Below are positions 1-64,000 of a stretch of 64,000 bases of DNA, piece after piece. Each line of letters starts with the position of its first letter. The stretch's first letter is position 1. This DNA is from Desulfuromonas sp. (GTDB lineage Bacteria; Desulfobacterota; Desulfuromonadia; Desulfuromonadales; Geothermobacteraceae): positions 1 to 64,000 of the forward strand of contig PKUA01000047.1 of the NCBI GenBank assembly GCA_002868905.1. Direction: 5' to 3'. The position numbers were made by a program, and so were the translations under genes. The notes below the pieces were generated by a model that saw only the letters and a list, made by a program, of their open reading frames with translations, made no database searches and was not told where the DNA came from.

Positions 1-2
1 CG

Positions 3-3000
3 GTGATCGGCACGACCTCGACACAAGGGAACAACTCCGGTGGCGTGGTGGCCGAGAGCACCGGCGCGACCAGCGGTGGCGCGGTGACGGTGGACCAGCT
101 GAGCCACATATCAACCTTGGGTGACAATTCAACTGCTATTACCGCCAGGAGTTATTCATCGGCAGGAACTGGGGGTAGCGTCGATGTGTTTGTAGATGGC
201 TCCACCTCGACCGGGGACCTACTTCAAGGCACGGGAGACGATTCTTTTGGACTTTTTGCCCAGAGTGTCGGCCCTATTGGTGGGGGACCTGTTACCGTCG
301 AGCATAGAGGGAGTGTTGATACTGTAGGAGATCGAGCTACGGGTATTTATGCTCAGAGTGATGCAGGATTCGGTGTCGGCGGTGCGGTGACAGTCTTTAC
401 CGGAGGCAATGTAGAAACGATCGGAAACGAATCGAACGGAGTTGAAGCACAGAGTATTGGCGTTGGCGGCGGGTCGGTCGATGTCAGAAATGCCCGTGAT
501 GTCATAACCAGAGGTGAAAGTGCAAAAGGGGTAGTTGCACAGAGCAACGGCGGGCCTGCCGCTGGAGGAGAAGTTTCCGTCTTTGTTAATAAGATCACCT
601 GGACTGAAGGGAATGATTCAGATGGAATCATCGCAGAAAGTAAAGGCGGTTTCGGGGCAGGAGATGTTCAGGTTGTCTCCAGTAGTGTCTGGACACATGG
701 TTCAGAGTCCGGTGGCATAGAAGCCAATAGTAAGGCTGGGTCTGGCAGTGCCGGGACAGTTATGGTGTCGGCCAAAGGTTCGACAGTGACCGTTGGGAGC
801 AATTCCGCGGCTATATCAGCCTTGAGCCGAGGGAATACGTCCAGCGGAGATATCCTTGTCAATAAAGATGGTAACATTCGTACCCGCGGAGAAAACTCAG
901 ATGGGATTTCGGCTTTAAGTCTTTCAGCTGAAGGTACGAGCGGGAACATCCAGATTGATGCTGATGGAGGTGTCATTACAAAAGGAGGCTACTCTACAGC
1001 TGTCCTAGCCACCAGTGCCGGAGCTGTAAGTGCCGGAGATGTGTCCGCTTTCATAACGGGTGATATAACAACCGAAGGCAGACTTTCCAGTGGGATGAAG
1101 TTGCATAGCTTGTCAGATTTCGGCCAGGCCGGAGACGTTACCGGTGTTGTTTCCGGTGATCTGCAGACTGAAGGGAGTCTCTCGGGTGGTATTTTAGCCC
1201 GAAGTTACGGGTATGGACAGGCCGGAAACGTTCTGGTCCAGCAATTTGGCAGTTTGAATACCCTGGGTTTTAAAGGAAATGGCGTTTTCGCCGAAAGCCG
1301 TTCGGATTCGATGCAGAGCGGGTTGGTCGATGTGACCGTGACCGGTTCGCTATCGACATCCGGACAAAAGGCGAGAGGAGTTGTCGCTCAAAGCTCTGGA
1401 CACGAAGCTAGTGGGTCAGTCGATGTTTCGCTGATGGATGGAGTAAACACTGCAGGGGACGAATCAGCAGCTCTTACAGCAAGAAGTTCTTCCGAGATCA
1501 ACGCCTCCGGTTACGTTTCAGTGGCGGTGCTGGGCGTCACTCGAACCCTCGGTCATGATTCGGAAGGGATCAACGCCCAAAGTTTGGGCGAGACGGGATC
1601 CGGTGAAGTAAGTGTTCAGCAGTATGGAATCCTCAGCACCGAGGGGGATAGGTCGACAGCCCTGACAGCAAGAAACCAGGCGAGGGCAGGTGCTTCCGGG
1701 GCGGTTTCCGTGACGGCGGCAGGCGGGACTTTCACCGCCGGAAATGAGTCAGCGGGTATTGTCGCCGAGAGTTACGGACGCGAAGTGGCTGGTGACATAT
1801 CGATAGACCAAAGTGGAAATCTCGCTACGGTTGGGAACCAATCACCGGGGATCTCTGCCTTGAGTCAAGGCGGTGCTGCTGGCGAGGTCAACGTTATGGT
1901 TCAAGATGCCCTGCAGACTTTGGGAGATGAGTCCGCCGGAATTACAGCCCAAAGTCGTGGCGGGATGGCGTCTGGCCTGGTTTCGATTGTCCAACAGGGT
2001 GAGCTTGTCACTTTCGGCAATCTTTCCCCGGGAATCGTTGCTTCCAGCGATGGTGGTGAAGGATTGGGCTCCGATGTTTCGATCGCGGTGAACTCGTCTC
2101 TCCAGACTCAGGGCGACGATGCGGCCGGAATTGCCGCATCGAGTGTCGGAGTTGGCGGTGCCGCAAACGTAACGGTGGTACAGCAGGAAGAGTTGTCCAC
2201 CTTTGGTGATCGATCGCGGGGAATCGTGGCGCAGAGCGATTCCGGTATCGGCAACAGCGGCGCTGTTGTTGTGACCGTCGATGATACGCTCGTGACGCAA
2301 GGGGTTGATGCGGCCGGGATTACCGCTCGGAGCTTCGGCGGGTTGAACGCTGGAAATATTATCATTGCCCAAAATGGCGATATAGGAACTGTCGGTGATC
2401 AATCCGTTGCAATACTGACCGAGACCGTTTCGGCATCGGGAACTGGCGGGGGAATCGATGTTGCCGTTGCCGGAGTGACATTGACCGAAGGTGAGGATTC
2501 AGACGGCCTGTACGCACGAAGCTCGGGAGCAAGAGGAACCGGAGCGATCTCGATTCAGCAGCATGGGGTTCTTAGCACATCGGGTGAACGCTCCCGCGGT
2601 GTTGCCGTGGTGAGCGATGCAGGCTCCGGTGTTGTCGGAAGCATCGATATCCAGACCCATTCCGATGTACAGACAACCGGTTCCAATGCCGACGGAATTT
2701 ATGTGCAGACCGCAGGTAACGGAACGGGGAGCTTGCCCTATTCCCTGTCAGCCGGATTTTCGATCCAAATGACCGAGGTGAATGCAGGACCGTCCGAAGG
2801 TGGTGCTGATCTGCTGATCGATGTGGATGGCGACATTACAACCACAGGAATGAATTCTGACGGAATCCATGTTGTTCATCTCGGTGGAACGGAATCCTCA
2901 ATGACGACCCGGATTGATCTTGCGAAAGACGTTGCGGTTCAAGGAGATCACTCGGACGGGATTTTCCTGGAAAATGCAGTGTTCGGAGAAAGCCTGGTCA

Positions 3001-4832
3001 CCGTTGCCGGTGGGATCGTTCAGGGTGGTCATTCTGGTGCAGGCGTTGAATATGCCGGTGGTGGGACCAACCGGTTTATGAATTACGGCAATGTTTCGAC
3101 CCTTGACGGATACGAAGGGATGACCTTTCTTGGTGCAAGCGGTGATGATCAGGTCAATAATTTCCACATCGTTCTGGGGAATGTTGATCTCGGAGCAGGT
3201 TCCAATGCTTTCAACAATTACCGCGGGGCGACTTTCTACGCCGGGAAAACTGTGGCCCTGGGCGACGGTAACCTGCTGACAAACTCCGGGAATATCTCCC
3301 TTGGCGGCAAGGGAGTGTTGCAACAGACCGATCTGCTTGGCAATTTCCTGCAGACTCCCACGGGTGTTTCCTTTGTCGATCTCAACTTCGATGGCAACCG
3401 CGCCGATGTCATGGCCGGCAGTGGAACGGCCCAGGTGTCAGGTCAAATTGCGTTAAACGTAATGAACCCGACCGAGTTGATGCCGGGCCAGCACGATGTC
3501 GTGGTCGTGTCCGGCGCCGACGGTGCTGTCAATGCGGGTGCAAGCCTCGCAGTCAAAGATTCAGCCGTGGTTGATTACCGGATTACCCAGCCGAATCAAG
3601 AAAGCATTGCTGTTGGCCTCAATATTGACTTTTCACCAAAAGGGCTTGACAAAAATCAGGCCGGAATCGGTGATGGGTTCAACGATATCCAATTGGGTGG
3701 TGGCGTCGAAGAGATGGATCCATATATCGTCGACTTCTTCTCCCATCCGGAAGTTGATTCTCTTGCCCAGACCTACGAGTGGTTGCTACCGGAATACTAT
3801 GATAACTTAACCAAGACGACATTGCGTGTCAACCGGTCTCAGATGGAGGCTTTGCGTAACCGAATGAACCTTGTCCGCCTCGGAGGTAAGGTGCCCTCCA
3901 GTGTCCAGAATGCTGGCTGGTTGTCAGACGGAAAGATCCTTTTAGCCTTCAACGACCACAACTCGGCAATTGCCAATCTGTTCTCCGGTGATGAAAATCG
4001 GAAGTACGGCATCTGGCTGAGCGCCGACGGGCAGCGGGGCGATCGGACTGAAGGCGCCGGTTTTGACGGTTACGATTATGATGCAAATGGGGTTTCCTTT
4101 GGTCTGGATGGCATGATCGGGCCCAAATTCTTTGCCGGGATAAGTGGTCGTTACGGAAAAACAGATCTTGACGTCAATCGTGACATGGGAAGTGGAGAAA
4201 TCGAAAGTAAGGCGGTGTCGCTTTACGTCAGTTATGCGGGTGAGAAATTCTATCTGGATACGACGCTCATCTATGGACAGCAGTTCTATGACAATGAACG
4301 CCGGACGGAGGTGCTGGGGGTTCAGCGCTGGGCCGAAAGCAACCATGACGCCGATTTCTGGTCAGGGTCTATCGAAACAGGCCGTGTCTGGCGGTTGGAT
4401 AACTGGCGCCTGCAGCCTTACCTGTCTTTCAATTATGCTTATCTCGACGAAGAGGCATTCGACGAGACCGGGGCGGATGAGCTGAGCCTGAAGATGAAGG
4501 CACGTTCAACCGAATCTCTGGCAAGCGATTTGGGTGGGCGGATTGCCCGGGCCTATGATTTCTCTGCGGGTTCGGTCATCCCGGAGGTGACCGCTTCCTG
4601 GAATTACGACTTCGGGATTGACGATGAGATGATCCGGGCTTCTTTTGTCGGCGCGCCGGGGACGACCTTCTCGATTGAAGGGAGAGAGCCGGAGAGGAAT
4701 GGATTTGTTCTTGGCGCGGCGATCAACTTTGTCGGCAAGTCGGGATTTAGCTCATACCTGCGCTACCGTGAGGAGATCCGGAGCGATGATCGTAGCCGGA
4801 CCGTCATGGGGGAGTTTCAATTGGAGTTCTAA
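3..4832 (+). CDS. Autotransporter (type V secretion) with repeat-built passenger, 5'-truncated
   Basis: The reading frame is open to the left edge, so the signal peptide and an unknown amount of passenger lie outside the window. Residues about 9-993 are 31 copies of a roughly 32-residue unit with the core G-(D/N)-x-S-x-G-I-x-A-x-S, rich in G, S, T and V and nearly free of Cys, as expected of a beta-helical passenger. A non-repeated stretch follows to about residue 1320, then about 285 residues (from about 1325) that look like the 12-strand autotransporter barrel, with alternating aromatic strands and a C-terminal Phe, the usual outer-membrane assembly signature. Function is presumably surface adhesion or biofilm, which is inference only. 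The gene is followed by a strong terminator and converges on ntrX. Confidence 0.85.
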   Translation: MIGTTSTQGNNSGGVVAESTGATSGGAVTVDQLSHISTLGDNSTAITARSYSSAGTGGSVDVFVDGSTSTGDLLQGTGDDSFGLFAQSVGPIGGGPVTVEHRGSVDTVGDRATGIYAQSDAGFGVGGAVTVFTGGNVETIGNESNGVEAQSIGVGGGSVDVRNARDVITRGESAKGVVAQSNGGPAAGGEVSVFVNKITWTEGNDSDGIIAESKGGFGAGDVQVVSSSVWTHGSESGGIEANSKAGSGSAGTVMVSAKGSTVTVGSNSAAISALSRGNTSSGDILVNKDGNIRTRGENSDGISALSLSAEGTSGNIQIDADGGVITKGGYSTAVLATSAGAVSAGDVSAFITGDITTEGRLSSGMKLHSLSDFGQAGDVTGVVSGDLQTEGSLSGGILARSYGYGQAGNVLVQQFGSLNTLGFKGNGVFAESRSDSMQSGLVDVTVTGSLSTSGQKARGVVAQSSGHEASGSVDVSLMDGVNTAGDESAALTARSSSEINASGYVSVAVLGVTRTLGHDSEGINAQSLGETGSGEVSVQQYGILSTEGDRSTALTARNQARAGASGAVSVTAAGGTFTAGNESAGIVAESYGREVAGDISIDQSGNLATVGNQSPGISALSQGGAAGEVNVMVQDALQTLGDESAGITAQSRGGMASGLVSIVQQGELVTFGNLSPGIVASSDGGEGLGSDVSIAVNSSLQTQGDDAAGIAASSVGVGGAANVTVVQQEELSTFGDRSRGIVAQSDSGIGNSGAVVVTVDDTLVTQGVDAAGITARSFGGLNAGNIIIAQNGDIGTVGDQSVAILTETVSASGTGGGIDVAVAGVTLTEGEDSDGLYARSSGARGTGAISIQQHGVLSTSGERSRGVAVVSDAGSGVVGSIDIQTHSDVQTTGSNADGIYVQTAGNGTGSLPYSLSAGFSIQMTEVNAGPSEGGADLLIDVDGDITTTGMNSDGIHVVHLGGTESSMTTRIDLAKDVAVQGDHSDGIFLENAVFGESLVTVAGGIVQGGHSGAGVEYAGGGTNRFMNYGNVSTLDGYEGMTFLGASGDDQVNNFHIVLGNVDLGAGSNAFNNYRGATFYAGKTVALGDGNLLTNSGNISLGGKGVLQQTDLLGNFLQTPTGVSFVDLNFDGNRADVMAGSGTAQVSGQIALNVMNPTELMPGQHDVVVVSGADGAVNAGASLAVKDSAVVDYRITQPNQESIAVGLNIDFSPKGLDKNQAGIGDGFNDIQLGGGVEEMDPYIVDFFSHPEVDSLAQTYEWLLPEYYDNLTKTTLRVNRSQMEALRNRMNLVRLGGKVPSSVQNAGWLSDGKILLAFNDHNSAIANLFSGDENRKYGIWLSADGQRGDRTEGAGFDGYDYDANGVSFGLDGMIGPKFFAGISGRYGKTDLDVNRDMGSGEIESKAVSLYVSYAGEKFYLDTTLIYGQQFYDNERRTEVLGVQRWAESNHDADFWSGSIETGRVWRLDNWRLQPYLSFNYAYLDEEAFDETGADELSLKMKARSTESLASDLGGRIARAYDFSAGSVIPEVTASWNYDFGIDDEMIRASFVGAPGTTFSIEGREPERNGFVLGAAINFVGKSGFSSYLRYREEIRSDDRSRTVMGEFQLEF
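27..2985 (+). repeat. 31 degenerate passenger repeats, mean period about 32 codons
   Basis: Protein-level repeats of 31-38 residues start with blocks such as GNNSGGVVAES, GDNSTAITARS, GDESAGITAQS and GDHSDGIFLEN. DNA identity between units is low, so this is an old array that has diverged rather than a recent tandem expansion. Confidence 0.85.
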
Positions 4833-4870
4833 TTTGTAAAGGACAATAGCAGTTGTTCCTGTCCAACTAG

Positions 4871-4910
4871 AAAGCCCACCCGGTTGCCACCGGGTGGGCT
4901 TTGCTTTTTA
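4871..4910. terminator. Bidirectional intrinsic terminator between autotransporter and ntrX
   Basis: A perfect 13-bp stem (4871-4883 with 4890-4902) closes a 6-nt loop. It starts with AAA and ends with TTT followed by a T-rich stretch, so it can act on both converging genes. Confidence 0.9.
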
Positions 4911-4928
4911 CAGCGAAACAGAAGGCTT

Positions 4929-6287
4929 CTACTTCTCCATCTCGATCCCGTACGCCTTGATCTTGCGATGCAGATTGGAGCGTTCCAGGCCGATCTCTTC
5001 GGCGGTTTTCGAGACATTCCAGTCGTTTTTCTTCAATTTTTCCCGGATATAGGCTTTTTCAAAATCTTCCCGGGCTTCCTTGAAATTGCCGATCGAGCCT
5101 AAACTCAGGGTTTGACGGCCGTTGTCCTTTCCTTTGATGGTCTGTGGCAGGTGTTGCACCTCAATCAGATCTTCCGGAATCATGATCACCATTCTCTCGA
5201 CGATGTTCTTGAGCTCGCGCACATTTCCGGGCCAGGAATATTTTTGCAGATATTCCTGGGCATTTGGCGTCAGGTGCTTCGGCTTGCGACTCTCTTTGCG
5301 GCAGAAATAGTCGAGAAAGTGCTCAACCAGAAGCGGGATATCGTCTCTGCGTTCCCTCAGGGGCGGGACATGGAAGGGGAGCACGTTGAGTCGGTAATAA
5401 AGGTCTTCGCGGAAGCTCCCTTGTTGGATCTCATTTTCAAGGTTTTTGTTTGTGGCGGCGATCACACGCACATCGACTTCTATAGTACGGTTTCCTCCGA
5501 CCCGCTCGAATTTGTGCTCCTGCAGGATGCGCAGGATTTTTGCCTGGGTTTTCAGGCTCATGTCACCGATTTCATCGAGGAACAGGGTTCCTTCATGGGC
5601 CTGGTCGAATTTCCCTTTGCGCATGGCGGTCGCCCCGGTGAACGCGCCTTTTTCGTGTCCGAAAAGTTCTGATTCGATCAGTTCCTCGGGAATGGCGGCA
5701 CAATTCACTTCAACAAAAGGTTTCCCCTTGCGGGTGGAGAGACTGTGTATGGAGCGTGCGACCAACTCTTTGCCGGTGCCGTTTTCACCGGTGATTAAGA
5801 CCCAGCCGGAGGTCGGCGCAGCCATGCCGATCTGTTCTTTCAGCCTCTGGATGTTCTCGCTGCTGCCAATGATCTCGTTGTCTTTTGCCAGCTTCGCTTT
5901 TAGCGTTTGGTTCTCTTCCACCAGTTCGCGGACCTTGAGACCGTGTTGGATGGAGAGCAGGATCTTTTCCAGGGAAAGAGGTTTTTCGATAAAGTCGAAC
6001 GCTCCCATCTTGGTCGCCTTGACGGCGGTTTCGATGGTGCCGTGGCCACTCATCATGATGACAGTCAAGTCGGGGTGGAGCTTGTTGATCGTTTCGAGGA
6101 CCTCGAGTCCGTCCATGCCGGGCATCCAGATGTCGAGCAGGACCAACTCGGGTAGCTCTTCTTTCAGGCTGGCAAGGGCCTGTTCACCGTTTTCAGCGAA
6201 GATTGGCGTAAAGCCTTCGTCGCTCAGGATCCCTTCAAGGCTGTCGCGGATGCTTTGTTCATCATCAACTACGAGTATGGTTTTCAT
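4929..6287 (-). CDS. ntrX: NtrX-type sigma54-dependent response regulator
   Basis: Cytoplasmic transcription activator that takes phosphate from a partner kinase and drives RNA polymerase carrying sigma54. It has a receiver domain (residues 1-120, phospho-acceptor D52, conserved K102), an AAA+ domain with Walker A GENGTGKE (167-174), the sigma54-contact loop GAFTGA (214-219) and Walker B ending DEIGD (about 238-242), and a Fis-type helix-turn-helix in the last 45 residues. Length 452 is normal for the family. The kinase gene ends 11 nt upstream, so the two are almost certainly co-transcribed. NtrX rather than NtrC is called from the partner, which has NtrY architecture. The regulated genes are unknown. 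Confidence 0.93.
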   Translation of the reverse strand: MKTILVVDDEQSIRDSLEGILSDEGFTPIFAENGEQALASLKEELPELVLLDIWMPGMDGLEVLETINKLHPDLTVIMMSGHGTIETAVKATKMGAFDFIEKPLSLEKILLSIQHGLKVRELVEENQTLKAKLAKDNEIIGSSENIQRLKEQIGMAAPTSGWVLITGENGTGKELVARSIHSLSTRKGKPFVEVNCAAIPEELIESELFGHEKGAFTGATAMRKGKFDQAHEGTLFLDEIGDMSLKTQAKILRILQEHKFERVGGNRTIEVDVRVIAATNKNLENEIQQGSFREDLYYRLNVLPFHVPPLRERRDDIPLLVEHFLDYFCRKESRKPKHLTPNAQEYLQKYSWPGNVRELKNIVERMVIMIPEDLIEVQHLPQTIKGKDNGRQTLSLGSIGNFKEAREDFEKAYIREKLKKNDWNVSKTAEEIGLERSNLHRKIKAYGIEMEK

Positions 6288-6298
6288 GGGTTTCCATT

Positions 6299-8536
6299 TC
6301 AGCTGTTTTCCGCCAGCGGTTCGCCCTTACGGCCGATAGGGATTTCAATAACGAAACGGGTGCCGTGCGGGAAGTTGTCTTTAACCCGGATGTAGCCGTT
6401 GTGGTCGGCAACAATGGTGGCTGCGATGGCAAGCCCGAGTCCGGTTCCGGTTTTTTTCGTCGAAAAATACGGTTCGAACAGGCGTGGTTTGTCGTCCGGA
6501 GGGATGCCGTGACCACTGTCGGCGACTGTGCAGGTGACCATCTGTAGTGCCGGGTTGAATTGGGTTTCTATTTCTATGATGCCGTCGTCTTCGATGGCGG
6601 CGACCGCGTTGTCGAGCAGATTGATCAGCAACCGCTTGATCTGTTCCCGGTCGAGGCTGAAGACCGGGACATTCGCCGCTGGTGAAAAGATGAACTCGAT
6701 CTGCTGATGCCCTTCCTGGAACAAGACCAGGGCTTCGGAGATGATGTCGTTCAGTTGGTTGGGGGTCGGGTTCGACGCCGGCATCCGTGCGAAGCTGGAG
6801 AACTCATTGACCAGATTCTTCAGTTCATCGACCTGCTGGATGATCATGTGAGTACATTCGTCAAAAACCGTGTCATCCGGATCAAAGCTGTCGAGGTACC
6901 TTCGGCGCAACCGCTGCGCGGATAGCTGAATCGGTGTAAGGGGATTTTTGATTTCGTGGGCAATTCTTCGGGCAACCTCGCGCCACGCGGCCATCCTCTG
7001 GTCCTTGACCAGTTGGGTCAAGTCATCAAAGACGACGACCGTCCCCATGAACTCGTTGTTTTCATCCCGCAGGCTGGTGACGTTGATCAGCAGGGTCAGT
7101 TTCTGGTCCTGCATCGGGAGAGTCAGTTGTCGGGTGATGGTGTCTTTGCCGGAGGCGACGAGTTCCCGCAGGAACTCCTTGATGGTCGGCAGGTAGTCCG
7201 GGCCGACGACTTCACGATAATGCCGGCCAATGACCTTGCCGGTCTTGATCTTCAGCAGATTCTCCGCCGATTTGTTGATCGTGGTCAGCTCCCCGTGCTG
7301 GTTGACCGAAATGATTCCGGCGGTGACATTGCGCAGAACAATTTCCATGTAGCGCCGTCGCTGGTCGAGTTCGAGGTTCGATTCCTGCAACTCGAGGTTG
7401 GCCGCCTGCAGTTTCTTCTGGCTTGTTCGCAAGTCGGCGGTCATGGAGTTGAACGCCTTGACCAGGCCACCGACCTCGTCATCGCTGTGAGGTTCCAGGG
7501 TGATATCGAGGTTTCCCGAGGCGATTTTATTGGTTGCCTCCGCCAACTCCTGCAATGGTTCAGTGATGCCGCGGGCGAGATGGAAGCCGAACCATGTTGC
7601 GAGGAAGATGATGATCAGGGCAATCAACAGCAAGACAATGATGTACCCTTTCTGGATACGGGTCTTAAGTTGTTTGGTCCCCTTGTACTGTTCGTAGGAG
7701 GCTGAAATCTCCTTCATCTTGTTAACCAGTGAGTAGGGGACGTAGTAGTTGACCACCACTACACCGACGACGTCATCCGGTTTCCAATTGGAAAAAACCG
7801 GAACGATCCCCCGGATCAGGTCAGCCTGGCCTATCGGAGTGATACGGGTGAAGCGTTTTCCCTCAAGAGCCTCCCGGATCAGGTCGGAACCGGGGTCCGT
7901 AAATTCAACCGTCGGGACATGTGGGTTTGAGGCCCGGACCAATTCTTCATAGGTCGAGGAGAATACCTCGACAATGCCGAGGTTGTATTCTTTTTGCTTT
8001 TGTAGAATCAGGCCTTCGAGTTTGGGTAGGTTCTCCTCGTTGAGAAGTTTGTCCCGTTGGATGAACTCGGCCAGGCGGTCGGCATAATAGAGGGCATTTT
8101 CTCCTGAGTTTCGGTAGTAGGTCTGGGCGACGTCAAGTGATTCCTGAAGAGACGTCTCAACCTGCGAGTTGAACCAGTTCTCGATGGTGGTCGCAATGAA
8201 ACCGGCCGAAACAAAAAACAGCAGCAGGGTCGGAATCAGCGACAAGGAGACGAAAGCAAGAACGAGTTTGCCGCGCAGTCGTGCTCCGGGAACACCCTTG
8301 CGTCGTTCGAGGATTAACTTGAACAGGTTACGAAAAATCAGGAAAAGGAAAAGGATGATCAGCAGAATGTTGATGTTGATCAGGGCCAGGACCAGGACGG
8401 TGTTAGAGAGGGGGATATTGGATGAGAAATCGATCAGTTCGGTTTCGAACCGGGAAAAGACGGCGACAAGCGTGACCACCAGGATGATCAGCACCCATTC
8501 CCTGCGCCATTTTCGGATGTCCGGAACTTTCGGCAT
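6299..8536 (-). CDS. ntrY: NtrY-type membrane sensor histidine kinase
   Basis: Inner-membrane sensor kinase, partner of the downstream NtrX. Three hydrophobic segments lie in the first 118 residues (about 14-30, 45-72, 91-118), followed by a periplasmic region of about 180 residues, a fourth membrane segment (about 297-320), HAMP (320-375), a coiled coil, PAS (about 395-510), the dimerisation/phosphotransfer helix with H527 in AHEIKNPLTP, and a C-terminal ATPase domain with G-box motifs. Multiple N-terminal membrane helices followed by HAMP and PAS are the NtrY layout. Start: ATG at 8536. The signal sensed is not deducible; in other bacteria NtrYX has been tied to nitrogen, redox and envelope control. 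Confidence 0.92.
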   Translation of the reverse strand: MPKVPDIRKWRREWVLIILVVTLVAVFSRFETELIDFSSNIPLSNTVLVLALININILLIILFLFLIFRNLFKLILERRKGVPGARLRGKLVLAFVSLSLIPTLLLFFVSAGFIATTIENWFNSQVETSLQESLDVAQTYYRNSGENALYYADRLAEFIQRDKLLNEENLPKLEGLILQKQKEYNLGIVEVFSSTYEELVRASNPHVPTVEFTDPGSDLIREALEGKRFTRITPIGQADLIRGIVPVFSNWKPDDVVGVVVVNYYVPYSLVNKMKEISASYEQYKGTKQLKTRIQKGYIIVLLLIALIIIFLATWFGFHLARGITEPLQELAEATNKIASGNLDITLEPHSDDEVGGLVKAFNSMTADLRTSQKKLQAANLELQESNLELDQRRRYMEIVLRNVTAGIISVNQHGELTTINKSAENLLKIKTGKVIGRHYREVVGPDYLPTIKEFLRELVASGKDTITRQLTLPMQDQKLTLLINVTSLRDENNEFMGTVVVFDDLTQLVKDQRMAAWREVARRIAHEIKNPLTPIQLSAQRLRRRYLDSFDPDDTVFDECTHMIIQQVDELKNLVNEFSSFARMPASNPTPNQLNDIISEALVLFQEGHQQIEFIFSPAANVPVFSLDREQIKRLLINLLDNAVAAIEDDGIIEIETQFNPALQMVTCTVADSGHGIPPDDKPRLFEPYFSTKKTGTGLGLAIAATIVADHNGYIRVKDNFPHGTRFVIEIPIGRKGEPLAENS

Positions 8537-8578
8537 GACTCAACTCCACCCCGCGAACTATATCATCCACTAACCTAC

Positions 8579-8606
8579 CTGGCGGCACGTTAGCGAGTGC
8601 CGTCAG
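8579..8606. repeat. Inverted repeat between lpxC and ntrY
   Basis: CTGGCGGCAC and GTGCCGTCAG pair at 9 of 10 positions around an 8-nt loop. No T run follows on either strand, so it is not a standard terminator. It could be a protein site or a leader hairpin for ntrY. Confidence 0.4.
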
Positions 8607-8675
8607 ATTAGGCTAAATGGGAAGATGAGGCAAGGGGGAGGTGTCCGGAAAAGAGAGTTTGCCAAGATTTCTGGG

Positions 8676-9605
8676 TCAGGCCTCGGAGAGCGCCATGTCG
8701 GTGGCGTAGGTCGGTGCCGCACTGTTCAGTGCTTCGTAGAGATCTTTCTCGCTGAATTCCACCAGCTGCCAGCATTCCTTGTCCTGGAGGACACGCTGAA
8801 CGGCCTTGCAGTGGATATCGTGGCCAGCTTTGTAAGCCTTGACGTGACCGAGCAAGGGGTAACCGAGCAGGCTGAAATCGCCAATAGCATCAAGGATTTT
8901 ATGGCGGACACACTCGTCGTTGTAACGGAAACCCTCGGGATTCATGACTCCCTGCTTGTTAATGACAACCGCGTTCTCCAGTGACCCCCCCTGGGCAAGC
9001 CCATTGGCCTTGAGATATTCAACCTCTTCAAGGAACCCGAAGGTACGGGCTGCGGCGATCTCCTGCTCGAAGGTGTCAGGAGCTACTTTGACGGTCCGGC
9101 GCTGCAGGGAGATGGCCGGGTGTTCGAAAGCGATATCATAGGTGATGCGGAAAAATCGGGACGGGATCAGGGTGACTCGCTTCTCGCCGTCAATGACGCT
9201 AACCGGTTTGCGAATAGCCAGGTATTTGCGGCTTCGCTGCAGGCAGCAGATGCCGGCTTCCCGGATCAGATCGAGAAAAGGCTCTGCGCTCCCGTCCATG
9301 ATCGGAACCTCAGGCCCGTCGATATCAATATCCAGGTTGTCGATGCCAAGGACGCTCAGGGCCGCGAGGAAATGTTCAACCGTAGAGACGGTCAAGCCCT
9401 GCTTGCCGAGGACCGTTGCCATTCTCGTGTCGACCACGTTATCGACCGTTGCCTCGATCGCTGCGATTCGATCTCCCGCGCGGCGGTGAAATACGATCCC
9501 CGTTCCGGCCGAGGCCGGACGCAACAACATGGTGACGGGGCGGCCGGAGTGAAGACCGATACCGGTAATGGATAGTGGTTTGGCGATGGTGCTTTGAAAA
9601 ATCAT
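8676..9605 (-). CDS. lpxC: UDP-3-O-acyl-N-acetylglucosamine deacetylase (lipid A synthesis)
   Basis: Zinc amidase catalysing the committed step of lipid A synthesis, removing acetate from UDP-3-O-acyl-GlcNAc in the cytoplasm. The zinc ligands are in place: H78 in TVEHFLAAL, H235 and D239 in RHKILDAIGD. The catalytic H262 is in KAGHDIHCK. Length 309 is typical. It begins with ATG after a GGGAGG stretch somewhat distant from the start. It sits 139 nt upstream of ntrY on the same strand, so it may share transcription with the two-component genes. A window with lpxC implies an LPS-bearing outer membrane. Confidence 0.96.
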   Translation of the reverse strand: MIFQSTIAKPLSITGIGLHSGRPVTMLLRPASAGTGIVFHRRAGDRIAAIEATVDNVVDTRMATVLGKQGLTVSTVEHFLAALSVLGIDNLDIDIDGPEVPIMDGSAEPFLDLIREAGICCLQRSRKYLAIRKPVSVIDGEKRVTLIPSRFFRITYDIAFEHPAISLQRRTVKVAPDTFEQEIAAARTFGFLEEVEYLKANGLAQGGSLENAVVINKQGVMNPEGFRYNDECVRHKILDAIGDFSLLGYPLLGHVKAYKAGHDIHCKAVQRVLQDKECWQLVEFSEKDLYEALNSAAPTYATDMALSEA

Positions 9606-9901
9606 GGCCGGACAGGCCCTCCCTGGGCGACTGAATGTAAATTTTTTAACGTTTTGCGAGTTTTCGGGAAAGCTAGTGTTGCAATTTTGTTGCCATGATT
9701 ATTGATGGATTAAAAGACAAATAAAAGCAGTATGTTATCAGGGCGCAAGTCGGGAGATTTGATGAGTGTGTTGCAGAAATGCTCCGTCCTTGTGTTGGAT
9801 GATACACAGTAGGGCCGGGCCGTTTGGCAGGAGACGACGTGATCCAGTGAGCTTGCCCGGCGTGATCTGAGGGCTGCCCTTCTTTTCTGCTTGTTGGGTG
9901 A
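9606..9901. other. Intergenic region upstream of lpxC, no gene seen
   Basis: 296 bases between the ubiB stop and the lpxC start. The lpxC-proximal part (about 9635-9735) is AT-rich and probably holds the lpxC promoter, but I found no clear -35/-10 pair. The ubiB-proximal part has no convincing terminator. The longest minus-strand frame here begins inside ubiB and has no protein-like composition. Confidence 0.5.
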
Positions 9902-11593
9902 TCAGAGCCTGCCGGAGCGGAGAATGGCGATTGCAAGGTAGAGGCCGAGCAGGCCGGCAATGGAATAGCCGAGGAAACCGAGCATGGGAAACCCGAACAT
10001 CATCGGTCCCTTGTCGGTCTGCATGATAAGAGACGAACCGACGATCAATGCGGCAATCAACAGGCTGAACGAGAGGCGGTTGCTCGATTTGTCGAGATCG
10101 GAAATCAGCTTTTCCAGACCGCGATGCTCTAGGTCGATCTTGAATTTGTTCCGATTGACCCGGTTGATAAATTCCTTGATGTCTTTCGGTAGGTTTCGGG
10201 CGAGGGAACCATACGCCTGGGCGGTTCGTACCAGCTCACGGCTGATCGAGGTCGGGGCCAGCCTCTCTTTGACCAGTCGGTGGATGAACGGTTCCATGTG
10301 GGCCACCATGTTGAATTCCGGGTCAAGCTGCCGCCCCATACCCTCCATGGCGATCAGGGCCTTGGCGAGTAGCAGGAGGTCGGACGGAAACTTGATTCGA
10401 TATTCGGTCAAAACTTCAACAAAATCGGCCAGCAGTTTGCCGACTTTGATGTCGTGCAACAGGATGTCGTAATAATCATCGATAAATTCGCCCAGGTCAC
10501 GCTTCAGACTCTTAAGATTCGACTCGTCGGTCAATTCCCCGGAGTAGAGAAGCTGGGAAACAATCAGGTTGACATCCCGGCCGAGAACGGCCGCCAACAG
10601 ATCGATCAGCTGTTGTTTGACGTCCTCATTGATGCGTCCGACCATGCCGTAGTCGAGCATGCAGATCACATTATCCGGCAGAATGAAAACATTCCCCGGA
10701 TGCGGATCGCCATGGAATAACCCGAACTCCAGGACCTGTTTCAGGAAGGAGTCGGCCCCACGGCTGGCAATGATTTTCAGGTCGTACCCGGCTTCCTCCA
10801 ACAGTTCGAATTGGGTGACCTTGATGCCGTCGATATATTCGAGGGTCAGAACGGACGAGCCGGAATAATCCCAGAAGACTCCGGGAACATGGACTGTCGC
10901 GTCGTCATGGAAATTTCGGGCGAAACGTTCGATGGTGCGCGCCTCGCGGGTGAAGTCCATTTCGCGTTGGATGGTGCGCCGGAACTCCTTGACCACCGAC
11001 AGCGGTTCGTACAGGTCCCCCCCGGGAAAGTGGTGCTCCACCAGATAGGCGAGACCCATGAGGATGTCGATGTCGGTATCAACAATTTTTTCGATGTTGG
11101 GCCGCCGGACTTTGAAGACCACCTTTTCGCCCGATTTCAACTGTCCGCTATGGACCTGGGCAATGCTGGCGGCGGCGATCGGTTCGGTAGCAAATTCTGC
11201 AAAAAGTTCGTCGGCAGGATAGCCGAGTTCCTTCTCAATCTGGGCGAGGATGTCCGGCGTCGGGATGGACGGAACCTTGTCCTGCAGTTTTTTAAGTTCG
11301 TCGAGGATGTCGCGCGGCAGCAGATCGGGGCGTGTCGAGAGCAGTTGGCCGAGCTTGATGAAGGTCGGACCGAGTTCCTCCAGGGCGAGACGGAGCCGTT
11401 GGCCCTGACTGAGACGCTCGATCTCCTTCGGTGCGGTGCCCAGGGTGACGATTTTTCTCCCCAGTTCGAGGTAGTAGTTGATGTTGAGTTGTTCGACAAT
11501 ATGGCCAAAGCCATACTTGATCAGAATGCCAAGAATGGTCCGGTAGCGCCGGATGGTGCGTATGTTTCGATTGAAGCGGGGCAGGGGGAGCAT
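9902..11593 (-). CDS. ubiB: UbiB/ABC1/ADCK-family atypical kinase-like protein
   Basis: Membrane-attached protein-kinase-like ATPase required for isoprenoid quinone biosynthesis in proteobacteria. Visible hallmarks are the KLGQ motif (80-83) of the family-specific N-terminal lobe, the Ala-rich nucleotide loop AAAS (140-143) that replaces the kinase glycine loop, a catalytic-loop segment HGDPHPGN, a DYG in place of DFG, and two C-terminal membrane helices (about 510-530 and 535-560). Length 563 is typical. The start ATG at 11593 has little Shine-Dalgarno sequence. The neighbour upstream is a phasin-like coiled-coil protein 18 nt away. Desulfuromonadales generally use menaquinone, so the exact quinone role is inferred. 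Confidence 0.92.
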   Translation of the reverse strand: MLPLPRFNRNIRTIRRYRTILGILIKYGFGHIVEQLNINYYLELGRKIVTLGTAPKEIERLSQGQRLRLALEELGPTFIKLGQLLSTRPDLLPRDILDELKKLQDKVPSIPTPDILAQIEKELGYPADELFAEFATEPIAAASIAQVHSGQLKSGEKVVFKVRRPNIEKIVDTDIDILMGLAYLVEHHFPGGDLYEPLSVVKEFRRTIQREMDFTREARTIERFARNFHDDATVHVPGVFWDYSGSSVLTLEYIDGIKVTQFELLEEAGYDLKIIASRGADSFLKQVLEFGLFHGDPHPGNVFILPDNVICMLDYGMVGRINEDVKQQLIDLLAAVLGRDVNLIVSQLLYSGELTDESNLKSLKRDLGEFIDDYYDILLHDIKVGKLLADFVEVLTEYRIKFPSDLLLLAKALIAMEGMGRQLDPEFNMVAHMEPFIHRLVKERLAPTSISRELVRTAQAYGSLARNLPKDIKEFINRVNRNKFKIDLEHRGLEKLISDLDKSSNRLSFSLLIAALIVGSSLIMQTDKGPMMFGFPMLGFLGYSIAGLLGLYLAIAILRSGRL

Positions 11594-11611
11594 CGATGGT
11601 TACGAAGCGTA

Positions 11612-11917
11612 TCAGCTTGAAAGTTCTTTAAGTTTTTTTTCAAGCTGCTGGACCTTTTTCTGCAGCTTGGCGAATTCATCCTGGGTGACGACACCCATCC
11701 GTTCACACGTCTTTTTGACCTCTTCCTGGGCCATCTCTTCCAGCTTTTCCTGGTTCTGCTTGGCGGCGTCCTGCAACTTGTTCAGGAATTCTTTCCCTTC
11801 TTCTTCGGTCATGTCATAGCGGGATTTTAAATCTCCCAGCAGCTCCTCGGCCTTTTTCTGGCTCAGGGCGACGGCCCCCATGGCAGTGAGAGCTGCTTTT
11901 TCAATGAGTTCGAACAT
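11612..11917 (-). CDS. Phasin-family coiled-coil protein (PhaI/PhaF-like), UbiB-associated
   Basis: A 101-residue highly charged helical protein with a hydrophobic N-terminal patch (FELIEKAALTAMGAVALS) and a C-terminal leucine-zipper-like coiled coil ending QLEKKLKELSS. This composition matches the polyhydroxyalkanoate granule-associated/phasin superfamily. The start has a strong AGGAGG. It lies directly upstream of ubiB in the same orientation, and no PHA synthase is present in the window. A role as a UbiB accessory, comparable in size and shape to UbiK, fits the context better than granule coating, but that is inference. Confidence 0.75.
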   Translation of the reverse strand: MFELIEKAALTAMGAVALSQKKAEELLGDLKSRYDMTEEEGKEFLNKLQDAAKQNQEKLEEMAQEEVKKTCERMGVVTQDEFAKLQKKVQQLEKKLKELSS

Positions 11918-11980
11918 GGTCTCCTCCTTTGTGCAAGACTGATGTGGAATCCTGGAGTATTTCCAAGTATTTAAATAGTA

Positions 11981-12952
11981 TCAGAGGGATTCATGCCGTG
12001 CAATCGGTTCGCAAAGTTTCCTGAGTGCAACCACTTCGGCGCGGGCCGCCTGTTCACCGGCAGCTATCGCTTCATCCGCACGGTGGAAATCGAGCAGGTT
12101 AATCCCTTTCAGATTCGGCCGCAGCAGGACGTCGAGCGGTTCGTTGGCGAGTTGCAAGGCGTTAATCCGGTTCTCCATGATCGCCACGCTCTGGGCAAAA
12201 ACCCGGAAGATGTTCGGCGGCTTCCGTTCAGTACCGCTTCCGTTGCCGGCCGAATGGTTTTTGGCTCTCCATATGTCCTGCCAGAGTTGTTCGACCCTTT
12301 GAGAACTGAACAATTTTGCCAGCAGGCCAGGTGCTTCTGGTGAATGGGACCCGTCGGGTATCGCCGCTTCAGTATCAGGTTTGGTGACTTCCGGAATGGC
12401 GCAGATACCAATGACGCGGTCGGCGCCGAGCTGTCGGGCGATGCCGCCGGGCACCGGATGATTCAGGCCGCCATCGACCAAAAACCGGTTGTCGCAGGAA
12501 ACAGGGGTAAAGATTCCCGGAAACGCGATGGCGGCGCGTAACGCCTCGATTAGGTTGCCACGGCGCAGGATGACAGTTTCTCCGGTGGTCAGGTCGGTGG
12601 CCGTCATGGCCAACGGAATTTGCAATTCCTCGAAAGTTTGCACCGGAAGGATCTGGCCGAAATAATTGCTGATCTTGCTGCCGTCGATCAGCCCGGCAGT
12701 CGGCAGAACGGGGTCGACCAGTTGGGCCATTTTTTTCCAGTCGACATCGCGGGCGACCTCCTCGATCGATTCGAGTGGGACACCGGCGGCATACAGAGCC
12801 CCAATCAGCGCACCGATGGAAGTCCCGGCAATGAGGTCGATCGGGATTTCTTCCTCTTGCAGGACCTTGAGAACACCGATAAATGCCAGGCCGCGCGCCG
12901 CACCGCTACCGAGGGCGAGGCCGATTCTGGGGCGATTACCTTGCTCGGTCAT
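11981..12952 (-). CDS. Patatin-like phospholipase (RssA/NTE family)
   Basis: Serine hydrolase with the patatin Ser-Asp dyad. The oxyanion loop GSGAARG (15-21), the nucleophile elbow GTSIG (43-47, Ser45) and the catalytic DGG (Asp160 in FLVDGGLNHPVPG) are all present. It is likely to cleave acyl chains from phospholipids. The protein lacks a signal peptide and is expected in the cytoplasm or at the inner face of the membrane. Length 323 matches bacterial RssA-like proteins. It starts 7 nt after the DUF2905 gene stop, so it is part of the queH-DUF2905-patatin run. Substrate unknown. Confidence 0.9.
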   Translation of the reverse strand: MTEQGNRPRIGLALGSGAARGLAFIGVLKVLQEEEIPIDLIAGTSIGALIGALYAAGVPLESIEEVARDVDWKKMAQLVDPVLPTAGLIDGSKISNYFGQILPVQTFEELQIPLAMTATDLTTGETVILRRGNLIEALRAAIAFPGIFTPVSCDNRFLVDGGLNHPVPGGIARQLGADRVIGICAIPEVTKPDTEAAIPDGSHSPEAPGLLAKLFSSQRVEQLWQDIWRAKNHSAGNGSGTERKPPNIFRVFAQSVAIMENRINALQLANEPLDVLLRPNLKGINLLDFHRADEAIAAGEQAARAEVVALRKLCEPIARHESL

Positions 12953-12958
12953 GATCGG

Positions 12959-13168
12959 TCACCGTCGGAATAGCCAGGCGAGCAGGGAGAGAAGGGCCGA
13001 AATCAGCAGGCAGGTCCCGAGCGGGAAAAAGAACGAGACGTTCTCTTTCTCGATACGGATGTCTCCCGGCAGTCGCCCCAAAAAGGGAATCTTGCCGCCG
13101 AAATACAAGAAGGCGCCGATAAGGGTTAGAAAGACGCCGGCGATCATGAGGAACTTACCCGGATGCAT
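12959..13168 (-). CDS. DUF2905-family small membrane protein
   Basis: A 69-residue protein with two membrane helices (about 6-24 and 48-66) separated by the conserved amphipathic segment GKIPFLGRLPGDIRIE, the signature of DUF2905. The frame is open further upstream, but the family and hydropathy fix the start at the ATG at 13168. That start overlaps the end of queH by 14 nt, suggesting translational coupling. Function unknown. Confidence 0.85.
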   Translation of the reverse strand: MHPGKFLMIAGVFLTLIGAFLYFGGKIPFLGRLPGDIRIEKENVSFFFPLGTCLLISALLSLLAWLFRR

Positions 13169-13715
13169 CGGTCCCTTTCGCTTTTGGTTTTGGCAGGTAG
13201 CGCTCTTTTTCCGAATAGATGCAGCCGCAATACTGTTGCCGGTAGAGCCCCATCGCTTTCGATTCCCGGATTCCGTCCTGCCATCCGGTGCGGAAATCGT
13301 CATAAACGAAAGTGAGACCGAATCTTGCGGCCAACTCTTCGCCCAAGCCCCGAATCTCATCGTGCTTCTGGTAGCGGGAGTAAAGCAGGCTGGTCGAAAA
13401 TCCTTCAAAGCCCTGTTCGGCTGCCAACTTCGCGGTTTCTTCCATCCGGGAAGAATAGCAGTAGTGACAGCGCTCAGCCGGATTCGATGCAACGGCGGCA
13501 AGAAATTCCTCCAGCCGGTAATTTTCATCGTAGATCATTTGTAAATCGGCGATATCCGCGTACTGCTTGACCGTGTCGAGACGACGCTTGAATTCCTGGT
13601 ACGGATGGATGTTCGGGTTTTGAAAATAACCGGTCACATCGTGTCCATCCTGGCGGAGCATCGTCAGGGGGTATATGGCGCAGTTGGCGCAGCAAACGTG
13701 CAGCAGAATTTTCAT
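13155..13715 (-). CDS. queH: Epoxyqueuosine reductase QueH
   Basis: Iron-sulfur enzyme (formerly DUF208) for the last step of queuosine tRNA modification, reducing epoxyqueuosine to queuosine; it is the non-cobalamin alternative to QueG. Family cysteines are visible: the N-terminal CCANC (C8, C9, C12), CHYC in the middle (about 83-86) and YCGC near the C-terminus. Length 186 is normal. The start ATG at 13715 has an AGGAG 7 nt upstream. No other queuosine gene is in the window. Confidence 0.93.
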   Translation of the reverse strand: MKILLHVCCANCAIYPLTMLRQDGHDVTGYFQNPNIHPYQEFKRRLDTVKQYADIADLQMIYDENYRLEEFLAAVASNPAERCHYCYSSRMEETAKLAAEQGFEGFSTSLLYSRYQKHDEIRGLGEELAARFGLTFVYDDFRTGWQDGIRESKAMGLYRQQYCGCIYSEKERYLPKPKAKGTDASG

Positions 13716-13753
13716 TGTCGTTCTCCTGTTCCAATCGCTATCTTAGCGTGGAA

Positions 13754-16021
13754 TCAACCGGAAAATAAAGTTTCCTCCGACAGAACCGTTTCCCAGGGCG
13801 GGAGGGCGGCCCTCGACCAGGAACTTTTCACGATTCTGAGAGCCTTGCGCTTATCGCCAACCTGCCTGGTTGCCGTGACTTCGAGCTGGTGGCGCAGTTG
13901 ATGAAGATCTTGGCGAAAGCGCCGGTAGACCTCTTCACAGTCTCCCCCCGAGCAAGGCAATCGCAAATTTCCCAGCCCCATGGCCGAGGCCACCAGCATG
14001 CAGGCCGCCTCCGCTTGTGACGAGACGTCAACGGTCCCTTCCTCCGATTCCAACAGGATTTGCCCGAAAAACATCTCCTGGAACCTCAGGCCGGGCGGGA
14101 TTTGAATGGTTTTCAGTTGGTCGCTGGAAAAGCGATAGAGATATTGTTCCGGGAAGTCCGGAGCATTTTCGGCAATCAGTTGTTTGAGAGATTCGTTCAG
14201 CTCGCGGTTCGATGCCCGCTTGGTCCCGGAGCCCTCACCCCATCCATAGTTCGCTTGCGGCGGCTTAAGTTGATCAGCCCGTCCGCTGAACAGGATTGGC
14301 AGGATTTCGTCCCGGGGTATTTCGCGTTTTTGTTCAAGATGATCCTGCAGTTTTTGTAAGGCAGCCTCGGTCGGGAAAGGGAAGTCATGTCCGATCAAAT
14401 CACTGACGAGGGAACCGTGTCCAATGGTGACCGGTTCCATTTTCAGTAAGCGGGCGGTTTCAAGACAGAACGAAGTGCCGAGGTAGGTCTCGATCGCGAG
14501 CTGGAGATGTTCGGTCCGAGTCAACGTCCCGGCTGGGATAAGCTTGCCGTTGCGACAGAGCCGGAATGTTTCGGCCGGCAGGTGCAGTAGCAGCCAGATC
14601 CAGCGGCGGCTCTGTTTGCGTAAGTCGAGCCAGGGGATACGTTCCTTGCAGAGCTCTCCTTCCAGGGTTGTCGCGGTCGCGACTGTGCCTCGCTTCAGCT
14701 GAACCAGGCACCGTTCGGCTGCCGGAAGGCTGAGGTGCAGGAGGGTGAACTCTTCACAGATGATCTCCCAGAACGGCTGGGAATCGTCGGACAGCAGCCA
14801 TTTAGCCGGTATGTCGGCGTGCCACTCGCCACCGTCGGGGAGGTGGCCGAGCAGATGAATCGCCTCCCAGATCCAGGTCGGCACTGCTGCGGTCAGGGGG
14901 ATACGTCTGTGCGGCCAGGATTGCCTCAAGAGAGTCGTGAAACGTTGACGGTCGGCAGCTGAAGGCTGTTTTGTTTCGGCCAGACGGACAAGTTGACTCG
15001 AATGGGCCGGTAGCGGTTTGGGCGACCAGAGTTCCGTTCTCTGCTCAATTGCCGGAAGGTCGGCCAGGTGACGATGCAGCGCCGTCAGGGCCAGAAACTC
15101 CGTCTGGCCGATTTCACAGCGGAGGGCCGGTTCGGTGCAGCCCGGGTGGTTGACGGTCAGCAGCTCCTGTGCAGGGTTCATTCCCCCGAGTCGGATTTTG
15201 TTGATGGTAAAGTGGTCCAGCAGCAATCTGCAAAGCTCGGCGATCCTTCCGGGAGGCATCGCCGGGAGGAGTTGCCGCAGGCGGTGCCAGAGATTATGCA
15301 GTTTGGTGTTGTGCAACTGTGGCAGCTCATGCTCTTCGGCCAATGGTTTAAGCGATTCCAGATCGGCCGGTAAGTTGCCAAGGTGGAAACGGATCGCTCG
15401 ATCCATCCGTTCCGGTTGCAACCCGGCCGGGAGAGCATCGGCTTGCAGAGCCAGCAGCAGTCGGGTCAACACCAGGATAGATTGCGCCGCCGTTTCCGCG
15501 TCATCGCACTCGGCATTGAGGTCGTCCAGGGTCTGCAGGCAAAGATTGAGCAGGACGCTTGTTGAGAGCTTTCCCGGAGGGACCGCCTGCGTGACCGCGT
15601 TCATTTTCAGGCTGTCGAGCAGGGTGCGCAGGCCGGTATTGAAATCGGCCGGGGTCGGGTCTTTTTTTTCGAGTTGCCAGATGCGCTTGGATTGGAACGA
15701 GTCGTCCAGCAGACGCGTCACCTGGATACAGTCGTGTTCCCAGCTGGCAAAGCTGGACAAACCAAGGGCTTCACTGACGGCGGAGGCCTGATCGTAATCG
15801 ACGGATGTCCCGGGGCGTGGAAAAAACAGAATTCCGCCAGCCATGTAGCTGTCCCGGTTGATCCAGAAAACCATCGGAGCCCGCAGGCGGCCGAGCCGGG
15901 TCACAAGGTCCCGCTCCCGTTCGATGCGACGGAATGGCAGGGTTCCCTGTTCAACCAGGGTTGCGGCCCAGGAGGCAATTTGATCGATGAATCTATCGAG
16001 AAAAAGCTTTTGTTCGTGCAT
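13754..16021 (-). CDS. Large uncharacterised protein (755 residues)
   Basis: I do not recognise this protein. It is soluble-looking, Leu-rich and mostly helical, without signal peptide, membrane span, P-loop or repeated module. A predicted beta patch near residues 45-75 contains APMVFWINRDSYMAGG. Trp is frequent in the middle part, and the C-terminal third has scattered Cys (LRLPCSGGDCEE). A GTG at 16048 would add nine residues, but it lies inside the hairpin of the upstream terminator, so I chose the ATG at 16021; neither has a good ribosome site. It stands between queH and the ruv operon on the same strand. The long open frame and natural composition argue that it is a real gene. Confidence 0.7.
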   Translation of the reverse strand: MHEQKLFLDRFIDQIASWAATLVEQGTLPFRRIERERDLVTRLGRLRAPMVFWINRDSYMAGGILFFPRPGTSVDYDQASAVSEALGLSSFASWEHDCIQVTRLLDDSFQSKRIWQLEKKDPTPADFNTGLRTLLDSLKMNAVTQAVPPGKLSTSVLLNLCLQTLDDLNAECDDAETAAQSILVLTRLLLALQADALPAGLQPERMDRAIRFHLGNLPADLESLKPLAEEHELPQLHNTKLHNLWHRLRQLLPAMPPGRIAELCRLLLDHFTINKIRLGGMNPAQELLTVNHPGCTEPALRCEIGQTEFLALTALHRHLADLPAIEQRTELWSPKPLPAHSSQLVRLAETKQPSAADRQRFTTLLRQSWPHRRIPLTAAVPTWIWEAIHLLGHLPDGGEWHADIPAKWLLSDDSQPFWEIICEEFTLLHLSLPAAERCLVQLKRGTVATATTLEGELCKERIPWLDLRKQSRRWIWLLLHLPAETFRLCRNGKLIPAGTLTRTEHLQLAIETYLGTSFCLETARLLKMEPVTIGHGSLVSDLIGHDFPFPTEAALQKLQDHLEQKREIPRDEILPILFSGRADQLKPPQANYGWGEGSGTKRASNRELNESLKQLIAENAPDFPEQYLYRFSSDQLKTIQIPPGLRFQEMFFGQILLESEEGTVDVSSQAEAACMLVASAMGLGNLRLPCSGGDCEEVYRRFRQDLHQLRHQLEVTATRQVGDKRKALRIVKSSWSRAALPPWETVLSEETLFSG

Positions 16022-16028
16022 GCGACTT

Positions 16029-16059
16029 AAAAAGGAGAGGGCCGCCACTACGGCGGCCC
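16029..16059 (-). terminator. Intrinsic terminator of the yebC-ruvCAB operon
   Basis: On the minus strand an 8-bp GC stem (GGGCCGCC/GGCGGCCC, 5-nt loop) is followed by TCTCCTTTTT. It overlaps the 5' end of the next gene, whose usable start is therefore probably at 16021. Confidence 0.75.
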
Positions 16060-16166
16060 AGGGGGCTTTATCAGCGGGGCATTAAAAATGCTGACCCCCC
16101 CATGAGGTCAACTCTACCACAGAAATCTCGGCCCGGAAAAGGCGGTTCTTACATATTGGGTGCTTT

Positions 16167-17231
16167 TTAAGATTCTTGCTCGGATGATGTGTCGAACAAC
16201 GGACCCGTCTGTCCATCGGTGATTCGCCGGTCGAAATGCCGGTATGCGAGCGGGGTGGCGATCCTTCCGCGCGGGGTCCGTTGCAGGAAACCCTGTTGCA
16301 GCAGGTAAGGCTCGATCACGTCTTCGATGGTGTCCTTCTCCTCGCCGATGGCGGCGGCCAGGGTTTCGAGGCCGACCGGGCCGCCATTGAACTTGTCAAT
16401 CAGGTTGAGCAGAAGCGTCCTGTCCATCAGGTCGAAGCCTCGGGCGTCGACTTCGAGTCGGTCAAGAGCCCGGTCCGCCAGTTCCCGGTTGATATGGCCA
16501 TCCCCGTCCACCTGGGCAAAATCCCGCACCCGGCGCAGCAGACGGTTAGCGATACGCGGCGTGCCCCGGCTTCTCCGTGCAATTTCGAGGGCTCCGTCAT
16601 CGGCAATCGGCGTCTCGAGAATCTCCGCGCTGCGACGCACGATGGTGGCGAGTTCCTCCGCCGTGTAGAATTCCAGACGGGAGATGACTCCGAAACGATC
16701 ACGCAGGGGGCTGGACAGCAACCCGGCTCTTGTCGTGGCCCCGACCAGCGTAAAACGTGGAATGTCGAGCTTGAAGGTCCGGGCGGATGGCCCCTGGCCG
16801 ATGACGATGTCGATCTGAAAATCTTCCATCGCCGGGTAGAGAATCTCTTCCACCACCGGTGAGAGGCGGTGGATTTCGTCGATGAACAACACATCGCCGG
16901 CTTCGAGGTTGGTGAGGACTGCGGCAAGGTCGCCGGTTTTTTCGATTACCGGCCCGGACGTGCACTTGATATTGACCTGCAGTTCGGCGGCGATGATATT
17001 GGCCAGGGTCGTCTTGCCAAGCCCCGGAGGTCCGAAAAAGAGCACATGGTCGAGAGCCTCGTCCCGTTGCCTGGCGGCGTCGATGAAGACTTTGAGGTTC
17101 TTTTTGACCTTCGACTGCCCGATGTACTCGTGCAGGGTACGCGGGCGCAAGCTTGTTTCCAGCCGGTCCTCGTGCAAGGGTTCGGCCGTGATCATCCTCT
17201 CGGAGCTTGAATCCCAGGGTTCATCAGTCAT
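16167..17231 (-). CDS. ruvB: Holliday junction branch migration ATPase RuvB
   Basis: Hexameric AAA+ motor that drives branch migration of Holliday junctions together with RuvA. It has Walker A GPPGLGKT (67-74), Walker B with D118-E119 (LFIDEIHRL), sensor/arginine-finger region [18 protein letters not shown], and a C-terminal winged helix around [15 protein letters not shown]. Length 354 is standard. It starts 7 nt after ruvA and is the last gene of the yebC-ruvC-ruvA-ruvB run, ending before a terminator. Confidence 0.97.
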
Positions 17232-17238
17232 GGCGGTT

Positions 17239-17838
17239 TCACTTCATCAGCAGGCCGAGAGCCTGCTTGAGCATTGTTTCGAGACTGTCGTCAGGGCCAG
17301 GTGCAAGGGTGGACAGCGCTTTGCGCGCCTGGGCCTCCTTGTAGCCGAGGTTGATCAGGGCCGAGATGGCATCGTCAGTCAGCTTTTCACCTGGCTCCGC
17401 CTGGGGCCTAGCCGTCGGGGCGGAACCTTTCCCGGCAAGGTGTACGACCTTGTCTCGCAGCTCAAGGACCAGGCGCTCGGCGGTTTTCTTGCCGATTCCG
17501 GGAATGCCGGACAATCCCTTGATGTCTCCGCCATAGAGGGCGGTACAGAGTTGCTCGACCGGCATGTTGGAGAGGATGTTGACCGCCAGTTTGCACCCGA
17601 CCCCGGAGACGCCGATCAGGATGGTGAACAACTCACGTTCTTCCGAGGTCAGAAATCCGAACAGCTGGATCGCGTCTTCCCGAACATGGGTATAGATGAG
17701 CAAACTCGCCTGTTCCTCGTCCGAGAGTGCGTAATAGGTCGACAGGGGAACCTGGACCCTGTAGCCGACGCCCTGGACATCGAGAATCAGCTGCTCTGGG
17801 GTCCGTTCCCAGATGGTGCCGGTGAGACGGGCGATCAT
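17239..17838 (-). CDS. ruvA: Holliday junction DNA-binding subunit RuvA
   Basis: Tetrameric junction-binding protein that loads RuvB. N-terminal OB-fold ([12 protein letters not shown] onward), two helix-hairpin-helix motifs (about 70-90 and 105-125, the latter with [20 protein letters not shown]) and a C-terminal RuvB-binding domain (about 150-199). Length 199. The start ATG overlaps the ruvC stop codon by 4 nt (ATGA) and is preceded by AAGGAGAGG, giving translational coupling to ruvC. Confidence 0.97.
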
Positions 17839-18362
17839 CGTCCTCTCCTTAATGCCGTTTGTTGCAGACGGTCATTTAAAGCATGACTGTGGGCATGACA
17901 GATAGCGACCGCCAGAGCGTCGGCGGCATCTTCCTGCGGAGGTTCCGGGAGGTTCAGGAGAACACGAATCATCTGCTGGACTTGTTCCTTGGATGCTTTG
18001 CCGTAACCGACGACAGCGCTCTTAACTTGCAGGGCGCTGAACTCCGTTACAGCCAACCCGGCGTTCATCCCGCACAGCAGGGCCGAACCACGGGCATGAC
18101 CGAGTTTCAGGGCCGATTGGGCATTTTTTGCCAGGAATACGGTTTCAACCGCCATCACCACCGGTTGAAATTGCTCGATGATCGTGCTGAGTTGACAATA
18201 AATTTCCTGCAGCCTGACAGGCAGTTCCGCTTTGGAGTTGGTGATGACAACCCCATTTTCTATGTGGCGTAAACGGTTCCCCTGCTGCTCGATCAGGCCG
18301 TAACCGGTACGGCGCGTGCCGGGGTCGATGCCGAGAATTCGCGTACTCTCTGAAGGGCGCAA
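17835..18362 (-). CDS. ruvC: Holliday junction resolvase RuvC
   Basis: RNase H-fold endonuclease that cuts four-way junctions. The first catalytic Asp is D13 in [12 protein letters not shown], the Glu is in VAVETVF, and the last acidic pair is in [15 protein letters not shown]. Length 175. The start is a TTG at 18362 with only a weak ribosome site, 16 nt after the yebC stop. That arrangement may lower RuvC levels relative to its neighbours. Confidence 0.96.
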
Positions 18363-18378
18363 AAGGTTTCGTTCCGTG

Positions 18379-19125
18379 TCAGCTCATAATGCGTTCCATC
18401 TCCTCGTCGGAGATGTCGAAGTTGGCATGGACATTCTGGACATCGTCGTTATCTTCGAGCATGTCGATCATTTTCATCAACTGTTCGGCCGGTTTCCCGT
18501 CGATGGCGGTCGTGGTCTGGGGGCGCATGGTGATCTCGGCCGCTTCCAGGCTGACGCTGGCCTCTTCCAGGGCCTGTTTCACCGTTTCGAAATCGCCCGG
18601 TTCGGTAATCACTTCTACCATGTCTCCGTCCTGGAGTACATCTTCCGCGCCGGCGTCGAGGGCGACTTCGAAGGCTTTTTCGAAATCGGTTCCTTCGGCA
18701 CAGGCGATTTGCCCTTTGCGGTCAAACATGAAACCGACGGAGCCGCTGACACCGAGGTTTCCGTTGTTCTTGTTGAAGATGTGCCGGACATCAGCGACCG
18801 TGCGGGTGCGGTTGTCGGTCAGGAATTCGACGATAACGGCGACGCCGCCCGGTCCGTAACCTTCCAGGGTCCCCTCTTCGTAGACCACCCCGTCGAGGTC
18901 GCCGGTTCCCTTTTTAATCGCCCGGTCGATATTGTCTTTCGGCATATTGGACTGCTTGGCCTTGTCGACGGCAAGTCGAAGCCGCGGGTTCGCTTCGAGG
19001 TCGGCGCCGCCAATCCGGGCAGCCACGGTGATTTCTTTGATGAGTTTGGTGAAGACCTTACCGCGTTTGGCGTCCTGCGCCCCTTTGCGGTGTTTGATGT
19101 TGGCCCATTTACTGTGTCCGGCCAT
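18379..19125 (-). CDS. yebC: YebC/TACO1-family protein
   Basis: Conserved 248-residue protein beginning [14 protein letters not shown], the diagnostic N-terminus of the family, followed by [16 protein letters not shown] and the GYGPGG motif. YebC proteins have been described as DNA-binding regulators, and more recently as ribosome-associated factors that help at difficult peptide motifs. First gene of the ruv operon, with AAGGAG 8 nt upstream of its ATG. Co-occurrence with ruvCAB is widespread among bacteria. Confidence 0.95.
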
Positions 19126-19185
19126 GTTGCCATTCTCCTTCTTTGATATTTTTCAGCTCGTGATTCGGTACGTTTAAAAGACGGC

Positions 19186-19214
19186 ATGGTAGCATGCCAG
19201 GCATGCATCGGCAA
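19186..19214 (-). promoter_or_regulatory. Candidate sigma70 promoter of yebC-ruvCAB with palindromic spacer
   Basis: On the minus strand TTGCCG and TACCAT are 17 nt apart. The spacer contains a perfect 7-bp inverted repeat (GCATGCC-T-GGCATGC, 19192-19206), a possible operator. Predicted leader about 54 nt. Confidence 0.45.
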
Positions 19215-19240
19215 GAGCGGTTGGAGTGCAAGACTGCTAT

Positions 19241-19266
19241 AGAAAAAGCCGGCCTTGTGGCCGGCT
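19241..19266 (-). terminator. Intrinsic terminator of the cytidylate-kinase-like gene
   Basis: Perfect 8-bp stem AGCCGGCC/GGCCGGCT with a 4-nt loop, followed on the minus strand by TTTTTCTATA. It lies 28 nt after the stop codon at 19295. Confidence 0.88.
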
Positions 19267-19294
19267 GATGGGATGCTCTAAAAAAACCTGCTGC

Positions 19295-20122
19295 TCAGTT
19301 TTCGCTCAGGACGTTGCGATATTCAACAAGTTTCATCATGTCGGTCACCTTCTTCACTCCGTCCATGGCGGTGGCGATTTTGACAACCTTTTTCCGGTCT
19401 TTTTCCGAGTGGATATGCCCGGACAGGAGTACAGCCCCTTCTTTGACTTCGATTTCAACGTGATGTGCATCTATCTCTTGGTCACCGAGTACGGCGATTT
19501 CGATTCTCTTGCGCACAATCAGGTTTTTTAAAATTCGCTTGGTTTCGCCTTTTTTCTCGACCAGGTTGTTGTCGTGAACCCCTTTGCAGATCAAATCGAC
19601 GGCCATCTCTTCGGAGAGGCGCTCGGTGTTGATAATCAGGTCGTAATTGTCGGGTTCGTTCCAGTCGCGGTCAAAGTAATACTTGATGAACCCGGCACGT
19701 TGCTGGTCATTCTTGCGGACCAGGATGCGTGCATAATCGGGGTCCAGCCACTCGCGTTCCGCCCAGTTTTCAACGCGATCTTCGAAGGGGCGGATAATCC
19801 TCACCCTGAATACGTTGGTCGCTTCCGCGAGCAGATCCTGTCCACCCCGACCGTAAATAATGACATTCCCCTTCAGGGCCATCTCCAGGATGATCAGTTC
19901 GATCTGGTGGAGGTCGACCGCAAGTTTGTCATCTTTCTCCTCGATGAACACCGGCGGTTTTTCATCGGCCTGTTCCAGGTCTTCCACTGAGAGACCGTAT
20001 TTGGCTGCTTCCTCTCGAATCGACTCGCCATCGATCAGGGTGTAACCGAGTTGCTCGGCGACAGCTTGAACGATGGGAATGCCCCCGCTTCCCATCTGAC
20101 GGGAAATGGTAATAATAGCCAT
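19295..20122 (-). CDS. Cytidylate kinase-like protein fused to a BON domain
   Basis: Residues 1-190 resemble the cytidylate-kinase-like nucleotide-binding family: an N-terminal ITISRQMGSGG loop, GRGGQDLL in the middle and an RVRIIRPFEDRVENW lid-like region. The glycine-rich loop lacks a canonical GK(S/T), as is usual in this subfamily, so true CMP kinase activity is uncertain. Residues about 205-270 form a BON domain (VEIEVKEGAVLLSGHI...VKKVTDMMKLVEY), normally a lipid- or ligand-binding module of periplasmic proteins. There is no signal peptide, so the fusion is probably cytoplasmic. Strong GAGGAAA before the ATG. Likely monocistronic, with its own terminator. Confidence 0.82.
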   Translation of the reverse strand: MAIITISRQMGSGGIPIVQAVAEQLGYTLIDGESIREEAAKYGLSVEDLEQADEKPPVFIEEKDDKLAVDLHQIELIILEMALKGNVIIYGRGGQDLLAEATNVFRVRIIRPFEDRVENWAEREWLDPDYARILVRKNDQQRAGFIKYYFDRDWNEPDNYDLIINTERLSEEMAVDLICKGVHDNNLVEKKGETKRILKNLIVRKRIEIAVLGDQEIDAHHVEIEVKEGAVLLSGHIHSEKDRKKVVKIATAMDGVKKVTDMMKLVEYRNVLSEN

Positions 20123-20303
20123 GGCGCGCTTTCCTCACTGAGATTAAATAAAAAAATGCTGATCAGAATTCCTGATGATCATTAGTGCGGGCGAATTGTA
20201 ACAACTTGCAATGGATAAGTAAAGCAGTGCTGTTGGCATGGCAGACGGCCCCACCGTGGCAGGCAATGCAGATAGCAATTTCCCCCTAGCTGGTTTTGCG
20301 GGG

Positions 20304-20332
20304 TTTATTTTATAGATATTTTTGAATATAAT
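20304..20332 (+). promoter_or_regulatory. Candidate promoter of the rhodanese gene
   Basis: A perfect TATAAT (20327-20332) lies 17 nt after a weak TTTATT, in an AT-rich stretch 28 nt before the start codon. Confidence 0.5.
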
Positions 20333-20360
20333 GGACCAAGAAATTTTTGGAGGATGAAAA

Positions 20361-20753
20361 ATGGTTCGAATATTCGGTTCTTTGTTGTTGGCCGGTTTGG
20401 TTCTTTGGACGTCGATCGCCAGTGCGAGCCAGGTGAAACATCTCGATGCGTTGCAGGCACAGCAGTTGCTGCGCGACCCGTCGATTTTTTTGCTTGATGT
20501 TCGCACACCGATGGAGTTTGGTCAGGCACGTCTCGATGGCGCTAATCTGATTCCGATTGACCAGTTTTTGAAAAGGGAGAGGGAGGTTCCGAAAAATCGA
20601 CCGATCCTGATCTACTGTGCGGTCGGCAGTCGCAGCAACCAGGTCGCCAGGTACCTGGCCCAGCGCGGCTATCCCCAAGTATACAACTTGTATGGTGGCA
20701 TTGTGTCCTGGCAGCGGCAGGGGTTGCCCGTGTTGCGCGGGCCTGGCGGGTAA
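20361..20753 (+). CDS. Periplasmic single-domain rhodanese
   Basis: A 130-residue protein with a cleavable signal peptide (about 1-22, ending ASA) and one rhodanese domain. The active-site loop is C86-A-V-G-S-R91, with the preceding DVRTPMEFGQARLDGA typical of the family. It should transfer sulfane sulfur in the periplasm, comparable to PspE. Start ATG with GGAGG 7 nt upstream. It is followed after about 96 nt by a phosphodiesterase gene on the same strand. Physiological acceptor unknown. Confidence 0.9.
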   Translation: MVRIFGSLLLAGLVLWTSIASASQVKHLDALQAQQLLRDPSIFLLDVRTPMEFGQARLDGANLIPIDQFLKREREVPKNRPILIYCAVGSRSNQVARYLAQRGYPQVYNLYGGIVSWQRQGLPVLRGPGG

Positions 20754-20863
20754 ACCCCGTAACCGTGTCTGCTCCCTTCACCGAAACGGAGGGTCGCCAT
20801 TCCGCCCAGCAGCAGTGCTGCAAGCAGCAGCCATAACCACCAGGAGTTATTGTTGCCTCCCAC
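20669..20863 (-). CDS. Possible small membrane protein, antisense (doubtful)
   Basis: A 64-codon frame with a GTG start preceded by GGAGG. The product would have a Gly/Asn-rich start, one clear membrane helix (WWLWLLLAALLLGG) and a basic, Pro-rich tail. It runs antisense to the end of the rhodanese gene and to the first few codons of the phosphodiesterase gene. The hydropathy and ribosome site are good, but both overlaps count against it. Confidence 0.3.
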   Translation of the reverse strand: MGGNNNSWWLWLLLAALLLGGMATLRFGEGSRHGYGVYPPGPRNTGNPCRCQDTMPPYKLYTWG

Positions 20864-21605
20864 ATTTCCTCCGTTTTTACCTGACGATTTGCCGCATCCC
20901 TTTTTGTGGGCTCATCGTGGGGCTTCGTCTGAGGCGCCGGAGAACACCATGGCAGCTTTTCGGTCGGCCGAAGCGGCTGGTGCCGATGGGTTCGAGTGTG
21001 ATATCCAGTTGACCGCAGACGCTGTGCCGATCCTGCTGCATGATGATAACATACGTCGAACAAGCACCGGCCGGGGAAAGATTTGTGATCTGACACTGGC
21101 TGAAGTTCGGCAATCCGATTTCGGCGGCTGGTTCAGTGAGCTTTTTCGTGGTGAGCCTTTACCAACTCTGGCCGAACTGCTGAGCTGGACCGGCTCTCGT
21201 CTCTGGTTGAACCTTGAGTTAAAGCATGCCGAGACCGCTATGCCCACCCTTGAGCTGCTGCGGCAATTTCCTGGCTCCAAGGTTGTTCTATCGTCTTTCG
21301 ACTGGGATCTTCTGTATGATCTCCGCCTGCATGCTCCGGGATTGCCTCTAGCGGTGTTGGTCGACCGGAAACCAATCGAAGCGGCTCTTGACACGGTTAG
21401 ACGCCTGGGAGCGTCAGCGCTTCATCCGTCTATCAGGCGGATCTCGCCCCAATTTCTGGCAGCCTGCCGGAGGGAAAAGGTTCCGGTCTTTCCCTACACC
21501 GTCGATGATCCGATGCAATTTTCGAGACTTGTTCAGGACGGGGTTGATGGTGTCTTTACCAATAACCCCCGGTTGCTGAACGGGTCAAGAAACACTCCAC
21601 CCTGA
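20850..21605 (+). CDS. Glycerophosphodiester phosphodiesterase
   Basis: GDPD-fold enzyme hydrolysing glycerophosphodiesters to glycerol-3-phosphate and an alcohol. Catalytic residues are present: H22-R23 in AHRG, E31-N32 in PENT, E49 and D51 in FECDIQ, H64-D65 in LLHDD, and the late FTNNP motif. There is no signal peptide, so it is the cytoplasmic type (UgpQ-like). No ATG is available. It starts at tandem TTG codons (20850 or 20853); the second gives the better 6-nt spacing to AGGAG. Length 251 is normal. Confidence 0.9.
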   Translation: MLPPTFPPFLPDDLPHPFLWAHRGASSEAPENTMAAFRSAEAAGADGFECDIQLTADAVPILLHDDNIRRTSTGRGKICDLTLAEVRQSDFGGWFSELFRGEPLPTLAELLSWTGSRLWLNLELKHAETAMPTLELLRQFPGSKVVLSSFDWDLLYDLRLHAPGLPLAVLVDRKPIEAALDTVRRLGASALHPSIRRISPQFLAACRREKVPVFPYTVDDPMQFSRLVQDGVDGVFTNNPRLLNGSRNTPP

Positions 21606-21716
21606 TTTCCTTATTGCGTTTTCCGTTTTTGTTACTCGCACATTGCGGATTTTTGCGCTCATCCAGGGACATGGTAAACTCATACCTGTTGTTTCTTTGC
21701 AATTATTCAACCGGGT

Positions 21717-22355
21717 ATGTCCATGGCTCCAATCCGAAATATTGTTTTTGATCTGGATGGTACGCTGTACCGCAACGATGAGTTGCAGCGTGAAATCACG
21801 TCGACGGCGGAGAACCTGATTGCCGTCAGTCGTGGCCTGAGTTTAGCCGCTGCGCGGAAGCTGCTACAACAGTCTCGCCGCCGGCTGGCAGAGAGCCGGG
21901 ACGAGGAACCGACCTTGTCGCTAACCTGCCTTGAACTCGGGATTGCCATTGATGATTTGCATGATGCGTTTCGCCAGAATGTTCGACCGGAACGCTATCT
22001 GGTGCATGACCCGGTACTTCAGGCTCTCCTCGAAGCCCTGAGTGCGTCTTATGATCTCTACATTTACAGCAACAACAATCTTTTTCTGGCACGCAAGATA
22101 CTGAAAATTCTCGGGGTCGACGCATGTTTTTTCGGGCTTTATACGATTGAATTCAGCGGCGTACCGAAACCGGACGAGGAGACACTGCAAAAGGTCCTTT
22201 CAGAGATCAGCGGTCCGCTTGAGAGCTTCCTGTTCGTCGGGGATCGCGTCCATGTCGATTTGCAGTTGCCGGCCCGTCTCGGCATCAGGACCATGGTTGC
22301 GCGTGAGACAGCCGATCTGTTGCAGATATTCCAACTGCTTGGTCTGATGCCCTGA
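21717..22355 (+). CDS. HAD-superfamily phosphatase
   Basis: Haloacid-dehalogenase-fold hydrolase with motif I FDLDGTLY (D12 nucleophile, D14), motif II in YIYSNNN, the conserved Lys in VPKPDEET and motif IV GDRVHVD. The helical cap lies between motifs I and II. The composition resembles the pyrimidine 5'-nucleotidase/phosphoglycolate phosphatase group, but the substrate cannot be told. Two nearby ATGs (21717, 21723) could serve as start. Confidence 0.85.
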   Translation: MSMAPIRNIVFDLDGTLYRNDELQREITSTAENLIAVSRGLSLAAARKLLQQSRRRLAESRDEEPTLSLTCLELGIAIDDLHDAFRQNVRPERYLVHDPVLQALLEALSASYDLYIYSNNNLFLARKILKILGVDACFFGLYTIEFSGVPKPDEETLQKVLSEISGPLESFLFVGDRVHVDLQLPARLGIRTMVARETADLLQIFQLLGLMP

Positions 22356-22387
22356 GTCGAAAAGCGCTCTGCAGCCTTATTCCCCTC

Positions 22388-22416
22388 TTGCCACAGCCGC
22401 CACCCTCATTTACAAT
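22388..22416 (+). promoter_or_regulatory. Candidate sigma70 promoter of the MidA-type gene
   Basis: TTGCCA and TACAAT are 17 nt apart. The -10 ends only 8 nt before the ATG at 22425, so the transcript would be nearly leaderless. Confidence 0.55.
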
Positions 22417-22424
22417 CTCCCCCT

Positions 22425-23606
22425 ATGTCAACCCATGGATCGACATCATCGAAAATTTCGGATCGTGACCATTTGCAAGAGTGGTTGCGTGAGGAGATTG
22501 GGCGGCAGGGAGGCCTTACCTTTGCGGAATTCATGGCCAACTGCCTCTACCACCCCCAGCACGGTTACTACCAATCTCCTCAAGTACGAATAGGACGACA
22601 GGGAGACTTTTTTACCTCCAGCAGTGTACACCGGGTTTTTGGCTCGTTGGTCGCACGCCAGTTAGTCGATATGTGGCGCTGTATGGGAGGTGGGGAGTTT
22701 GTCGTCGTGGAGCAGGGGCCGGGTGAAGGACATCTCGCTCTCGACATACTCGACGACCTGCGTCAGACCGAGCCCGAATTCTACAGTGAACTCCGCTATT
22801 TTCTGGTCGAACAGAACATCGTTTCCCGCCAGCGGCAAAGCGAGTTACTGATTAAGCATCAGGCGAAAGTGGACTGGGCTCTCGAAGATGAGATTGAGCC
22901 GTTCAGCGGGTGCCTGTTGAGCAACGAACTGATTGACGCTTTCCCGGTCCATGTCGTTGAAGTCCGAGGGGGAGAGTTGCAGGAGGTTTTCGTTGTCAAT
23001 TCAAATGACGGCTTCGCCGAGGATTTACGAGCCCCATCCACCTCGGATCTGCAAACTCACCTTGACTGGCTCGGCTGCGGTCCGGTCGAAGGAAATCGCG
23101 CCGAGATCAACCTGGAAGCCGTTCGGTGGCTGCATCGTATCAGCGCTCGACTTCAGCGCGGGTTCATCCTGACCATTGACTACGGCTATCCGAGCAAAGA
23201 ACTTTTCGCCCCGCAGCGGCGACAGGGGACACTGCTCTGCTATGATAAACATCAGGCGCATGACAACCCCTACCAAAATGCAGGCTGCCAGGACATTACG
23301 ACCCATGTCGATTTCGGCGCCCTGCAAAAGGCGGGAGAGGATGCCGGGTTGCAGACTCTCTGGTTCGGTGAACAATACCGCTTCCTGATGGGACTCGGAT
23401 TTGTCGAGGAGTTGATGGTGCTCCAGGCACGTGAGCAAGATCCGCTGCGCCAGCGCCAATTGCGATTGAGTCTGAAAAACCTGATCATGCCCGACGGAGG
23501 CATGGGTGATACCTTTAAGGTCCTGGTTCAGGGAAAGGGGGTCGGACAACCCGATCTCGCCTGCGCCAGGAGCATCAGCGAAATCCCGTTGCCGCCGCCG
23601 ATGTAA
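22425..23606 (+). CDS. MidA/NDUFAF7-family SAM-dependent methyltransferase
   Basis: 393-residue class I methyltransferase of the former DUF185 family. Family marks are the N-terminal FAEFMANCLYHPQHGYYQ, the RIGRQGDFFTSSSVHRVFG segment, the SAM loop VVEQGPGEGHLA, and SNELIDAFPVH. In mitochondria the orthologue methylates an arginine of complex I subunit NDUFS2; a bacterial role in NADH dehydrogenase assembly is plausible but unproven. There is no ribosome site before the ATG, which agrees with a leaderless message. Confidence 0.9.
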   Translation: MSTHGSTSSKISDRDHLQEWLREEIGRQGGLTFAEFMANCLYHPQHGYYQSPQVRIGRQGDFFTSSSVHRVFGSLVARQLVDMWRCMGGGEFVVVEQGPGEGHLALDILDDLRQTEPEFYSELRYFLVEQNIVSRQRQSELLIKHQAKVDWALEDEIEPFSGCLLSNELIDAFPVHVVEVRGGELQEVFVVNSNDGFAEDLRAPSTSDLQTHLDWLGCGPVEGNRAEINLEAVRWLHRISARLQRGFILTIDYGYPSKELFAPQRRQGTLLCYDKHQAHDNPYQNAGCQDITTHVDFGALQKAGEDAGLQTLWFGEQYRFLMGLGFVEELMVLQAREQDPLRQRQLRLSLKNLIMPDGGMGDTFKVLVQGKGVGQPDLACARSISEIPLPPPM

Positions 23607-23687
23607 CCGGCTTGTAAAGGGGATTGAACACTTGCGCTGCGGCGTCCTCTCAAGATACACTTAACCCAACAACTCACGGAGGCTTTC

Positions 23688-23909
23688 ATGAAAGAAAAAG
23701 TTCAAGAAGTTCTGGAACAGGTCCGCCCTGCCTTGCAGGCCGACGGCGGTGATGTGGAGCTGGTCGACGTTACGGATGACGGGATTGTCAGTGTGAGATT
23801 GACCGGTGCCTGCGGCTCTTGTCCCATGTCGACCATGACTTTGAAAATGGGCATTGAGCGGACTCTCAAGGCGAATATCCCGGAGGTCCAGGAAGTGGTT
23901 CAGGTCTGA
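23688..23909 (+). CDS. NfuA/NifU C-terminal domain protein (Fe-S carrier)
   Basis: A 73-residue stand-alone NifU-like domain that carries and hands over iron-sulfur clusters. It contains the ADGGDVELV segment and the cluster-binding CGSC (C42, C45). Strong GGAGG before the ATG. It ends before a bidirectional terminator. It is shorter than full NfuA, which has an additional A-type domain. Stand-alone versions are common in Deltaproteobacteria. Confidence 0.95.
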
Positions 23910-23938
23910 TCAGCCTTCCATGGACTGACGAAAGGTCG

Positions 23939-23975
23939 AAAAGGGGTTGGGCCCGTCAGGTCCCGCCCCTTTTTT
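23939..23975. terminator. Bidirectional terminator between nfu-like and CBS/DUF294 genes
   Basis: AAAAGGGG (23939-23946) pairs with CCCCTTTT (23966-23973), with an imperfect inner extension of the stem. T runs lie on both strands. Confidence 0.85.
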
Positions 23976-23977
23976 CG

Positions 23978-25417
23978 TCAGCGAATAAGATGGACCCGGA
24001 AATGAACCCTGAGGAACTCCTGGAAGTCGTTGACCTGTTCGAAGGCGAGCTTGAGTCGGCCTTTTTCCATGTGGTTCAGCTTGGAGAGAGTAATGTAATT
24101 GCTTGGCTCTTCGCCAACCCGGATGCGGTCAACCTGGCAGCGTAACCGGAGAAAGACCAGGAAATTATATGTTGCTTCGAGATCTGCCGCCAACTCCTTC
24201 TTCAAAACTCCCTCTTTGATAAGTGCTTCGATCCGTTCCCGCGTCCCACCTCGCATAATCCCAGCTTCCATCGCGAGGGTTTTTATCCCTTCCGTGATGG
24301 CAAAGATCCCCGCTTTCTTGATGTCGAGTTGGCCACGGTGTTCCTCGCTGTGTTCGACTTTGATGCCGCCGAACAGGCTGAGTGGCGGCTTGAAACCGTT
24401 GATGTTGTCGGCAAAACGGGCCAGGAACAGTTGTTCCTTTTGGAAATGTTCGGTCAGGTGCTGCTTGATGTCCAGTTCGAGCTGAGGGTCGCCGTAGACG
24501 GTCCGCATGTCAAAAAACATACTGGCATTCAGGATGTTTTCAGGAACGGGGTTGAACAACCAGTGGTTCAGGGCGGCTTCCCATTCGCTACTGCTACGGC
24601 GCCAGAATTCGTTTTTCGCCATGATGCCGCCGGGGCAGGGAGGGACGCCGATTTCAATCAAGGAATCGATCAGTTTCTCTGAGAAATCTTCGATGCGTGA
24701 AATTTCAGCCGGTGACAGATCGTCGGAATAGATAATGGCGTTATCTTGATCCGTTGTCAGGGTCTGTTCCTGCCGCCCCTCGCTGCCGAGGACGACAAAG
24801 GCGAAACCCTCCGGCAGGTTGCTGAAAGGGCCGGCTCGAAGCAGTGCGATCAGGCGAAGGAGAAGCTGATCGTTGAGCATGGCGATCATCCGAATCAATT
24901 CCCGTGTGGCAACGCCGGAGTCGACCAGGTGAATGACCAGGTTTTGAATCTGGCCATGATAGTTGGACAATTCTTCCAGCGACGTCGCTTCATCGATGTC
25001 CCTGACCAGTTTCTGCGGGGAGTGTGCCTGGAGCCGCATGATGTCAGAGATTGTGATGATCCCGGAGAGACGGTTGTCCGCATCGACGACGCAGATTCTG
25101 TGGATGGCGTGCTTGGAAATCCGGTAGAGAGCTTCAAAAAGAAAATCATCTTCCCGAACGGTTATCAGAGGGGAGTTCATAATGTCCAGTGCCAGGACCA
25201 TGTTGGGATCAAGCCCTTCTGCAATAACCTTGTTGCGCAAGTCCCGATCCGTCAAAATGCCGATTGGGTTGTTTGCCTCGCAAACAATCATGCTCGAGAT
25301 TCGCATCCCCCGCATGACTTTTGCGACATCCTTAACCGTGTCATTCGGTCCGCAATTGGCGACATCGCGGCGACAATACTTTTTGATTGGTTGGAAAAGG
25401 ATGTTCTCTTCGGACAT
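23978..25417 (-). CDS. CBS-pair/DUF294 nucleotidyltransferase-like regulator
   Basis: Cytoplasmic 479-residue protein. Two CBS domains (about 10-70 and 75-140, each with a GI(L/I)T segment) would bind an adenine nucleotide. A DUF294 nucleotidyltransferase-like domain (about 170-300) has VLGSEGRQEQTLTTDQDNAI, the GS...DxD arrangement seen in GlnD-like enzymes. An all-helical DUF294 C-terminal domain completes it. This family is predicted to signal energy state, but targets are unknown. Strong AGGAGG before the ATG. It is preceded on the same strand by the CoA-transferase gene with a terminator between, so it is probably transcribed on its own. Confidence 0.9.
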   Translation of the reverse strand: MSEENILFQPIKKYCRRDVANCGPNDTVKDVAKVMRGMRISSMIVCEANNPIGILTDRDLRNKVIAEGLDPNMVLALDIMNSPLITVREDDFLFEALYRISKHAIHRICVVDADNRLSGIITISDIMRLQAHSPQKLVRDIDEATSLEELSNYHGQIQNLVIHLVDSGVATRELIRMIAMLNDQLLLRLIALLRAGPFSNLPEGFAFVVLGSEGRQEQTLTTDQDNAIIYSDDLSPAEISRIEDFSEKLIDSLIEIGVPPCPGGIMAKNEFWRRSSSEWEAALNHWLFNPVPENILNASMFFDMRTVYGDPQLELDIKQHLTEHFQKEQLFLARFADNINGFKPPLSLFGGIKVEHSEEHRGQLDIKKAGIFAITEGIKTLAMEAGIMRGGTRERIEALIKEGVLKKELAADLEATYNFLVFLRLRCQVDRIRVGEEPSNYITLSKLNHMEKGRLKLAFEQVNDFQEFLRVHFRVHLIR

Positions 25418-25560
25418 GCAGAATCCTCCTGTCGGGATCAGGGGCTGTTTGCTGCAGATGATGAGCGGTTGTCCTTGCGGTGAGTCTCGATGGGCGATTC
25501 CACCCGAAGCGATAACACCCTATTTTAATCTATCCGGGTAGAGCCGAGCATGCAAGCACG

Positions 25561-25597
25561 AAAGCAAAAAGCCCCGCCAAATGACTGGCGGGGCTTT
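25561..25597 (-). terminator. Intrinsic terminator of the CoA-transferase gene
   Basis: Perfect 12-bp stem (25568-25579 with 25586-25597), loop AATGAC, followed on the minus strand by TTTTTGCTTT. It lies 30 nt after the stop. Confidence 0.92.
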
Positions 25598-25626
25598 GTT
25601 TGTTGCAATGGGAGTCGTTGGTCTGC

Positions 25627-27213
25627 TTATTCGCAGAGATCGACTTTGATATCCCAGTTTTTGATGCGCATGGTACCGTTGGTGGCCATGTTCTGCTGCA
25701 TCTTGAAGGCGCGATCGAAGAGCTGCGGCTCGTGGCCGACGCCGCGGGCGATGCAGTCCTTGGTGGCCATATCGAGATACTCGTTGAGAATCGGCTTGTA
25801 CTCGGGATGAGCACATTTCTCGATGATCAGCTTGGCGCGCTCTTTCGGGGCGACGCCGCGCAGGTCGGCCAGACCCTGCTCGGTGACCAGCACGTCGAGG
25901 TCGTGCTCGGTATGGTCGATATGCGGAGCCTTCGGCACGACGCAGGTGATGCCGAGCGGGTCGGTCTTGCTCGGGCGGGTCGACGGGCTGTGCATGATCT
26001 TCAGGAAACCGTTGCGCAGGTAGTCGCCGGAGCCGCCGAGACCGTTGATCATCCGGGTGCCGCCGACCAGGGTCGAGTTGGCGTGAGCGTAGATGTCAAA
26101 CTCGACCGGGGTGTTCATGGCGATGACACCGAGACGCCGGATCGGCTCCGGGGCATTGGCGATCGACAGGGGGCGCATGATGACCTTGTCGGCATACTTG
26201 TCCCAGTTGTCGAAGAAGCGCGGGAAGCCCGGGTCTTCAGAGAGGGAGAGCGAGCAGGCCGAAGCGAAGTTCAGGTTGCCGCCGTCGATGAAGTCGAGCA
26301 TGGTGTCCTGCAGAACCTCGGTGTAGACCGACAGGTTCGAGAACGGGCCCTTGGCTAGGCCGCCGACAACAGCGTTGGCGATGGAACCGACACCGGACTG
26401 CAGCGGCAAAAGGTTCTCAGGCAGGCGGCCGCGCTTCACTTCGTGAGCGAAGAACTCCATGATGTGGCCGGCGATCGCTTCGGAGGTATCGTCCATGTCG
26501 GCGAAGGCGCGACCTTTGTCACGGTTCTTCGACTCGACCACGGCGATGACTTTCTCCATGTCGCAGGGAACATACGGAGAGCCGATGCGATCGCTTGCCG
26601 AGGTAATCAGGAACGGTGCGCGATGCGGCGGCTTCTGCTGCATGTGGATGTCGTGCATCCCCTCGAAGGAGGGCTGCCCGGTGTTGACTTCGAGGATGAT
26701 CTTGTCGCAGAGGCCGATCGCTTCGGCGACGATACCGCAGGAGGAGGTCAGGGCGAGGCCACCGTCTTCGGTGATGGCGGAAACTTCGAAGATGCCGATG
26801 TCGTAGCGGCCGTTTTCAGTATAGAAACCGTAGCTGATGTCCTGGGCAAAGTGACCGAGGTGTTTGTCGCCCATGCGGATGCGGCCGGCGTTGATCCCCT
26901 TGGCGATGTTCTTGCCGGTCTGGTACGGCCAGCGGCGGTCGATCATGTCGAGGGTGGCCCAGCGGTCTTCGGTCTCGGCGCCGACCGAGGCGCCGATGAA
27001 CAGGTTGAACCGGAGTTGACCCTGCAGGTTGTTCTGCTCGACGTGGTCGGCGAGGGCGATGGGAACCGCCTTGGGATAGCCGGCCGGGGTAAATCCGGAC
27101 CAGACCAGGTTCTGGCCGTTTTCAAAGAACTTAATGGTGTCTTCAGCCTTCATGACCTTGCTCAGCAAGGACTTACGACGGACACGACTTTCAAGAGTAC
27201 CAAAATCAGACAT
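25627..27213 (-). CDS. Succinyl-CoA:acetate (acetyl-CoA hydrolase family) CoA-transferase
   Basis: Class I CoA-transferase of the acetyl-CoA hydrolase family. In acetate-oxidising Desulfuromonadales this enzyme moves CoA from succinyl-CoA to acetate, activating acetate and closing the TCA cycle in one step. The candidate catalytic Glu is E299 in SVYTEVLQDT, and the CoA-site loop NGLGGSGDYLRNG is present near residue 395. Length 528 is slightly above AarC. The ATG has an excellent AAGGAGGAGAG. It has its own promoter (27459-27487), a long leader and a terminator, so it is monocistronic and probably highly expressed; its synonymous choices look more biased to C/G than its neighbours. Confidence 0.92.
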   Translation of the reverse strand: MSDFGTLESRVRRKSLLSKVMKAEDTIKFFENGQNLVWSGFTPAGYPKAVPIALADHVEQNNLQGQLRFNLFIGASVGAETEDRWATLDMIDRRWPYQTGKNIAKGINAGRIRMGDKHLGHFAQDISYGFYTENGRYDIGIFEVSAITEDGGLALTSSCGIVAEAIGLCDKIILEVNTGQPSFEGMHDIHMQQKPPHRAPFLITSASDRIGSPYVPCDMEKVIAVVESKNRDKGRAFADMDDTSEAIAGHIMEFFAHEVKRGRLPENLLPLQSGVGSIANAVVGGLAKGPFSNLSVYTEVLQDTMLDFIDGGNLNFASACSLSLSEDPGFPRFFDNWDKYADKVIMRPLSIANAPEPIRRLGVIAMNTPVEFDIYAHANSTLVGGTRMINGLGGSGDYLRNGFLKIMHSPSTRPSKTDPLGITCVVPKAPHIDHTEHDLDVLVTEQGLADLRGVAPKERAKLIIEKCAHPEYKPILNEYLDMATKDCIARGVGHEPQLFDRAFKMQQNMATNGTMRIKNWDIKVDLCE

Positions 27214-27458
27214 CTCTCTCCTCCTTAGTAATTTGCCCGCAGCACCGATTCATTAGGTGAACCGAGGGCATCCTTTAGGTTGACAAACGGTATGTGATCA
27301 GGCGTGTTTAAAACAGCAGTGGTGGGACTCTCCTGTTCACCTCAAATACCATTCAAACGTCCATATATCAGCGAGCATGTAAGCAGTTCGAGCCGGGAAC
27401 AGGTGGTTCTGCAGATGGGCGCCGACTCCATTTTAAAATTCCGTTATAGACGAAGCCT

Positions 27459-27487
27459 TTTATAATATGGCGTAAACGGCAAGTCAA
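27459..27487 (-). promoter_or_regulatory. Sigma70 promoter of the CoA-transferase gene
   Basis: On the minus strand TTGACT and TATAAA are 17 nt apart, each 5 of 6 to consensus. The start codon is about 237 nt downstream of the predicted transcription start. Confidence 0.75.
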
Positions 27488-27558
27488 GAAAAATAACCCC
27501 CCCGTCCGGTGGGGAGGAAAAGGGAAAGTCTTCTGCAGTTTCAAAAGCTTAGCGGATT

Positions 27559-27596
27559 AAAAAAGCGTCCTCCATGAAAATGGGGACGCTTTTTTG
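27559..27596. terminator. Terminator at the end of the rpoH-bamD operon
   Basis: AAAAAGCGTCC pairs with GGACGCTTTTT, with an inner CAT/ATG extension. T runs lie on both strands. It lies 35 nt after the bamD stop at 27631. Confidence 0.88.
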
Positions 27597-27630
27597 TGAC
27601 ATATGGGATATTTGCGGACTGATAAGACGA

Positions 27631-28380
27631 TCAATAATATTTTTCCATTGTTTTCTGGGCGTCGAGGATAAAGCGGCTGACCGGGAACTGCTTGTAAAGG
27701 GTGTTGAAGGCCTCGACCGCTTGCTCTTTCTGCCCGTTCAGGAGATAGGTTCTGCCGAGCAGGTACCAAGCTTCATCCCGCTCGTAAAAGTTCGGGTATT
27801 TGACAAAGATCGATTTGAAGCGATTGATTGCTGCCGGGTAGTTGTCTCTGTTCAGATAATAACGACCTACGACAAGCTCGTGCTGGGCAAGCCGGTCTTC
27901 GCAGCGGTCGGCGAAGACCTTGGCCTGTTCCGTCCGTCCTCGATCATTGGGGTAGCGTTTGGCAAATTCGCGAAAGGTGACCATGGCGTTGCGGGTCGCG
28001 GTCTGGTCCCGGTCCGGTGCGAGGACCTGGGCGTAGTAGGCCAGGCCGAGGTTGTACATCGCATCCGGTACCCGTTTGTGGTTCGGGTGCTGTTTGAGGA
28101 AGTCCTCGTAAGCTGCTGTTGATTCGGGGTACATCTCGGCACGGTAATAGGCCTCGGCGATTTTCATCTCCGCGATAATGTTCAACTCCGGGGAGTAATA
28201 ACTGTCTCGGACCTTTTCCCAGTTGGTGATCGCCTCCTCGAAAAGACCGCGATCGAACATCGACTCCCCTTCACGGAGGTAATGCTCGGCATTCCGGCTT
28301 TCAGGAAGCCTGGTCCCGGTACATGCCGGGAGAGTGAGGGACAGGAGAATGGATAACAGGATGAGCGGACGCTGGTTCAT
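27631..28380 (-). CDS. bamD: Outer membrane assembly lipoprotein BamD
   Basis: Lipoprotein subunit of the BAM machine that inserts beta-barrel proteins into the outer membrane. Signal peptide with lipobox LPAC (Cys20), then about five TPR-type repeats (e.g. NAEHYLREGESMFDRGLFEEAITNWEKV and MYNLGLAYYAQ). Length 249 is standard for YfiO/BamD. It begins 15 nt after batD and ends at a terminator, making it the last gene of the rpoH-moxR-bat run. Coupling an essential outer-membrane assembly factor to a heat-shock-type operon is unusual and worth noting. Confidence 0.93.
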   Translation of the reverse strand: MNQRPLILLSILLSLTLPACTGTRLPESRNAEHYLREGESMFDRGLFEEAITNWEKVRDSYYSPELNIIAEMKIAEAYYRAEMYPESTAAYEDFLKQHPNHKRVPDAMYNLGLAYYAQVLAPDRDQTATRNAMVTFREFAKRYPNDRGRTEQAKVFADRCEDRLAQHELVVGRYYLNRDNYPAAINRFKSIFVKYPNFYERDEAWYLLGRTYLLNGQKEQAVEAFNTLYKQFPVSRFILDAQKTMEKYY

Positions 28381-28395
28381 CAGTTGGAAACCTCT

Positions 28396-29484
28396 TCAGT
28401 GGAAAAATAGTTTGACTATTCTTGATATTGATTGATTCATTGCGCTTTTGTCAATCTCTTGCACGCAGCGACGATTGAGGTGTCGCAGGGCTATGAGCAG
28501 TTTGTCTCCCTGATCCCCGTTTTTCCCGAACCGGCTTTCATCAAATCGGAGCCAATGCGATTCCAGTTCCCGAAGGGTCCGGGAGGAGACCCCTCTGTCT
28601 CCAAGCTCACGCAGGCGAATCTTTCGTGGAGGGTAATGTCCCGGGTCGGTGGTGCGTGCAACAGAATGCCGAATCCTCAGGAATTTAACAATCCAAAAAC
28701 CAAGAATGAGAGACGAGACGAGCAGCAGCGTTGTGCCGGGTAGCCCGATGTCGTTCGAACCTTCGCTGACCCCGGTTGTTAAAACCTGGTAGCGTCCAGT
28801 TTCCGGGTCGAAAACCGGCAGGCGAAAACCCGGAGCTGAGCTGCTACCCCGGGGATCATAAAAGTATTGAAGCCGCCGGGTCTGCTCGGCCGGCAATCGA
28901 CCTGTCGTTCGATCGGTCAGCAGGCCGAGGGTCGATTGCTCTTCGGTAACAGGCTGGGGGAGGGGGAGTGCGGCCAGGTCGAGTTTGCCGCGTAGGACAA
29001 GTTCAACCAGTCTACGCCCCTCACCCGAATCGTGCAGGACCATTTCCGGAAGGCCGACAGCTCCCTGGAAGCCCACTGGCTTGCCGAAGTCGGGTAGGGG
29101 CTGGACGATCACCAGGACTTGCGCCTCGGTCTGACTGGTTCCGTCGGCTGTTTTGACCCCGACGCGGATGGGGAAAGAACCGGCGGAAAGAGGTCGGATC
29201 GTGCGCAGCCGGTATTCGGCCCTGTGGTTATTGCCGGATGTCACCAGCGTTCTGGTTCCGGTTGACCACGGTTCGCTGACCTGGAAACCGGTAAAGGGTG
29301 GCCATGCCGGCTGGAGTCTGCCGGTCAGAGGCCGTGGTCGATCAACTTCCAGGGTGAGGGTGACCGTCTCTCCGACATAAGGGATGGGGTCCGAAAGAAG
29401 CAGCCTGGCCTGCAACTCGCTGCTGTTGGCAGTCGTCGCAACGAACAGCAAAAGTATGCATATGCCGAACCGGACTCCATTCAC
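28396..29484 (-). CDS. BatD-like periplasmic/membrane protein
   Basis: 362-residue protein with a signal peptide (about 1-22), a beta-rich periplasmic part that opens with the BatD-type phrase PYVGETVTLTLEVDRP, one membrane helix (about 250-270) and a cytoplasmic tail of about 85 residues. BatD belongs to the Bat (aerotolerance) gene cluster with MoxR-like ATPases and von Willebrand A proteins. The GTG start overlaps the stop of the upstream gene (GTGA). Shorter than many BatD proteins. The exact biochemical role of the family is not known. Confidence 0.75.
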   Translation of the reverse strand: MNGVRFGICILLLFVATTANSSELQARLLLSDPIPYVGETVTLTLEVDRPRPLTGRLQPAWPPFTGFQVSEPWSTGTRTLVTSGNNHRAEYRLRTIRPLSAGSFPIRVGVKTADGTSQTEAQVLVIVQPLPDFGKPVGFQGAVGLPEMVLHDSGEGRRLVELVLRGKLDLAALPLPQPVTEEQSTLGLLTDRTTGRLPAEQTRRLQYFYDPRGSSSAPGFRLPVFDPETGRYQVLTTGVSEGSNDIGLPGTTLLLVSSLILGFWIVKFLRIRHSVARTTDPGHYPPRKIRLRELGDRGVSSRTLRELESHWLRFDESRFGKNGDQGDKLLIALRHLNRRCVQEIDKSAMNQSISRIVKLFFH

Positions 29485-30866
29485 CAGTCGCGCTCCAATC
29501 GGGTATCCTGAGCCGGTTTGTTCCTCGCACCGCGCGGGAAAAATGGCGCCGGGGCAATGCTTTCGGCCAGACGAACCGCTGTCGGTTTTGCAAGTTTGCC
29601 GGAATCGCTGGTGCGATGGGACTCTGTTTCGCCACCCTTCGCACCCGATTTTTCAGGCTGTTGCTCCATCTGCCTCAAGGCAAGCGCGAGATTGTGACGG
29701 GAGTTTTTGTCTTCCGGGTTAAGTAATAAGGCCATTTCGAAGGACAGGACGGCACCGAAGGCGTTTCCGGCGGCAAGCTCCATGGTGCCGGCGTTGAACA
29801 GGGCGACGGCACGTTCCGCGGGCGCGAGATGGGACGCTGCCTCATGAAAAAGGTCGGCCCGGACGGAAGGGGACTCATTGCTTGTTAACGCTGCAGCGAA
29901 CATGTGTCGACCTTGGTCCTCGGTTGCCGGTTGACAACCCAGGATGAGACCGATGGAAAGAATACTGTGTGTCGCCAGCCACCTGTAGGGGCGAATGTTC
30001 CGTGGCAGGTGGCGTAGCAGGAGGGCGACGGTCGCCAACAGCAGGTACCATTGTCTATGGTCTCCATCTTTGGCCTGACGCGGCCTATGGGCACCGTCGC
30101 CCCAAAACCCCTCGCCGGGTTTTTCAGAACTTATGATCTTCCCCCCGCTTTCTTCGGCGATGGAACGCAGTCTCTCTGGCTCCGGCTTTGTCAGCAGCCG
30201 CTGCCCGTTTTCATCCAAGCGGGGATTGCCGTTTCTGTCGGGGACCGGTGCTGGTTCTTCGCCCCCGACAGGCCAAACATAGACAGGGACGTCTGAACTG
30301 AGTCCGGGGGGATTCGTCAGCAGGGTCCGTTCCCCGTCGCTGACAAGAATGACGTATTTCTCCCCCTTTTTGCCGACAACGAGTTCCTGTGCCATCAGTG
30401 CGGCCTCTTCAGGCGCCGAGCCGGGAGCAGTGACCTGGCCGGCTTGCAGATGACGCAGGAAATAGCTGAAAGCGTCAAGGTCGCCGGTCAACGGTACTTG
30501 AACCACGGCTTCTCCGGAGAACGGCACCAACGCCAGATCGGCCTGCGGCAGCTTTGCGACAAAGTCGAGCAGTTTCCCCCGAATTTCATCCAGGCGGCTG
30601 ATGCCATCGGCTTCAGCCGCCATGCTGGTAGAGACGTCAACTGCCAGGACCACGGACAGCTTGTCATGACTTGGCGTATGACCTGGCTGCGTTGAGCCGA
30701 GCGCGAAGAGAAGGGAGCAAACGGCGAGCAGGCTCAGAAAGTCGTCCTGCAATCGTCGTAGGTTCCCATCGTTGTGGCCGAACCCGGCGAGGATGCGCCG
30801 GCTTCTTCTCTCTGCAAGAGCCAGGGTTCCGCACAGTAATAATGGCAGCAGCCAGATGCTGTTCAT
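29481..30866 (-). CDS. BatB-type vWA membrane protein with C-terminal TPR (BatB-BatC fusion)
   Basis: N-terminal hydrophobic segments (about 1-18 and 42-60), then a von Willebrand A domain with an intact metal site DVSTS (D77, S79, S81), two further hydrophobic stretches around 270-310, and about 80 residues of TPR (NAGTMELAAGNAFGAVLSFEMALLLNPEDKNSRHNLALALRQMEQQ). In many species the TPR part is a separate gene, batC; here it is joined to BatB. The low-complexity tail resembles that of BatC. The ATG overlaps the batA stop by 4 nt. Likely binds partner proteins at the periplasmic face with BatA. Confidence 0.82.
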   Translation of the reverse strand: MNSIWLLPLLLCGTLALAERRSRRILAGFGHNDGNLRRLQDDFLSLLAVCSLLFALGSTQPGHTPSHDKLSVVLAVDVSTSMAAEADGISRLDEIRGKLLDFVAKLPQADLALVPFSGEAVVQVPLTGDLDAFSYFLRHLQAGQVTAPGSAPEEAALMAQELVVGKKGEKYVILVSDGERTLLTNPPGLSSDVPVYVWPVGGEEPAPVPDRNGNPRLDENGQRLLTKPEPERLRSIAEESGGKIISSEKPGEGFWGDGAHRPRQAKDGDHRQWYLLLATVALLLRHLPRNIRPYRWLATHSILSIGLILGCQPATEDQGRHMFAAALTSNESPSVRADLFHEAASHLAPAERAVALFNAGTMELAAGNAFGAVLSFEMALLLNPEDKNSRHNLALALRQMEQQPEKSGAKGGETESHRTSDSGKLAKPTAVRLAESIAPAPFFPRGARNKPAQDTRLERDW

Positions 30867-31849
30867 GGCACCCTCCGCAGGTAACCCCTGAACAATACGA
30901 TCTCGATCGCCAGCAACAGGACCAGCAGAGGGAGCAGGAAGGGCAACAACGGCCGATCTTTGTTCTCCTTGCGGGTTTCTATCGGGCTTTTTTCCATCGC
31001 GTCAATCTGTGCATAGACGGTGGCGAGTGTCGTGAGGTTTTCCGCCCTGAAAAAACGTCCGCCGGAGGTTTCAGCCATGTTCCGGAGGATGGTTGTGTCC
31101 AGAGTTGATTTTTTCTGTCCGACCACCGGATGGTTCGGAGGCAGAGTTCGATTCTTCCCGAGGACAAATGCCGCCCCCTGCTCGGTTCCGAAACCGATGG
31201 TGTAGATTTTAATGCCGAGGGCCGCTGCGGCCTGGGCGGCCGTTTCCGGTGACGTGCGTCCACGATTGGAGGAACCGTCTGTAAGCAGAATGACGGCCTT
31301 TCCCTTGGCCGATGAACTCTGCAGGCGACCGATCGCCGCCATCGTCGCATCCCCCAGGGCCGTACCGCTGCCGTGCCGGTCCGATTCGATGGCGAGAAGT
31401 CGCGTCGCGACCCATTCCCGGTCAGCGGTCGGTGGTGCCAGTAAATAGGGGGACCCGGAAAAAAGAATGATGCCGATCCGATCATGAGAGCGACCCCGGA
31501 TGAATCTCGCTGCCGTCAGCTGGGCGGCGGTCATTCGGTTCGGTTCGATGTCTGTGGCGCTCATGCTCGCGGAAATGTCGAGGGCGAGCATCAGGTCGAG
31601 TCCAAGTTGCACCGTTTTTTGCAGTATCTGGCGTTGGGTCGGTCCGGCCAGGCAGACCAGCAGACCGAGCAGTAACAGCGAACAGACCGGTTGATGAAGC
31701 CGGTAAAGGCGGATGCGCCAACCCGGAGGGCGTTGTACGAGTGGCCGCAAGGACGAAATCGACAGGGCACGCTTGCCGCCGGGCAGGAATGGGATGAGCG
31801 CCAGTGGCAAGAACCACAGGAAAAGGGGGTACTCCCAGACGAGAGTCAC
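30863..31849 (-). CDS. BatA-type vWA membrane protein
   Basis: 328-residue protein with a hydrophobic N-terminus (about 5-22), a second membrane helix (about 55-70), a von Willebrand A domain with DISAS (D91, S93, S95) and a C-terminal membrane helix (about 305-323) just before a short basic tail. This is the standard BatA layout. The GTG start overlaps the preceding stop (GTGA). Works with BatB and the MoxR ATPase; a Bat role in oxidative or envelope stress tolerance is reported for some bacteria but the mechanism is open. Confidence 0.88.
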   Translation of the reverse strand: MTLVWEYPLFLWFLPLALIPFLPGGKRALSISSLRPLVQRPPGWRIRLYRLHQPVCSLLLLGLLVCLAGPTQRQILQKTVQLGLDLMLALDISASMSATDIEPNRMTAAQLTAARFIRGRSHDRIGIILFSGSPYLLAPPTADREWVATRLLAIESDRHGSGTALGDATMAAIGRLQSSSAKGKAVILLTDGSSNRGRTSPETAAQAAAALGIKIYTIGFGTEQGAAFVLGKNRTLPPNHPVVGQKKSTLDTTILRNMAETSGGRFFRAENLTTLATVYAQIDAMEKSPIETRKENKDRPLLPFLLPLLVLLLAIEIVLFRGYLRRVP

Positions 31850-32511
31850 GATGTCCCCCCGTTTCTGATTTTAGCGACGGCTTCCCGGAGTTTCTCCTGC
31901 TTCTCTGCTTTCGGTGCGTAAGGTCCGAAGCGCCAGGCGCGAATCGTCTGGAGGAGACATGACCTTTCCTCCGAAGTCGGTGCCTGCTGCACCTGTTCCT
32001 CGAGCTGTTTAAGCGATGATTTCTGTGAATTCTTTTCGGGTTCATTCCTGCGGTGTCGCAGTTTGTGAAGAGGCCAGAGGAAGAACGGCACGAGCAGGAG
32101 AAGCCAAAACCAATCGGTGATCCAGGGCGCTTCGGCTTTTCCGGGCAATCGCTGCAGGGGTTTCGACTCTGCGTCCAGCGGAACCGGGTCATGGATCACC
32201 ACATCGAGAGGGGCGGTACGCCAGGACCGGTTTGCCTGGTGCAGGGAGAGAGCGGGGATGGATGCCGGCCCGCTCCGCACCGGGAGAAGTTCCAGGAAAA
32301 GTTCACTCCGGTCGATTTTCGGTGGTAATAGCAGGCGAAAACTGCCGAGATCGGGCAGGCCGGTTAACTGGATGTCCGGCTCCGGCAGGGGGTAGATAAG
32401 GCGGAAAGGTTCGCCGAGGCGAGGTTCGGCCGGGTCCAGGGTCGCCTGCGGCATGGATGTGAATCCGCACAGCGGGGTGAAGAGTATCAGGAAAAAGCAA
32501 ATGCGAATCAT
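31846..32511 (-). CDS. Unassigned Bat-cluster membrane protein (221 residues)
   Basis: Signal peptide (about 1-18), a short beta-rich periplasmic part (about 20-120), one membrane helix (WFWLLLLVPFFLWPL, near 133-147) and a charged cytoplasmic tail of about 70 residues. I do not recognise the family by sequence. Position between DUF58 and batA is where DUF4381-type proteins usually sit, and the topology agrees. Overlaps both neighbours by 4 nt, so it is translated as part of the cluster. Confidence 0.7.
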   Translation of the reverse strand: MIRICFFLILFTPLCGFTSMPQATLDPAEPRLGEPFRLIYPLPEPDIQLTGLPDLGSFRLLLPPKIDRSELFLELLPVRSGPASIPALSLHQANRSWRTAPLDVVIHDPVPLDAESKPLQRLPGKAEAPWITDWFWLLLLVPFFLWPLHKLRHRRNEPEKNSQKSSLKQLEEQVQQAPTSEERSCLLQTIRAWRFGPYAPKAEKQEKLREAVAKIRNGGTS

Positions 32512-33365
32512 CGGAATTTCCGGCGCTGAAACAGGCGCATCAACCCCGCCAGGGGATCGCTGTCTCCGTGCAGCTCGATCGAGTCGATCCCACAGGAAGC
32601 AAGGTCCAGGCTGAGTTGCCTTGCGTCATTTTCCCAGTCTTTCTGCCAGCCGCGACCTGACTGATGATTGAGGTCGACCAGATGGAGCTCGCCGCTTTCC
32701 GCATCCTGCAGTGCAACGATGCCCCCATCCCCTTTGGGAGGGGTGTTCATGTCACGAATGACCACTGCGAACAGGTCGTGTCGGCTCGCAGTCCTGCGAA
32801 GCAGGCGAATCGGCGGATCCGCGTGAAAATCGGAGAGTATGATGATCATTCCGGGACGCTGCAGGCTTCGTTTGGCCGCTTCGAGAGGCAGGGTGAGGTC
32901 GGTCCCTTGCCCAGAGGGTTGCAGCGTCATCAGCTGGTTGACCAGGTAGCGCGCATGGCCGTCGCCGCTGCCAAGGGGAAAAAGTTGCCGGACCTGGTCA
33001 CTGAACGTAATCAGACCGACCCTGTCGCGGTTAGCGATGGCGGCAAATGTCAACAGAGCGGCGGTTTCGGCCTGAAGCTCCCTTTTGGCGCGGCTCATGG
33101 ACGGGGAACAATCGACCAGCAGCAGCAGGTTACGACTCCTCTCCTCGCGGTATTCACGAACGTGTGGAGTCTGTTGGCGAGCCGTCACGTTCCAGTCGAA
33201 AAAGCGTGGGTCGTCGCCTGGCTGATAAGGACGCAGGCCACTGAATTCGAGTCCCTGTCCGCGCATGCTGGCGCGCTCTCCTCCCGCCAATAAGGGAGAG
33301 AGTTGTTTCCGTGCGGTCAGTTCGAGCCGCTTTGCTCTGGTTTGCAGCGTGGTGATCGTCTGCAT
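32508..33365 (-). CDS. DUF58 protein (MoxR-associated)
   Basis: 285-residue DUF58 protein with the diagnostic GLRPYQPGDDPRFFDWNVTARQ region (about 44-65) and a C-terminal half with a vWA-like fold (LLLVDCSPSMSRAKREL supplies a DxSxS metal site). No membrane helix. DUF58 proteins almost always accompany MoxR ATPases and are thought to be part of the chaperone complex acting on vWA partners. Starts one base after the moxR stop. Confidence 0.9.
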   Translation of the reverse strand: MQTITTLQTRAKRLELTARKQLSPLLAGGERASMRGQGLEFSGLRPYQPGDDPRFFDWNVTARQQTPHVREYREERSRNLLLLVDCSPSMSRAKRELQAETAALLTFAAIANRDRVGLITFSDQVRQLFPLGSGDGHARYLVNQLMTLQPSGQGTDLTLPLEAAKRSLQRPGMIIILSDFHADPPIRLLRRTASRHDLFAVVIRDMNTPPKGDGGIVALQDAESGELHLVDLNHQSGRGWQKDWENDARQLSLDLASCGIDSIELHGDSDPLAGLMRLFQRRKFR

Positions 33366-33366
33366 T

Positions 33367-34371
33367 TCAAGGAGTCGGTATCGATTTCAGCAATTCTCCG
33401 ACGATATGGTCGGCCGTCACCGATTCAACATCCGCTTCATAAGAGAGGATCAGGCGGTGTCGCATGACGGGAACGGCCATTTGCTGAACGTCTTCCGGGG
33501 TGACATAGGGTCGTTGTCGCAGCATGGCGTGGCCACGGGCAGCCGTGGCCAGGCAGAGGGTGCCGCGCGGCGAAATACCGTGGGCGATCAGTCCTGATAG
33601 CCCGGCACGGTCGGCGTCGGCAGGGGAACGGGTCGCTGTGACCAGATAAAGCAGATACCGACGGACCTCGGGTCCGCAGTAGATGTCGTTGAGTGCCTTT
33701 TGGGCCTGCTGCAGTTGGCTCCGGTCGACAAGCTTGGGTAATGGGGCGAGGGCTGCCGAGGGGCCCTGTTCCAGCATGGCCTCTTCAGCTTCACGCGCCG
33801 GATAGTCGACCAGCAATTTGAATAGAAAACGATCGAGTTGTGCCTCGGGGAGGGGATAAGTCCCCTCATGTTCAAGGGGGTTCTGGGTCGCCAGCACACA
33901 AAACGGTTCAGGGAGCGGGTGGCTCTCCTCCCCGAGAGTGACCTGGCGCTCCTCCATTGCTTCGAGCAGGGCGGATTGAACTTTGGCAGGTGCACGGTTG
34001 ATCTCGTCGGCGAGCAGCAAATTGCAGAAAACGGGGCCTCTGCGGGTACGAAATTCTCCACTGGGGGGATGGTAGACCGGAGTGCCGGTCAAGTCGGCCG
34101 GCAGCAGGTCGGGGGTGAATTGAACTCGCTGGAACTCCAGGTGCAGCAGGGCCGCAACCGTTTTGGCAGCCAGGGTTTTTGCGAGGCCGGGCGCGCCCTC
34201 GATGAGAACATGTCCCTGGCAAAGCAGACCGAGCAGAATACCCTCGAGCAGCGATCGCTGTCCGATGACACTCTTTTCGGCATGATCCAGCAACTCGTGG
34301 AGAAAGGCCGTCTGCTCGACAAGGCGTTCGGTGTCGGCGGTCAGAGGGCCGCTGGCGAGGGATTCCGGCAA
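33367..34371 (-). CDS. MoxR-type AAA+ ATPase
   Basis: Cytoplasmic AAA+ chaperone with Walker A GAPGLAKT (59-66), Walker B LLLADEINRAP, sensor 1 LATQNP and a C-terminal lid domain. Length 334 is typical for the MoxR family, which assists maturation of vWA-containing complexes. The only suitable start is a TTG at 34371 with GGAGG 4 nt upstream, lying inside the last 31 nt of rpoH. Translation is therefore probably coupled to rpoH. Confidence 0.92.
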   Translation of the reverse strand: MPESLASGPLTADTERLVEQTAFLHELLDHAEKSVIGQRSLLEGILLGLLCQGHVLIEGAPGLAKTLAAKTVAALLHLEFQRVQFTPDLLPADLTGTPVYHPPSGEFRTRRGPVFCNLLLADEINRAPAKVQSALLEAMEERQVTLGEESHPLPEPFCVLATQNPLEHEGTYPLPEAQLDRFLFKLLVDYPAREAEEAMLEQGPSAALAPLPKLVDRSQLQQAQKALNDIYCGPEVRRYLLYLVTATRSPADADRAGLSGLIAHGISPRGTLCLATAARGHAMLRQRPYVTPEDVQQMAVPVMRHRLILSYEADVESVTADHIVGELLKSIPTP

Positions 34372-35198
34372 AGGGCCTCCTTCATTTTTTTCAAAGCGTT
34401 CGCTTCAAGTTGTCGCACCCGCTCCCTGCTGATGCCGTACTCGTCGGCAAGCTCTTGCAAGGTGGCGGGTTTTTCGGTCAGAATACGTCGCTCAATGATA
34501 GCACGATCCCGCGGTTTCAGAACGGCCAGGGCTTCTCCGACCTGCTGCCGGTTCTGTTCCGACTCCTGCTGCTCGACAAGCAGCTCTTCCTGGTTGGCCC
34601 GGTCATCGGCGAGACCGTCGAGCAGAGTATAATCCTCGCCGGGCGAGAGTTCAACATCGAGAGAGGAATCGCGTCCACGTAATCGTTGGGACATTTCGAC
34701 AACTTCGGTTTCGTGGACATCCAGATGTTCGGCGATTTCCCCCATGTCAGAACGACCGGTCAGCTTGCGCAACGCGTCCCGGGTCTGGCGTAACTTGAAA
34801 AAGAGTTTTTTCTGGGTCTGGGTTGTGCCGATTTTGACCAGAGACCAGGTCTTGACGATGTAATTCTGGATGTAGGCGCGGATCCACCAGACGGCATAGG
34901 TGATGAGGCGGATCCCGCGCTCCGGGTCGAATTTCTTGACCGCCATCATCAGGCCGATGTTTCCCTCCTGGACCAGGTCTGCGAGACGCAGACCGTATTT
35001 GCGATATTCATTGGCCACCTTGACGACGAAGCGGAGATTGCCGGTGATCAGTCGATGGGCCGCATCGATATCGCCGTGATTCCGATACCTCCTCGCCAGC
35101 CGCACCTCCTCGTCGGGCGATAAAAGTTCGAACCGGTTCACCTGGTTCATGTAGTGTTCAAATCCGTCGGTAACAACTGGCAGCGTCATGGTGCTCAT
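34341..35198 (-). CDS. rpoH: Heat-shock sigma factor sigma32 (RpoH)
   Basis: 285-residue group-3 sigma factor that directs RNA polymerase to heat-shock promoters. Region 2 contains NLRFVVKVANEYRKYGLRLADLVQEGNIGLM and the -10-binding RLITYAVWWIRAYI. The RpoH-specific box QKKLFFKLR (129-137), used for chaperone- and protease-dependent control, separates it from RpoD and RpoS. Region 4.2 helix-turn-helix ends with ISRERVRQLEANALKKMK. The start is the ATG at 35198 with AGGAG 9 nt upstream; an upstream in-frame codon would run into the CIRCE side of the promoter. First gene of a long operon ending in bamD. Confidence 0.96.
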   Translation of the reverse strand: MSTMTLPVVTDGFEHYMNQVNRFELLSPDEEVRLARRYRNHGDIDAAHRLITGNLRFVVKVANEYRKYGLRLADLVQEGNIGLMMAVKKFDPERGIRLITYAVWWIRAYIQNYIVKTWSLVKIGTTQTQKKLFFKLRQTRDALRKLTGRSDMGEIAEHLDVHETEVVEMSQRLRGRDSSLDVELSPGEDYTLLDGLADDRANQEELLVEQQESEQNRQQVGEALAVLKPRDRAIIERRILTEKPATLQELADEYGISRERVRQLEANALKKMKEALCRNPSPAAL

Positions 35199-35233
35199 GA
35201 CGAAACTCTCCTTTTTGCTGGAATATCGGTTGA

Positions 35234-35260
35234 TTGGCACTCTTGTTGTGAGAGTGCTAA
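35234..35260. promoter_or_regulatory. CIRCE element (HrcA operator) upstream of rpoH
   Basis: TTGGCACTC-N9-GAGTGCTAA matches the CIRCE consensus TTAGCACTC-N9-GAGTGCTAA with one change. It begins directly downstream of the -10 box, covers the predicted transcription start and lies 36 bp before the rpoH start codon, an ideal repressor position. Confidence 0.95.
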
Positions 35261-35263
35261 ATA

Positions 35264-35292
35264 TTTATAGCAAAAACGGCATCTGCCTGCAA
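35264..35292 (-). promoter_or_regulatory. Sigma70-type promoter of the rpoH-moxR-bat-bamD operon
   Basis: On the minus strand TTGCAG and TATAAA are 17 nt apart, immediately upstream of the CIRCE element. Confidence 0.72.
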
Positions 35293-35475
35293 CTGTCTGA
35301 GGGGCAGGTTGATTTGCAGTCGTCAAACCAGGTCGTGTCTGTTATGTTTCCCTGGAAAAAGGAAATTTCAGACTGCCAATCGGTTCGGCCCGGAGATGTC
35401 GGAAAAGAGCTTTATTCCGGAGCGCTCGCAGCGGCCCGGGTTTTCGATTTGGTCAGAACCTGAAGAGAGCACAAG

Positions 35476-35952
35476 ATGCAAACCTCGACCCCAACCGAAG
35501 ACAACCCTGCTGTCCCCGACGTTCGAGAACGTTTGAAAACAGGTTTTGCCGGCGGGCTCCAGGCTTCCTGGAAGCTGATTCGCTTCGTCATTCCCTGTTT
35601 CATTGTGATCGACCTGCTCAAGGGGAGCGCGCTGCTTGATCAACTCGGTGAGTTTGCCAAGCCGGCGATGCAACTCTTCGGGCTGCCGGGAGAAGCGGTG
35701 TTTGCCTTTCTCGCCGCCTGGTTGCTCAATCTCTACGCCGCCATCGCGATCCTGGTTCCGCTCGAACTCGATGCCTGGCAGATGACCCAGTGCGGTCTGA
35801 TGATGGGAATTGCACACAACCTGTTGCTTGAGGGGGGAGTGATCAAAAGCACCGGAACCAAGGCCGGTGTCGTTACTCTGGGTCGCCTGGTGCTCTCTTT
35901 TGCTGCCGGTCTGATGTTCTTCGCAGCACATCGATTGTTCGGAGTTGGGTAA
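35476..35952 (+). CDS. Gate-domain (nucleoside recognition) membrane protein, first half
   Basis: 158-residue inner-membrane protein with four likely helices (about 36-52, 75-95, 105-120, 133-152), of the nucleoside-recognition gate family that includes SpmA/SpmB and FeoB gate segments. It pairs with the next gene, whose ATG overlaps its stop codon (TAATG). Transported molecule unknown; the pair together has the size of one two-gate transporter unit. Confidence 0.75.
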   Translation: MQTSTPTEDNPAVPDVRERLKTGFAGGLQASWKLIRFVIPCFIVIDLLKGSALLDQLGEFAKPAMQLFGLPGEAVFAFLAAWLLNLYAAIAILVPLELDAWQMTQCGLMMGIAHNLLLEGGVIKSTGTKAGVVTLGRLVLSFAAGLMFFAAHRLFGVG

Positions 35953-36428
35953 TGGATGCGTTGTTGACCTCTGTCGGGGGAGCGTTGCTCTTGTCCCTCA
36001 AATTGGCGATCATCATTATCCCTCTGGTCGTGGTGTTTGAACTCTTCCGTTATCTTCCGGTTTTTCGGCGTATCGGGACAGTCTGTGAACCTCTGATGCA
36101 GGGGGTCGGTCTCTCCAGGCAGGCTTCGTTACCACTTTTTACCGGAATTTTTCTGGGTATCGCCTATGGGGCCGGCATCATTATCCAGGTGACCCAGGAG
36201 AAAAAGCTGCCTCCCCGGGAACTCCTGCTGCTCGCTTTGTTCCTGGCAACCTGCCACGCGGTGATTGAAGATACCCTCATTTTCGTGGCGGTTGGCGGAA
36301 ACGGTTGGCAAATGCTCGGAATCCGCCTGTTTCTGGCTGTCGGTATGACCGCGATGCTGTCGAGGTTCTGGGCTGCACGCCGGTCTGATTCTTCTCATAA
36401 TCAGGAGGGTGGAGGCGGACGTTCGTGA
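35952..36428 (+). CDS. Gate-domain (nucleoside recognition) membrane protein, second half
   Basis: 158-residue membrane protein with a strong first helix (LLLSLKLAIIIIPLVVVFELF), the gate-type segment PLFTGIFLGIAYGAGIIIQ and an acidic-histidine motif CHAVIEDTLIF in the membrane. It is translationally coupled to the preceding gate protein. The two are about equal in length and probably form a heterodimer. The basic/Gly-rich C-terminus is cytoplasmic by the positive-inside rule. Confidence 0.75.
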   Translation: MDALLTSVGGALLLSLKLAIIIIPLVVVFELFRYLPVFRRIGTVCEPLMQGVGLSRQASLPLFTGIFLGIAYGAGIIIQVTQEKKLPPRELLLLALFLATCHAVIEDTLIFVAVGGNGWQMLGIRLFLAVGMTAMLSRFWAARRSDSSHNQEGGGGRS

Positions 36429-36520
36429 GTGAATTCGTGCTATATTGCCATAAATTACGGTTTGGCATATGCCGGGAACTATGAAAGAATACTTATAAAG
36501 TTGTGAGTGATAGGTGGCAG

Positions 36521-37768
36521 ATGAGCCAGGGAGACTATACATTTCTGGAAGATCTGGATGACGAACACCTCGCGTTGGCCCAGATTGCCGTTGATCGCAA
36601 GGATTATTCCTCTGCCCTTGAGTTGGCGGAGGATTTTCTCGAAGAACGTCCTCTCTCTGTGGAGGCCTTGAACCTGTGCGCGGTTGCTGCGAGCGGACTT
36701 GGGGACGACCAGAAAGCGCTCTCGATCTATCGCAAGGCGATTCAACTCGATCCGGCCAACGGAGCACTGCACCACAATTACGGTGTGTTGTTGGAGAAGC
36801 TCGGCAGCTTGTCTCAGGCGTTGGAGCATTTTTGGAAAGCCCACAAGTTGCAACCGGATTTTCCGGAGGCATTTATTAATCTTGGCAATGTTCTCGATGA
36901 ATTGAACCGGACCGAGGAGGCGCTGCAGATGTATTTTCGGGCGCTGCACCGCCAGCCGGGGAGTGTCGATATCCATTACAATGTCGGTTATGCTCTCAAC
37001 CGTCTTGGCCGCTACCTGGAGGCGCTCTCCCATTTTGATATTGCCCTGGAGCTTTCTCCGGGAGATACCGCCTGCATGAACGGTCGTGGGTTTTCTCTGG
37101 CCGGGCTCGGGAAGGACCGGGAAGCGCTTGAAGCCTACTCGGCGGCGATTACCCTTGAACCCGAAACCGCCATTTATCATTTCAACCTGGGGCTTTCGCT
37201 GACCCGCCTTGGTCAAATAGAAGAGGCATTGGCTGCCTTTGACCGGGTTCTTGAACTCGATCCCGGCTCGCATGAGGCACGAATCGAGCGCGCTCAGCTG
37301 TTGACCACGACGGGTCGGTTTCCTCAGGCACTCAAGGAGCTCGATCGGGCTGCCGAACTCGATCCCGACGGGACCGATCCCATTTTTTACCGTGCCATGG
37401 TCTTTGAGGCGATGGGGGATCTCGAATCGGCGCTTGAGAACCTCGAGGAATGTCTCAAGCGTGATCCCGATTCTCTTTTTGTTCTGAACAACAAGGGGAA
37501 CGCCTTGATGGATCTCGGACGGCTCGACGAGGCCCTCGACTGTTTTGACACCATCCTCTCGAGCAGCGATCGATACCCACTGGCCCATTACAACCGGGCC
37601 TGCGTCATGGCCCGCCAGGGACGTGTGGCCGAGGCGGTTGCCGCTCTCGAAGCGGCTGCAAGGCAGGAGAGGCACTTTATCCGGGATGCCGAAAACGATC
37701 CCGATTTTGATCCGATTCGGCGGAAACCATCGTTTGTCAACCTTCTGGACCGGCTCGACCGTGACTGA
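36521..37768 (+). CDS. TPR-repeat protein
   Basis: 415-residue soluble protein made almost entirely of TPR motifs, about ten to eleven from residue 20 to 390 (for example LHHNYGVLLEKLGSLSQALEHFWKAHKLQPD). No signal peptide, so it is a cytoplasmic scaffold. Start: ATG at 36521 with AGGTGG just upstream; a GTG at 36503 is possible but lacks a ribosome site. The 3' end overlaps copA by 8 nt. Partner unknown. Confidence 0.85.
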   Translation: MSQGDYTFLEDLDDEHLALAQIAVDRKDYSSALELAEDFLEERPLSVEALNLCAVAASGLGDDQKALSIYRKAIQLDPANGALHHNYGVLLEKLGSLSQALEHFWKAHKLQPDFPEAFINLGNVLDELNRTEEALQMYFRALHRQPGSVDIHYNVGYALNRLGRYLEALSHFDIALELSPGDTACMNGRGFSLAGLGKDREALEAYSAAITLEPETAIYHFNLGLSLTRLGQIEEALAAFDRVLELDPGSHEARIERAQLLTTTGRFPQALKELDRAAELDPDGTDPIFYRAMVFEAMGDLESALENLEECLKRDPDSLFVLNNKGNALMDLGRLDEALDCFDTILSSSDRYPLAHYNRACVMARQGRVAEAVAALEAAARQERHFIRDAENDPDFDPIRRKPSFVNLLDRLDRD

Positions 37769-40196
37769 TCCCCTGAACCATACCGGCAAGACCGAGGGCA
37801 GCCAGCTGAGAATTTACGGCATGAGCTGCGTCAATTGTGCTCGTAGCGTCGAAAACGGTGTGAAAGCCCAAGACGGGGTGGTTTCGGCTACGGTCAATTT
37901 CGCCATGGAGACTCTCCAGGTTGAATTTGACCCGACCCTGATTTCGGTTGATTATTTGCGGCAGACCGTCAAACGGCTCGGATATCGGGCCGCGCCGGTT
38001 GACGGTATCAAGCGCCCGGGTGAAAACAGCTTCCGGTTGCAGGGGATGCGTTGCGCCAATTGTGTGCAGACCGTTGAAAAACTTTTAAACCAACTCCCCG
38101 GGATGCAGCAGTCGTCCGTCAATCTGGCAAGTGAAACGGTCACTGTCCATTTCGACCCCCGAAAGCTCGGTTTGAACGAGATCTATGAGGCGCTTGAGCA
38201 GGGTGGCTACAAAGCTCTGGTCGAGAAGTCAGACGACGATTCGAGTGAGGCGAAGCGTCAGCTTCGCTGGCTCTGGTTTTCCGCCGCCTTTTCCCTGCCA
38301 ATCATGCCGCTCATGTGGTGGTCGCCGCTCGGGCCGGCAACCATTTACCTTGTTGCGCTGCTGGCAGGCGCAGTGCAATTCAGCGCCGGGTTGACCTTTT
38401 ATCGGGGGGCCAGGTTGTCGTTGCGCAACGGCGCCGCCAACATGGATGTGCTGGTCGCACTCGGTATCAGCGCGGCCTTCGGTTACTCGTTTCTCTCATT
38501 GTGTGGTTTGTTCGGTGCCCAAGCGGAACTTTTCTTCGAGACCAGTGCGCTGCTGATTACCTTCGTTCGTTTTGGCAAGTGGCTTGAATCCCGGGCGAAG
38601 GGACGTGCCGGCCGGGCCTTGCGCGAACTTCTCGATCTTCAACCCGAGTCCGCCCGCCTTGTTCTCGAAGGACGAGAAAAGGAGATCCCGGCAACCCTGG
38701 TCGAACCGGACGACCTCCTGGTGGTTCTCCCCGGGGAAAAAATTCCGGTCGATGGAGAGGTTATTGAAGGGGAGGCGGCCGTGGACGAGGCTCTTTTGAC
38801 CGGGGAGTCCGTCCCGGTTGCCAAGTCGGCTGGCGACCTGCTGACCGGGGGCACCATCGATTTAAACGGTCGTCTCCTGATGCGGGCCAGGCAGGTCGGG
38901 GAGGAGACGGTGCTGGCTGGAATCGTTCGGCTGGTGACCACGGCTCAGGCCGACAAGGCGCCGATTCAGCGGATGGCGGACCGGATTTCCAACTATTTTG
39001 TCCCTGCCGTGGTGTTGATGGCTGCTTACACCTTCGGCTGCTGGCTGTTGATTGATGGTAGCTTCCTGTTTGCCTTGAAAACGGCGGTGGCTGTTCTGGT
39101 CATCGCCTGCCCGTGCGCCCTCGGTCTCGCTACGCCGACTGCCATCATGGTCGGCAGCGGCATCGGATTGCGCAATGGCATCCTGTTCAAAAAGGCAGGA
39201 GCGCTCGAAGAGATTTCCAACCTCGATGTCCTGTTGCTCGACAAGACCGGGACCCTGACATCGGGAGAATTCGCTGTAACCGACGTCTGGCCGGTAGCTA
39301 AGGGAGCCGAAGAACAATTGCTCGAGGTTGCCGTTGCCCTTGAGGCCAGCAGTCGTCACCCGCTGGCCCGGGCGGTCGTGAACCATGGCAAATCCCTCGG
39401 CCTGGAGCCCTCACCGGTTACACAGGTCGAGGAGATCGGCGGGCACGGTCTGGTCGGCCGGATAAACGGTGAGCGTGTCAGTGCCGGAAATCTGCGACTG
39501 ATGTATCGTGAGGGGATCGAAGTCGGCGACATGGAGCAGGACGCCGAACATATCAATCGCATCGGTCGGACCGTGGTCTTTGTGGCGTCGGGAGGGGAAT
39601 TGCTCGGCTTGCTCGCCCTGGCCGATCAGCCGCACGAACAGGCGATAGAAGTTGTCTCGGAACTCAAGGCCCTCGGTCTGCGTCTGGTGATGGTCAGCGG
39701 CGATCGGATTCAGACGGCGAAAGAAGTGGCCCGGCAGTTGGGCATCAACGAGGTCGAAGCGGATGTCCACCCGGAACAAAAACTCGACGTTGTCAAACGC
39801 TACCAGGAGGAAGATCTGGTGGTCGGTATGGTCGGAGACGGCATCAACGATGCTCCCGCTCTGGCCCAGGCGAATGTCGGCATCGCCGTCGGGAGCGGAA
39901 CAGACGTCGCCAAGGAAACCGGGGATGTGGTTCTGGTCGGTAACGACTTGTTGAATATCCCACGCGGCATCGCGCTCGGTCGAACGACCCTGGCGAAGAT
40001 CAAGCAGAACCTGGTCTGGGCTTTTGCCTACAATCTTATCGGCATCCCCGTGGCCGCGGGTTTGCTCTACCCTAAATTCGGTATATTATTGAAACCGGAA
40101 TTTGCCGGGCTCGCCATGGCTCTGTCATCGGTTTCGGTGGTGACCAACAGCTTGTTGCTGCATCGCAAGGCCGGAAAGTTTATGCCCCATGCCTAG
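37761..40196 (+). CDS. copA: Copper-exporting P1B-type ATPase
   Basis: 811-residue inner-membrane pump expelling Cu(I) from the cytoplasm. Two N-terminal heavy-metal-binding domains carry GMSCVNC (C23, C26) and GMRCANC (C98, C101). They are followed by the actuator loop TGES (347-350), the membrane metal site CPC (450-452), the phosphorylation motif DKTGT (D494) and GDGINDAP near 694. CPC with CxxC domains indicates Cu(I)/Ag(I). The frame is open upstream inside the TPR gene, but homology begins at the GTG at 37761, which overlaps the TPR stop by 8 nt. No CueR/CsoR-type regulator is nearby. Confidence 0.94.
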   Translation: MTDPLNHTGKTEGSQLRIYGMSCVNCARSVENGVKAQDGVVSATVNFAMETLQVEFDPTLISVDYLRQTVKRLGYRAAPVDGIKRPGENSFRLQGMRCANCVQTVEKLLNQLPGMQQSSVNLASETVTVHFDPRKLGLNEIYEALEQGGYKALVEKSDDDSSEAKRQLRWLWFSAAFSLPIMPLMWWSPLGPATIYLVALLAGAVQFSAGLTFYRGARLSLRNGAANMDVLVALGISAAFGYSFLSLCGLFGAQAELFFETSALLITFVRFGKWLESRAKGRAGRALRELLDLQPESARLVLEGREKEIPATLVEPDDLLVVLPGEKIPVDGEVIEGEAAVDEALLTGESVPVAKSAGDLLTGGTIDLNGRLLMRARQVGEETVLAGIVRLVTTAQADKAPIQRMADRISNYFVPAVVLMAAYTFGCWLLIDGSFLFALKTAVAVLVIACPCALGLATPTAIMVGSGIGLRNGILFKKAGALEEISNLDVLLLDKTGTLTSGEFAVTDVWPVAKGAEEQLLEVAVALEASSRHPLARAVVNHGKSLGLEPSPVTQVEEIGGHGLVGRINGERVSAGNLRLMYREGIEVGDMEQDAEHINRIGRTVVFVASGGELLGLLALADQPHEQAIEVVSELKALGLRLVMVSGDRIQTAKEVARQLGINEVEADVHPEQKLDVVKRYQEEDLVVGMVGDGINDAPALAQANVGIAVGSGTDVAKETGDVVLVGNDLLNIPRGIALGRTTLAKIKQNLVWAFAYNLIGIPVAAGLLYPKFGILLKPEFAGLAMALSSVSVVTNSLLLHRKAGKFMPHA

Positions 40197-40647
40197 GCGT
40201 CGACTCGTCGGAATCATCGGGGCGTCGGTCGCCAGCCCGAACGGAGCCAGGACTGCGTTTCGGGTTGGAGAACTGTTGGCCGAGAGGGGGGTCACGATTG
40301 TCTGTGGAGGACTCGGCGGGATCATGGAGGCGGTTTGCCGGGGGGCCGTTTCGGCCGGCGGAGAAACTGTCGGGATTCTGCCCGGTGCCGAGGCGAACTC
40401 GGCCAACCCTTATGTTACACTCCCCATTGTCACCAATATGGGACATGCCCGCAATGTGGTCATCGCTCACACCGCAGAAGTGCTGATCGCCATCGAAGGG
40501 GAACTGGGCACACTGTCAGAGGTCGCTATCGCCCTGAAAAACGGACGCCGGGTGATCACCATCAACAGCTGGGACAAAATTCCCGGCGTCGAAACCGCTG
40601 TCGATGCTGAGACCGCGGTTCGTTCGGCTATGAAGAGTCTGGAATGA
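40189..40647 (+). CDS. TIGR00725/SLOG-family nucleotide-binding protein
   Basis: 152-residue Rossmann-like protein: VGIIGASVASPNGARTAF, the GGLGGIMEAVCRGA loop and a C-terminal LIAIEGELGTLSEVAIAL. These belong to the LOG/DprA-like SLOG superfamily. Related LOG proteins cleave nucleoside monophosphates, but this subgroup lacks the full PGGxGTxxE (it reads EGELGTLSE), so activity is uncertain. The ATG overlaps copA by 8 nt. Confidence 0.82.
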   Translation: MPRRRLVGIIGASVASPNGARTAFRVGELLAERGVTIVCGGLGGIMEAVCRGAVSAGGETVGILPGAEANSANPYVTLPIVTNMGHARNVVIAHTAEVLIAIEGELGTLSEVAIALKNGRRVITINSWDKIPGVETAVDAETAVRSAMKSLE

Positions 40648-40651
40648 ATCA

Positions 40652-41692
40652 ATGGATCTGACACGCTCAAAAGAGTTTTCCGGCCAGTTCCTGGATTGGG
40701 TTCGCGGCAAGGGGAAAGTCCTTATTGTCGCGCACGACAACCCTGATCCCGATTCTCTCGCTGCGGCCATGGCCTTACGGCATCTTCTGCTGAACCGGAC
40801 CGGACAGGTCGCAACCATCGCTTTCGGAGGGGTGATCGGTCGGAGTGAAAACCGGGCAATGTTCGACCTGCTTGAGGTTAACGCCGTCCCTCTGGATGGT
40901 CTCGACCTCGACCAGTTCCAGATTGTCTGCCTGGTCGACACCCAGCCGAACACCGGCAACAATTCCTTGCCGAGCGACAGGACGGTTCACCTCGTTGTTG
41001 ATCACCACCCGGCCCGTGATGTCTGTCATCTCTGTCGCTGGTCGGACGTGCGAGAAGATTACGGCGCTTCGGCGACGATCCTGCTCGAATACCTGCTCGC
41101 CAATGACATCACTTTCGGGACCAAGCTCGCAACCAGCCTGCTCTATGCTATCAAGTCCGAAACCCAGGACCTCGGTCGAGACTGGTGCCGCGCGGACCGG
41201 GAGGCTTACCTGCATCTCCTGCCGCTGGCGAACAACCGAATTCTCAATCAGATTGCCCACCCCAAGGTTCCGCGCAGTTATTACGCCATGTTCAACCGGG
41301 CGTTGGCCAACGCCCGGATCTATCATGACCTGGTGGTCTTCAATTTGCACACCATCGACAACCCGGATATGGTTGCCGAAATGGCAGATTTCCTGCTCCG
41401 CATGGAGGGAGTCTCTGTCGTTCTGGGGATGGGCTTTTATGAGGGGACGGAAATCCTTTCCATGCGCACGGCCACACCGGAATTACGGGCCGGGGATTTG
41501 ATTCGAAAAGTTCTGGCTGATCTCGGTACCGCCGGTGGCCATGGATCGACCGCGGGAGGGCAGGTTCGGGGGCAGTCCGGGGACGAGGAGTCTCAACATC
41601 AATTGGAAAAGGACCTGACAGAGCGGCTTTTGGCGCAGTTCGAACTCTCCCCACAACAGGGGCATGCCCTGCCGGTTTTGCTTTCGGATTGA
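40652..41692 (+). CDS. DHH-family phosphoesterase (NrnA-like)
   Basis: 346-residue DHH/DHHA1 protein, probably hydrolysing short oligoribonucleotides or pAp. Metal-binding motifs: HDNPDPDS (28-35), D in CLVDTQP, and VDHHPAR, the DHH triad. The C-terminal DHHA1 domain carries the GGHGSTAGG substrate loop. Length fits NrnA. It starts 4 nt after the SLOG gene and so belongs to the copA run. NrnA versus a cyclic-dinucleotide-clearing relative cannot be decided from motifs. Confidence 0.88.
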   Translation: MDLTRSKEFSGQFLDWVRGKGKVLIVAHDNPDPDSLAAAMALRHLLLNRTGQVATIAFGGVIGRSENRAMFDLLEVNAVPLDGLDLDQFQIVCLVDTQPNTGNNSLPSDRTVHLVVDHHPARDVCHLCRWSDVREDYGASATILLEYLLANDITFGTKLATSLLYAIKSETQDLGRDWCRADREAYLHLLPLANNRILNQIAHPKVPRSYYAMFNRALANARIYHDLVVFNLHTIDNPDMVAEMADFLLRMEGVSVVLGMGFYEGTEILSMRTATPELRAGDLIRKVLADLGTAGGHGSTAGGQVRGQSGDEESQHQLEKDLTERLLAQFELSPQQGHALPVLLSD

Positions 41693-41777
41693 TCCGGCGT
41701 TGACACCTTTTATCCCGCACGGTATAAACGTCGAGCCAACTTCCACTCGTGGTCAAAACCTATTTCGAAATTTGTTC

Positions 41778-42866
41778 ATGCAACGATTCCCGTTCATTTT
41801 GTCAAGCCTGTTGATTTGTTTCGTCCTGTGTTCGCCGTTGCAGGCTGCGGTCGAAGTTTCATGGCAGGGGAAACCGCCGGTTCTCATTGATGAGGTTTAT
41901 CAGCAGCAAGGGGTCTCCTATCTGGCGGCCGATGAGGTATTTCGATCTCTCGGGCTCAAAGCCCATTGGGATTCGGTCAAACATCTCTACTCCCTGCAAC
42001 TGTCGTCAGGGAAAGCAAGTTTCTACCCCGGAGGACGGTTCCTTTATCTCAACGGACGCTCCGTGGCAATGGAACATCCGGCCAGGTTTATCGACGAAAA
42101 ACTTCGTATTCCCGAATCGTTTCTAACGGGTGTCCTGCCGCAGTTGACCCAACGGCTGCTTGTTTATCGGAATCTCGATCCGGTCAGGTACGCGGCGGAC
42201 AGCAAAGAAGAAGCCGGTCTCGATCGGTTGTTCTCCCTCTTGTTGCGACAGAAGCGCCTGGATTCTCACGGTCCGGCCTTGTCAGCCGTGGCTATCGACC
42301 CGGGACATGGTGGTGCCGATCCGGGGGTGATCGCCTTGGACGGCAGCAAGGAAAAAGAACTCAACCTGCAACTGGCCGAGGAGGTGAAACGGCGTCTGCG
42401 GATGCAACTCGGCATCCCGGTTTACCTGACCCGGGACGGCGATTACCTGGTTGAACAGCACGAACGCTTCGCCACGACGACGCGATCCGGCGCTGATTTG
42501 TACCTTGTCATCCACTCCCAGATTTCTCCCTCGGCCGAGAAACAGGGGATCATGCTGTTTATTCGGCAACGTTCTGTCTCCGAGGGCAACCAGGGAGAGA
42601 GGGACGAAAGCTTACAGCTGGCAGGTGCTTTGCGGGAGAGCCTCATGCAGGACGGTTGGCATGTCGATCCGGTTCGGGCTGCTCCCCTGCTGCCACTCGG
42701 ACAAGGGAATCTTCCAACGGTGTTGATGGAGGTCGGGTTTCTCAGTAACCGGCAGGATCTGCAAACGCTGCATGATCCGACCGAACAGGCCAGGCTGGCA
42801 AAAGGAATCGAGACCGGCCTGGTTGAATATGCGAAGAGAAAAAAACAACAGGAGTCGCTAAGGTGA
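41778..42866 (+). CDS. N-acetylmuramoyl-L-alanine amidase, secreted
   Basis: 362-residue periplasmic zinc amidase that cuts peptide stems from peptidoglycan. Signal peptide [19 protein letters not shown] ending near LQA. The N-terminal part (about 25-125) resembles the copper-amine-oxidase-type N domain ([25 protein letters not shown]), followed by an Amidase_3 domain with zinc ligands in DPGHGG, a Glu in [12 protein letters not shown], and the LVIHSQ histidine; the catalytic Glu is in LMEVGFLSN. The usual HxN after the third ligand reads HSQ. The start is placed at the signal peptide Met; no ribosome site is evident. Confidence 0.88.
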
Positions 42867-43597
42867 ACGATAGCTACCAAAGACCGTCTGGTCGTACATG
42901 GAATCAACTGCGTAATGTCCGTTTCGAGCGTGGGTTTACCCGTTATGCCGAAGGATCGGTGCTTGTAAGCTTTGGTGATACCAGGGTCCTTTGCAATGCC
43001 AGCATTGAAGAGAGGGTTCCCGGTTTTATGAAGGGAGAGGGGCGCGGTTGGGTTACGGCCGAATATGCCATGCTCCCGCGTGCAACCCAGACCCGTTCCA
43101 TGCGTGAAGCGGCACGGGGGAAAATTGGTGGTCGCACGCACGAAATTCAGCGTCTGATCGGACGATCGCTTCGCGCCGTAACAGATCTCGATCTGCTTGG
43201 TGAACGAACTATCCAGATCGACTGCGATGTGTTGCAAGCTGACGGGGGAACCCGAACGGCATCGATCACAGGTGCTTATCTCGCTCTGCAGGACGCAGTC
43301 AGCACTTTGCTGGACAAGGGGTTGGTTTCGGCCAACCCATTACGCGACAGCGTGGCTGCGATCAGCGTCGGTTTGGTCGGCGATCAGGCACTGCTTGACC
43401 TCGACTATCTCGAAGACAGCACGGCCGAAGTCGATATGAACGTGGTTATGACGGGTGACGGCCGCTTTGTCGAGGTGCAGGGAACGGCAGAAGGGGAGCC
43501 GTTCACGGCCGAACAACTCTCCGTCATGCAGGGTCTTGCCGCCACCGGCTGCACCGAACTTGCCAGACTGCAACGTGCCGAGCTGGAGACGCCCTGA
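42863..43597 (+). CDS. rph: Ribonuclease PH
   Basis: Phosphorolytic 3'-exoribonuclease that trims tRNA and other RNA 3' ends. Characteristic segments are [52 protein letters not shown] and [20 protein letters not shown]. Length 244 is standard. A GTG start overlaps the amidase stop by 4 nt, with AGGAG in front. The next gene, rdgB, follows without a gap, an rph-rdgB pairing common in bacteria. Confidence 0.97.
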
Positions 43598-44190
43598 TGC
43601 GACTGCTGGTCGCGACCGGCAATGCCGGTAAGTTGCGGGAACTCCGCGCTCTGCTCGGCGAACACGGCATTGAAGTGATCGGCCTCGATCAATTTCCTGA
43701 GATCCCACCGGTTGTTGAAGATGGTGAGACGTTTGCGGATAATGCCCGGAAGAAGGCGTTGACAGTCTCCAGGGCGAGTCAACTGCTGACCCTCGCCGAC
43801 GATTCGGGCCTGACCGTCAAGGTCTTAGGGGGGGCACCGGGGGTGCATTCCGCTCGGTTTGCCGGACCCGATGCCAGCGATGCCGACAACAACCGGAAAC
43901 TGCTCGAAGAACTCAAGGATTGTGCCGATCCGGACCGTTCGGCGGCATTCATCTGCGTTCTTGCCCTGGCGCGTCCGGATGGCACCTGCCATTTCTATGA
44001 AGGACGTCTTCCCGGGGAGATTATTGCCACGCCGCGTGGTTGTGACGGTTTTGGTTACGACCCCCTCTTTTTCCTTCCGCAACGTCAGTGCACCCTGGCC
44101 GAACTCCCGCTTGAGGAAAAAAACCGTATCAGTCACCGTGGTCAGGCATTGGAGAAGTTGCTGAAACATCTATCATCGCTGGAAGGGTGA
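43597..44190 (+). CDS. rdgB: XTP/dITP pyrophosphatase
   Basis: House-cleaning NTPase of the HAM1/RdgB family that removes dITP, XTP and related non-canonical purine nucleotides. N-terminal ATGNAGKLRELRALL, the active-site LADDSGLTVKVLGGAPGVHSARFAG and C-terminal GFGYDPLFFLP are all present. Length 197. The ATG overlaps the rph stop (TGATG). Last gene of the plus-strand run beginning near 36521. Confidence 0.97.
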   Translation: MRLLVATGNAGKLRELRALLGEHGIEVIGLDQFPEIPPVVEDGETFADNARKKALTVSRASQLLTLADDSGLTVKVLGGAPGVHSARFAGPDASDADNNRKLLEELKDCADPDRSAAFICVLALARPDGTCHFYEGRLPGEIIATPRGCDGFGYDPLFFLPQRQCTLAELPLEEKNRISHRGQALEKLLKHLSSLEG

Positions 44191-44203
44191 ATCCTTCCTT
44201 TCG
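44181..44203 (+). terminator. Probable terminator after rdgB
   Basis: GGAAGG pairs with CCTTCC around GTGAAT, followed by TTTCGACTTT. The stem is only 6 bp and overlaps the stop codon, so this is moderate evidence. Confidence 0.5.
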
Positions 44204-44217
44204 ACTTTCCCGGGTCT

Positions 44218-44985
44218 TTACCTGAGCCTGAATTTAACCGGTAAATCAACCTCGCTCGTGACCGGACGCCCATTTTGCTGAGCCGCCCGGAATCGCCAGC
44301 GCCTGACCTGTCGCAAGGCGCTACGGTCCAGCAGTCGATGCCCGGATGATTTGAGCACGACGACCTTTTCGACAACCCCTGCTGTCGTAATGGTCAGTCG
44401 CAACAGGACATCCCCTTCCCATCCCCGGCGCCGTGCCTGGTCCGGGTAGACCGGTGGTGGGTTGTCAATTCCTTCAGCCGCCAGGTAGTTGGTTGTTGGT
44501 GCTGTCGACTCGGTTTTCCCCGCTCCCTTCAAAGTCTCTTTCTGTTGACTCTCCCCCGGCAGGGGAGCCGAGGCTGGTTCCCGTATGACGCTTGCACTGG
44601 CCTGTGGTGGCTGCTCCGCTATGTTGGATTTCCAAGGAATTTTAGCAGGCTGTGGAGTAAAAGGCAGTTCTTCCTGTGTCGGTGGTGCTTCGAATGCTTC
44701 GTCAGGGGCAGGTTTGTGGACAGGCTCCAAGTTCGAGCCCGTGCTTTCGGATGACTTCTCCTGAGTCGAGGGTTGTGTCTGTCTCGGCTTGGCTGTGGCT
44801 GCCTGGTTGATCTCCTGTCGGCTCCCCTCCGTCGGTAGCGGGGTCGATGGCCGCAGTCCGAGTTCGACCTGGAGATGGCGAACTCCGGGGAGTTCCGTCA
44901 GGGGTAACGTGAGACGGAAGAGTAGCAGATGGATGGCAACGGAGAACAGGACACCGTATATCAGAAGCCGAACTTGATTGATCAT
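44218..44985 (-). CDS. TonB-family energy transducer
   Basis: 255-residue protein with a single N-terminal membrane anchor (about 7-27), a long Pro/Glu/Lys-rich periplasmic linker and a C-terminal TonB domain (about 165-255) containing NPPPVYPDQARRRGWEGDVLLRLTITTAG and SSGHRLLDRSALRQVRRWRF. It passes the energy of the proton gradient to outer-membrane receptors. No ExbB/ExbD genes are in the window. It is divergent from the receptor-containing operon and has its own promoter, so it probably serves that receptor. It ends 28 nt from the convergent rdgB stop. Confidence 0.88.
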   Translation of the reverse strand: MINQVRLLIYGVLFSVAIHLLLFRLTLPLTELPGVRHLQVELGLRPSTPLPTEGSRQEINQAATAKPRQTQPSTQEKSSESTGSNLEPVHKPAPDEAFEAPPTQEELPFTPQPAKIPWKSNIAEQPPQASASVIREPASAPLPGESQQKETLKGAGKTESTAPTTNYLAAEGIDNPPPVYPDQARRRGWEGDVLLRLTITTAGVVEKVVVLKSSGHRLLDRSALRQVRRWRFRAAQQNGRPVTSEVDLPVKFRLR

Positions 44986-45002
44986 GATCCTCCAATCCTC
45001 AG

Positions 45003-45031
45003 TATATAGACCACTCTTTACGCTTGGTCAA
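45003..45031 (-). promoter_or_regulatory. Sigma70 promoter of the tonB-like gene
   Basis: On the minus strand TTGACC and TATATA are 17 nt apart. The predicted transcript start is about 11 nt before the ATG, with GGAGG in the short leader. Confidence 0.7.
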
Positions 45032-45055
45032 CATGTCAGGTCAGACATTATGTTG
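45029..45055. promoter_or_regulatory. Palindromic operator candidate in the divergent control region
   Basis: Nested inverted repeats, outer CAACAT/ATGTTG and inner ATGTC-N6-GACAT, overlap the -35 box of the tonB-like promoter and lie about 150 bp before the divergent operon. Confidence 0.45.
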
Positions 45056-45204
45056 ATTGGTGATTTGCCAGAAAACCGGTGATTTAAGTGGGTTATGAAG
45101 TTATCTTTCGTTGAATATTCGCATGGAGAAAATTTAAGTTGTGGAAAACCATCAAAATTGCTAATTTTATTGGACTTTTTATCTTGAGGATTGGGGGTTG
45201 GGGA

Positions 45205-48200
45205 ATGAAAAAAATTGTGTCCCGGTGGAACCGGGTCATTTTCTTTTGTCTTGTGGCTTTGTTTGCATTTGGGTGTGGCGGTGGAGGGTCAACCGGATCC
45301 GACACGACAACCATCCGGGGATTGTTGACGGACGGTCCCATCCAGAACGGCTGGGTGGAACTGCTGGATATAGAGACCGGAGAATTGGCGAGAGAGTGTG
45401 GTGCCGGGGGGAGTGGCTTGTGTCGAACCCTGACCGATGAATTTGGCGAATTCCTGTTGCAGGTACCGGAAGATTTCGATGCCGCCCAATATGCCCTTGT
45501 CAGCACCGGCGGGATCGATGCGTTAACCGGTGTCGATTTCTCCCCCTTCCGGCTCCGATCTGATCTTTCCCTCTTCAACGGACAACTTGACAACGTCATC
45601 GTTTCTCCCCTGACGACCCTGCTCAGTTACCAGTTGGCGGAAAACGCTCCTTTAGCGGATGCCGCCACCGCTGTTTTGGCCGCTCTGTCATTGCCGGTTG
45701 ACAGTAACCCGCTTGCCGATCCGGCGACAACGCCAGCCCTGATCAAGGCCTCCCTGTTAACGGTCAAAATTGTCCGCGAGCTGGATAGCGTCGGTGTTGC
45801 CGAGCCGTTTCGTGCCCTTGCCGGCCAGCTTGACGACGGCATTGAAGCAGGGCAGATCGGGATGAACGACGGTTTGACCGATCTCGGTTTGACGACGGAA
45901 GCCCTGAACAGGATCGGCGATCTCGAGGAGAGATTAACCGGGACAGCCCAGGACTACTCCATCTTCGTCGAGGAAGAGTTGTTCCAGGCTCTGGGCGAGA
46001 GTGTTGCACTGTTGTTTCCCGACACCGTTGATTTGGACGATGAGGCCTTCAATGTGAATGGACGGGAATTGGTTCGGGACATGGTCCGGGCTGCCGGTGA
46101 AGAGCCGATTCCCTTGAACCGTATCGCTCCGCAGCGTTTGGCGCGCTACGCACTCCACGATTACGGGTTTGACTTGTTTGCCGACCTTACGGTTTCGGCC
46201 GAGGAGTTCGCCGGACGATTGAACGGGGATGCAGAAGCCGGTCTTGCTCCCTTGGCCGAGAACCCTGATATTTCCGAGCTTGCCGCATTGACCTCCCTCT
46301 ACGCCGTGGAGGTGCCGCTGCTGCCGACCAACCTGCTCGGAAACGACAACGCCGCACGCGTCTCTTACTACTACCAATCGGATGCGAGCCCGTTTTACGC
46401 AGCGGAACAGCTTGTTGGTCAGATCGCAGACGACCTGATCAACGATGCCATCCTGATTGACGTGGTTGAAGGAAAATCCACCGCAGGGCTGTTTGACGAG
46501 GCCCGCGTTCTGGTGGAGACTCAAATCTATACATCTGCGGCAAAAGCGGATGGTTACCTTTGGCTCGCCCGAGGCTTTATCGCACTGGGTCGTTTTGCCG
46601 AGGCGGAAGAGGTCCTGTCGCTCGCCTTTGACCTGGTCAGGACGATCGTCGATTCCAAGGGGGCAGCTCAGCTCGGATCGGACGAAACAAAGACACTTTA
46701 CGCGATTGCCAACAATTATCGGAAGTCCGGCAATGTCAGCGCAACCGAGGAGGTCTTTGACTATCTTGCAGGTATTGCCAATCAGTCTGAAAGTTCGACC
46801 ATATATGGCCGACTCGGAGTCGTGCTCCGTGACCTGGTGGACGACCTGCATGCCGATGGGGATGTTAATGGAGCGCTCGCTTTTCTCGGTGAATTGTACT
46901 CGCTGGCCCAACAGGCACCGCCCAATGTGTCAACCCGGAGCGGGGTCACCTATCAATATTACAAAATACGGGTCTACCTTCTGGAAGAGGCTGCTCGTCG
47001 GTATGCCGAATTTGGCGACTCGGACACGGTCTGGTCCATTTACCAGCAGATTGTCGCTTTGCGAAACGATGACGGCCTGGAGGGTTTGACCTTCGGTGAA
47101 ACCTGGTTTTACATGGCATTACTGGTCGACGACCTCTACCGGGTCGGATTCGAGGCAGAGGCACTGGACGTGGCCGATTCCATCCCGGAAGAGTATGAGA
47201 ATTATTACGGCGCGACCCGTTCCGGAAGCTTCTATCAACAGACCGCCTACCAGTCGGTGGTCGAATGGGTCGCCCTGAGCCAGGGGATCGAAGCGGCACT
47301 GCCCCTGCTGGAAGATTATTTCCCAGACATTCCGGACCGGGTTGAGGCGATGACTTATTTCGCCACAAACCGGAATAACCCGAACCTCGCTGCAGTTCTG
47401 ATCGAAGCCGGCAGGACGGCCGATGCCCGGGTCGTGCTGGATGCCGTTGGGCCGCTTCTTGCCGCATACCAACCCGCATCCGACAAAGACCGTCTGGACG
47501 ATCTGATCGAAGATGGCTATTTAAAGCTGGCCCGGCTCTACCATGAAACAGGCGATGTTTCCGCTGCGCTCAACCAGCTCCAGGCTGCCGAGATCGTTCT
47601 TGCCGACCTGGTCGGTGTGCAGTACCGCGTGGAGGGGATGTGCCTGACGGCTGACGTATACCAGCTCCTCGGCGAAACGCTTGCCGCGGAACAGCTTCTG
47701 GCTGCGGCCTGGAACGAGATGGCGACCGTCCTCGGTGCCAGCGATCCGGAAGATGAGGCCGATCTTCTTGAACTGATTGCTGTCGGGTATCGTAACCTGG
47801 GCCTGAGTCTGCCCGATCCGCTGATAGCAGGTTGGCTCGATACCATCGAGCTGATTTTCGACCCCGTGGCCGAATACAGCGGCAACGGGCATGATAAAGC
47901 CGCCAGGGCACAGATTGGCCAATGGCGTTCGGCGGCAGTTCTGCTGTTCGCCGCCGGTCTCGAAGAAACTGCCTTCGGTCTGCTGCAGGCGGCGGAAAGC
48001 ACGGCCTGGCAAATATTTGTTCAAGCAACCCAGGTTAGCCAGCTGACTTTGATCGTGCGCAGCTGGACCACAATCGGCCAGATTGACCAGGCCTTGCGAC
48101 TTGCTTTCGAATTGCCCTTCCTCTCCGGACAAGGCGAAGCGCTGCAGGCGATTGCAGAGGTCCTCGTGGCGAAGGATGACTTCCCCGAATCCGACGTGGC

Positions 48201-48363
48201 GCGTGTTGATACGGATGGTGATGGCCAACCGGATTTCTGGAACCCGTCAGCGTCGCAGCAGGATATCAATGCAAGCGGCCTGGTGTTGGACCCGGACAGC
48301 GACGGAGACGGCCTGAATGATGAACAAGACCCGCGTCCACTGTATTTCGATGAAGCTGGCTGA
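45205..48363 (+). CDS. Large TPR lipoprotein with calcium-binding tail
   Basis: 1052-residue lipoprotein: signal peptide with lipobox FAFGC (Cys24) followed by GGGG. Residues about 30-180 have a carboxypeptidase-regulatory-like opening (TIRGLLTDGPIQNGWVELLD) and a VSPLTTLLSYQ segment common in deltaproteobacterial lipoproteins. The middle (about 390-980) is an array of TPR-like helical pairs. The end carries two thrombospondin-type-3-like Asp loops, DTDGDGQPD and DPDSDGDGLND. The start ATG at 45205 has a G-rich ribosome site; upstream in-frame ATGs do not. Probably outer-membrane-attached. First gene of the five-gene run and 14 nt ahead of the receptor gene. Function unknown. Confidence 0.8.
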   Translation: MKKIVSRWNRVIFFCLVALFAFGCGGGGSTGSDTTTIRGLLTDGPIQNGWVELLDIETGELARECGAGGSGLCRTLTDEFGEFLLQVPEDFDAAQYALVSTGGIDALTGVDFSPFRLRSDLSLFNGQLDNVIVSPLTTLLSYQLAENAPLADAATAVLAALSLPVDSNPLADPATTPALIKASLLTVKIVRELDSVGVAEPFRALAGQLDDGIEAGQIGMNDGLTDLGLTTEALNRIGDLEERLTGTAQDYSIFVEEELFQALGESVALLFPDTVDLDDEAFNVNGRELVRDMVRAAGEEPIPLNRIAPQRLARYALHDYGFDLFADLTVSAEEFAGRLNGDAEAGLAPLAENPDISELAALTSLYAVEVPLLPTNLLGNDNAARVSYYYQSDASPFYAAEQLVGQIADDLINDAILIDVVEGKSTAGLFDEARVLVETQIYTSAAKADGYLWLARGFIALGRFAEAEEVLSLAFDLVRTIVDSKGAAQLGSDETKTLYAIANNYRKSGNVSATEEVFDYLAGIANQSESSTIYGRLGVVLRDLVDDLHADGDVNGALAFLGELYSLAQQAPPNVSTRSGVTYQYYKIRVYLLEEAARRYAEFGDSDTVWSIYQQIVALRNDDGLEGLTFGETWFYMALLVDDLYRVGFEAEALDVADSIPEEYENYYGATRSGSFYQQTAYQSVVEWVALSQGIEAALPLLEDYFPDIPDRVEAMTYFATNRNNPNLAAVLIEAGRTADARVVLDAVGPLLAAYQPASDKDRLDDLIEDGYLKLARLYHETGDVSAALNQLQAAEIVLADLVGVQYRVEGMCLTADVYQLLGETLAAEQLLAAAWNEMATVLGASDPEDEADLLELIAVGYRNLGLSLPDPLIAGWLDTIELIFDPVAEYSGNGHDKAARAQIGQWRSAAVLLFAAGLEETAFGLLQAAESTAWQIFVQATQVSQLTLIVRSWTTIGQIDQALRLAFELPFLSGQGEALQAIAEVLVAKDDFPESDVARVDTDGDGQPDFWNPSASQQDINASGLVLDPDSDGDGLNDEQDPRPLYFDEAG

Positions 48364-48377
48364 ATGAGGGTGATGCG

Positions 48378-50840
48378 GTGCGACGCTTGATGCATAGCGT
48401 CGGTGCGGGGGGGATACTGCTGTTTGCAACCTGCTGGTTCCCTTTCCCTGTCGACGCGGAGTCGCAGCAGGCGACCCGGCTCCCCGAGGTCGTCGTTTAT
48501 GGCGAAATGGCTGTCGATGCAACCGGCAGCTCCCGCCTGGGAAGCGGCTTGATCGAGAACCTTCCTGCGAATAATGGTACCGTCAGCGAATTGTTGCAGG
48601 TTTTTCCGGACGTCCAGAACAGCGAAGAGTTCTCCTCATCCCGCACCGGCGGGGAGATCCTCCCCCCTGATCTCTCCATCTCCGGGGGGAAGGTATTCCA
48701 GAATAATTTCAGTTTCGACGGGTTCGACAACAACAGCCTGCTCGATCCGACGGCGCGCAATCCGATGGATATCACGGATGTGCCGGGACATCCGCAGAAG
48801 TTTTTCCTCAATGCAGACCTGGTTGACGAAGTTCTCCTCTACGACAGCAATATCCCGGCACGGTACGGTGGCTTTACCGGTGGGGTGGTCGATGTCAGGA
48901 CCCGGCAGCCCCGCGACCGGTTTTCCGGTGAGGTCGGCTATCGCCATACCAACGCGGATTGGACTTCGCTCCACCTGAGCGAAGATGACCGGGCCGGGTT
49001 CTCTAACTCCGACAGCGCCAACAAACAGCCGGATTTCAAGAAACACCAGGCCGGCTTCGGCGTCGATATCCCCCTGGCAGAGGGGACCGGACTCCTGTTC
49101 GATTACCGTCTGCTCAGTTCGACGATCCCCCTGCACCATCTTGGCGAGGAGGTGTCCCAACACCGCAGGAACCAGAACATTCTCGCCAAATTTTCCCACG
49201 AGCCATCGTCAACGGACAGCTTTGACATCATCGCACTCTATGCTCCGTACGAGGCCGACTATTTTATTCGAAACAGCGCTTCGAGCGATTTTGAAATCGA
49301 AGGAGGAGGGTGGCAACTTGGTGGTACCTGGCACCATGACTGGCTTGACAAGGGGTTGGAGGTCCGTTTCGGTGTTACTGATCACTGGAATGAACGGTCG
49401 GCCCCGCTTGACTGGAAAGACTGGGCTGCCACCGACACCAAGGACTGGGGGAAAAATATAGGTTCCCTGTCCAGCCAGGAAGGCGGTTTCGGTTCGATTG
49501 AAAAAAACCAGGTTGACATCGAGTTGGGCGCCGAGCTGGTGTTTTTCCCCGTGGGGGATGGCGAGTTGAACCAGGAAATAGCCGTCGGCGCCGAGCTGGT
49601 CTGGCTGAACGGACGTTATGATCGTGCCGAAACCACCGGGGTCTACAGAGATCCGAGATTGACGCCGGACGTCATTTGCGGGGCCGACAACACAACCTGT
49701 GTCGATGGTGAGCAGTTTTTCACCAAACGGATTCTGTATCCGGCAGAGCAGGTCAATGAATCGATCTTTGGCTCGGCATTTTATCTTGAAGACCGCCTGG
49801 CCTACAGGCGCCTGATGGTCCGACCAGGGTTACGCCTCGACTACGACGATTACCTGCAGAACCTCAACCTGGCGCCCCGCCTGGCAGCCGAGTACGATCT
49901 TTTCGGTGATGGCGATTGCAAGTTGGTGGCAGGCGTTAACCGCTATTATGGCCACGGTTTACTCTCCTTTAAACTGCGGGAGGCAAAAAAAAGACCGGCC
50001 AATGAATATCGCACCACCTCGGGCAATCTCTTGCAGCCGTGGCAGGATGACCCACTCAAGCTGTACAACCAACATCGGTTCTCGGATCTCGATACCCCTT
50101 ACGCGGACGAGTTTGTCCTCGGTATCGACCAGAAGATTGGTGGTGGACTGTTCAGCACCAAGTGGGTCGGACGGCGCAGTCACGATGAGTTTGCCCGTAG
50201 CTATGGCCCGATCGAGGCAGACGGTCTCCGGTATTATGAGATGAACAACGCCGGATCGAGTCGGCATGATAGCGTTCGACTCTCCTGGGAACGTTCCTGG
50301 CCGAATCAGTTTCTCCTGCTGAGCTGGAATGTCCAGAGCAGCAGGAGCAGCCACGAGAACTACAACGCAGTACTCGATAACGACGCAGGCGAGGAACGGG
50401 TCTGGTATCGGGGGGAAATCGTATACCGAAGCGAGCTTCCCAGGCGTGACTACAACAGGGCTCATTCCGCCCAGATCCTGTATACCGTTAGTTTGCCGTA
50501 CGGTTTCTCCTGGTCCAATGTGACCCGCTACCTCGGTCCGTACGACGCGCTGGTCAACAGCAACGAGGAGCAGCCGGTTCCGTCCGCCGATCAGCGAATC
50601 GACCTGTTGACCGGTTTGCCGATCGAAGAGAGTCTTGCTGTGTATGAAGATGTCAGGTATGGCAGCGAACTGATTTTTGACTGGAAAATCACCTGGCAGC
50701 ATATTATGTTCAAGCGGTACCCAATGAGTTTACAGCTTGATCTGCTCAATGTTTTTAATCGAGAGGTCGAGTCGGCCACCCGGCCAGGAACCTACCGGAC
50801 CGGACGGCAGGTCTGGGCAGGGTTGAACGTCGCGTTTTAG
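48378..50840 (+). CDS. TonB-dependent outer membrane receptor
   Basis: 820-residue protein with a signal peptide (about 1-27), a TonB-box-like LPEVVVYGE (about 35-43), a plug domain to about residue 180 (LSISGGKVFQNNFSFDGFDNNS, and YGGFTGGVVDVRTRQP at its end) and a beta-barrel with alternating aromatic strands ending in Phe (AGLNVAF). GTG start with GAGGG upstream. Sequence gives no ligand. The divergent TonB-like gene and the kinase/propeller/regulator downstream suggest that uptake or binding of its ligand is linked to signalling. Confidence 0.87.
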   Translation: MRRLMHSVGAGGILLFATCWFPFPVDAESQQATRLPEVVVYGEMAVDATGSSRLGSGLIENLPANNGTVSELLQVFPDVQNSEEFSSSRTGGEILPPDLSISGGKVFQNNFSFDGFDNNSLLDPTARNPMDITDVPGHPQKFFLNADLVDEVLLYDSNIPARYGGFTGGVVDVRTRQPRDRFSGEVGYRHTNADWTSLHLSEDDRAGFSNSDSANKQPDFKKHQAGFGVDIPLAEGTGLLFDYRLLSSTIPLHHLGEEVSQHRRNQNILAKFSHEPSSTDSFDIIALYAPYEADYFIRNSASSDFEIEGGGWQLGGTWHHDWLDKGLEVRFGVTDHWNERSAPLDWKDWAATDTKDWGKNIGSLSSQEGGFGSIEKNQVDIELGAELVFFPVGDGELNQEIAVGAELVWLNGRYDRAETTGVYRDPRLTPDVICGADNTTCVDGEQFFTKRILYPAEQVNESIFGSAFYLEDRLAYRRLMVRPGLRLDYDDYLQNLNLAPRLAAEYDLFGDGDCKLVAGVNRYYGHGLLSFKLREAKKRPANEYRTTSGNLLQPWQDDPLKLYNQHRFSDLDTPYADEFVLGIDQKIGGGLFSTKWVGRRSHDEFARSYGPIEADGLRYYEMNNAGSSRHDSVRLSWERSWPNQFLLLSWNVQSSRSSHENYNAVLDNDAGEERVWYRGEIVYRSELPRRDYNRAHSAQILYTVSLPYGFSWSNVTRYLGPYDALVNSNEEQPVPSADQRIDLLTGLPIEESLAVYEDVRYGSELIFDWKITWQHIMFKRYPMSLQLDLLNVFNREVESATRPGTYRTGRQVWAGLNVAF

Positions 50841-50899
50841 CCCGGTACATCTCCTGACGTCGTACGAGCCGAAAATCCCGTTTCCCCTAGGTGTTTTTT

Positions 50900-53311
50900 A
50901 TGCGGCTCTTTCGTGAAGCGTCACTGCAGGGCAAGCTGACCTGGGTCATGGTTCTGACCAGCGCCCTGGTGGTTTCTTTTGTCATGGGTGTGGTCATCGT
51001 GCTGCAAGTGGTCAACTTCCAGCGCGGCTTGGTGGAGAAAATCGCAGCTCTTTCCGAGGTGACCAGCATCAACTGTCGCCAGGCCATGGAGCTGGAGAAA
51101 CCTTTCCTCGCGGACAAGATTCTGCAGTCGCTTAAAGTCGAAAAAGATATTCAGGCCGCTTTTCTTTATAAAAAGGAGCGGCCTTTCGCTTTTTATATCA
51201 GGTCGGCCCCGGAGGGGGGAATGCTGGGGGATTCATTGCCCTATGTACAATGTCCACTCCTGGAGTCTGCTGCGGAGATTGATGAGGCAACCTACCGTTT
51301 CAGCTGGTCGCATCTCGATTATGTGCTGCCGATCTTTTCAAAAGGTGAAATCGGCGGGCGACTGTTTATCCAGACCGGTTTATTCCAGCTCTATGAACTG
51401 CTTTGGCAGTATGCCATCGTGATCGTGTTGCTCGGGTTGATCTCCCTGGCATCTGCCTATCTGCTTTCCCGTTCATCCCAACGAGTCGTTACCGAGCCGA
51501 TACTCAAACTGGTGGGCGCGATGGAAAGCGTCTCGCAGGGTAATGACTATTCCATTCGGGTCCAATCCGAGAGTCTTGACGAGATCGGTCAGTTGACGGA
51601 CGGCTTCAATCACATGCTGGAACAGATTGCGCTAAGGGATGAGGAAATTGCCCGTCACCAGGTCAATCTCCAGTTGACCGTTGATCAGAGGACCGATGAG
51701 CTGCGCCTGTCAAATGAAGATCTTCAACGTACCGTTGGTAAGCTCAGCGAGGCGACGCGTGAGGCTGAGTCCGCGAATAAAGCAAAATCGGAGTTTTTGG
51801 CCAACCTGAGTCATGAAATCCGGACACCGATGATCGGGGTTCTCGGCATGACCGAGTTGCTGATGAATTCCGATTTAAGCGAGGAGCAGCAGCGCCAGGC
51901 CGCGATTGTTTTCAACTCGGGTGAATCACTTTTGGAAATGATCAACGAGCTGCTTGATCTGGCAAGAATTGAAGCAGGGAAGATGGAACTCGCTAAGGAA
52001 CGATTCAACGTTCGAGATACGGTTAGAGGGGTGGTTGACCTTATGTCCGGCGCGGCCGACGCAAAGGGGATCGGCCTGAAATGGGACATCAATCCGGAGG
52101 TGCCGGAGGAGATCCTCGGCGACAAGGGCAGAGTTCGTCAAATCTTGCTGAATCTTGTCGGAAACGGGGTCAAGTTCACCGATCACGGTGAGGTTGCTGT
52201 CAGGGTTTTGCCGAAATTTTATGAAAAGGGACCGGCCGGTTTGCGGATCCAGGTTGTCGATACCGGGGTTGGAATGACCGAAACTTTGCAGCGGCAAGCG
52301 TTTCAGGCCTTTATGCAAGGGGATTCCTCTGCGACAAAGCAGCATCCGGGGACCGGGCTCGGATTGACAATCGTTTCCCAGTTGACGGAACTGCTCGGTG
52401 GTAATGTGCATTTGCGGAGTGAGCCTGGCAACGGCACCGAGGTGACCGTCGATCTGCCATTGTTCGCCTGGAAGGCCGAGACCGCTAAAGCAGCAACCAT
52501 CTGTGACCAGACACAGACCCGTATTTTCCTGGTGAGTGATGAATTGGTGATCCATACCGGCCTGGTCAATGAATTGGAGCAGGCCGGTTTCGTCGTGGAG
52601 TGTTTTTCCAGCGGCCCTGATCTTGTTGCGCGGATGGCCGAAACGGGAGGGGGATCCTTCTGTGAGGTCGTTCTCCTCGATGCCGAAATGCCCGGCCTGG
52701 GTGGGCTGCGCCTGGCTCGACAAATCAGGCGGGCGCAAGCTGAGAACAAACTGATTGCCATTTTCGGTGACCTTGCTTCGGAACAACAGAATTCAGCCAT
52801 TGAAATTGAACAATGTGTCTGGTTGAGGAAGCCACTGACATTCACTGGTGTCGAAAAACTGCTTGCAGGTCTGACTCCTGAGGGGATGTCGGACATGTCT
52901 TCAAATAAATTCCGCAGTAATCCAGGTTCTTGGTCTGCCAAAAGGTTGTTGCTGGTCGATGACAGTCCAGTGACACAGGAATTGGTCGACGCAGTCCTGG
53001 CGGACAGGCTCGGTCTGCTCGAGATGGTCGGGAGTGGTGAAGACGCCATCCAGTTGTTGGTCAAAAAACAATTCGACCTGGTGCTGATGGACTGTCGATT
53101 GCCAGGAATTTCGGGGTTCGAGACCGTTCGCAGGTTGAGGGATTCCGGATTCGATGAGCCAATCATCGCTTTGACGGCCCGGGCCATGCCTGAAGATGTC
53201 AGACTCTGCCTTGATTCGGGCATGAATGATTATCTTGGTAAACCGTTTCGCAGGGACGACCTCCTGGAAACGGTCGGTCGGTATCTGGCCGAAAACCGGG
53301 GAGCAGGGTGA
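50900..53311 (+). CDS. Hybrid sensor histidine kinase with two receiver domains
   Basis: 803-residue inner-membrane kinase: membrane helices at about 14-38 and 168-190 enclose a periplasmic sensor of about 130 residues. Then HAMP (190-245), a coiled coil, the phospho-acceptor H305 in SHEIRTP, ATPase domain (about 405-525, GTGLGL), a first receiver-like domain (about 540-655) and a second receiver (about 682-800). The second is complete (D687-D688, D731, K781). The first keeps D594 and K644 but has S546-D547-E548 where an acidic pair is expected, so it may be degenerate. ATG with AGGTG in front; a GTG 9 nt upstream is the alternative. Its stop overlaps the propeller gene. Confidence 0.9.
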
Positions 53312-56300
53312 TGTCGTCCATGCCATGGAAAATCCTTCTGGCTGTTTTTGGATTGCTAGCGTTGTTGATTTTAACCACGCGGGAGCAGCTTTGGCCTGTG
53401 ACACGGCAGACTTCGGCGATTTCCAAGGTTGCCCAATTGCCGGCGACGTCAAATGGAGAGATTCAACTCGGTTTTGTCGGGGAGAACATCTCAACAAGTT
53501 TACGCGTTACCCTGCAGCCGGATTTATCAAATCGCCACCTTGTCGCTGACACTTGGAAAACCTGGGGGCAAATTAATGACTTCGCCCTGTATGGAAACCA
53601 TGCCTACCTGGTCGACAGGGAATTCGGCCTGTTGGTCATCGATGTTTCAGATGCAGGTCGGATGCACCTGGTCCAGAGTGTCGACCTTCCGGAAGAAGGG
53701 TGGAAGATTTCGATCCGTGACGGTTTGGCAGTGGTCGCACTGCCAAGATACGGAGTACAGTTTTTTGACCTGAGCCAACCGGCCCGTCCCGAATTGCTGA
53801 CGTCGTTTCCGTTTGAAGGGGTGACCCACGATGTTGTTGTGGCCGATCACCGCGTTTTGGTCCTCTCTCTTCCGCAGGGGGTTCAGGTCATCGACGCACG
53901 GGAACCGCGACACCCGAAGTTACTCGGTCATGTTGACATTCCCGGCCGTGGTTCGGAGATCGTCGTTGATGGAACCAGGGCGGCGGTCGCCTGTCGCAGT
54001 GGCGGAGTTGCTCTTCTCGACCTCGCTGCAGGGGAGATGCCGAAAATATCCTCCGTCCTGACAACCGACTTTCCTGCCATGTCCGTCGCCATGCGAGACA
54101 ATCAATTGGCGGTTGCCTTTCAATACCAACACGGTTTCGACCTGTTTGAAATCAGGGGAAACCGTGTTGTCACCTCCCAGCCAGGGCCGAAAAGTTTTTA
54201 CGCCCGGACTCTCGTCCTTGAGCAAGGACGAATCCTGGTCGGTTCAGCCGATGGATTCCGGATGTTTCAAACCGACCACGCTCAGGGAATACGCGAAATC
54301 GTTCACTTGGAAACGGAGCGCACGCCCTTCGAAATAGCCCGGGACGGTGCCAGGCTGTTTCTACTTGGTCGGAATATGCCCTTGATGAAATTGAACTGGG
54401 ATAGCCTGGTCGATCATGGGGGGGAGGGCATAAGGAAAATCTATCCGGATGTTTTCGGGATAGCCGAAAAGGAAGGGCGCCTGTTCCTTTCTGGTAAGCC
54501 GTTTGGATTACGTATTGCTCGCCGGTCTGGACCACACTCCTGGACGACCCTGGCCGATCTTGGCCCGGCGTGGAGGCCATCAGTCGTTGCAGCTTCCGGA
54601 GATAAAGCGCTGATTGCCGGCCGAGTCGGAGGCCTCGGCCTGCTCAGGGTCGACCCAACTTCCGGTGAGGTTGAGGAGCAATGGCTGGATACGAATGCCA
54701 TCTCCGCAATGAAAATTCATGCGGGACAGTATGCCCTGATTGCTGAATCCCGTGGACGCCTCGGAATATTCAATCTGGATCAGTCGTTGTCGAGTGGGAT
54801 CAAGTGGCTCCCGCCCCTGGCAGGCTCCGTTAACAGCCTTGATGTCAACAACTCCTGGGTCGCCCTCTCCGAGGAGATGGTCGGTATCGAAATCATTGGC
54901 TGGGACGGAGTCGGGAAAGAAACATCCCGGCAATTTCTTCCTTTCGACATCCGGATCAGACAGGTTCGTCTTCAGGGTGACTTGTTATTTGTGCTTTCCT
55001 CTTCCGGGGCGCTCTACCGAATGACCATCAATTCCGAAGGGCGACTTCGGGAAAGGGCTCATCTCAACCCTGGCAAGCCGATAGGGCATATGGAAATGTA
55101 CGATGACAGGCTTTATCTGGTTCAGAATGATGGGTCAATCTCCGTCCTTGAGTCCGGTGAAGACCGAAGCTCCAAATTGGTCGGAAAGGTCTTTGCTGAT
55201 AACACCCCGGGGATGTTGAGAATCTGCGCCGGCAATGGCCGTCTTTATGTGAGCAATTATCAGGGGTTGTTCGTGTATGAGGTCTCGAAGGCCGGAGGTC
55301 TGATCCTGATACGCCATGTTGAGAACGATAGCAGTATCATCGATATGTCCGCGGATTCTGATCTGCTGTGGATTGTCAGTCGCGACCGGGGGCTGGTCCT
55401 GTTCGAGAGACAGGAGAGAGACGCTCCCACCCTTCGAAAACAGTGGCAGATGCAGGGGCGAGAGGTCGTCATTGTCGATCAGACCGCATTGGTAAGAACC
55501 AATGAAGGCCTCTTGGTTGTTGATATAGCCGATCCGCGCCGACCGCGATTGATCGAGAGAAGACATGTCGGCTGGGATGTCACAGGTATTTGTCGCATCG
55601 ACGATGTGATCGTGCTGGTGGATAAAGTGATGGGAATGTTTGTTTTTCAATTGACAGATGAACGTCGCTTAATCGAGGTCGCGACCCTTCCATTGCCGGG
55701 CAAGGCCTGGGGGGCGGTCGTGCTTGAGGACATGGTACTCATCCCTTGCGGCAGTGAGGGACTCGCGATCGTCAGGTTGGCGGACCCTGAGGCCCCGTCT
55801 TTGGTTACCATCGAGGAACTTCCGTTGCCTCTCGCCTCTTTTGCGACAGCACGCGGGGTCGCGGTTCACGATCGGATCGCTTATGTCGCCCAGGGCAGGG
55901 CTGGAGTGCAGATCCTCCAACTTGATTCCACCGGCTTTCCGACTTCGGCCAGCTTGTTCGATACATTTTATTTCGCCCGCAACGTTAAAGTCGTTGGTCA
56001 ACGCCTTTTCGTCGCAGATGTCTTTGGGGGTGTTCTGGTCTATGACCTTTCTGACCCTTTGAACCCCCGATTCGAAGATGTTGTTGACGTTGGCCATAGT
56101 GCCAGGGATCTGATTCCGGTCGGCGAAGAGATCTGGGTTCCGGAGCCGATGCGACTGATACCTAAGCCAATGTCGCTTGGTTTGGAACGGTCGGGTAGGG
56201 AGATTGTGGCAACGGTTCCGGGTTCCCTTGGGGAAGGCTGGTACAACCTTCGGGTCATGGAACCCGGGGTGGGAGTTCTGTGGGAAGGATTTCTTGGAAA

Positions 56301-56346
56301 ATCAGCTGGTCGAGTTGAACTGAAGACAAGCGGCACATTTCAATGA
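53311..56346 (+). CDS. Membrane-anchored periplasmic beta-propeller protein (LVIVD-type repeats)
   Basis: 1011-residue protein with an N-terminal uncleaved-looking anchor (about 5-22) and then a large beta-rich periplasmic part. Repeats of about 40-45 residues follow the LVIVD pattern, e.g. AYLVDREFGLLVIDVSDAG, VALPRYGVQFFDLSQPARP, GVQVIDAREPRHPKLLG and GLLVVDIADPRRPRLIE. There are enough blades for two or three propellers. A small beta-sandwich-like end (about 935-1011) follows. Cysteines are rare. The ATG overlaps the kinase stop (TGATG), so kinase and propeller are translated together. I infer an extracytoplasmic sensor partner for the kinase; direct evidence is absent. Confidence 0.8.
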   Translation: MSSMPWKILLAVFGLLALLILTTREQLWPVTRQTSAISKVAQLPATSNGEIQLGFVGENISTSLRVTLQPDLSNRHLVADTWKTWGQINDFALYGNHAYLVDREFGLLVIDVSDAGRMHLVQSVDLPEEGWKISIRDGLAVVALPRYGVQFFDLSQPARPELLTSFPFEGVTHDVVVADHRVLVLSLPQGVQVIDAREPRHPKLLGHVDIPGRGSEIVVDGTRAAVACRSGGVALLDLAAGEMPKISSVLTTDFPAMSVAMRDNQLAVAFQYQHGFDLFEIRGNRVVTSQPGPKSFYARTLVLEQGRILVGSADGFRMFQTDHAQGIREIVHLETERTPFEIARDGARLFLLGRNMPLMKLNWDSLVDHGGEGIRKIYPDVFGIAEKEGRLFLSGKPFGLRIARRSGPHSWTTLADLGPAWRPSVVAASGDKALIAGRVGGLGLLRVDPTSGEVEEQWLDTNAISAMKIHAGQYALIAESRGRLGIFNLDQSLSSGIKWLPPLAGSVNSLDVNNSWVALSEEMVGIEIIGWDGVGKETSRQFLPFDIRIRQVRLQGDLLFVLSSSGALYRMTINSEGRLRERAHLNPGKPIGHMEMYDDRLYLVQNDGSISVLESGEDRSSKLVGKVFADNTPGMLRICAGNGRLYVSNYQGLFVYEVSKAGGLILIRHVENDSSIIDMSADSDLLWIVSRDRGLVLFERQERDAPTLRKQWQMQGREVVIVDQTALVRTNEGLLVVDIADPRRPRLIERRHVGWDVTGICRIDDVIVLVDKVMGMFVFQLTDERRLIEVATLPLPGKAWGAVVLEDMVLIPCGSEGLAIVRLADPEAPSLVTIEELPLPLASFATARGVAVHDRIAYVAQGRAGVQILQLDSTGFPTSASLFDTFYFARNVKVVGQRLFVADVFGGVLVYDLSDPLNPRFEDVVDVGHSARDLIPVGEEIWVPEPMRLIPKPMSLGLERSGREIVATVPGSLGEGWYNLRVMEPGVGVLWEGFLGKSAGRVELKTSGTFQ

Positions 56347-56400
56347 TCGGACCGACTGATTTGAACGGTGATGGAAATGTCAGAGAGGGGAAAATGAGAG

Positions 56401-59382
56401 ATGCGATTTTTGCTGGTTGACGATAACCCGGTCAAGCTTGATCTGTTACGGCAGTTGTTAAACAAGGAGATGCCAGGTTGTTTATTGAAAATGGCTGAAA
56501 ATGGTCGTGAAGCTCTGGCCCTGGCCGCAAAACAAAATTTTGATGTCGCTTTCGTTGATGTGCAAATGCCGGGGATGGATGGGCTCGAGGTCTGCCGTCG
56601 TCTGAAGGGGAACCCCGCGACAGCCGGGATTCATGTTGTCCTCATTACCGCTCACCAGGCGGACAGCAATTTACGTATTGCCGGTCTCGATGCCGGCGCG
56701 TTCGACTTCATCACCCAGCCGATTCGTAATGCCGAACTGATGGCCAGGTTGCGGAGCTTGTTGCGGGTCAAGCAGTTGGAAGACGAGCTTCTGGAAGAGG
56801 CGGCCGGGTTAAAACAGACGATTGCAGAGCAGGCATCAACCATGAACTGGCTGACCGGCCTGTTTTCCTTTGCGTCCGACGCAGACGGAGAGAGCATTGC
56901 CGGGGATTTGAAGAACCTTCTGGATCAGACTGACAGGAACGCTCGCCCCGATCTGGCTATGATGGATCGTAAAATATTTATTCAATTCCCGGAAGATTTG
57001 CGCACTCTTTTCTTGCAGCTAGCCCTGCTCGGCACTATTCCGCACGATATGGTGTCGGATATTTTCGCCCAGGATTCGGTCGGTGACATCGTCGATTACC
57101 TGGTTCGGCATGATTTCCTCGTAGAAGCCCGGCGTGACAACCAGACCTTCATCGGGTTTCGGAATGAGTTGGGCAGTTTCCTGCAGAACCTTGCAGCTCA
57201 AGAACTGCCGGTTGAACAGATCACCCAAACATACCGGCAGGCAGCGGAATGGTTTTCCGACAACGGCCCGTCGGAACGGGCACTTGAGATTGCTTTGCGC
57301 AGCGGATCCCCTGAACTGGCCGAAGAGGTCTGTGCCAGGGAGTTTTGCCGCCTTCTCGTGGAGAATATTCTCCCTTTGCAGCAAGTGAGAGAGTTTGACC
57401 TTGGTGCCACTGGCAGAGATGGGTACGGCCCATGGCTTACGGTGATGGTTGCCATCTCATGCCAGGGGAGTTCTCCGGGTACATGCAAAGAGCTATTGGA
57501 AAATACTATCGATCATTTCGAGATACTCGGAGAGTGGCGTGGGGTCCTGATCAGTAAAGGGTTATTGCTGGAGCAATTCCTCCTGCTGGAAATGGATGAA
57601 GACAAGGCAGGACTACTGTTGCCCGGAATCAAGGAGGCGCTATCGACGCCTGACGTCCGGCAGGATGAAGGTGTCTGCCGGTTTCTGGAAGACCTGGTCG
57701 ATATGGCAGGGCAGATATTCCCATTAAAAACCCATAGGTTGTTCGGCCCGGGGGACCCCTTTGGGCAGGAGATTGAAGAACAGAAAGAAGCAAGAACACA
57801 GGTGGGATATCTTGCGGCGTTTCACCGTTCAATTGTTGACGGCGCCAGTCAATCTGTCCAGAGATTCATTGGAAAAGAATATTTCACTCTTCTGGGCAAG
57901 ACAACTCCTTTGCAGAGAACCTGGTTCGATCTGCTGCTGAGCAGGTTTATGCTCTTGCGTGGGGAGCTTGAGATGGCCGAGGACGTTCTCGCCTCCTTGA
58001 TGAAACGTTTACCATCCACCTGGCTGGGGAACACCAGGCTGGGGTTGATTGTCAAAGTGATGGACGTTGAGCTGATGTTGATGGATGGCAGGGCCTCCGC
58101 AGCCTGGGAAGCGATTCGCAATGGCGGTTGGGAAAATATTCAAAGTGAACCTCTCAGGTTGTGGGTGGCACTTCTGACCCGACTCGCCAAGCCCCCGGAG
58201 GCGATTGCCGACAACGGAACTTCCACTCTGAATGGAGAGTTGGGCGCCGTATCCTGGCCGTTCGATCTCCATGTCGGGATGGCGGCGCTGGCGACCGGCG
58301 ACTACGAGCTGGCATCGGAAAATTTTCGTCAGGTCGTGGAAACCACCGAGCCGAAAGCATCTCCCCTTTCTCTGGCGTGTGGTCGCATTGGCATGTCCAT
58401 TCTGTCCGAGCAGCAGGGGCGACCGCAGAACCCGCAGATGCTGGCCGAAGGCGTTGCGTTTTTTCGCCGTAGCGATTATCGCGTGGTTCCGTATCTCGTT
58501 CCGGATTTGAGGCGCAGTTTTTATCAGCTTGCCCTGAAATATTCGGAATCTCCTGAGTGGATCAGGGTTCTCGCTCGCGATGACTTGAAGGTCAGCCTTG
58601 TCGATGAGGGTTCCCCACGGCCCCTGCTGAAAGTCAACGCACTGGGCCCGTTTACAATAGGTCCTGAAAGAGGGACAGCTCTGAAGTCGGATGATTTGAC
58701 AGTTGGGCTGAGGCAACTGCTTGCAATGTTGATGCTCGCTCCTGAGCAGAAACTCCCCCAGGAACAGGTCCAGCTCGCTTTCTGGCCGGAGAGTGGGCAG
58801 ACTCAGGCCCGGTCGAAACTCGATTCCCTTTTGTTGCGTCTGAGAAAAAGTCTTATCCCAATCGTGGGGGATGAGGCGGCCAAACATCATATTAAGCTGC
58901 AGCGTGGCGTGCTTGTTCTGGAAGACTGTCTGATTGACCTCGCGGAATTCCGTGAAAAGGTGCGAACCGGGTTGAGGCAGCAGCGACGCGGAGAACATTG
59001 TCAGGCAGAAATCTCGTTTCGGGCTGCTCTCCGTTTGTGGCGTGGTCCGTTCTCGCTCGAATTACCAGAGGGCGCTTTATTTAATCATATTCTTGAAGAT
59101 TTGAAATTGTTGTTGACCGATGCCTGTCTCGCTTTGAACCAGATTTATTTGACACGCCAGGACTCGGAACAGGCAGAGAAAGTTTTACGCTTCGGGTTGC
59201 GTCAGGAGCCGTGCCAGGACGAACTGATGGAGGAACTTTTGGCTTTCTACCGGGAAAGAGGCCAGTCGGTCCGGGCGGCAGGAATATGTGCCGAATATGA
59301 ACAGGCGTTGGTGTCTCAAGGGTTTAGCCCTGATGAGGCAAAAGAGTCTTTGCAGTTGTTGCGGCAGGTCGACACGGAATAG
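56401..59382 (+). CDS. Response regulator with receiver, MalT-like and SARP/BTAD domains
   Basis: 993-residue cytoplasmic regulator. Receiver (1-120) has D7-D8, the acceptor D53 and T83, but the conserved Lys is Gln106 (FITQP). After a coiled coil, residues about 195-330 read like the winged-helix and helical segments that follow the NTPase in MalT-type STAND regulators (YRQAAEWFSDNGPSERALEIALRSG), yet no P-loop exists. A helical repeat region runs to about 735. An OmpR-like winged helix (about 740-840) and a bacterial transcriptional activator domain (about 845-985) close the protein. It should bind DNA in response to phosphorylation by the preceding hybrid kinase. Target promoters are unknown; the divergent control region at 44986-45204 is a natural candidate. 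Confidence 0.85.
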   Translation: MRFLLVDDNPVKLDLLRQLLNKEMPGCLLKMAENGREALALAAKQNFDVAFVDVQMPGMDGLEVCRRLKGNPATAGIHVVLITAHQADSNLRIAGLDAGAFDFITQPIRNAELMARLRSLLRVKQLEDELLEEAAGLKQTIAEQASTMNWLTGLFSFASDADGESIAGDLKNLLDQTDRNARPDLAMMDRKIFIQFPEDLRTLFLQLALLGTIPHDMVSDIFAQDSVGDIVDYLVRHDFLVEARRDNQTFIGFRNELGSFLQNLAAQELPVEQITQTYRQAAEWFSDNGPSERALEIALRSGSPELAEEVCAREFCRLLVENILPLQQVREFDLGATGRDGYGPWLTVMVAISCQGSSPGTCKELLENTIDHFEILGEWRGVLISKGLLLEQFLLLEMDEDKAGLLLPGIKEALSTPDVRQDEGVCRFLEDLVDMAGQIFPLKTHRLFGPGDPFGQEIEEQKEARTQVGYLAAFHRSIVDGASQSVQRFIGKEYFTLLGKTTPLQRTWFDLLLSRFMLLRGELEMAEDVLASLMKRLPSTWLGNTRLGLIVKVMDVELMLMDGRASAAWEAIRNGGWENIQSEPLRLWVALLTRLAKPPEAIADNGTSTLNGELGAVSWPFDLHVGMAALATGDYELASENFRQVVETTEPKASPLSLACGRIGMSILSEQQGRPQNPQMLAEGVAFFRRSDYRVVPYLVPDLRRSFYQLALKYSESPEWIRVLARDDLKVSLVDEGSPRPLLKVNALGPFTIGPERGTALKSDDLTVGLRQLLAMLMLAPEQKLPQEQVQLAFWPESGQTQARSKLDSLLLRLRKSLIPIVGDEAAKHHIKLQRGVLVLEDCLIDLAEFREKVRTGLRQQRRGEHCQAEISFRAALRLWRGPFSLELPEGALFNHILEDLKLLLTDACLALNQIYLTRQDSEQAEKVLRFGLRQEPCQDELMEELLAFYRERGQSVRAAGICAEYEQALVSQGFSPDEAKESLQLLRQVDTE

Positions 59383-59407
59383 CGATCCACTGCCACGGCA
59401 ATGCAGC

Positions 59408-60772
59408 TTAATCGATATAGGGGCGCAAAAAGGGGAGTGCTTCCTTGATCGGGATTGCCATCGTCGTTCGTTGATCTCCGATGGTTCTTGCGAAAACAAT
59501 CCCAACCACCTCCCCTTGGGAATTGACCAGCGGCCCACCCGAGTGTCCATGAAAAACAGCGGGGTCGAAGTGGAATAGAGGGGTCGCTCCAAAATGCTCG
59601 ATGCTAATGATTCGTCCCGGTTTCATCGAGAGCCCGAATTCGAGTGGAAAACCGATGGCGGTAATCTGGTCCGCGATGTTGACCATGGTTGAATCCCCCA
59701 GGTCGAGAGGTTTTCTGTCGATGCCTTCGCAACGGAGAATGGCCAGATCGAGATTCGGTCGTCGTTCGACAATGCTGGCAGAGGCGACTTCGCCGTCGTG
59801 GAACCTGACGGTGAGTTGCTCTGTGTCCTCGACGACGTGAAGGTTCGTTATACCGAGTCCCCCTGCGCTGAAAATAAATCCGCTCCCGGTCCCCCGTTCG
59901 GTTCTGACTTTGAAAATAGACTGGCTGACCAGTCTGAGCATTTGTTTGAGGTTCAGGGATTCAGCCGGAAATGGGGCTGGTTTTTCATGGGATTTGTTGC
60001 TGGTTGCGGATTTGCCGGTTTTAGGTCGAATTTTTACGGCCGGCGGCAGGTGGTGGGTATCTCGGGCCCCGGCGCTGTCACCCAACTCTTCGGAGGCTTT
60101 CTGCCAGGAACGTTTTTTGAGTTCGTCCGGAAGCTTCTGCAAAATTTGCCGTTCAATGTCAACCAGAGCGTCCCCGGTCAATTCAGTGACCCATTTGAAC
60201 TCCTGGGTCATGCTCATTGCCTCGTAGAAATCCCCACTTATCTCATTCATGGTGCGATAGTTCTGTTGGACAAGTCGCAGACGCCGGTTGTCGCTGGTGT
60301 AATAGAAAAGACTGACAACGGTTTTTGTATGGGCTTGGTAGGAGAAGAGGTTTGCTGGCGAGAGGAGAAAGCAACTGATGCCGGAGAGGCATGCGGCCAG
60401 TGAACTTGTCTTGCTCAGGCCATAGCGTATTCGAAAATCGACGGTAAACAACAAGTTCCCCGGGGAGCCAGTTTCCCGGAAATCTTCAGTATCAGTCAAG
60501 CGGTGTCCGGGCAGTGGACGTAACCGACCCTGAATCGTGGACTGTTCCAACTCCTTTGCCAACGATTCCGCGAAGCGCTTGGATTGCTGGTCAAAAACCT
60601 GCTCGAGGTTCTGGCGGTGCGAAGTCTCCCAAATCTCGGAGTCCGGGAAGAGGGGTTCAATGGTGACGCTGATATAGCCACTACGATTAATCTGCTCTTT
60701 GGCTGGCAACTCTTTTCCAGGGAATACCAGGAAGAGCAGAGAAAGCATCAGGATGATATGGAGACGGTGCAT
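59408..60772 (-). CDS. Secreted trypsin-like serine protease with unique N-terminal domain
   Basis: 454-residue protein with a signal peptide (about 1-24), an unrecognised domain (about 30-225) with a hydrophobic Cys-containing stretch (LAACLSGISCFLLSPANLF), a Lys/Pro-rich linker and a chymotrypsin-fold protease domain (about 285-454). The catalytic triad is complete: H312 (TNLHVVE), D342 (NLDLAIL), S411 (GHSGGPL). No PDZ domain follows, unlike DegP. The start is taken at the signal-peptide Met (60772). Convergent with the response-regulator gene, 25 nt between stops. A role in processing the neighbouring envelope proteins is possible but not shown. Confidence 0.85.
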   Translation of the reverse strand: MHRLHIILMLSLLFLVFPGKELPAKEQINRSGYISVTIEPLFPDSEIWETSHRQNLEQVFDQQSKRFAESLAKELEQSTIQGRLRPLPGHRLTDTEDFRETGSPGNLLFTVDFRIRYGLSKTSSLAACLSGISCFLLSPANLFSYQAHTKTVVSLFYYTSDNRRLRLVQQNYRTMNEISGDFYEAMSMTQEFKWVTELTGDALVDIERQILQKLPDELKKRSWQKASEELGDSAGARDTHHLPPAVKIRPKTGKSATSNKSHEKPAPFPAESLNLKQMLRLVSQSIFKVRTERGTGSGFIFSAGGLGITNLHVVEDTEQLTVRFHDGEVASASIVERRPNLDLAILRCEGIDRKPLDLGDSTMVNIADQITAIGFPLEFGLSMKPGRIISIEHFGATPLFHFDPAVFHGHSGGPLVNSQGEVVGIVFARTIGDQRTTMAIPIKEALPFLRPYID

Positions 60773-60841
60773 AATTCTTTCGGTTTGGTGACGTTTCGTG
60801 CGCACTGCCCGGGAATTTCAAATTCGGACTTGCTATAAAAT

Positions 60842-60862
60842 CCTCGCCAATTGCAGGCGAGG
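60842..60862. repeat. Hairpin in the protease leader region
   Basis: CCTCGCC and GGCGAGG pair perfectly around a 7-nt loop. On the minus strand it is followed by ATTTTAT, so it could weakly terminate transcription heading toward the protease gene. Confidence 0.45.
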
Positions 60863-61002
60863 CCTTCATGCAAAGGACAGTAAGGACCCCTCCGACCGTT
60901 TCAGTCTATGGCCAAGATTAGCAAAGTTTTTCCTTAAGTGCAGCCTCCTTTGGCAAATTGATAGTCATTATAGTTTAAGCCGGGTCGATGTCGGACATAA
61001 AC

Positions 61003-61031
61003 TTGACAGGAGTGGGCCAGAATGATAAAAG
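61003..61031 (+). promoter_or_regulatory. Promoter of ndk
   Basis: Consensus TTGACA followed after 17 nt by TAAAAG, about 47 nt before the ndk start codon. Confidence 0.7.
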
Positions 61032-61077
61032 TTCGCGTTCTGTCAAAATCAAGTCGAAAAAAGAGGAGAATAATAAC

Positions 61078-61491
61078 ATGGAAAGAACATTTGCCATTAT
61101 CAAGCCGGATGCTTTCGCCGCCGGGCATGCAGGGAAAATCATCAGCAGAATATACGCCGAAGGTTTCAAGGTTGTCGGTTTGAAAAAGCTCTTTATGAGC
61201 AAGGTCGAAGCGGAGGGTTTCTATTATGTTCACAAGGAACGCCCCTTCTTCGGTGAACTGACTGATTTCATGAGTAGCAGCCCCTGCGTCGTCATGGTGC
61301 TTGAGGCCGAGGGCGCGATCAAAAAGTGGCGGGACCTTATGGGAGCGACCAATCCTGCCGAAGCTGATGCAGGGACCTTGCGCAAAGAGTTCGGAACCTC
61401 GATCGGGGAGAATGCGACCCATGGTTCCGATGCCCCCGAAACCGCAGCGTTTGAAATCCCTTACTTTTTCTCCGGGCTTGAGCTGCTTTAA
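61078..61491 (+). CDS. ndk: Nucleoside diphosphate kinase
   Basis: 137-residue enzyme that balances nucleoside triphosphate pools by moving the gamma phosphate through a phospho-histidine, H115 in NATHGSD. N-terminal [11 protein letters not shown] is the family opening. The ATG at 61078 has AAGAGGAG before it; upstream in-frame codons lack homology. Own promoter and terminator, so monocistronic. Confidence 0.97.
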
Positions 61492-61551
61492 TTCCGGAGG
61501 TGAGTGGCGCTTGCGAATGCCGTTTGCGCAGAAGTAAAACTTGTCTGAAGT

Positions 61552-61586
61552 AAAGCCCTCCGGTAAAATCCGGAGGGCTTTTTTCA
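61552..61586 (+). terminator. Intrinsic terminator of ndk
   Basis: Perfect 12-bp stem AAAGCCCTCCGG/CCGGAGGGCTTT with a 6-nt loop, followed by TTTT. Confidence 0.92.
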
Positions 61587-61621
61587 TGAGGTGTAGAATT
61601 TGTGGAAGACGGGAGGATCCA

Positions 61622-62764
61622 ATGGTGGATGAATCCCTTTTCGCCGATGTGAAAAAGAAGATTCCTGGGAGCTCCATGCCCGATACGAAAACAGATGGAC
61701 GCCAGCCGATGTCGCAGAAGACTGATTTGCGGGAGTTGACTCTTGAGCAGTTGCGCGCTTTCCTTGCCGGGCTCGGCAAGGAAGGGTTTCGGGCGAAGCA
61801 GCTGATGCGATGGATGTACTGTCGCGGGGTCTCCGACTTTTCCTGCATGACCGATCTTTCGAAGGAGTTCCGCGCCGAGTTGGAACAACGGGCAACGATC
61901 TCGAACTGGCATCCGGAGACGGTCGAAACCAGTATCGATGGGACGCGAAAATACCTTTTCCGATTGGCGGATGGAGAAACGATTGAATCGGTCCGGATAC
62001 CGATGGAGGGGGGGCGTGCCACCCTCTGTATATCCACCCAGGTTGGGTGTGCCATGGGGTGCCGTTTCTGTCTGACCGGTTGTTTTGGCCTGACTCGTAA
62101 TTTGACGCCCGGAGAAATTGTCAATCAGGTCTGCGCCGCCCAGACTGACGGAAAGGTCAACAACATCGTTATGATGGGGATGGGCGAGCCGCTTCACAAC
62201 CTCGAAAACGTCATAACCGCTTTACGAATTCTTTATGCCGAGGAGGGACTGGACTTCGGCCCGCGCAGGGTGACGTTGTCAACGTCCGGATTGGTGCCGC
62301 AAATGCTGGAGCTTGGTTCACGAGTCAGGGTCGGTCTGGCAGTCTCTTTGAACGCGACGACCGATGAAGTTCGCGATCGTATCATGCCAATCAACCAAAC
62401 TTACCCCTTGGCGGAATTGATGCGCGCCTGTCGCGCCTTTCCCCTGCAATCGCGTGACCGGATTACGTTTGAATACATCTTGATCCGAGGTGTCAACGAC
62501 TCGCTGCGGGACGCCAAGCGTCTCGTTGGGTTGTTGCACGGGATCCAAGCCAAGGTCAACCTGATCGCCTATAATGAGCACTACGGTTCCGAATTCAAAA
62601 GTCCGACCGAACGGGACATCGAGGCTTTCCAGAGAATATTGCTTCACAGTGGGATGGTGGCGGTTCGCCGGGCCAGCAAGGGGAGGGACATCTCCGCTGC
62701 CTGTGGTCAGCTCAAGGGTCGACTCGACAAATCCCGTTCCCGGGAGGAGCAGGATCATAGTTAA
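61622..62764 (+). CDS. rlmN: 23S rRNA (adenine-2503)/tRNA methyltransferase RlmN
   Basis: Radical SAM enzyme that methylates C2 of A2503 in 23S rRNA and A37 in some tRNAs. The cluster motif is C143-A-M-G-C147-R-F-C150, followed by GMGEPLHN and the C-terminal AACGQL with the methyl-accepting Cys. I chose the ATG at 61622 because a strong GGAGG lies 6 nt upstream. This gives about 30 residues more than the family core, which begins at [10 protein letters not shown] (ATG 61709, no ribosome site); ATG 61676 is a third option. Confidence 0.94.
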
Positions 62765-62797
62765 ATCTGGTCAATTCATACCAAGGACGGAGGTCAA

Positions 62798-63664
62798 ATG
62801 GGAAAGACAGTGATCGGTGTTATCGGCGGTAGCGGTTTGTATGAAATGGAGGGGCTGGTCAATCTTCGGGAGGAGAAGATTTCGACCCCGTTTGGCGAAC
62901 CTTCGGATAATTACATTCTGGGTGAGTTGGAAGGTGTGCAGTTGGTCTTCTTGCCGCGGCATGGTAAAGGGCACCGATTGCTTCCGTCCGAGGTGAATTA
63001 TCGCGCGAACATTTACGGCATGAAGTCCCTTGGAGTGGAGCGGATCATATCAGTCTCGGCCGTCGGGAGCATGCGAGAGGAAATCGTCCCGGGACACATC
63101 GTGATTCCCGACCAGTTTTTTGACAGGACCATCGGGCGACGACAGACAACTTTCTTCGGAGGCGGGATAGCCGGCCACATCCAGTTCGCAGACCCGATCT
63201 GCTCCTGCCTGGCCGAACGCCTGGTTGCTGCGGCGGGAACTGTGGGGGCGACTGTGCATCGAGGTGGGACTTATCTCTGCATGGAAGGTCCCCAGTTCTC
63301 CACCCGGGCTGAATCCAATATCTTCCGCAGTTGGGGAGTCGATATCATCGGCATGACCAACATCTCCGAGGCAAGATTGGCGAGAGAGGCGGAAATCTGT
63401 TACAGTACCGTAGCATTGGCCACAGATTATGACTGCTGGCACGAAGAGCATGATGATGTCTCGGTTGATGCGGTGGTTGCGTTGATCAAGAAAAATGTCG
63501 CTCTGGCCAAGAAAATCATCCGTCAAGCTGTTCCGGCTCTTCAGGACGAGCGTGAGTGTAGCTGTAAAGACGCCCTTCAGTTCGCTATCATGACGGATCG
63601 GACGATGATCCCGCTTGAGACCAGGGAAAAGCTGCAAATTATCATGGGCAAGTATCTTGATTAA
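62798..63664 (+). CDS. mtnP: S-methyl-5'-thioadenosine phosphorylase
   Basis: 288-residue trimeric phosphorylase of the methionine salvage pathway: methylthioadenosine plus phosphate gives adenine and methylthioribose-1-phosphate. IGGSGLYEMEG forms the phosphate loop, followed by RHGKGHRLLPSEVNYRAN, and TNISEARLAREAEICYSTVALATDYDCWH carries the Asp residues that recognise adenine rather than hypoxanthine. Strong GGAGG before the ATG. It starts 33 nt after rlmN and is followed 30 nt later by a sugar kinase gene, probably one operon. Confidence 0.95.
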   Translation: MGKTVIGVIGGSGLYEMEGLVNLREEKISTPFGEPSDNYILGELEGVQLVFLPRHGKGHRLLPSEVNYRANIYGMKSLGVERIISVSAVGSMREEIVPGHIVIPDQFFDRTIGRRQTTFFGGGIAGHIQFADPICSCLAERLVAAAGTVGATVHRGGTYLCMEGPQFSTRAESNIFRSWGVDIIGMTNISEARLAREAEICYSTVALATDYDCWHEEHDDVSVDAVVALIKKNVALAKKIIRQAVPALQDERECSCKDALQFAIMTDRTMIPLETREKLQIIMGKYLD

Positions 63665-63694
63665 GATGACCCCGCGTTCAAGGAGATAAATGTC

Positions 63695-64000
63695 ATGAGT
63701 ATTTTGGTGGTCGGTTCCGTTGCCCTCGATTCGGTCAAGACACCTTTTGGAAAAGTTGATTCGGTGCTCGGTGGCTCCGGCACTTACTTTTCGACGGCGG
63801 CCAGTTTCTTCACGGACGTTCGTCTCGTTGCGGTGGTCGGCGAAGATTTCCCTGCGGAACATCTCGATTTTCTCCGGTCCCGCAATATCGATTTGAGTGG
63901 TGTTGTGGCCGCCCCCGGCAAAACATTCCGCTGGGAGGGAGAGTACGGCTATGATCTGAACGAAGCACACACTCTCGATACCCAGCTGAATGTTTTCGGA
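63695..64000 (+). CDS. PfkB-family sugar kinase, 3'-truncated by the window edge
   Basis: The first 102 codons read MSILVVGSVALDSVKTPFGK, then VLGGSGTYFSTAASFF and VAVVGEDFPAEHLDFL, the N-terminal nucleotide/sugar-binding pattern of ribokinase-like PfkB enzymes. The catalytic Asp region lies beyond the window. ATG with AAGGAG 9 nt upstream. Adjacent to mtnP, so a part in methylthioribose or nucleoside salvage is possible. Substrate undetermined. Confidence 0.88.
   Translation, partial: MSILVVGSVALDSVKTPFGKVDSVLGGSGTYFSTAASFFTDVRLVAVVGEDFPAEHLDFLRSRNIDLSGVVAAPGKTFRWEGEYGYDLNEAHTLDTQLNVFG

Follow-up and report, generated by a model that had tools for sequence, protein, structure and literature searches.

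A hybrid histidine kinase with its adjoining periplasmic propeller protein, together with a TonB-dependent receptor of the FusA family, forms the conserved core of a gene module in the order Desulfuromonadales, with TonB and a TPR-type lipoprotein as frequent partners. The association of these genes across the order is strong. The module is described here from a 64,000-nucleotide stretch of DNA (the window), which belongs to a 3.3 Mb genome (84 contigs) from the family of Geothermobacter, Desulfuromonadales. The explanation that we prefer, and to which we give an even chance, is that the module combines outer-membrane import of the FusA type with a propeller–kinase sensing pair of its own. FusA is the best-studied TonB receptor taking in an intact nutrient protein, and we know of no mechanism by which protein import of the FusA type is sensed.

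Seven genes make up the module in the window, and all seven open reading frames given in the initial annotation were found intact at their coordinates. The gene for a TonB-like energiser (44218–44985, minus strand; Pfam TonB_C, 2.6e-26) is divergent and occupies a FusB-like position. An intergenic region (44986–45204) separates it from the plus-strand gene for the TPR-type lipoprotein (45205–48363), which has a lipobox at Cys24. The following plus-strand genes encode the FusA/YddB-family TonB-dependent receptor (48378–50840, GTG start; assigned by profile against 4zgv and 6ofr), the hybrid histidine kinase (50891–53311, GTG start; HAMP, HisKA, HATPase and two receivers in Pfam), the periplasmic multi-propeller protein (53308–56346; Pfam LVIVD repeat, 6.2e-16) and a response regulator (56401–59382; Pfam receiver, 1.1e-25, and BTAD, 9.4e-13, with a MalT-like middle and a winged helix). 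A convergent gene (59408–60772, minus strand) encodes a secreted trypsin/HtrA-like serine protease (Pfam Trypsin_2, 2.5e-26). The gap of 14 nt between the lipoprotein and receptor genes, the overlap (4 nt) of the kinase and propeller genes and the gap of 54 nt between the propeller and regulator genes agree with the initial annotation; its 59 nt between the receptor and kinase genes applies only from the ATG at 50900, while the GTG start gives 50 nt. Its labels were also borne out: the TonB-like protein by TonB_C, the TonB-dependent receptor by the FusA/YddB profile match, the two-receiver kinase by the Pfam domains, the TPR lipoprotein by the lipobox and a TPR-type solenoid, the membrane-anchored propeller by a helix at residues 6–27 and LVIVD, and the secreted protease by Trypsin_2. 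A near-identical 13-nt leader, TGAGGATTGG(A/G)GG, precedes both divergent starts (44989–45001, minus strand; 45185–45197, plus strand); these are its sole two matches in the window, and it is absent from the counterparts in relatives. Promoter and terminator scans gave scores no better than those of shuffled sequence, and no convincing Fur/IdeR consensus box was found upstream of the receptor, lipoprotein and kinase genes.

To assess the distribution of the module, receptor and propeller profiles were run against 136 genomes of the order. The receptor profile matched 96 genomes and the propeller profile 104; both were present in 95 and neither in 31, with the receptor alone in one and the propeller alone in nine (Fisher p = 2e-21, a value that ignores the relatedness of the genomes). 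Coordinates for both were available in 92 genomes; in 80 of these the two genes shared a contig and lay no more than 3.5 kb apart, and in the remaining 12 they were mostly on separate contigs of fragmented assemblies. This arrangement is far beyond chance. The initial annotation had taken the genes to form one unit and had named rare co-occurrence as evidence against it; co-occurrence proved to be the rule. Full-length propeller matches in two genomes outside the order (G384, G432) were rejected, since these LVIVD proteins have neither a kinase nor a receptor beside them.

The kinase gene was located directly upstream of the propeller gene, often with a 4-nt overlap, in 37 of 40 fetched neighbourhoods, which were picked by propeller matches, so this count is silent on genomes without the propeller. 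Genes in these neighbourhoods were called by a six-frame profile scan, which was needed for GC-rich loci (L039, L064). The three exceptions are L048, at a contig end, L057 (with its copy L087, and together with L089) and L043. Loci L043, L057/L087 and L089 keep the propeller and receptor without this kinase, and some loci have two tandem propellers, as would be expected if the propeller were a periplasmic chaperone or cargo-docking factor of the receptor and the kinase a translational neighbour with a separate role. We regard this explanation as decidedly improbable, because the kinase and propeller genes overlap in most loci, often by 4 nt, and because L087 and L114 have a different CHASE8 kinase beside tonB, so that a kinase of the sensor type is kept. 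In family f3 (L237, L238), two tandem propeller genes follow a shorter kinase gene.

In the common layout, the receptor gene converges with the kinase–propeller pair (receptor forward, propeller and kinase reverse), and in many genomes tonB is divergent and the receptor gene is preceded by that of a lipoprotein. The window has a different order, tonB being followed by the lipoprotein, receptor, kinase, propeller and regulator genes and then by the protease gene. This order is complete in L044/L088 and L064 and partly present on the fetched stretch in L045 and L061, all of the same family; the Geothermobacter hydrogeniphilus HR-1 record NZ_PPFX01000030.1 has the gene order of the module of G094, from the window's family. 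Because all loci found with the window layout belong to one family, that of Geothermobacter, the arrangement as a single operon and the presence of the regulator and protease are traits of this lineage, and since the convergent layout is the usual one, it is not the operon as such that is conserved. Thus, of the genes in the initial proposal, the kinase, propeller and receptor are kept across the order, whereas the regulator and protease genes adjoin them only in the window's family. The proposal that outer-membrane, periplasmic and cytoplasmic parts are encoded together in a bacterium of the Desulfuromonadales type is supported.

A profile built on 30 of the order's receptors matched just two structures, those of the ferredoxin receptor FusA (4zgv; E = 8e-189, positions 31–820) and of E. 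coli YddB (6ofr; E = 3.2e-126, positions 50–821). The similarity is full-length, over plug and barrel, which places the receptor in this family; a Pfam search of the receptor gave no match. The receptor is single-copy in the window genome. Its identity among relatives is 32–52%, the highest of the core parts, compared with 15–24% for the propeller. These matches strongly suggest that the module is a FusA-family import system, the substrate of which is probably iron or a protein. The receptor family thus points to protein/iron import, a link that had not been seen in the initial annotation. Import of PQQ was considered as a function and rejected: it rested on a mistaken equation of YddB with PqqU, and PMC12124388 concerns a different receptor.

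The roles of FusA, FusB and FusC in the Fus system have been described (PMC6793856, PMC7593965); FusB is a dedicated TonB paralogue that binds cargo and is required for FusA transport (PMC7593965). In a survey of FusA relatives, Grinter et al. 2019 (PMC6793856) describe gene contexts with proteases, of the M16 class and of other kinds, and with cytochrome c peroxidases; the main text of that paper contains none of the terms kinase, propeller, lipoprotein or Desulfo-. The module resembles the Fus system of Pectobacterium (FusA-FusB-FusC-FusD) in the receptor family, a nearby dedicated TonB paralogue, a secreted protease gene nearby and a link to iron (feoB/ideR neighbours in one family). It differs in that the protease is trypsin-like (Trypsin_2) and not of the FusC-type M16 class, in having no FusD-type ABC gene, and in the addition of the TPR lipoprotein, propeller protein, hybrid kinase and regulator. 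The FecA-FecR-FecI system likewise links a TonB-dependent receptor to an inner-membrane sensor; however, the module lacks the receptor signalling domain, FecR and the ECF sigma factor. The receptor (820 aa) has a short N-terminus before the plug and no extra N-terminal signalling domain. A Pseudomonas relative of the module receptor does have a FecR neighbour.

In a tree of 76 receptors, most module receptors grouped together, with the exception of L050. The tree needs seven label changes, at least four of them by well-supported branches, and therefore does not show a single origin of the association. L050 (genome G041) has a local-type kinase and propeller, but its receptor groups with those of Deferribacteraceae, as might be seen after an exchange of the receptor alone, with the sensing pair left in place.

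The propeller protein consists of a membrane helix (residues 6–27), a small beta domain, several propellers with LVIVD-type blades and a C-terminal Ig-like domain (AlphaFold model, pLDDT 73), and it is predicted to be anchored in the inner membrane and periplasmic. A Foldseek search for specific propeller relatives returned generic propellers only, e.g., DDB1, with low TM-scores. The initial annotation had viewed the operon as a split-gene analogue of the Bacteroidetes hybrid two-component systems (HTCS), in which propellers, kinase, receiver and AraC regulator are in one polypeptide. The likeness to HTCS with SusC/SusD consists in the joint presence of periplasmic propellers, an Ig-like domain, a hybrid kinase, a TonB-dependent receptor and a lipoprotein, and the propeller profile gave a weak match to the HTCS structure 4a2l (E = 9e-5). 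However, HTCS structures matched no better than other propellers, the membrane anchor of the propeller is at the opposite end, the domain order differs, sensor and kinase are separate proteins, the receptor is of the FusA type and the AraC output is absent. The kinase, furthermore, carries a CHASE8-like sensor of its own and no propeller. Origin of the module from an HTCS by true descent is therefore very improbable and not supported; the earlier comparison stands as an analogy only.

With its N-terminus, the window kinase covers the whole NF053592 profile ('histidine kinase, YfiR-like protein-associated') and is the sole such kinase in the window genome, with scores (143.9–146.9 bits) below the curated cut-off of 194 and with a propeller gene, not YfiR, as its partner. 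Its match to Pfam CHASE8 (E = 0.057) is also below cut-off. Among relatives, CHASE8 was matched by all 21 sampled kinase N-termini (E ≤ 0.1, best 5.7e-19), which also matched the NF053592 and YfiN models. The sensor is thus predicted to be a CHASE8-like periplasmic domain, as in YfiN. In YfiN, the CHASE8 domain is under the control of YfiR, a periplasmic protein; the propeller would, by analogy, play this part for the kinase, and propeller-to-kinase signalling is plausible. In the transmitter part, His308 of HisKA and the ATP-site residues are invariant. Receiver 1 is degenerate (Asp597 is present, the other site residues are lost), and receiver 2 is intact, its Asp734 being kept in 33 of 33 sequences.

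The regulator comprises a receiver (Asp53), a MalT-like helical middle, a weakly matched OmpR-like winged helix and BTAD. Its earlier MalT/BTAD label is correct for BTAD and for the MalT-like segment (chain 8bob, E = 2e-6) but not for the MalT NTPase, which is absent. The phosphorelay residues (kinase His308 and Asp734, regulator Asp53) are intact, and the operon contains no HPt domain; five HPt matches occur in the window genome, each of them within a long ORF. Phosphate may pass to the regulator directly from His308 or by a relay in trans. Only in the family of the window does the regulator gene adjoin the module, and most genomes have no response regulator beside the module. In L057 (copy L087) and L089, tonB has the genes of a different kinase and of a regulator-like protein next to it. 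Those of L087 (3051–5729), which directly follow tonB, encode a HisKA_2 kinase with a CHASE8 sensor and a 410-aa receiver–BTAD regulator, an alternative pair for signalling associated with the same receptor. The window protease has the triad His312, Asp342 and Ser411 and no PDZ domain. The convergent protease of L064 (15803–17197, minus strand) has Ala in place of the expected catalytic Ser, so this relative may be able to do without protease activity.

In family f17 and its relatives, 11 loci have a gene for an IdeR/FeoA-type repressor upstream of the kinase–propeller pair, and in nine of them this repressor gene is preceded by feoB. In L036, the 152-aa gene before feoB reads, as judged from its sequence, as that of a Fur-family protein. 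Together with the FusA relationship, these neighbours favour iron; the fur-feoB-ideR neighbourhood, seen in one family only, may reflect a single evolutionary event. Iron regulators beside the module in one family, a CHASE8-like sensor in the kinase itself and the usually separate, convergent transcripts of receptor and kinase–propeller would also fit a kinase and propeller that sense another envelope cue (metal, redox or envelope stress) and merely control receptor expression, the receptor sending no signal. We consider this unlikely, though credible, given that propeller and receptor are so rarely found apart in the order and that a plain regulator would need no long-kept periplasmic propeller of ~700–1000 residues.

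For the preferred explanation, import coupled to sensing, we suggest the following pathway. The lipoprotein and receptor would capture the substrate, probably an iron-bearing protein or peptide, and the dedicated TonB would drive its entry. What the periplasmic propeller reads may be cargo that has been imported, or else the receptor's own state of activity; it would switch the kinase via its CHASE8 domain, as YfiR does with YfiN, after which receiver 2 would pass on the signal of the kinase. The adjacent receiver–MalT–BTAD regulator would provide the output in the window's family, where the secreted serine protease would take the place of FusC. This pathway draws on the FusA/YddB E-values, the co-occurrence, the kinase–propeller adjacency, the CHASE8 matches and the iron neighbours, and its BTAD output on the independent case of L087. 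Against it are the absence of a Fur/IdeR box, of a substrate clue in the window, of a FusC-type M16 protease and ABC transporter and of an operon HPt, the degenerate receiver 1, the few genomes in which a regulator adjoins the module, the restriction of iron neighbours to one family, the Ser lost in one protease and the low identity of the propeller.

More tentatively, and with somewhat less than an even chance, the receptor, TonB, lipoprotein, propeller and CHASE8 kinase may represent a new class of trans-envelope signalling, a single relay that reports to the cytoplasm that an external (iron) protein has been imported successfully. If so, the relay would be standard throughout the order, one of metal- and sulfur-reducing bacteria. 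In most genomes of the order, which includes iron and sulfur reducers, FusA-type receptors are accompanied by a dedicated sensing pair, and the module would offer a concrete, testable path by which a receptor could control genes; it is suggested that the piracy of proteins or iron may matter to anaerobes in sediments. The system had been proposed as apparently undescribed, and searches for LVIVD, receptor–kinase–propeller, YfiR–kinase–receptor and FusA with Geobacter/Desulfuromonas indeed gave no description in the open-licence literature, an earlier report being possible.

The TonB-like protein has an N-terminal membrane helix, a proline-rich linker and TonB_C, and in many relatives its gene adjoins, divergently, that of the receptor or the lipoprotein. 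The lipoprotein is composed of an N-terminal beta domain, a long TPR-type helical solenoid and C-terminal Asp-rich calcium-like repeats, and its model (pLDDT 85) has the beta domain followed by the TPR-like solenoid. A likeness to SusD was rejected, as Foldseek returned generic TPR superhelices only. The lipoprotein also pairs with FusA-family receptors beyond the order, in Desulfobacterales, Deferribacteraceae and marine Gammaproteobacteria, and it seems to be their general partner, although unreported so far. In Desulfobacterales and Deferribacteraceae (L091, L096, L104, L108, L109, L117), the pair is followed by genes for an ABC ATPase, a ~221-aa protein and a DUF4857 protein, to which Deferribacteraceae add two small ExbB/ExbD-like genes (identified by eye) and tonB. 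In marine Gammaproteobacteria (L115, L119, L144, L152, L156, L157, L160), the lipoprotein–receptor pair is followed by a gene for a protein of ~360–380 aa, which in the two cases tested was a di-haem cytochrome c peroxidase/MauG protein.
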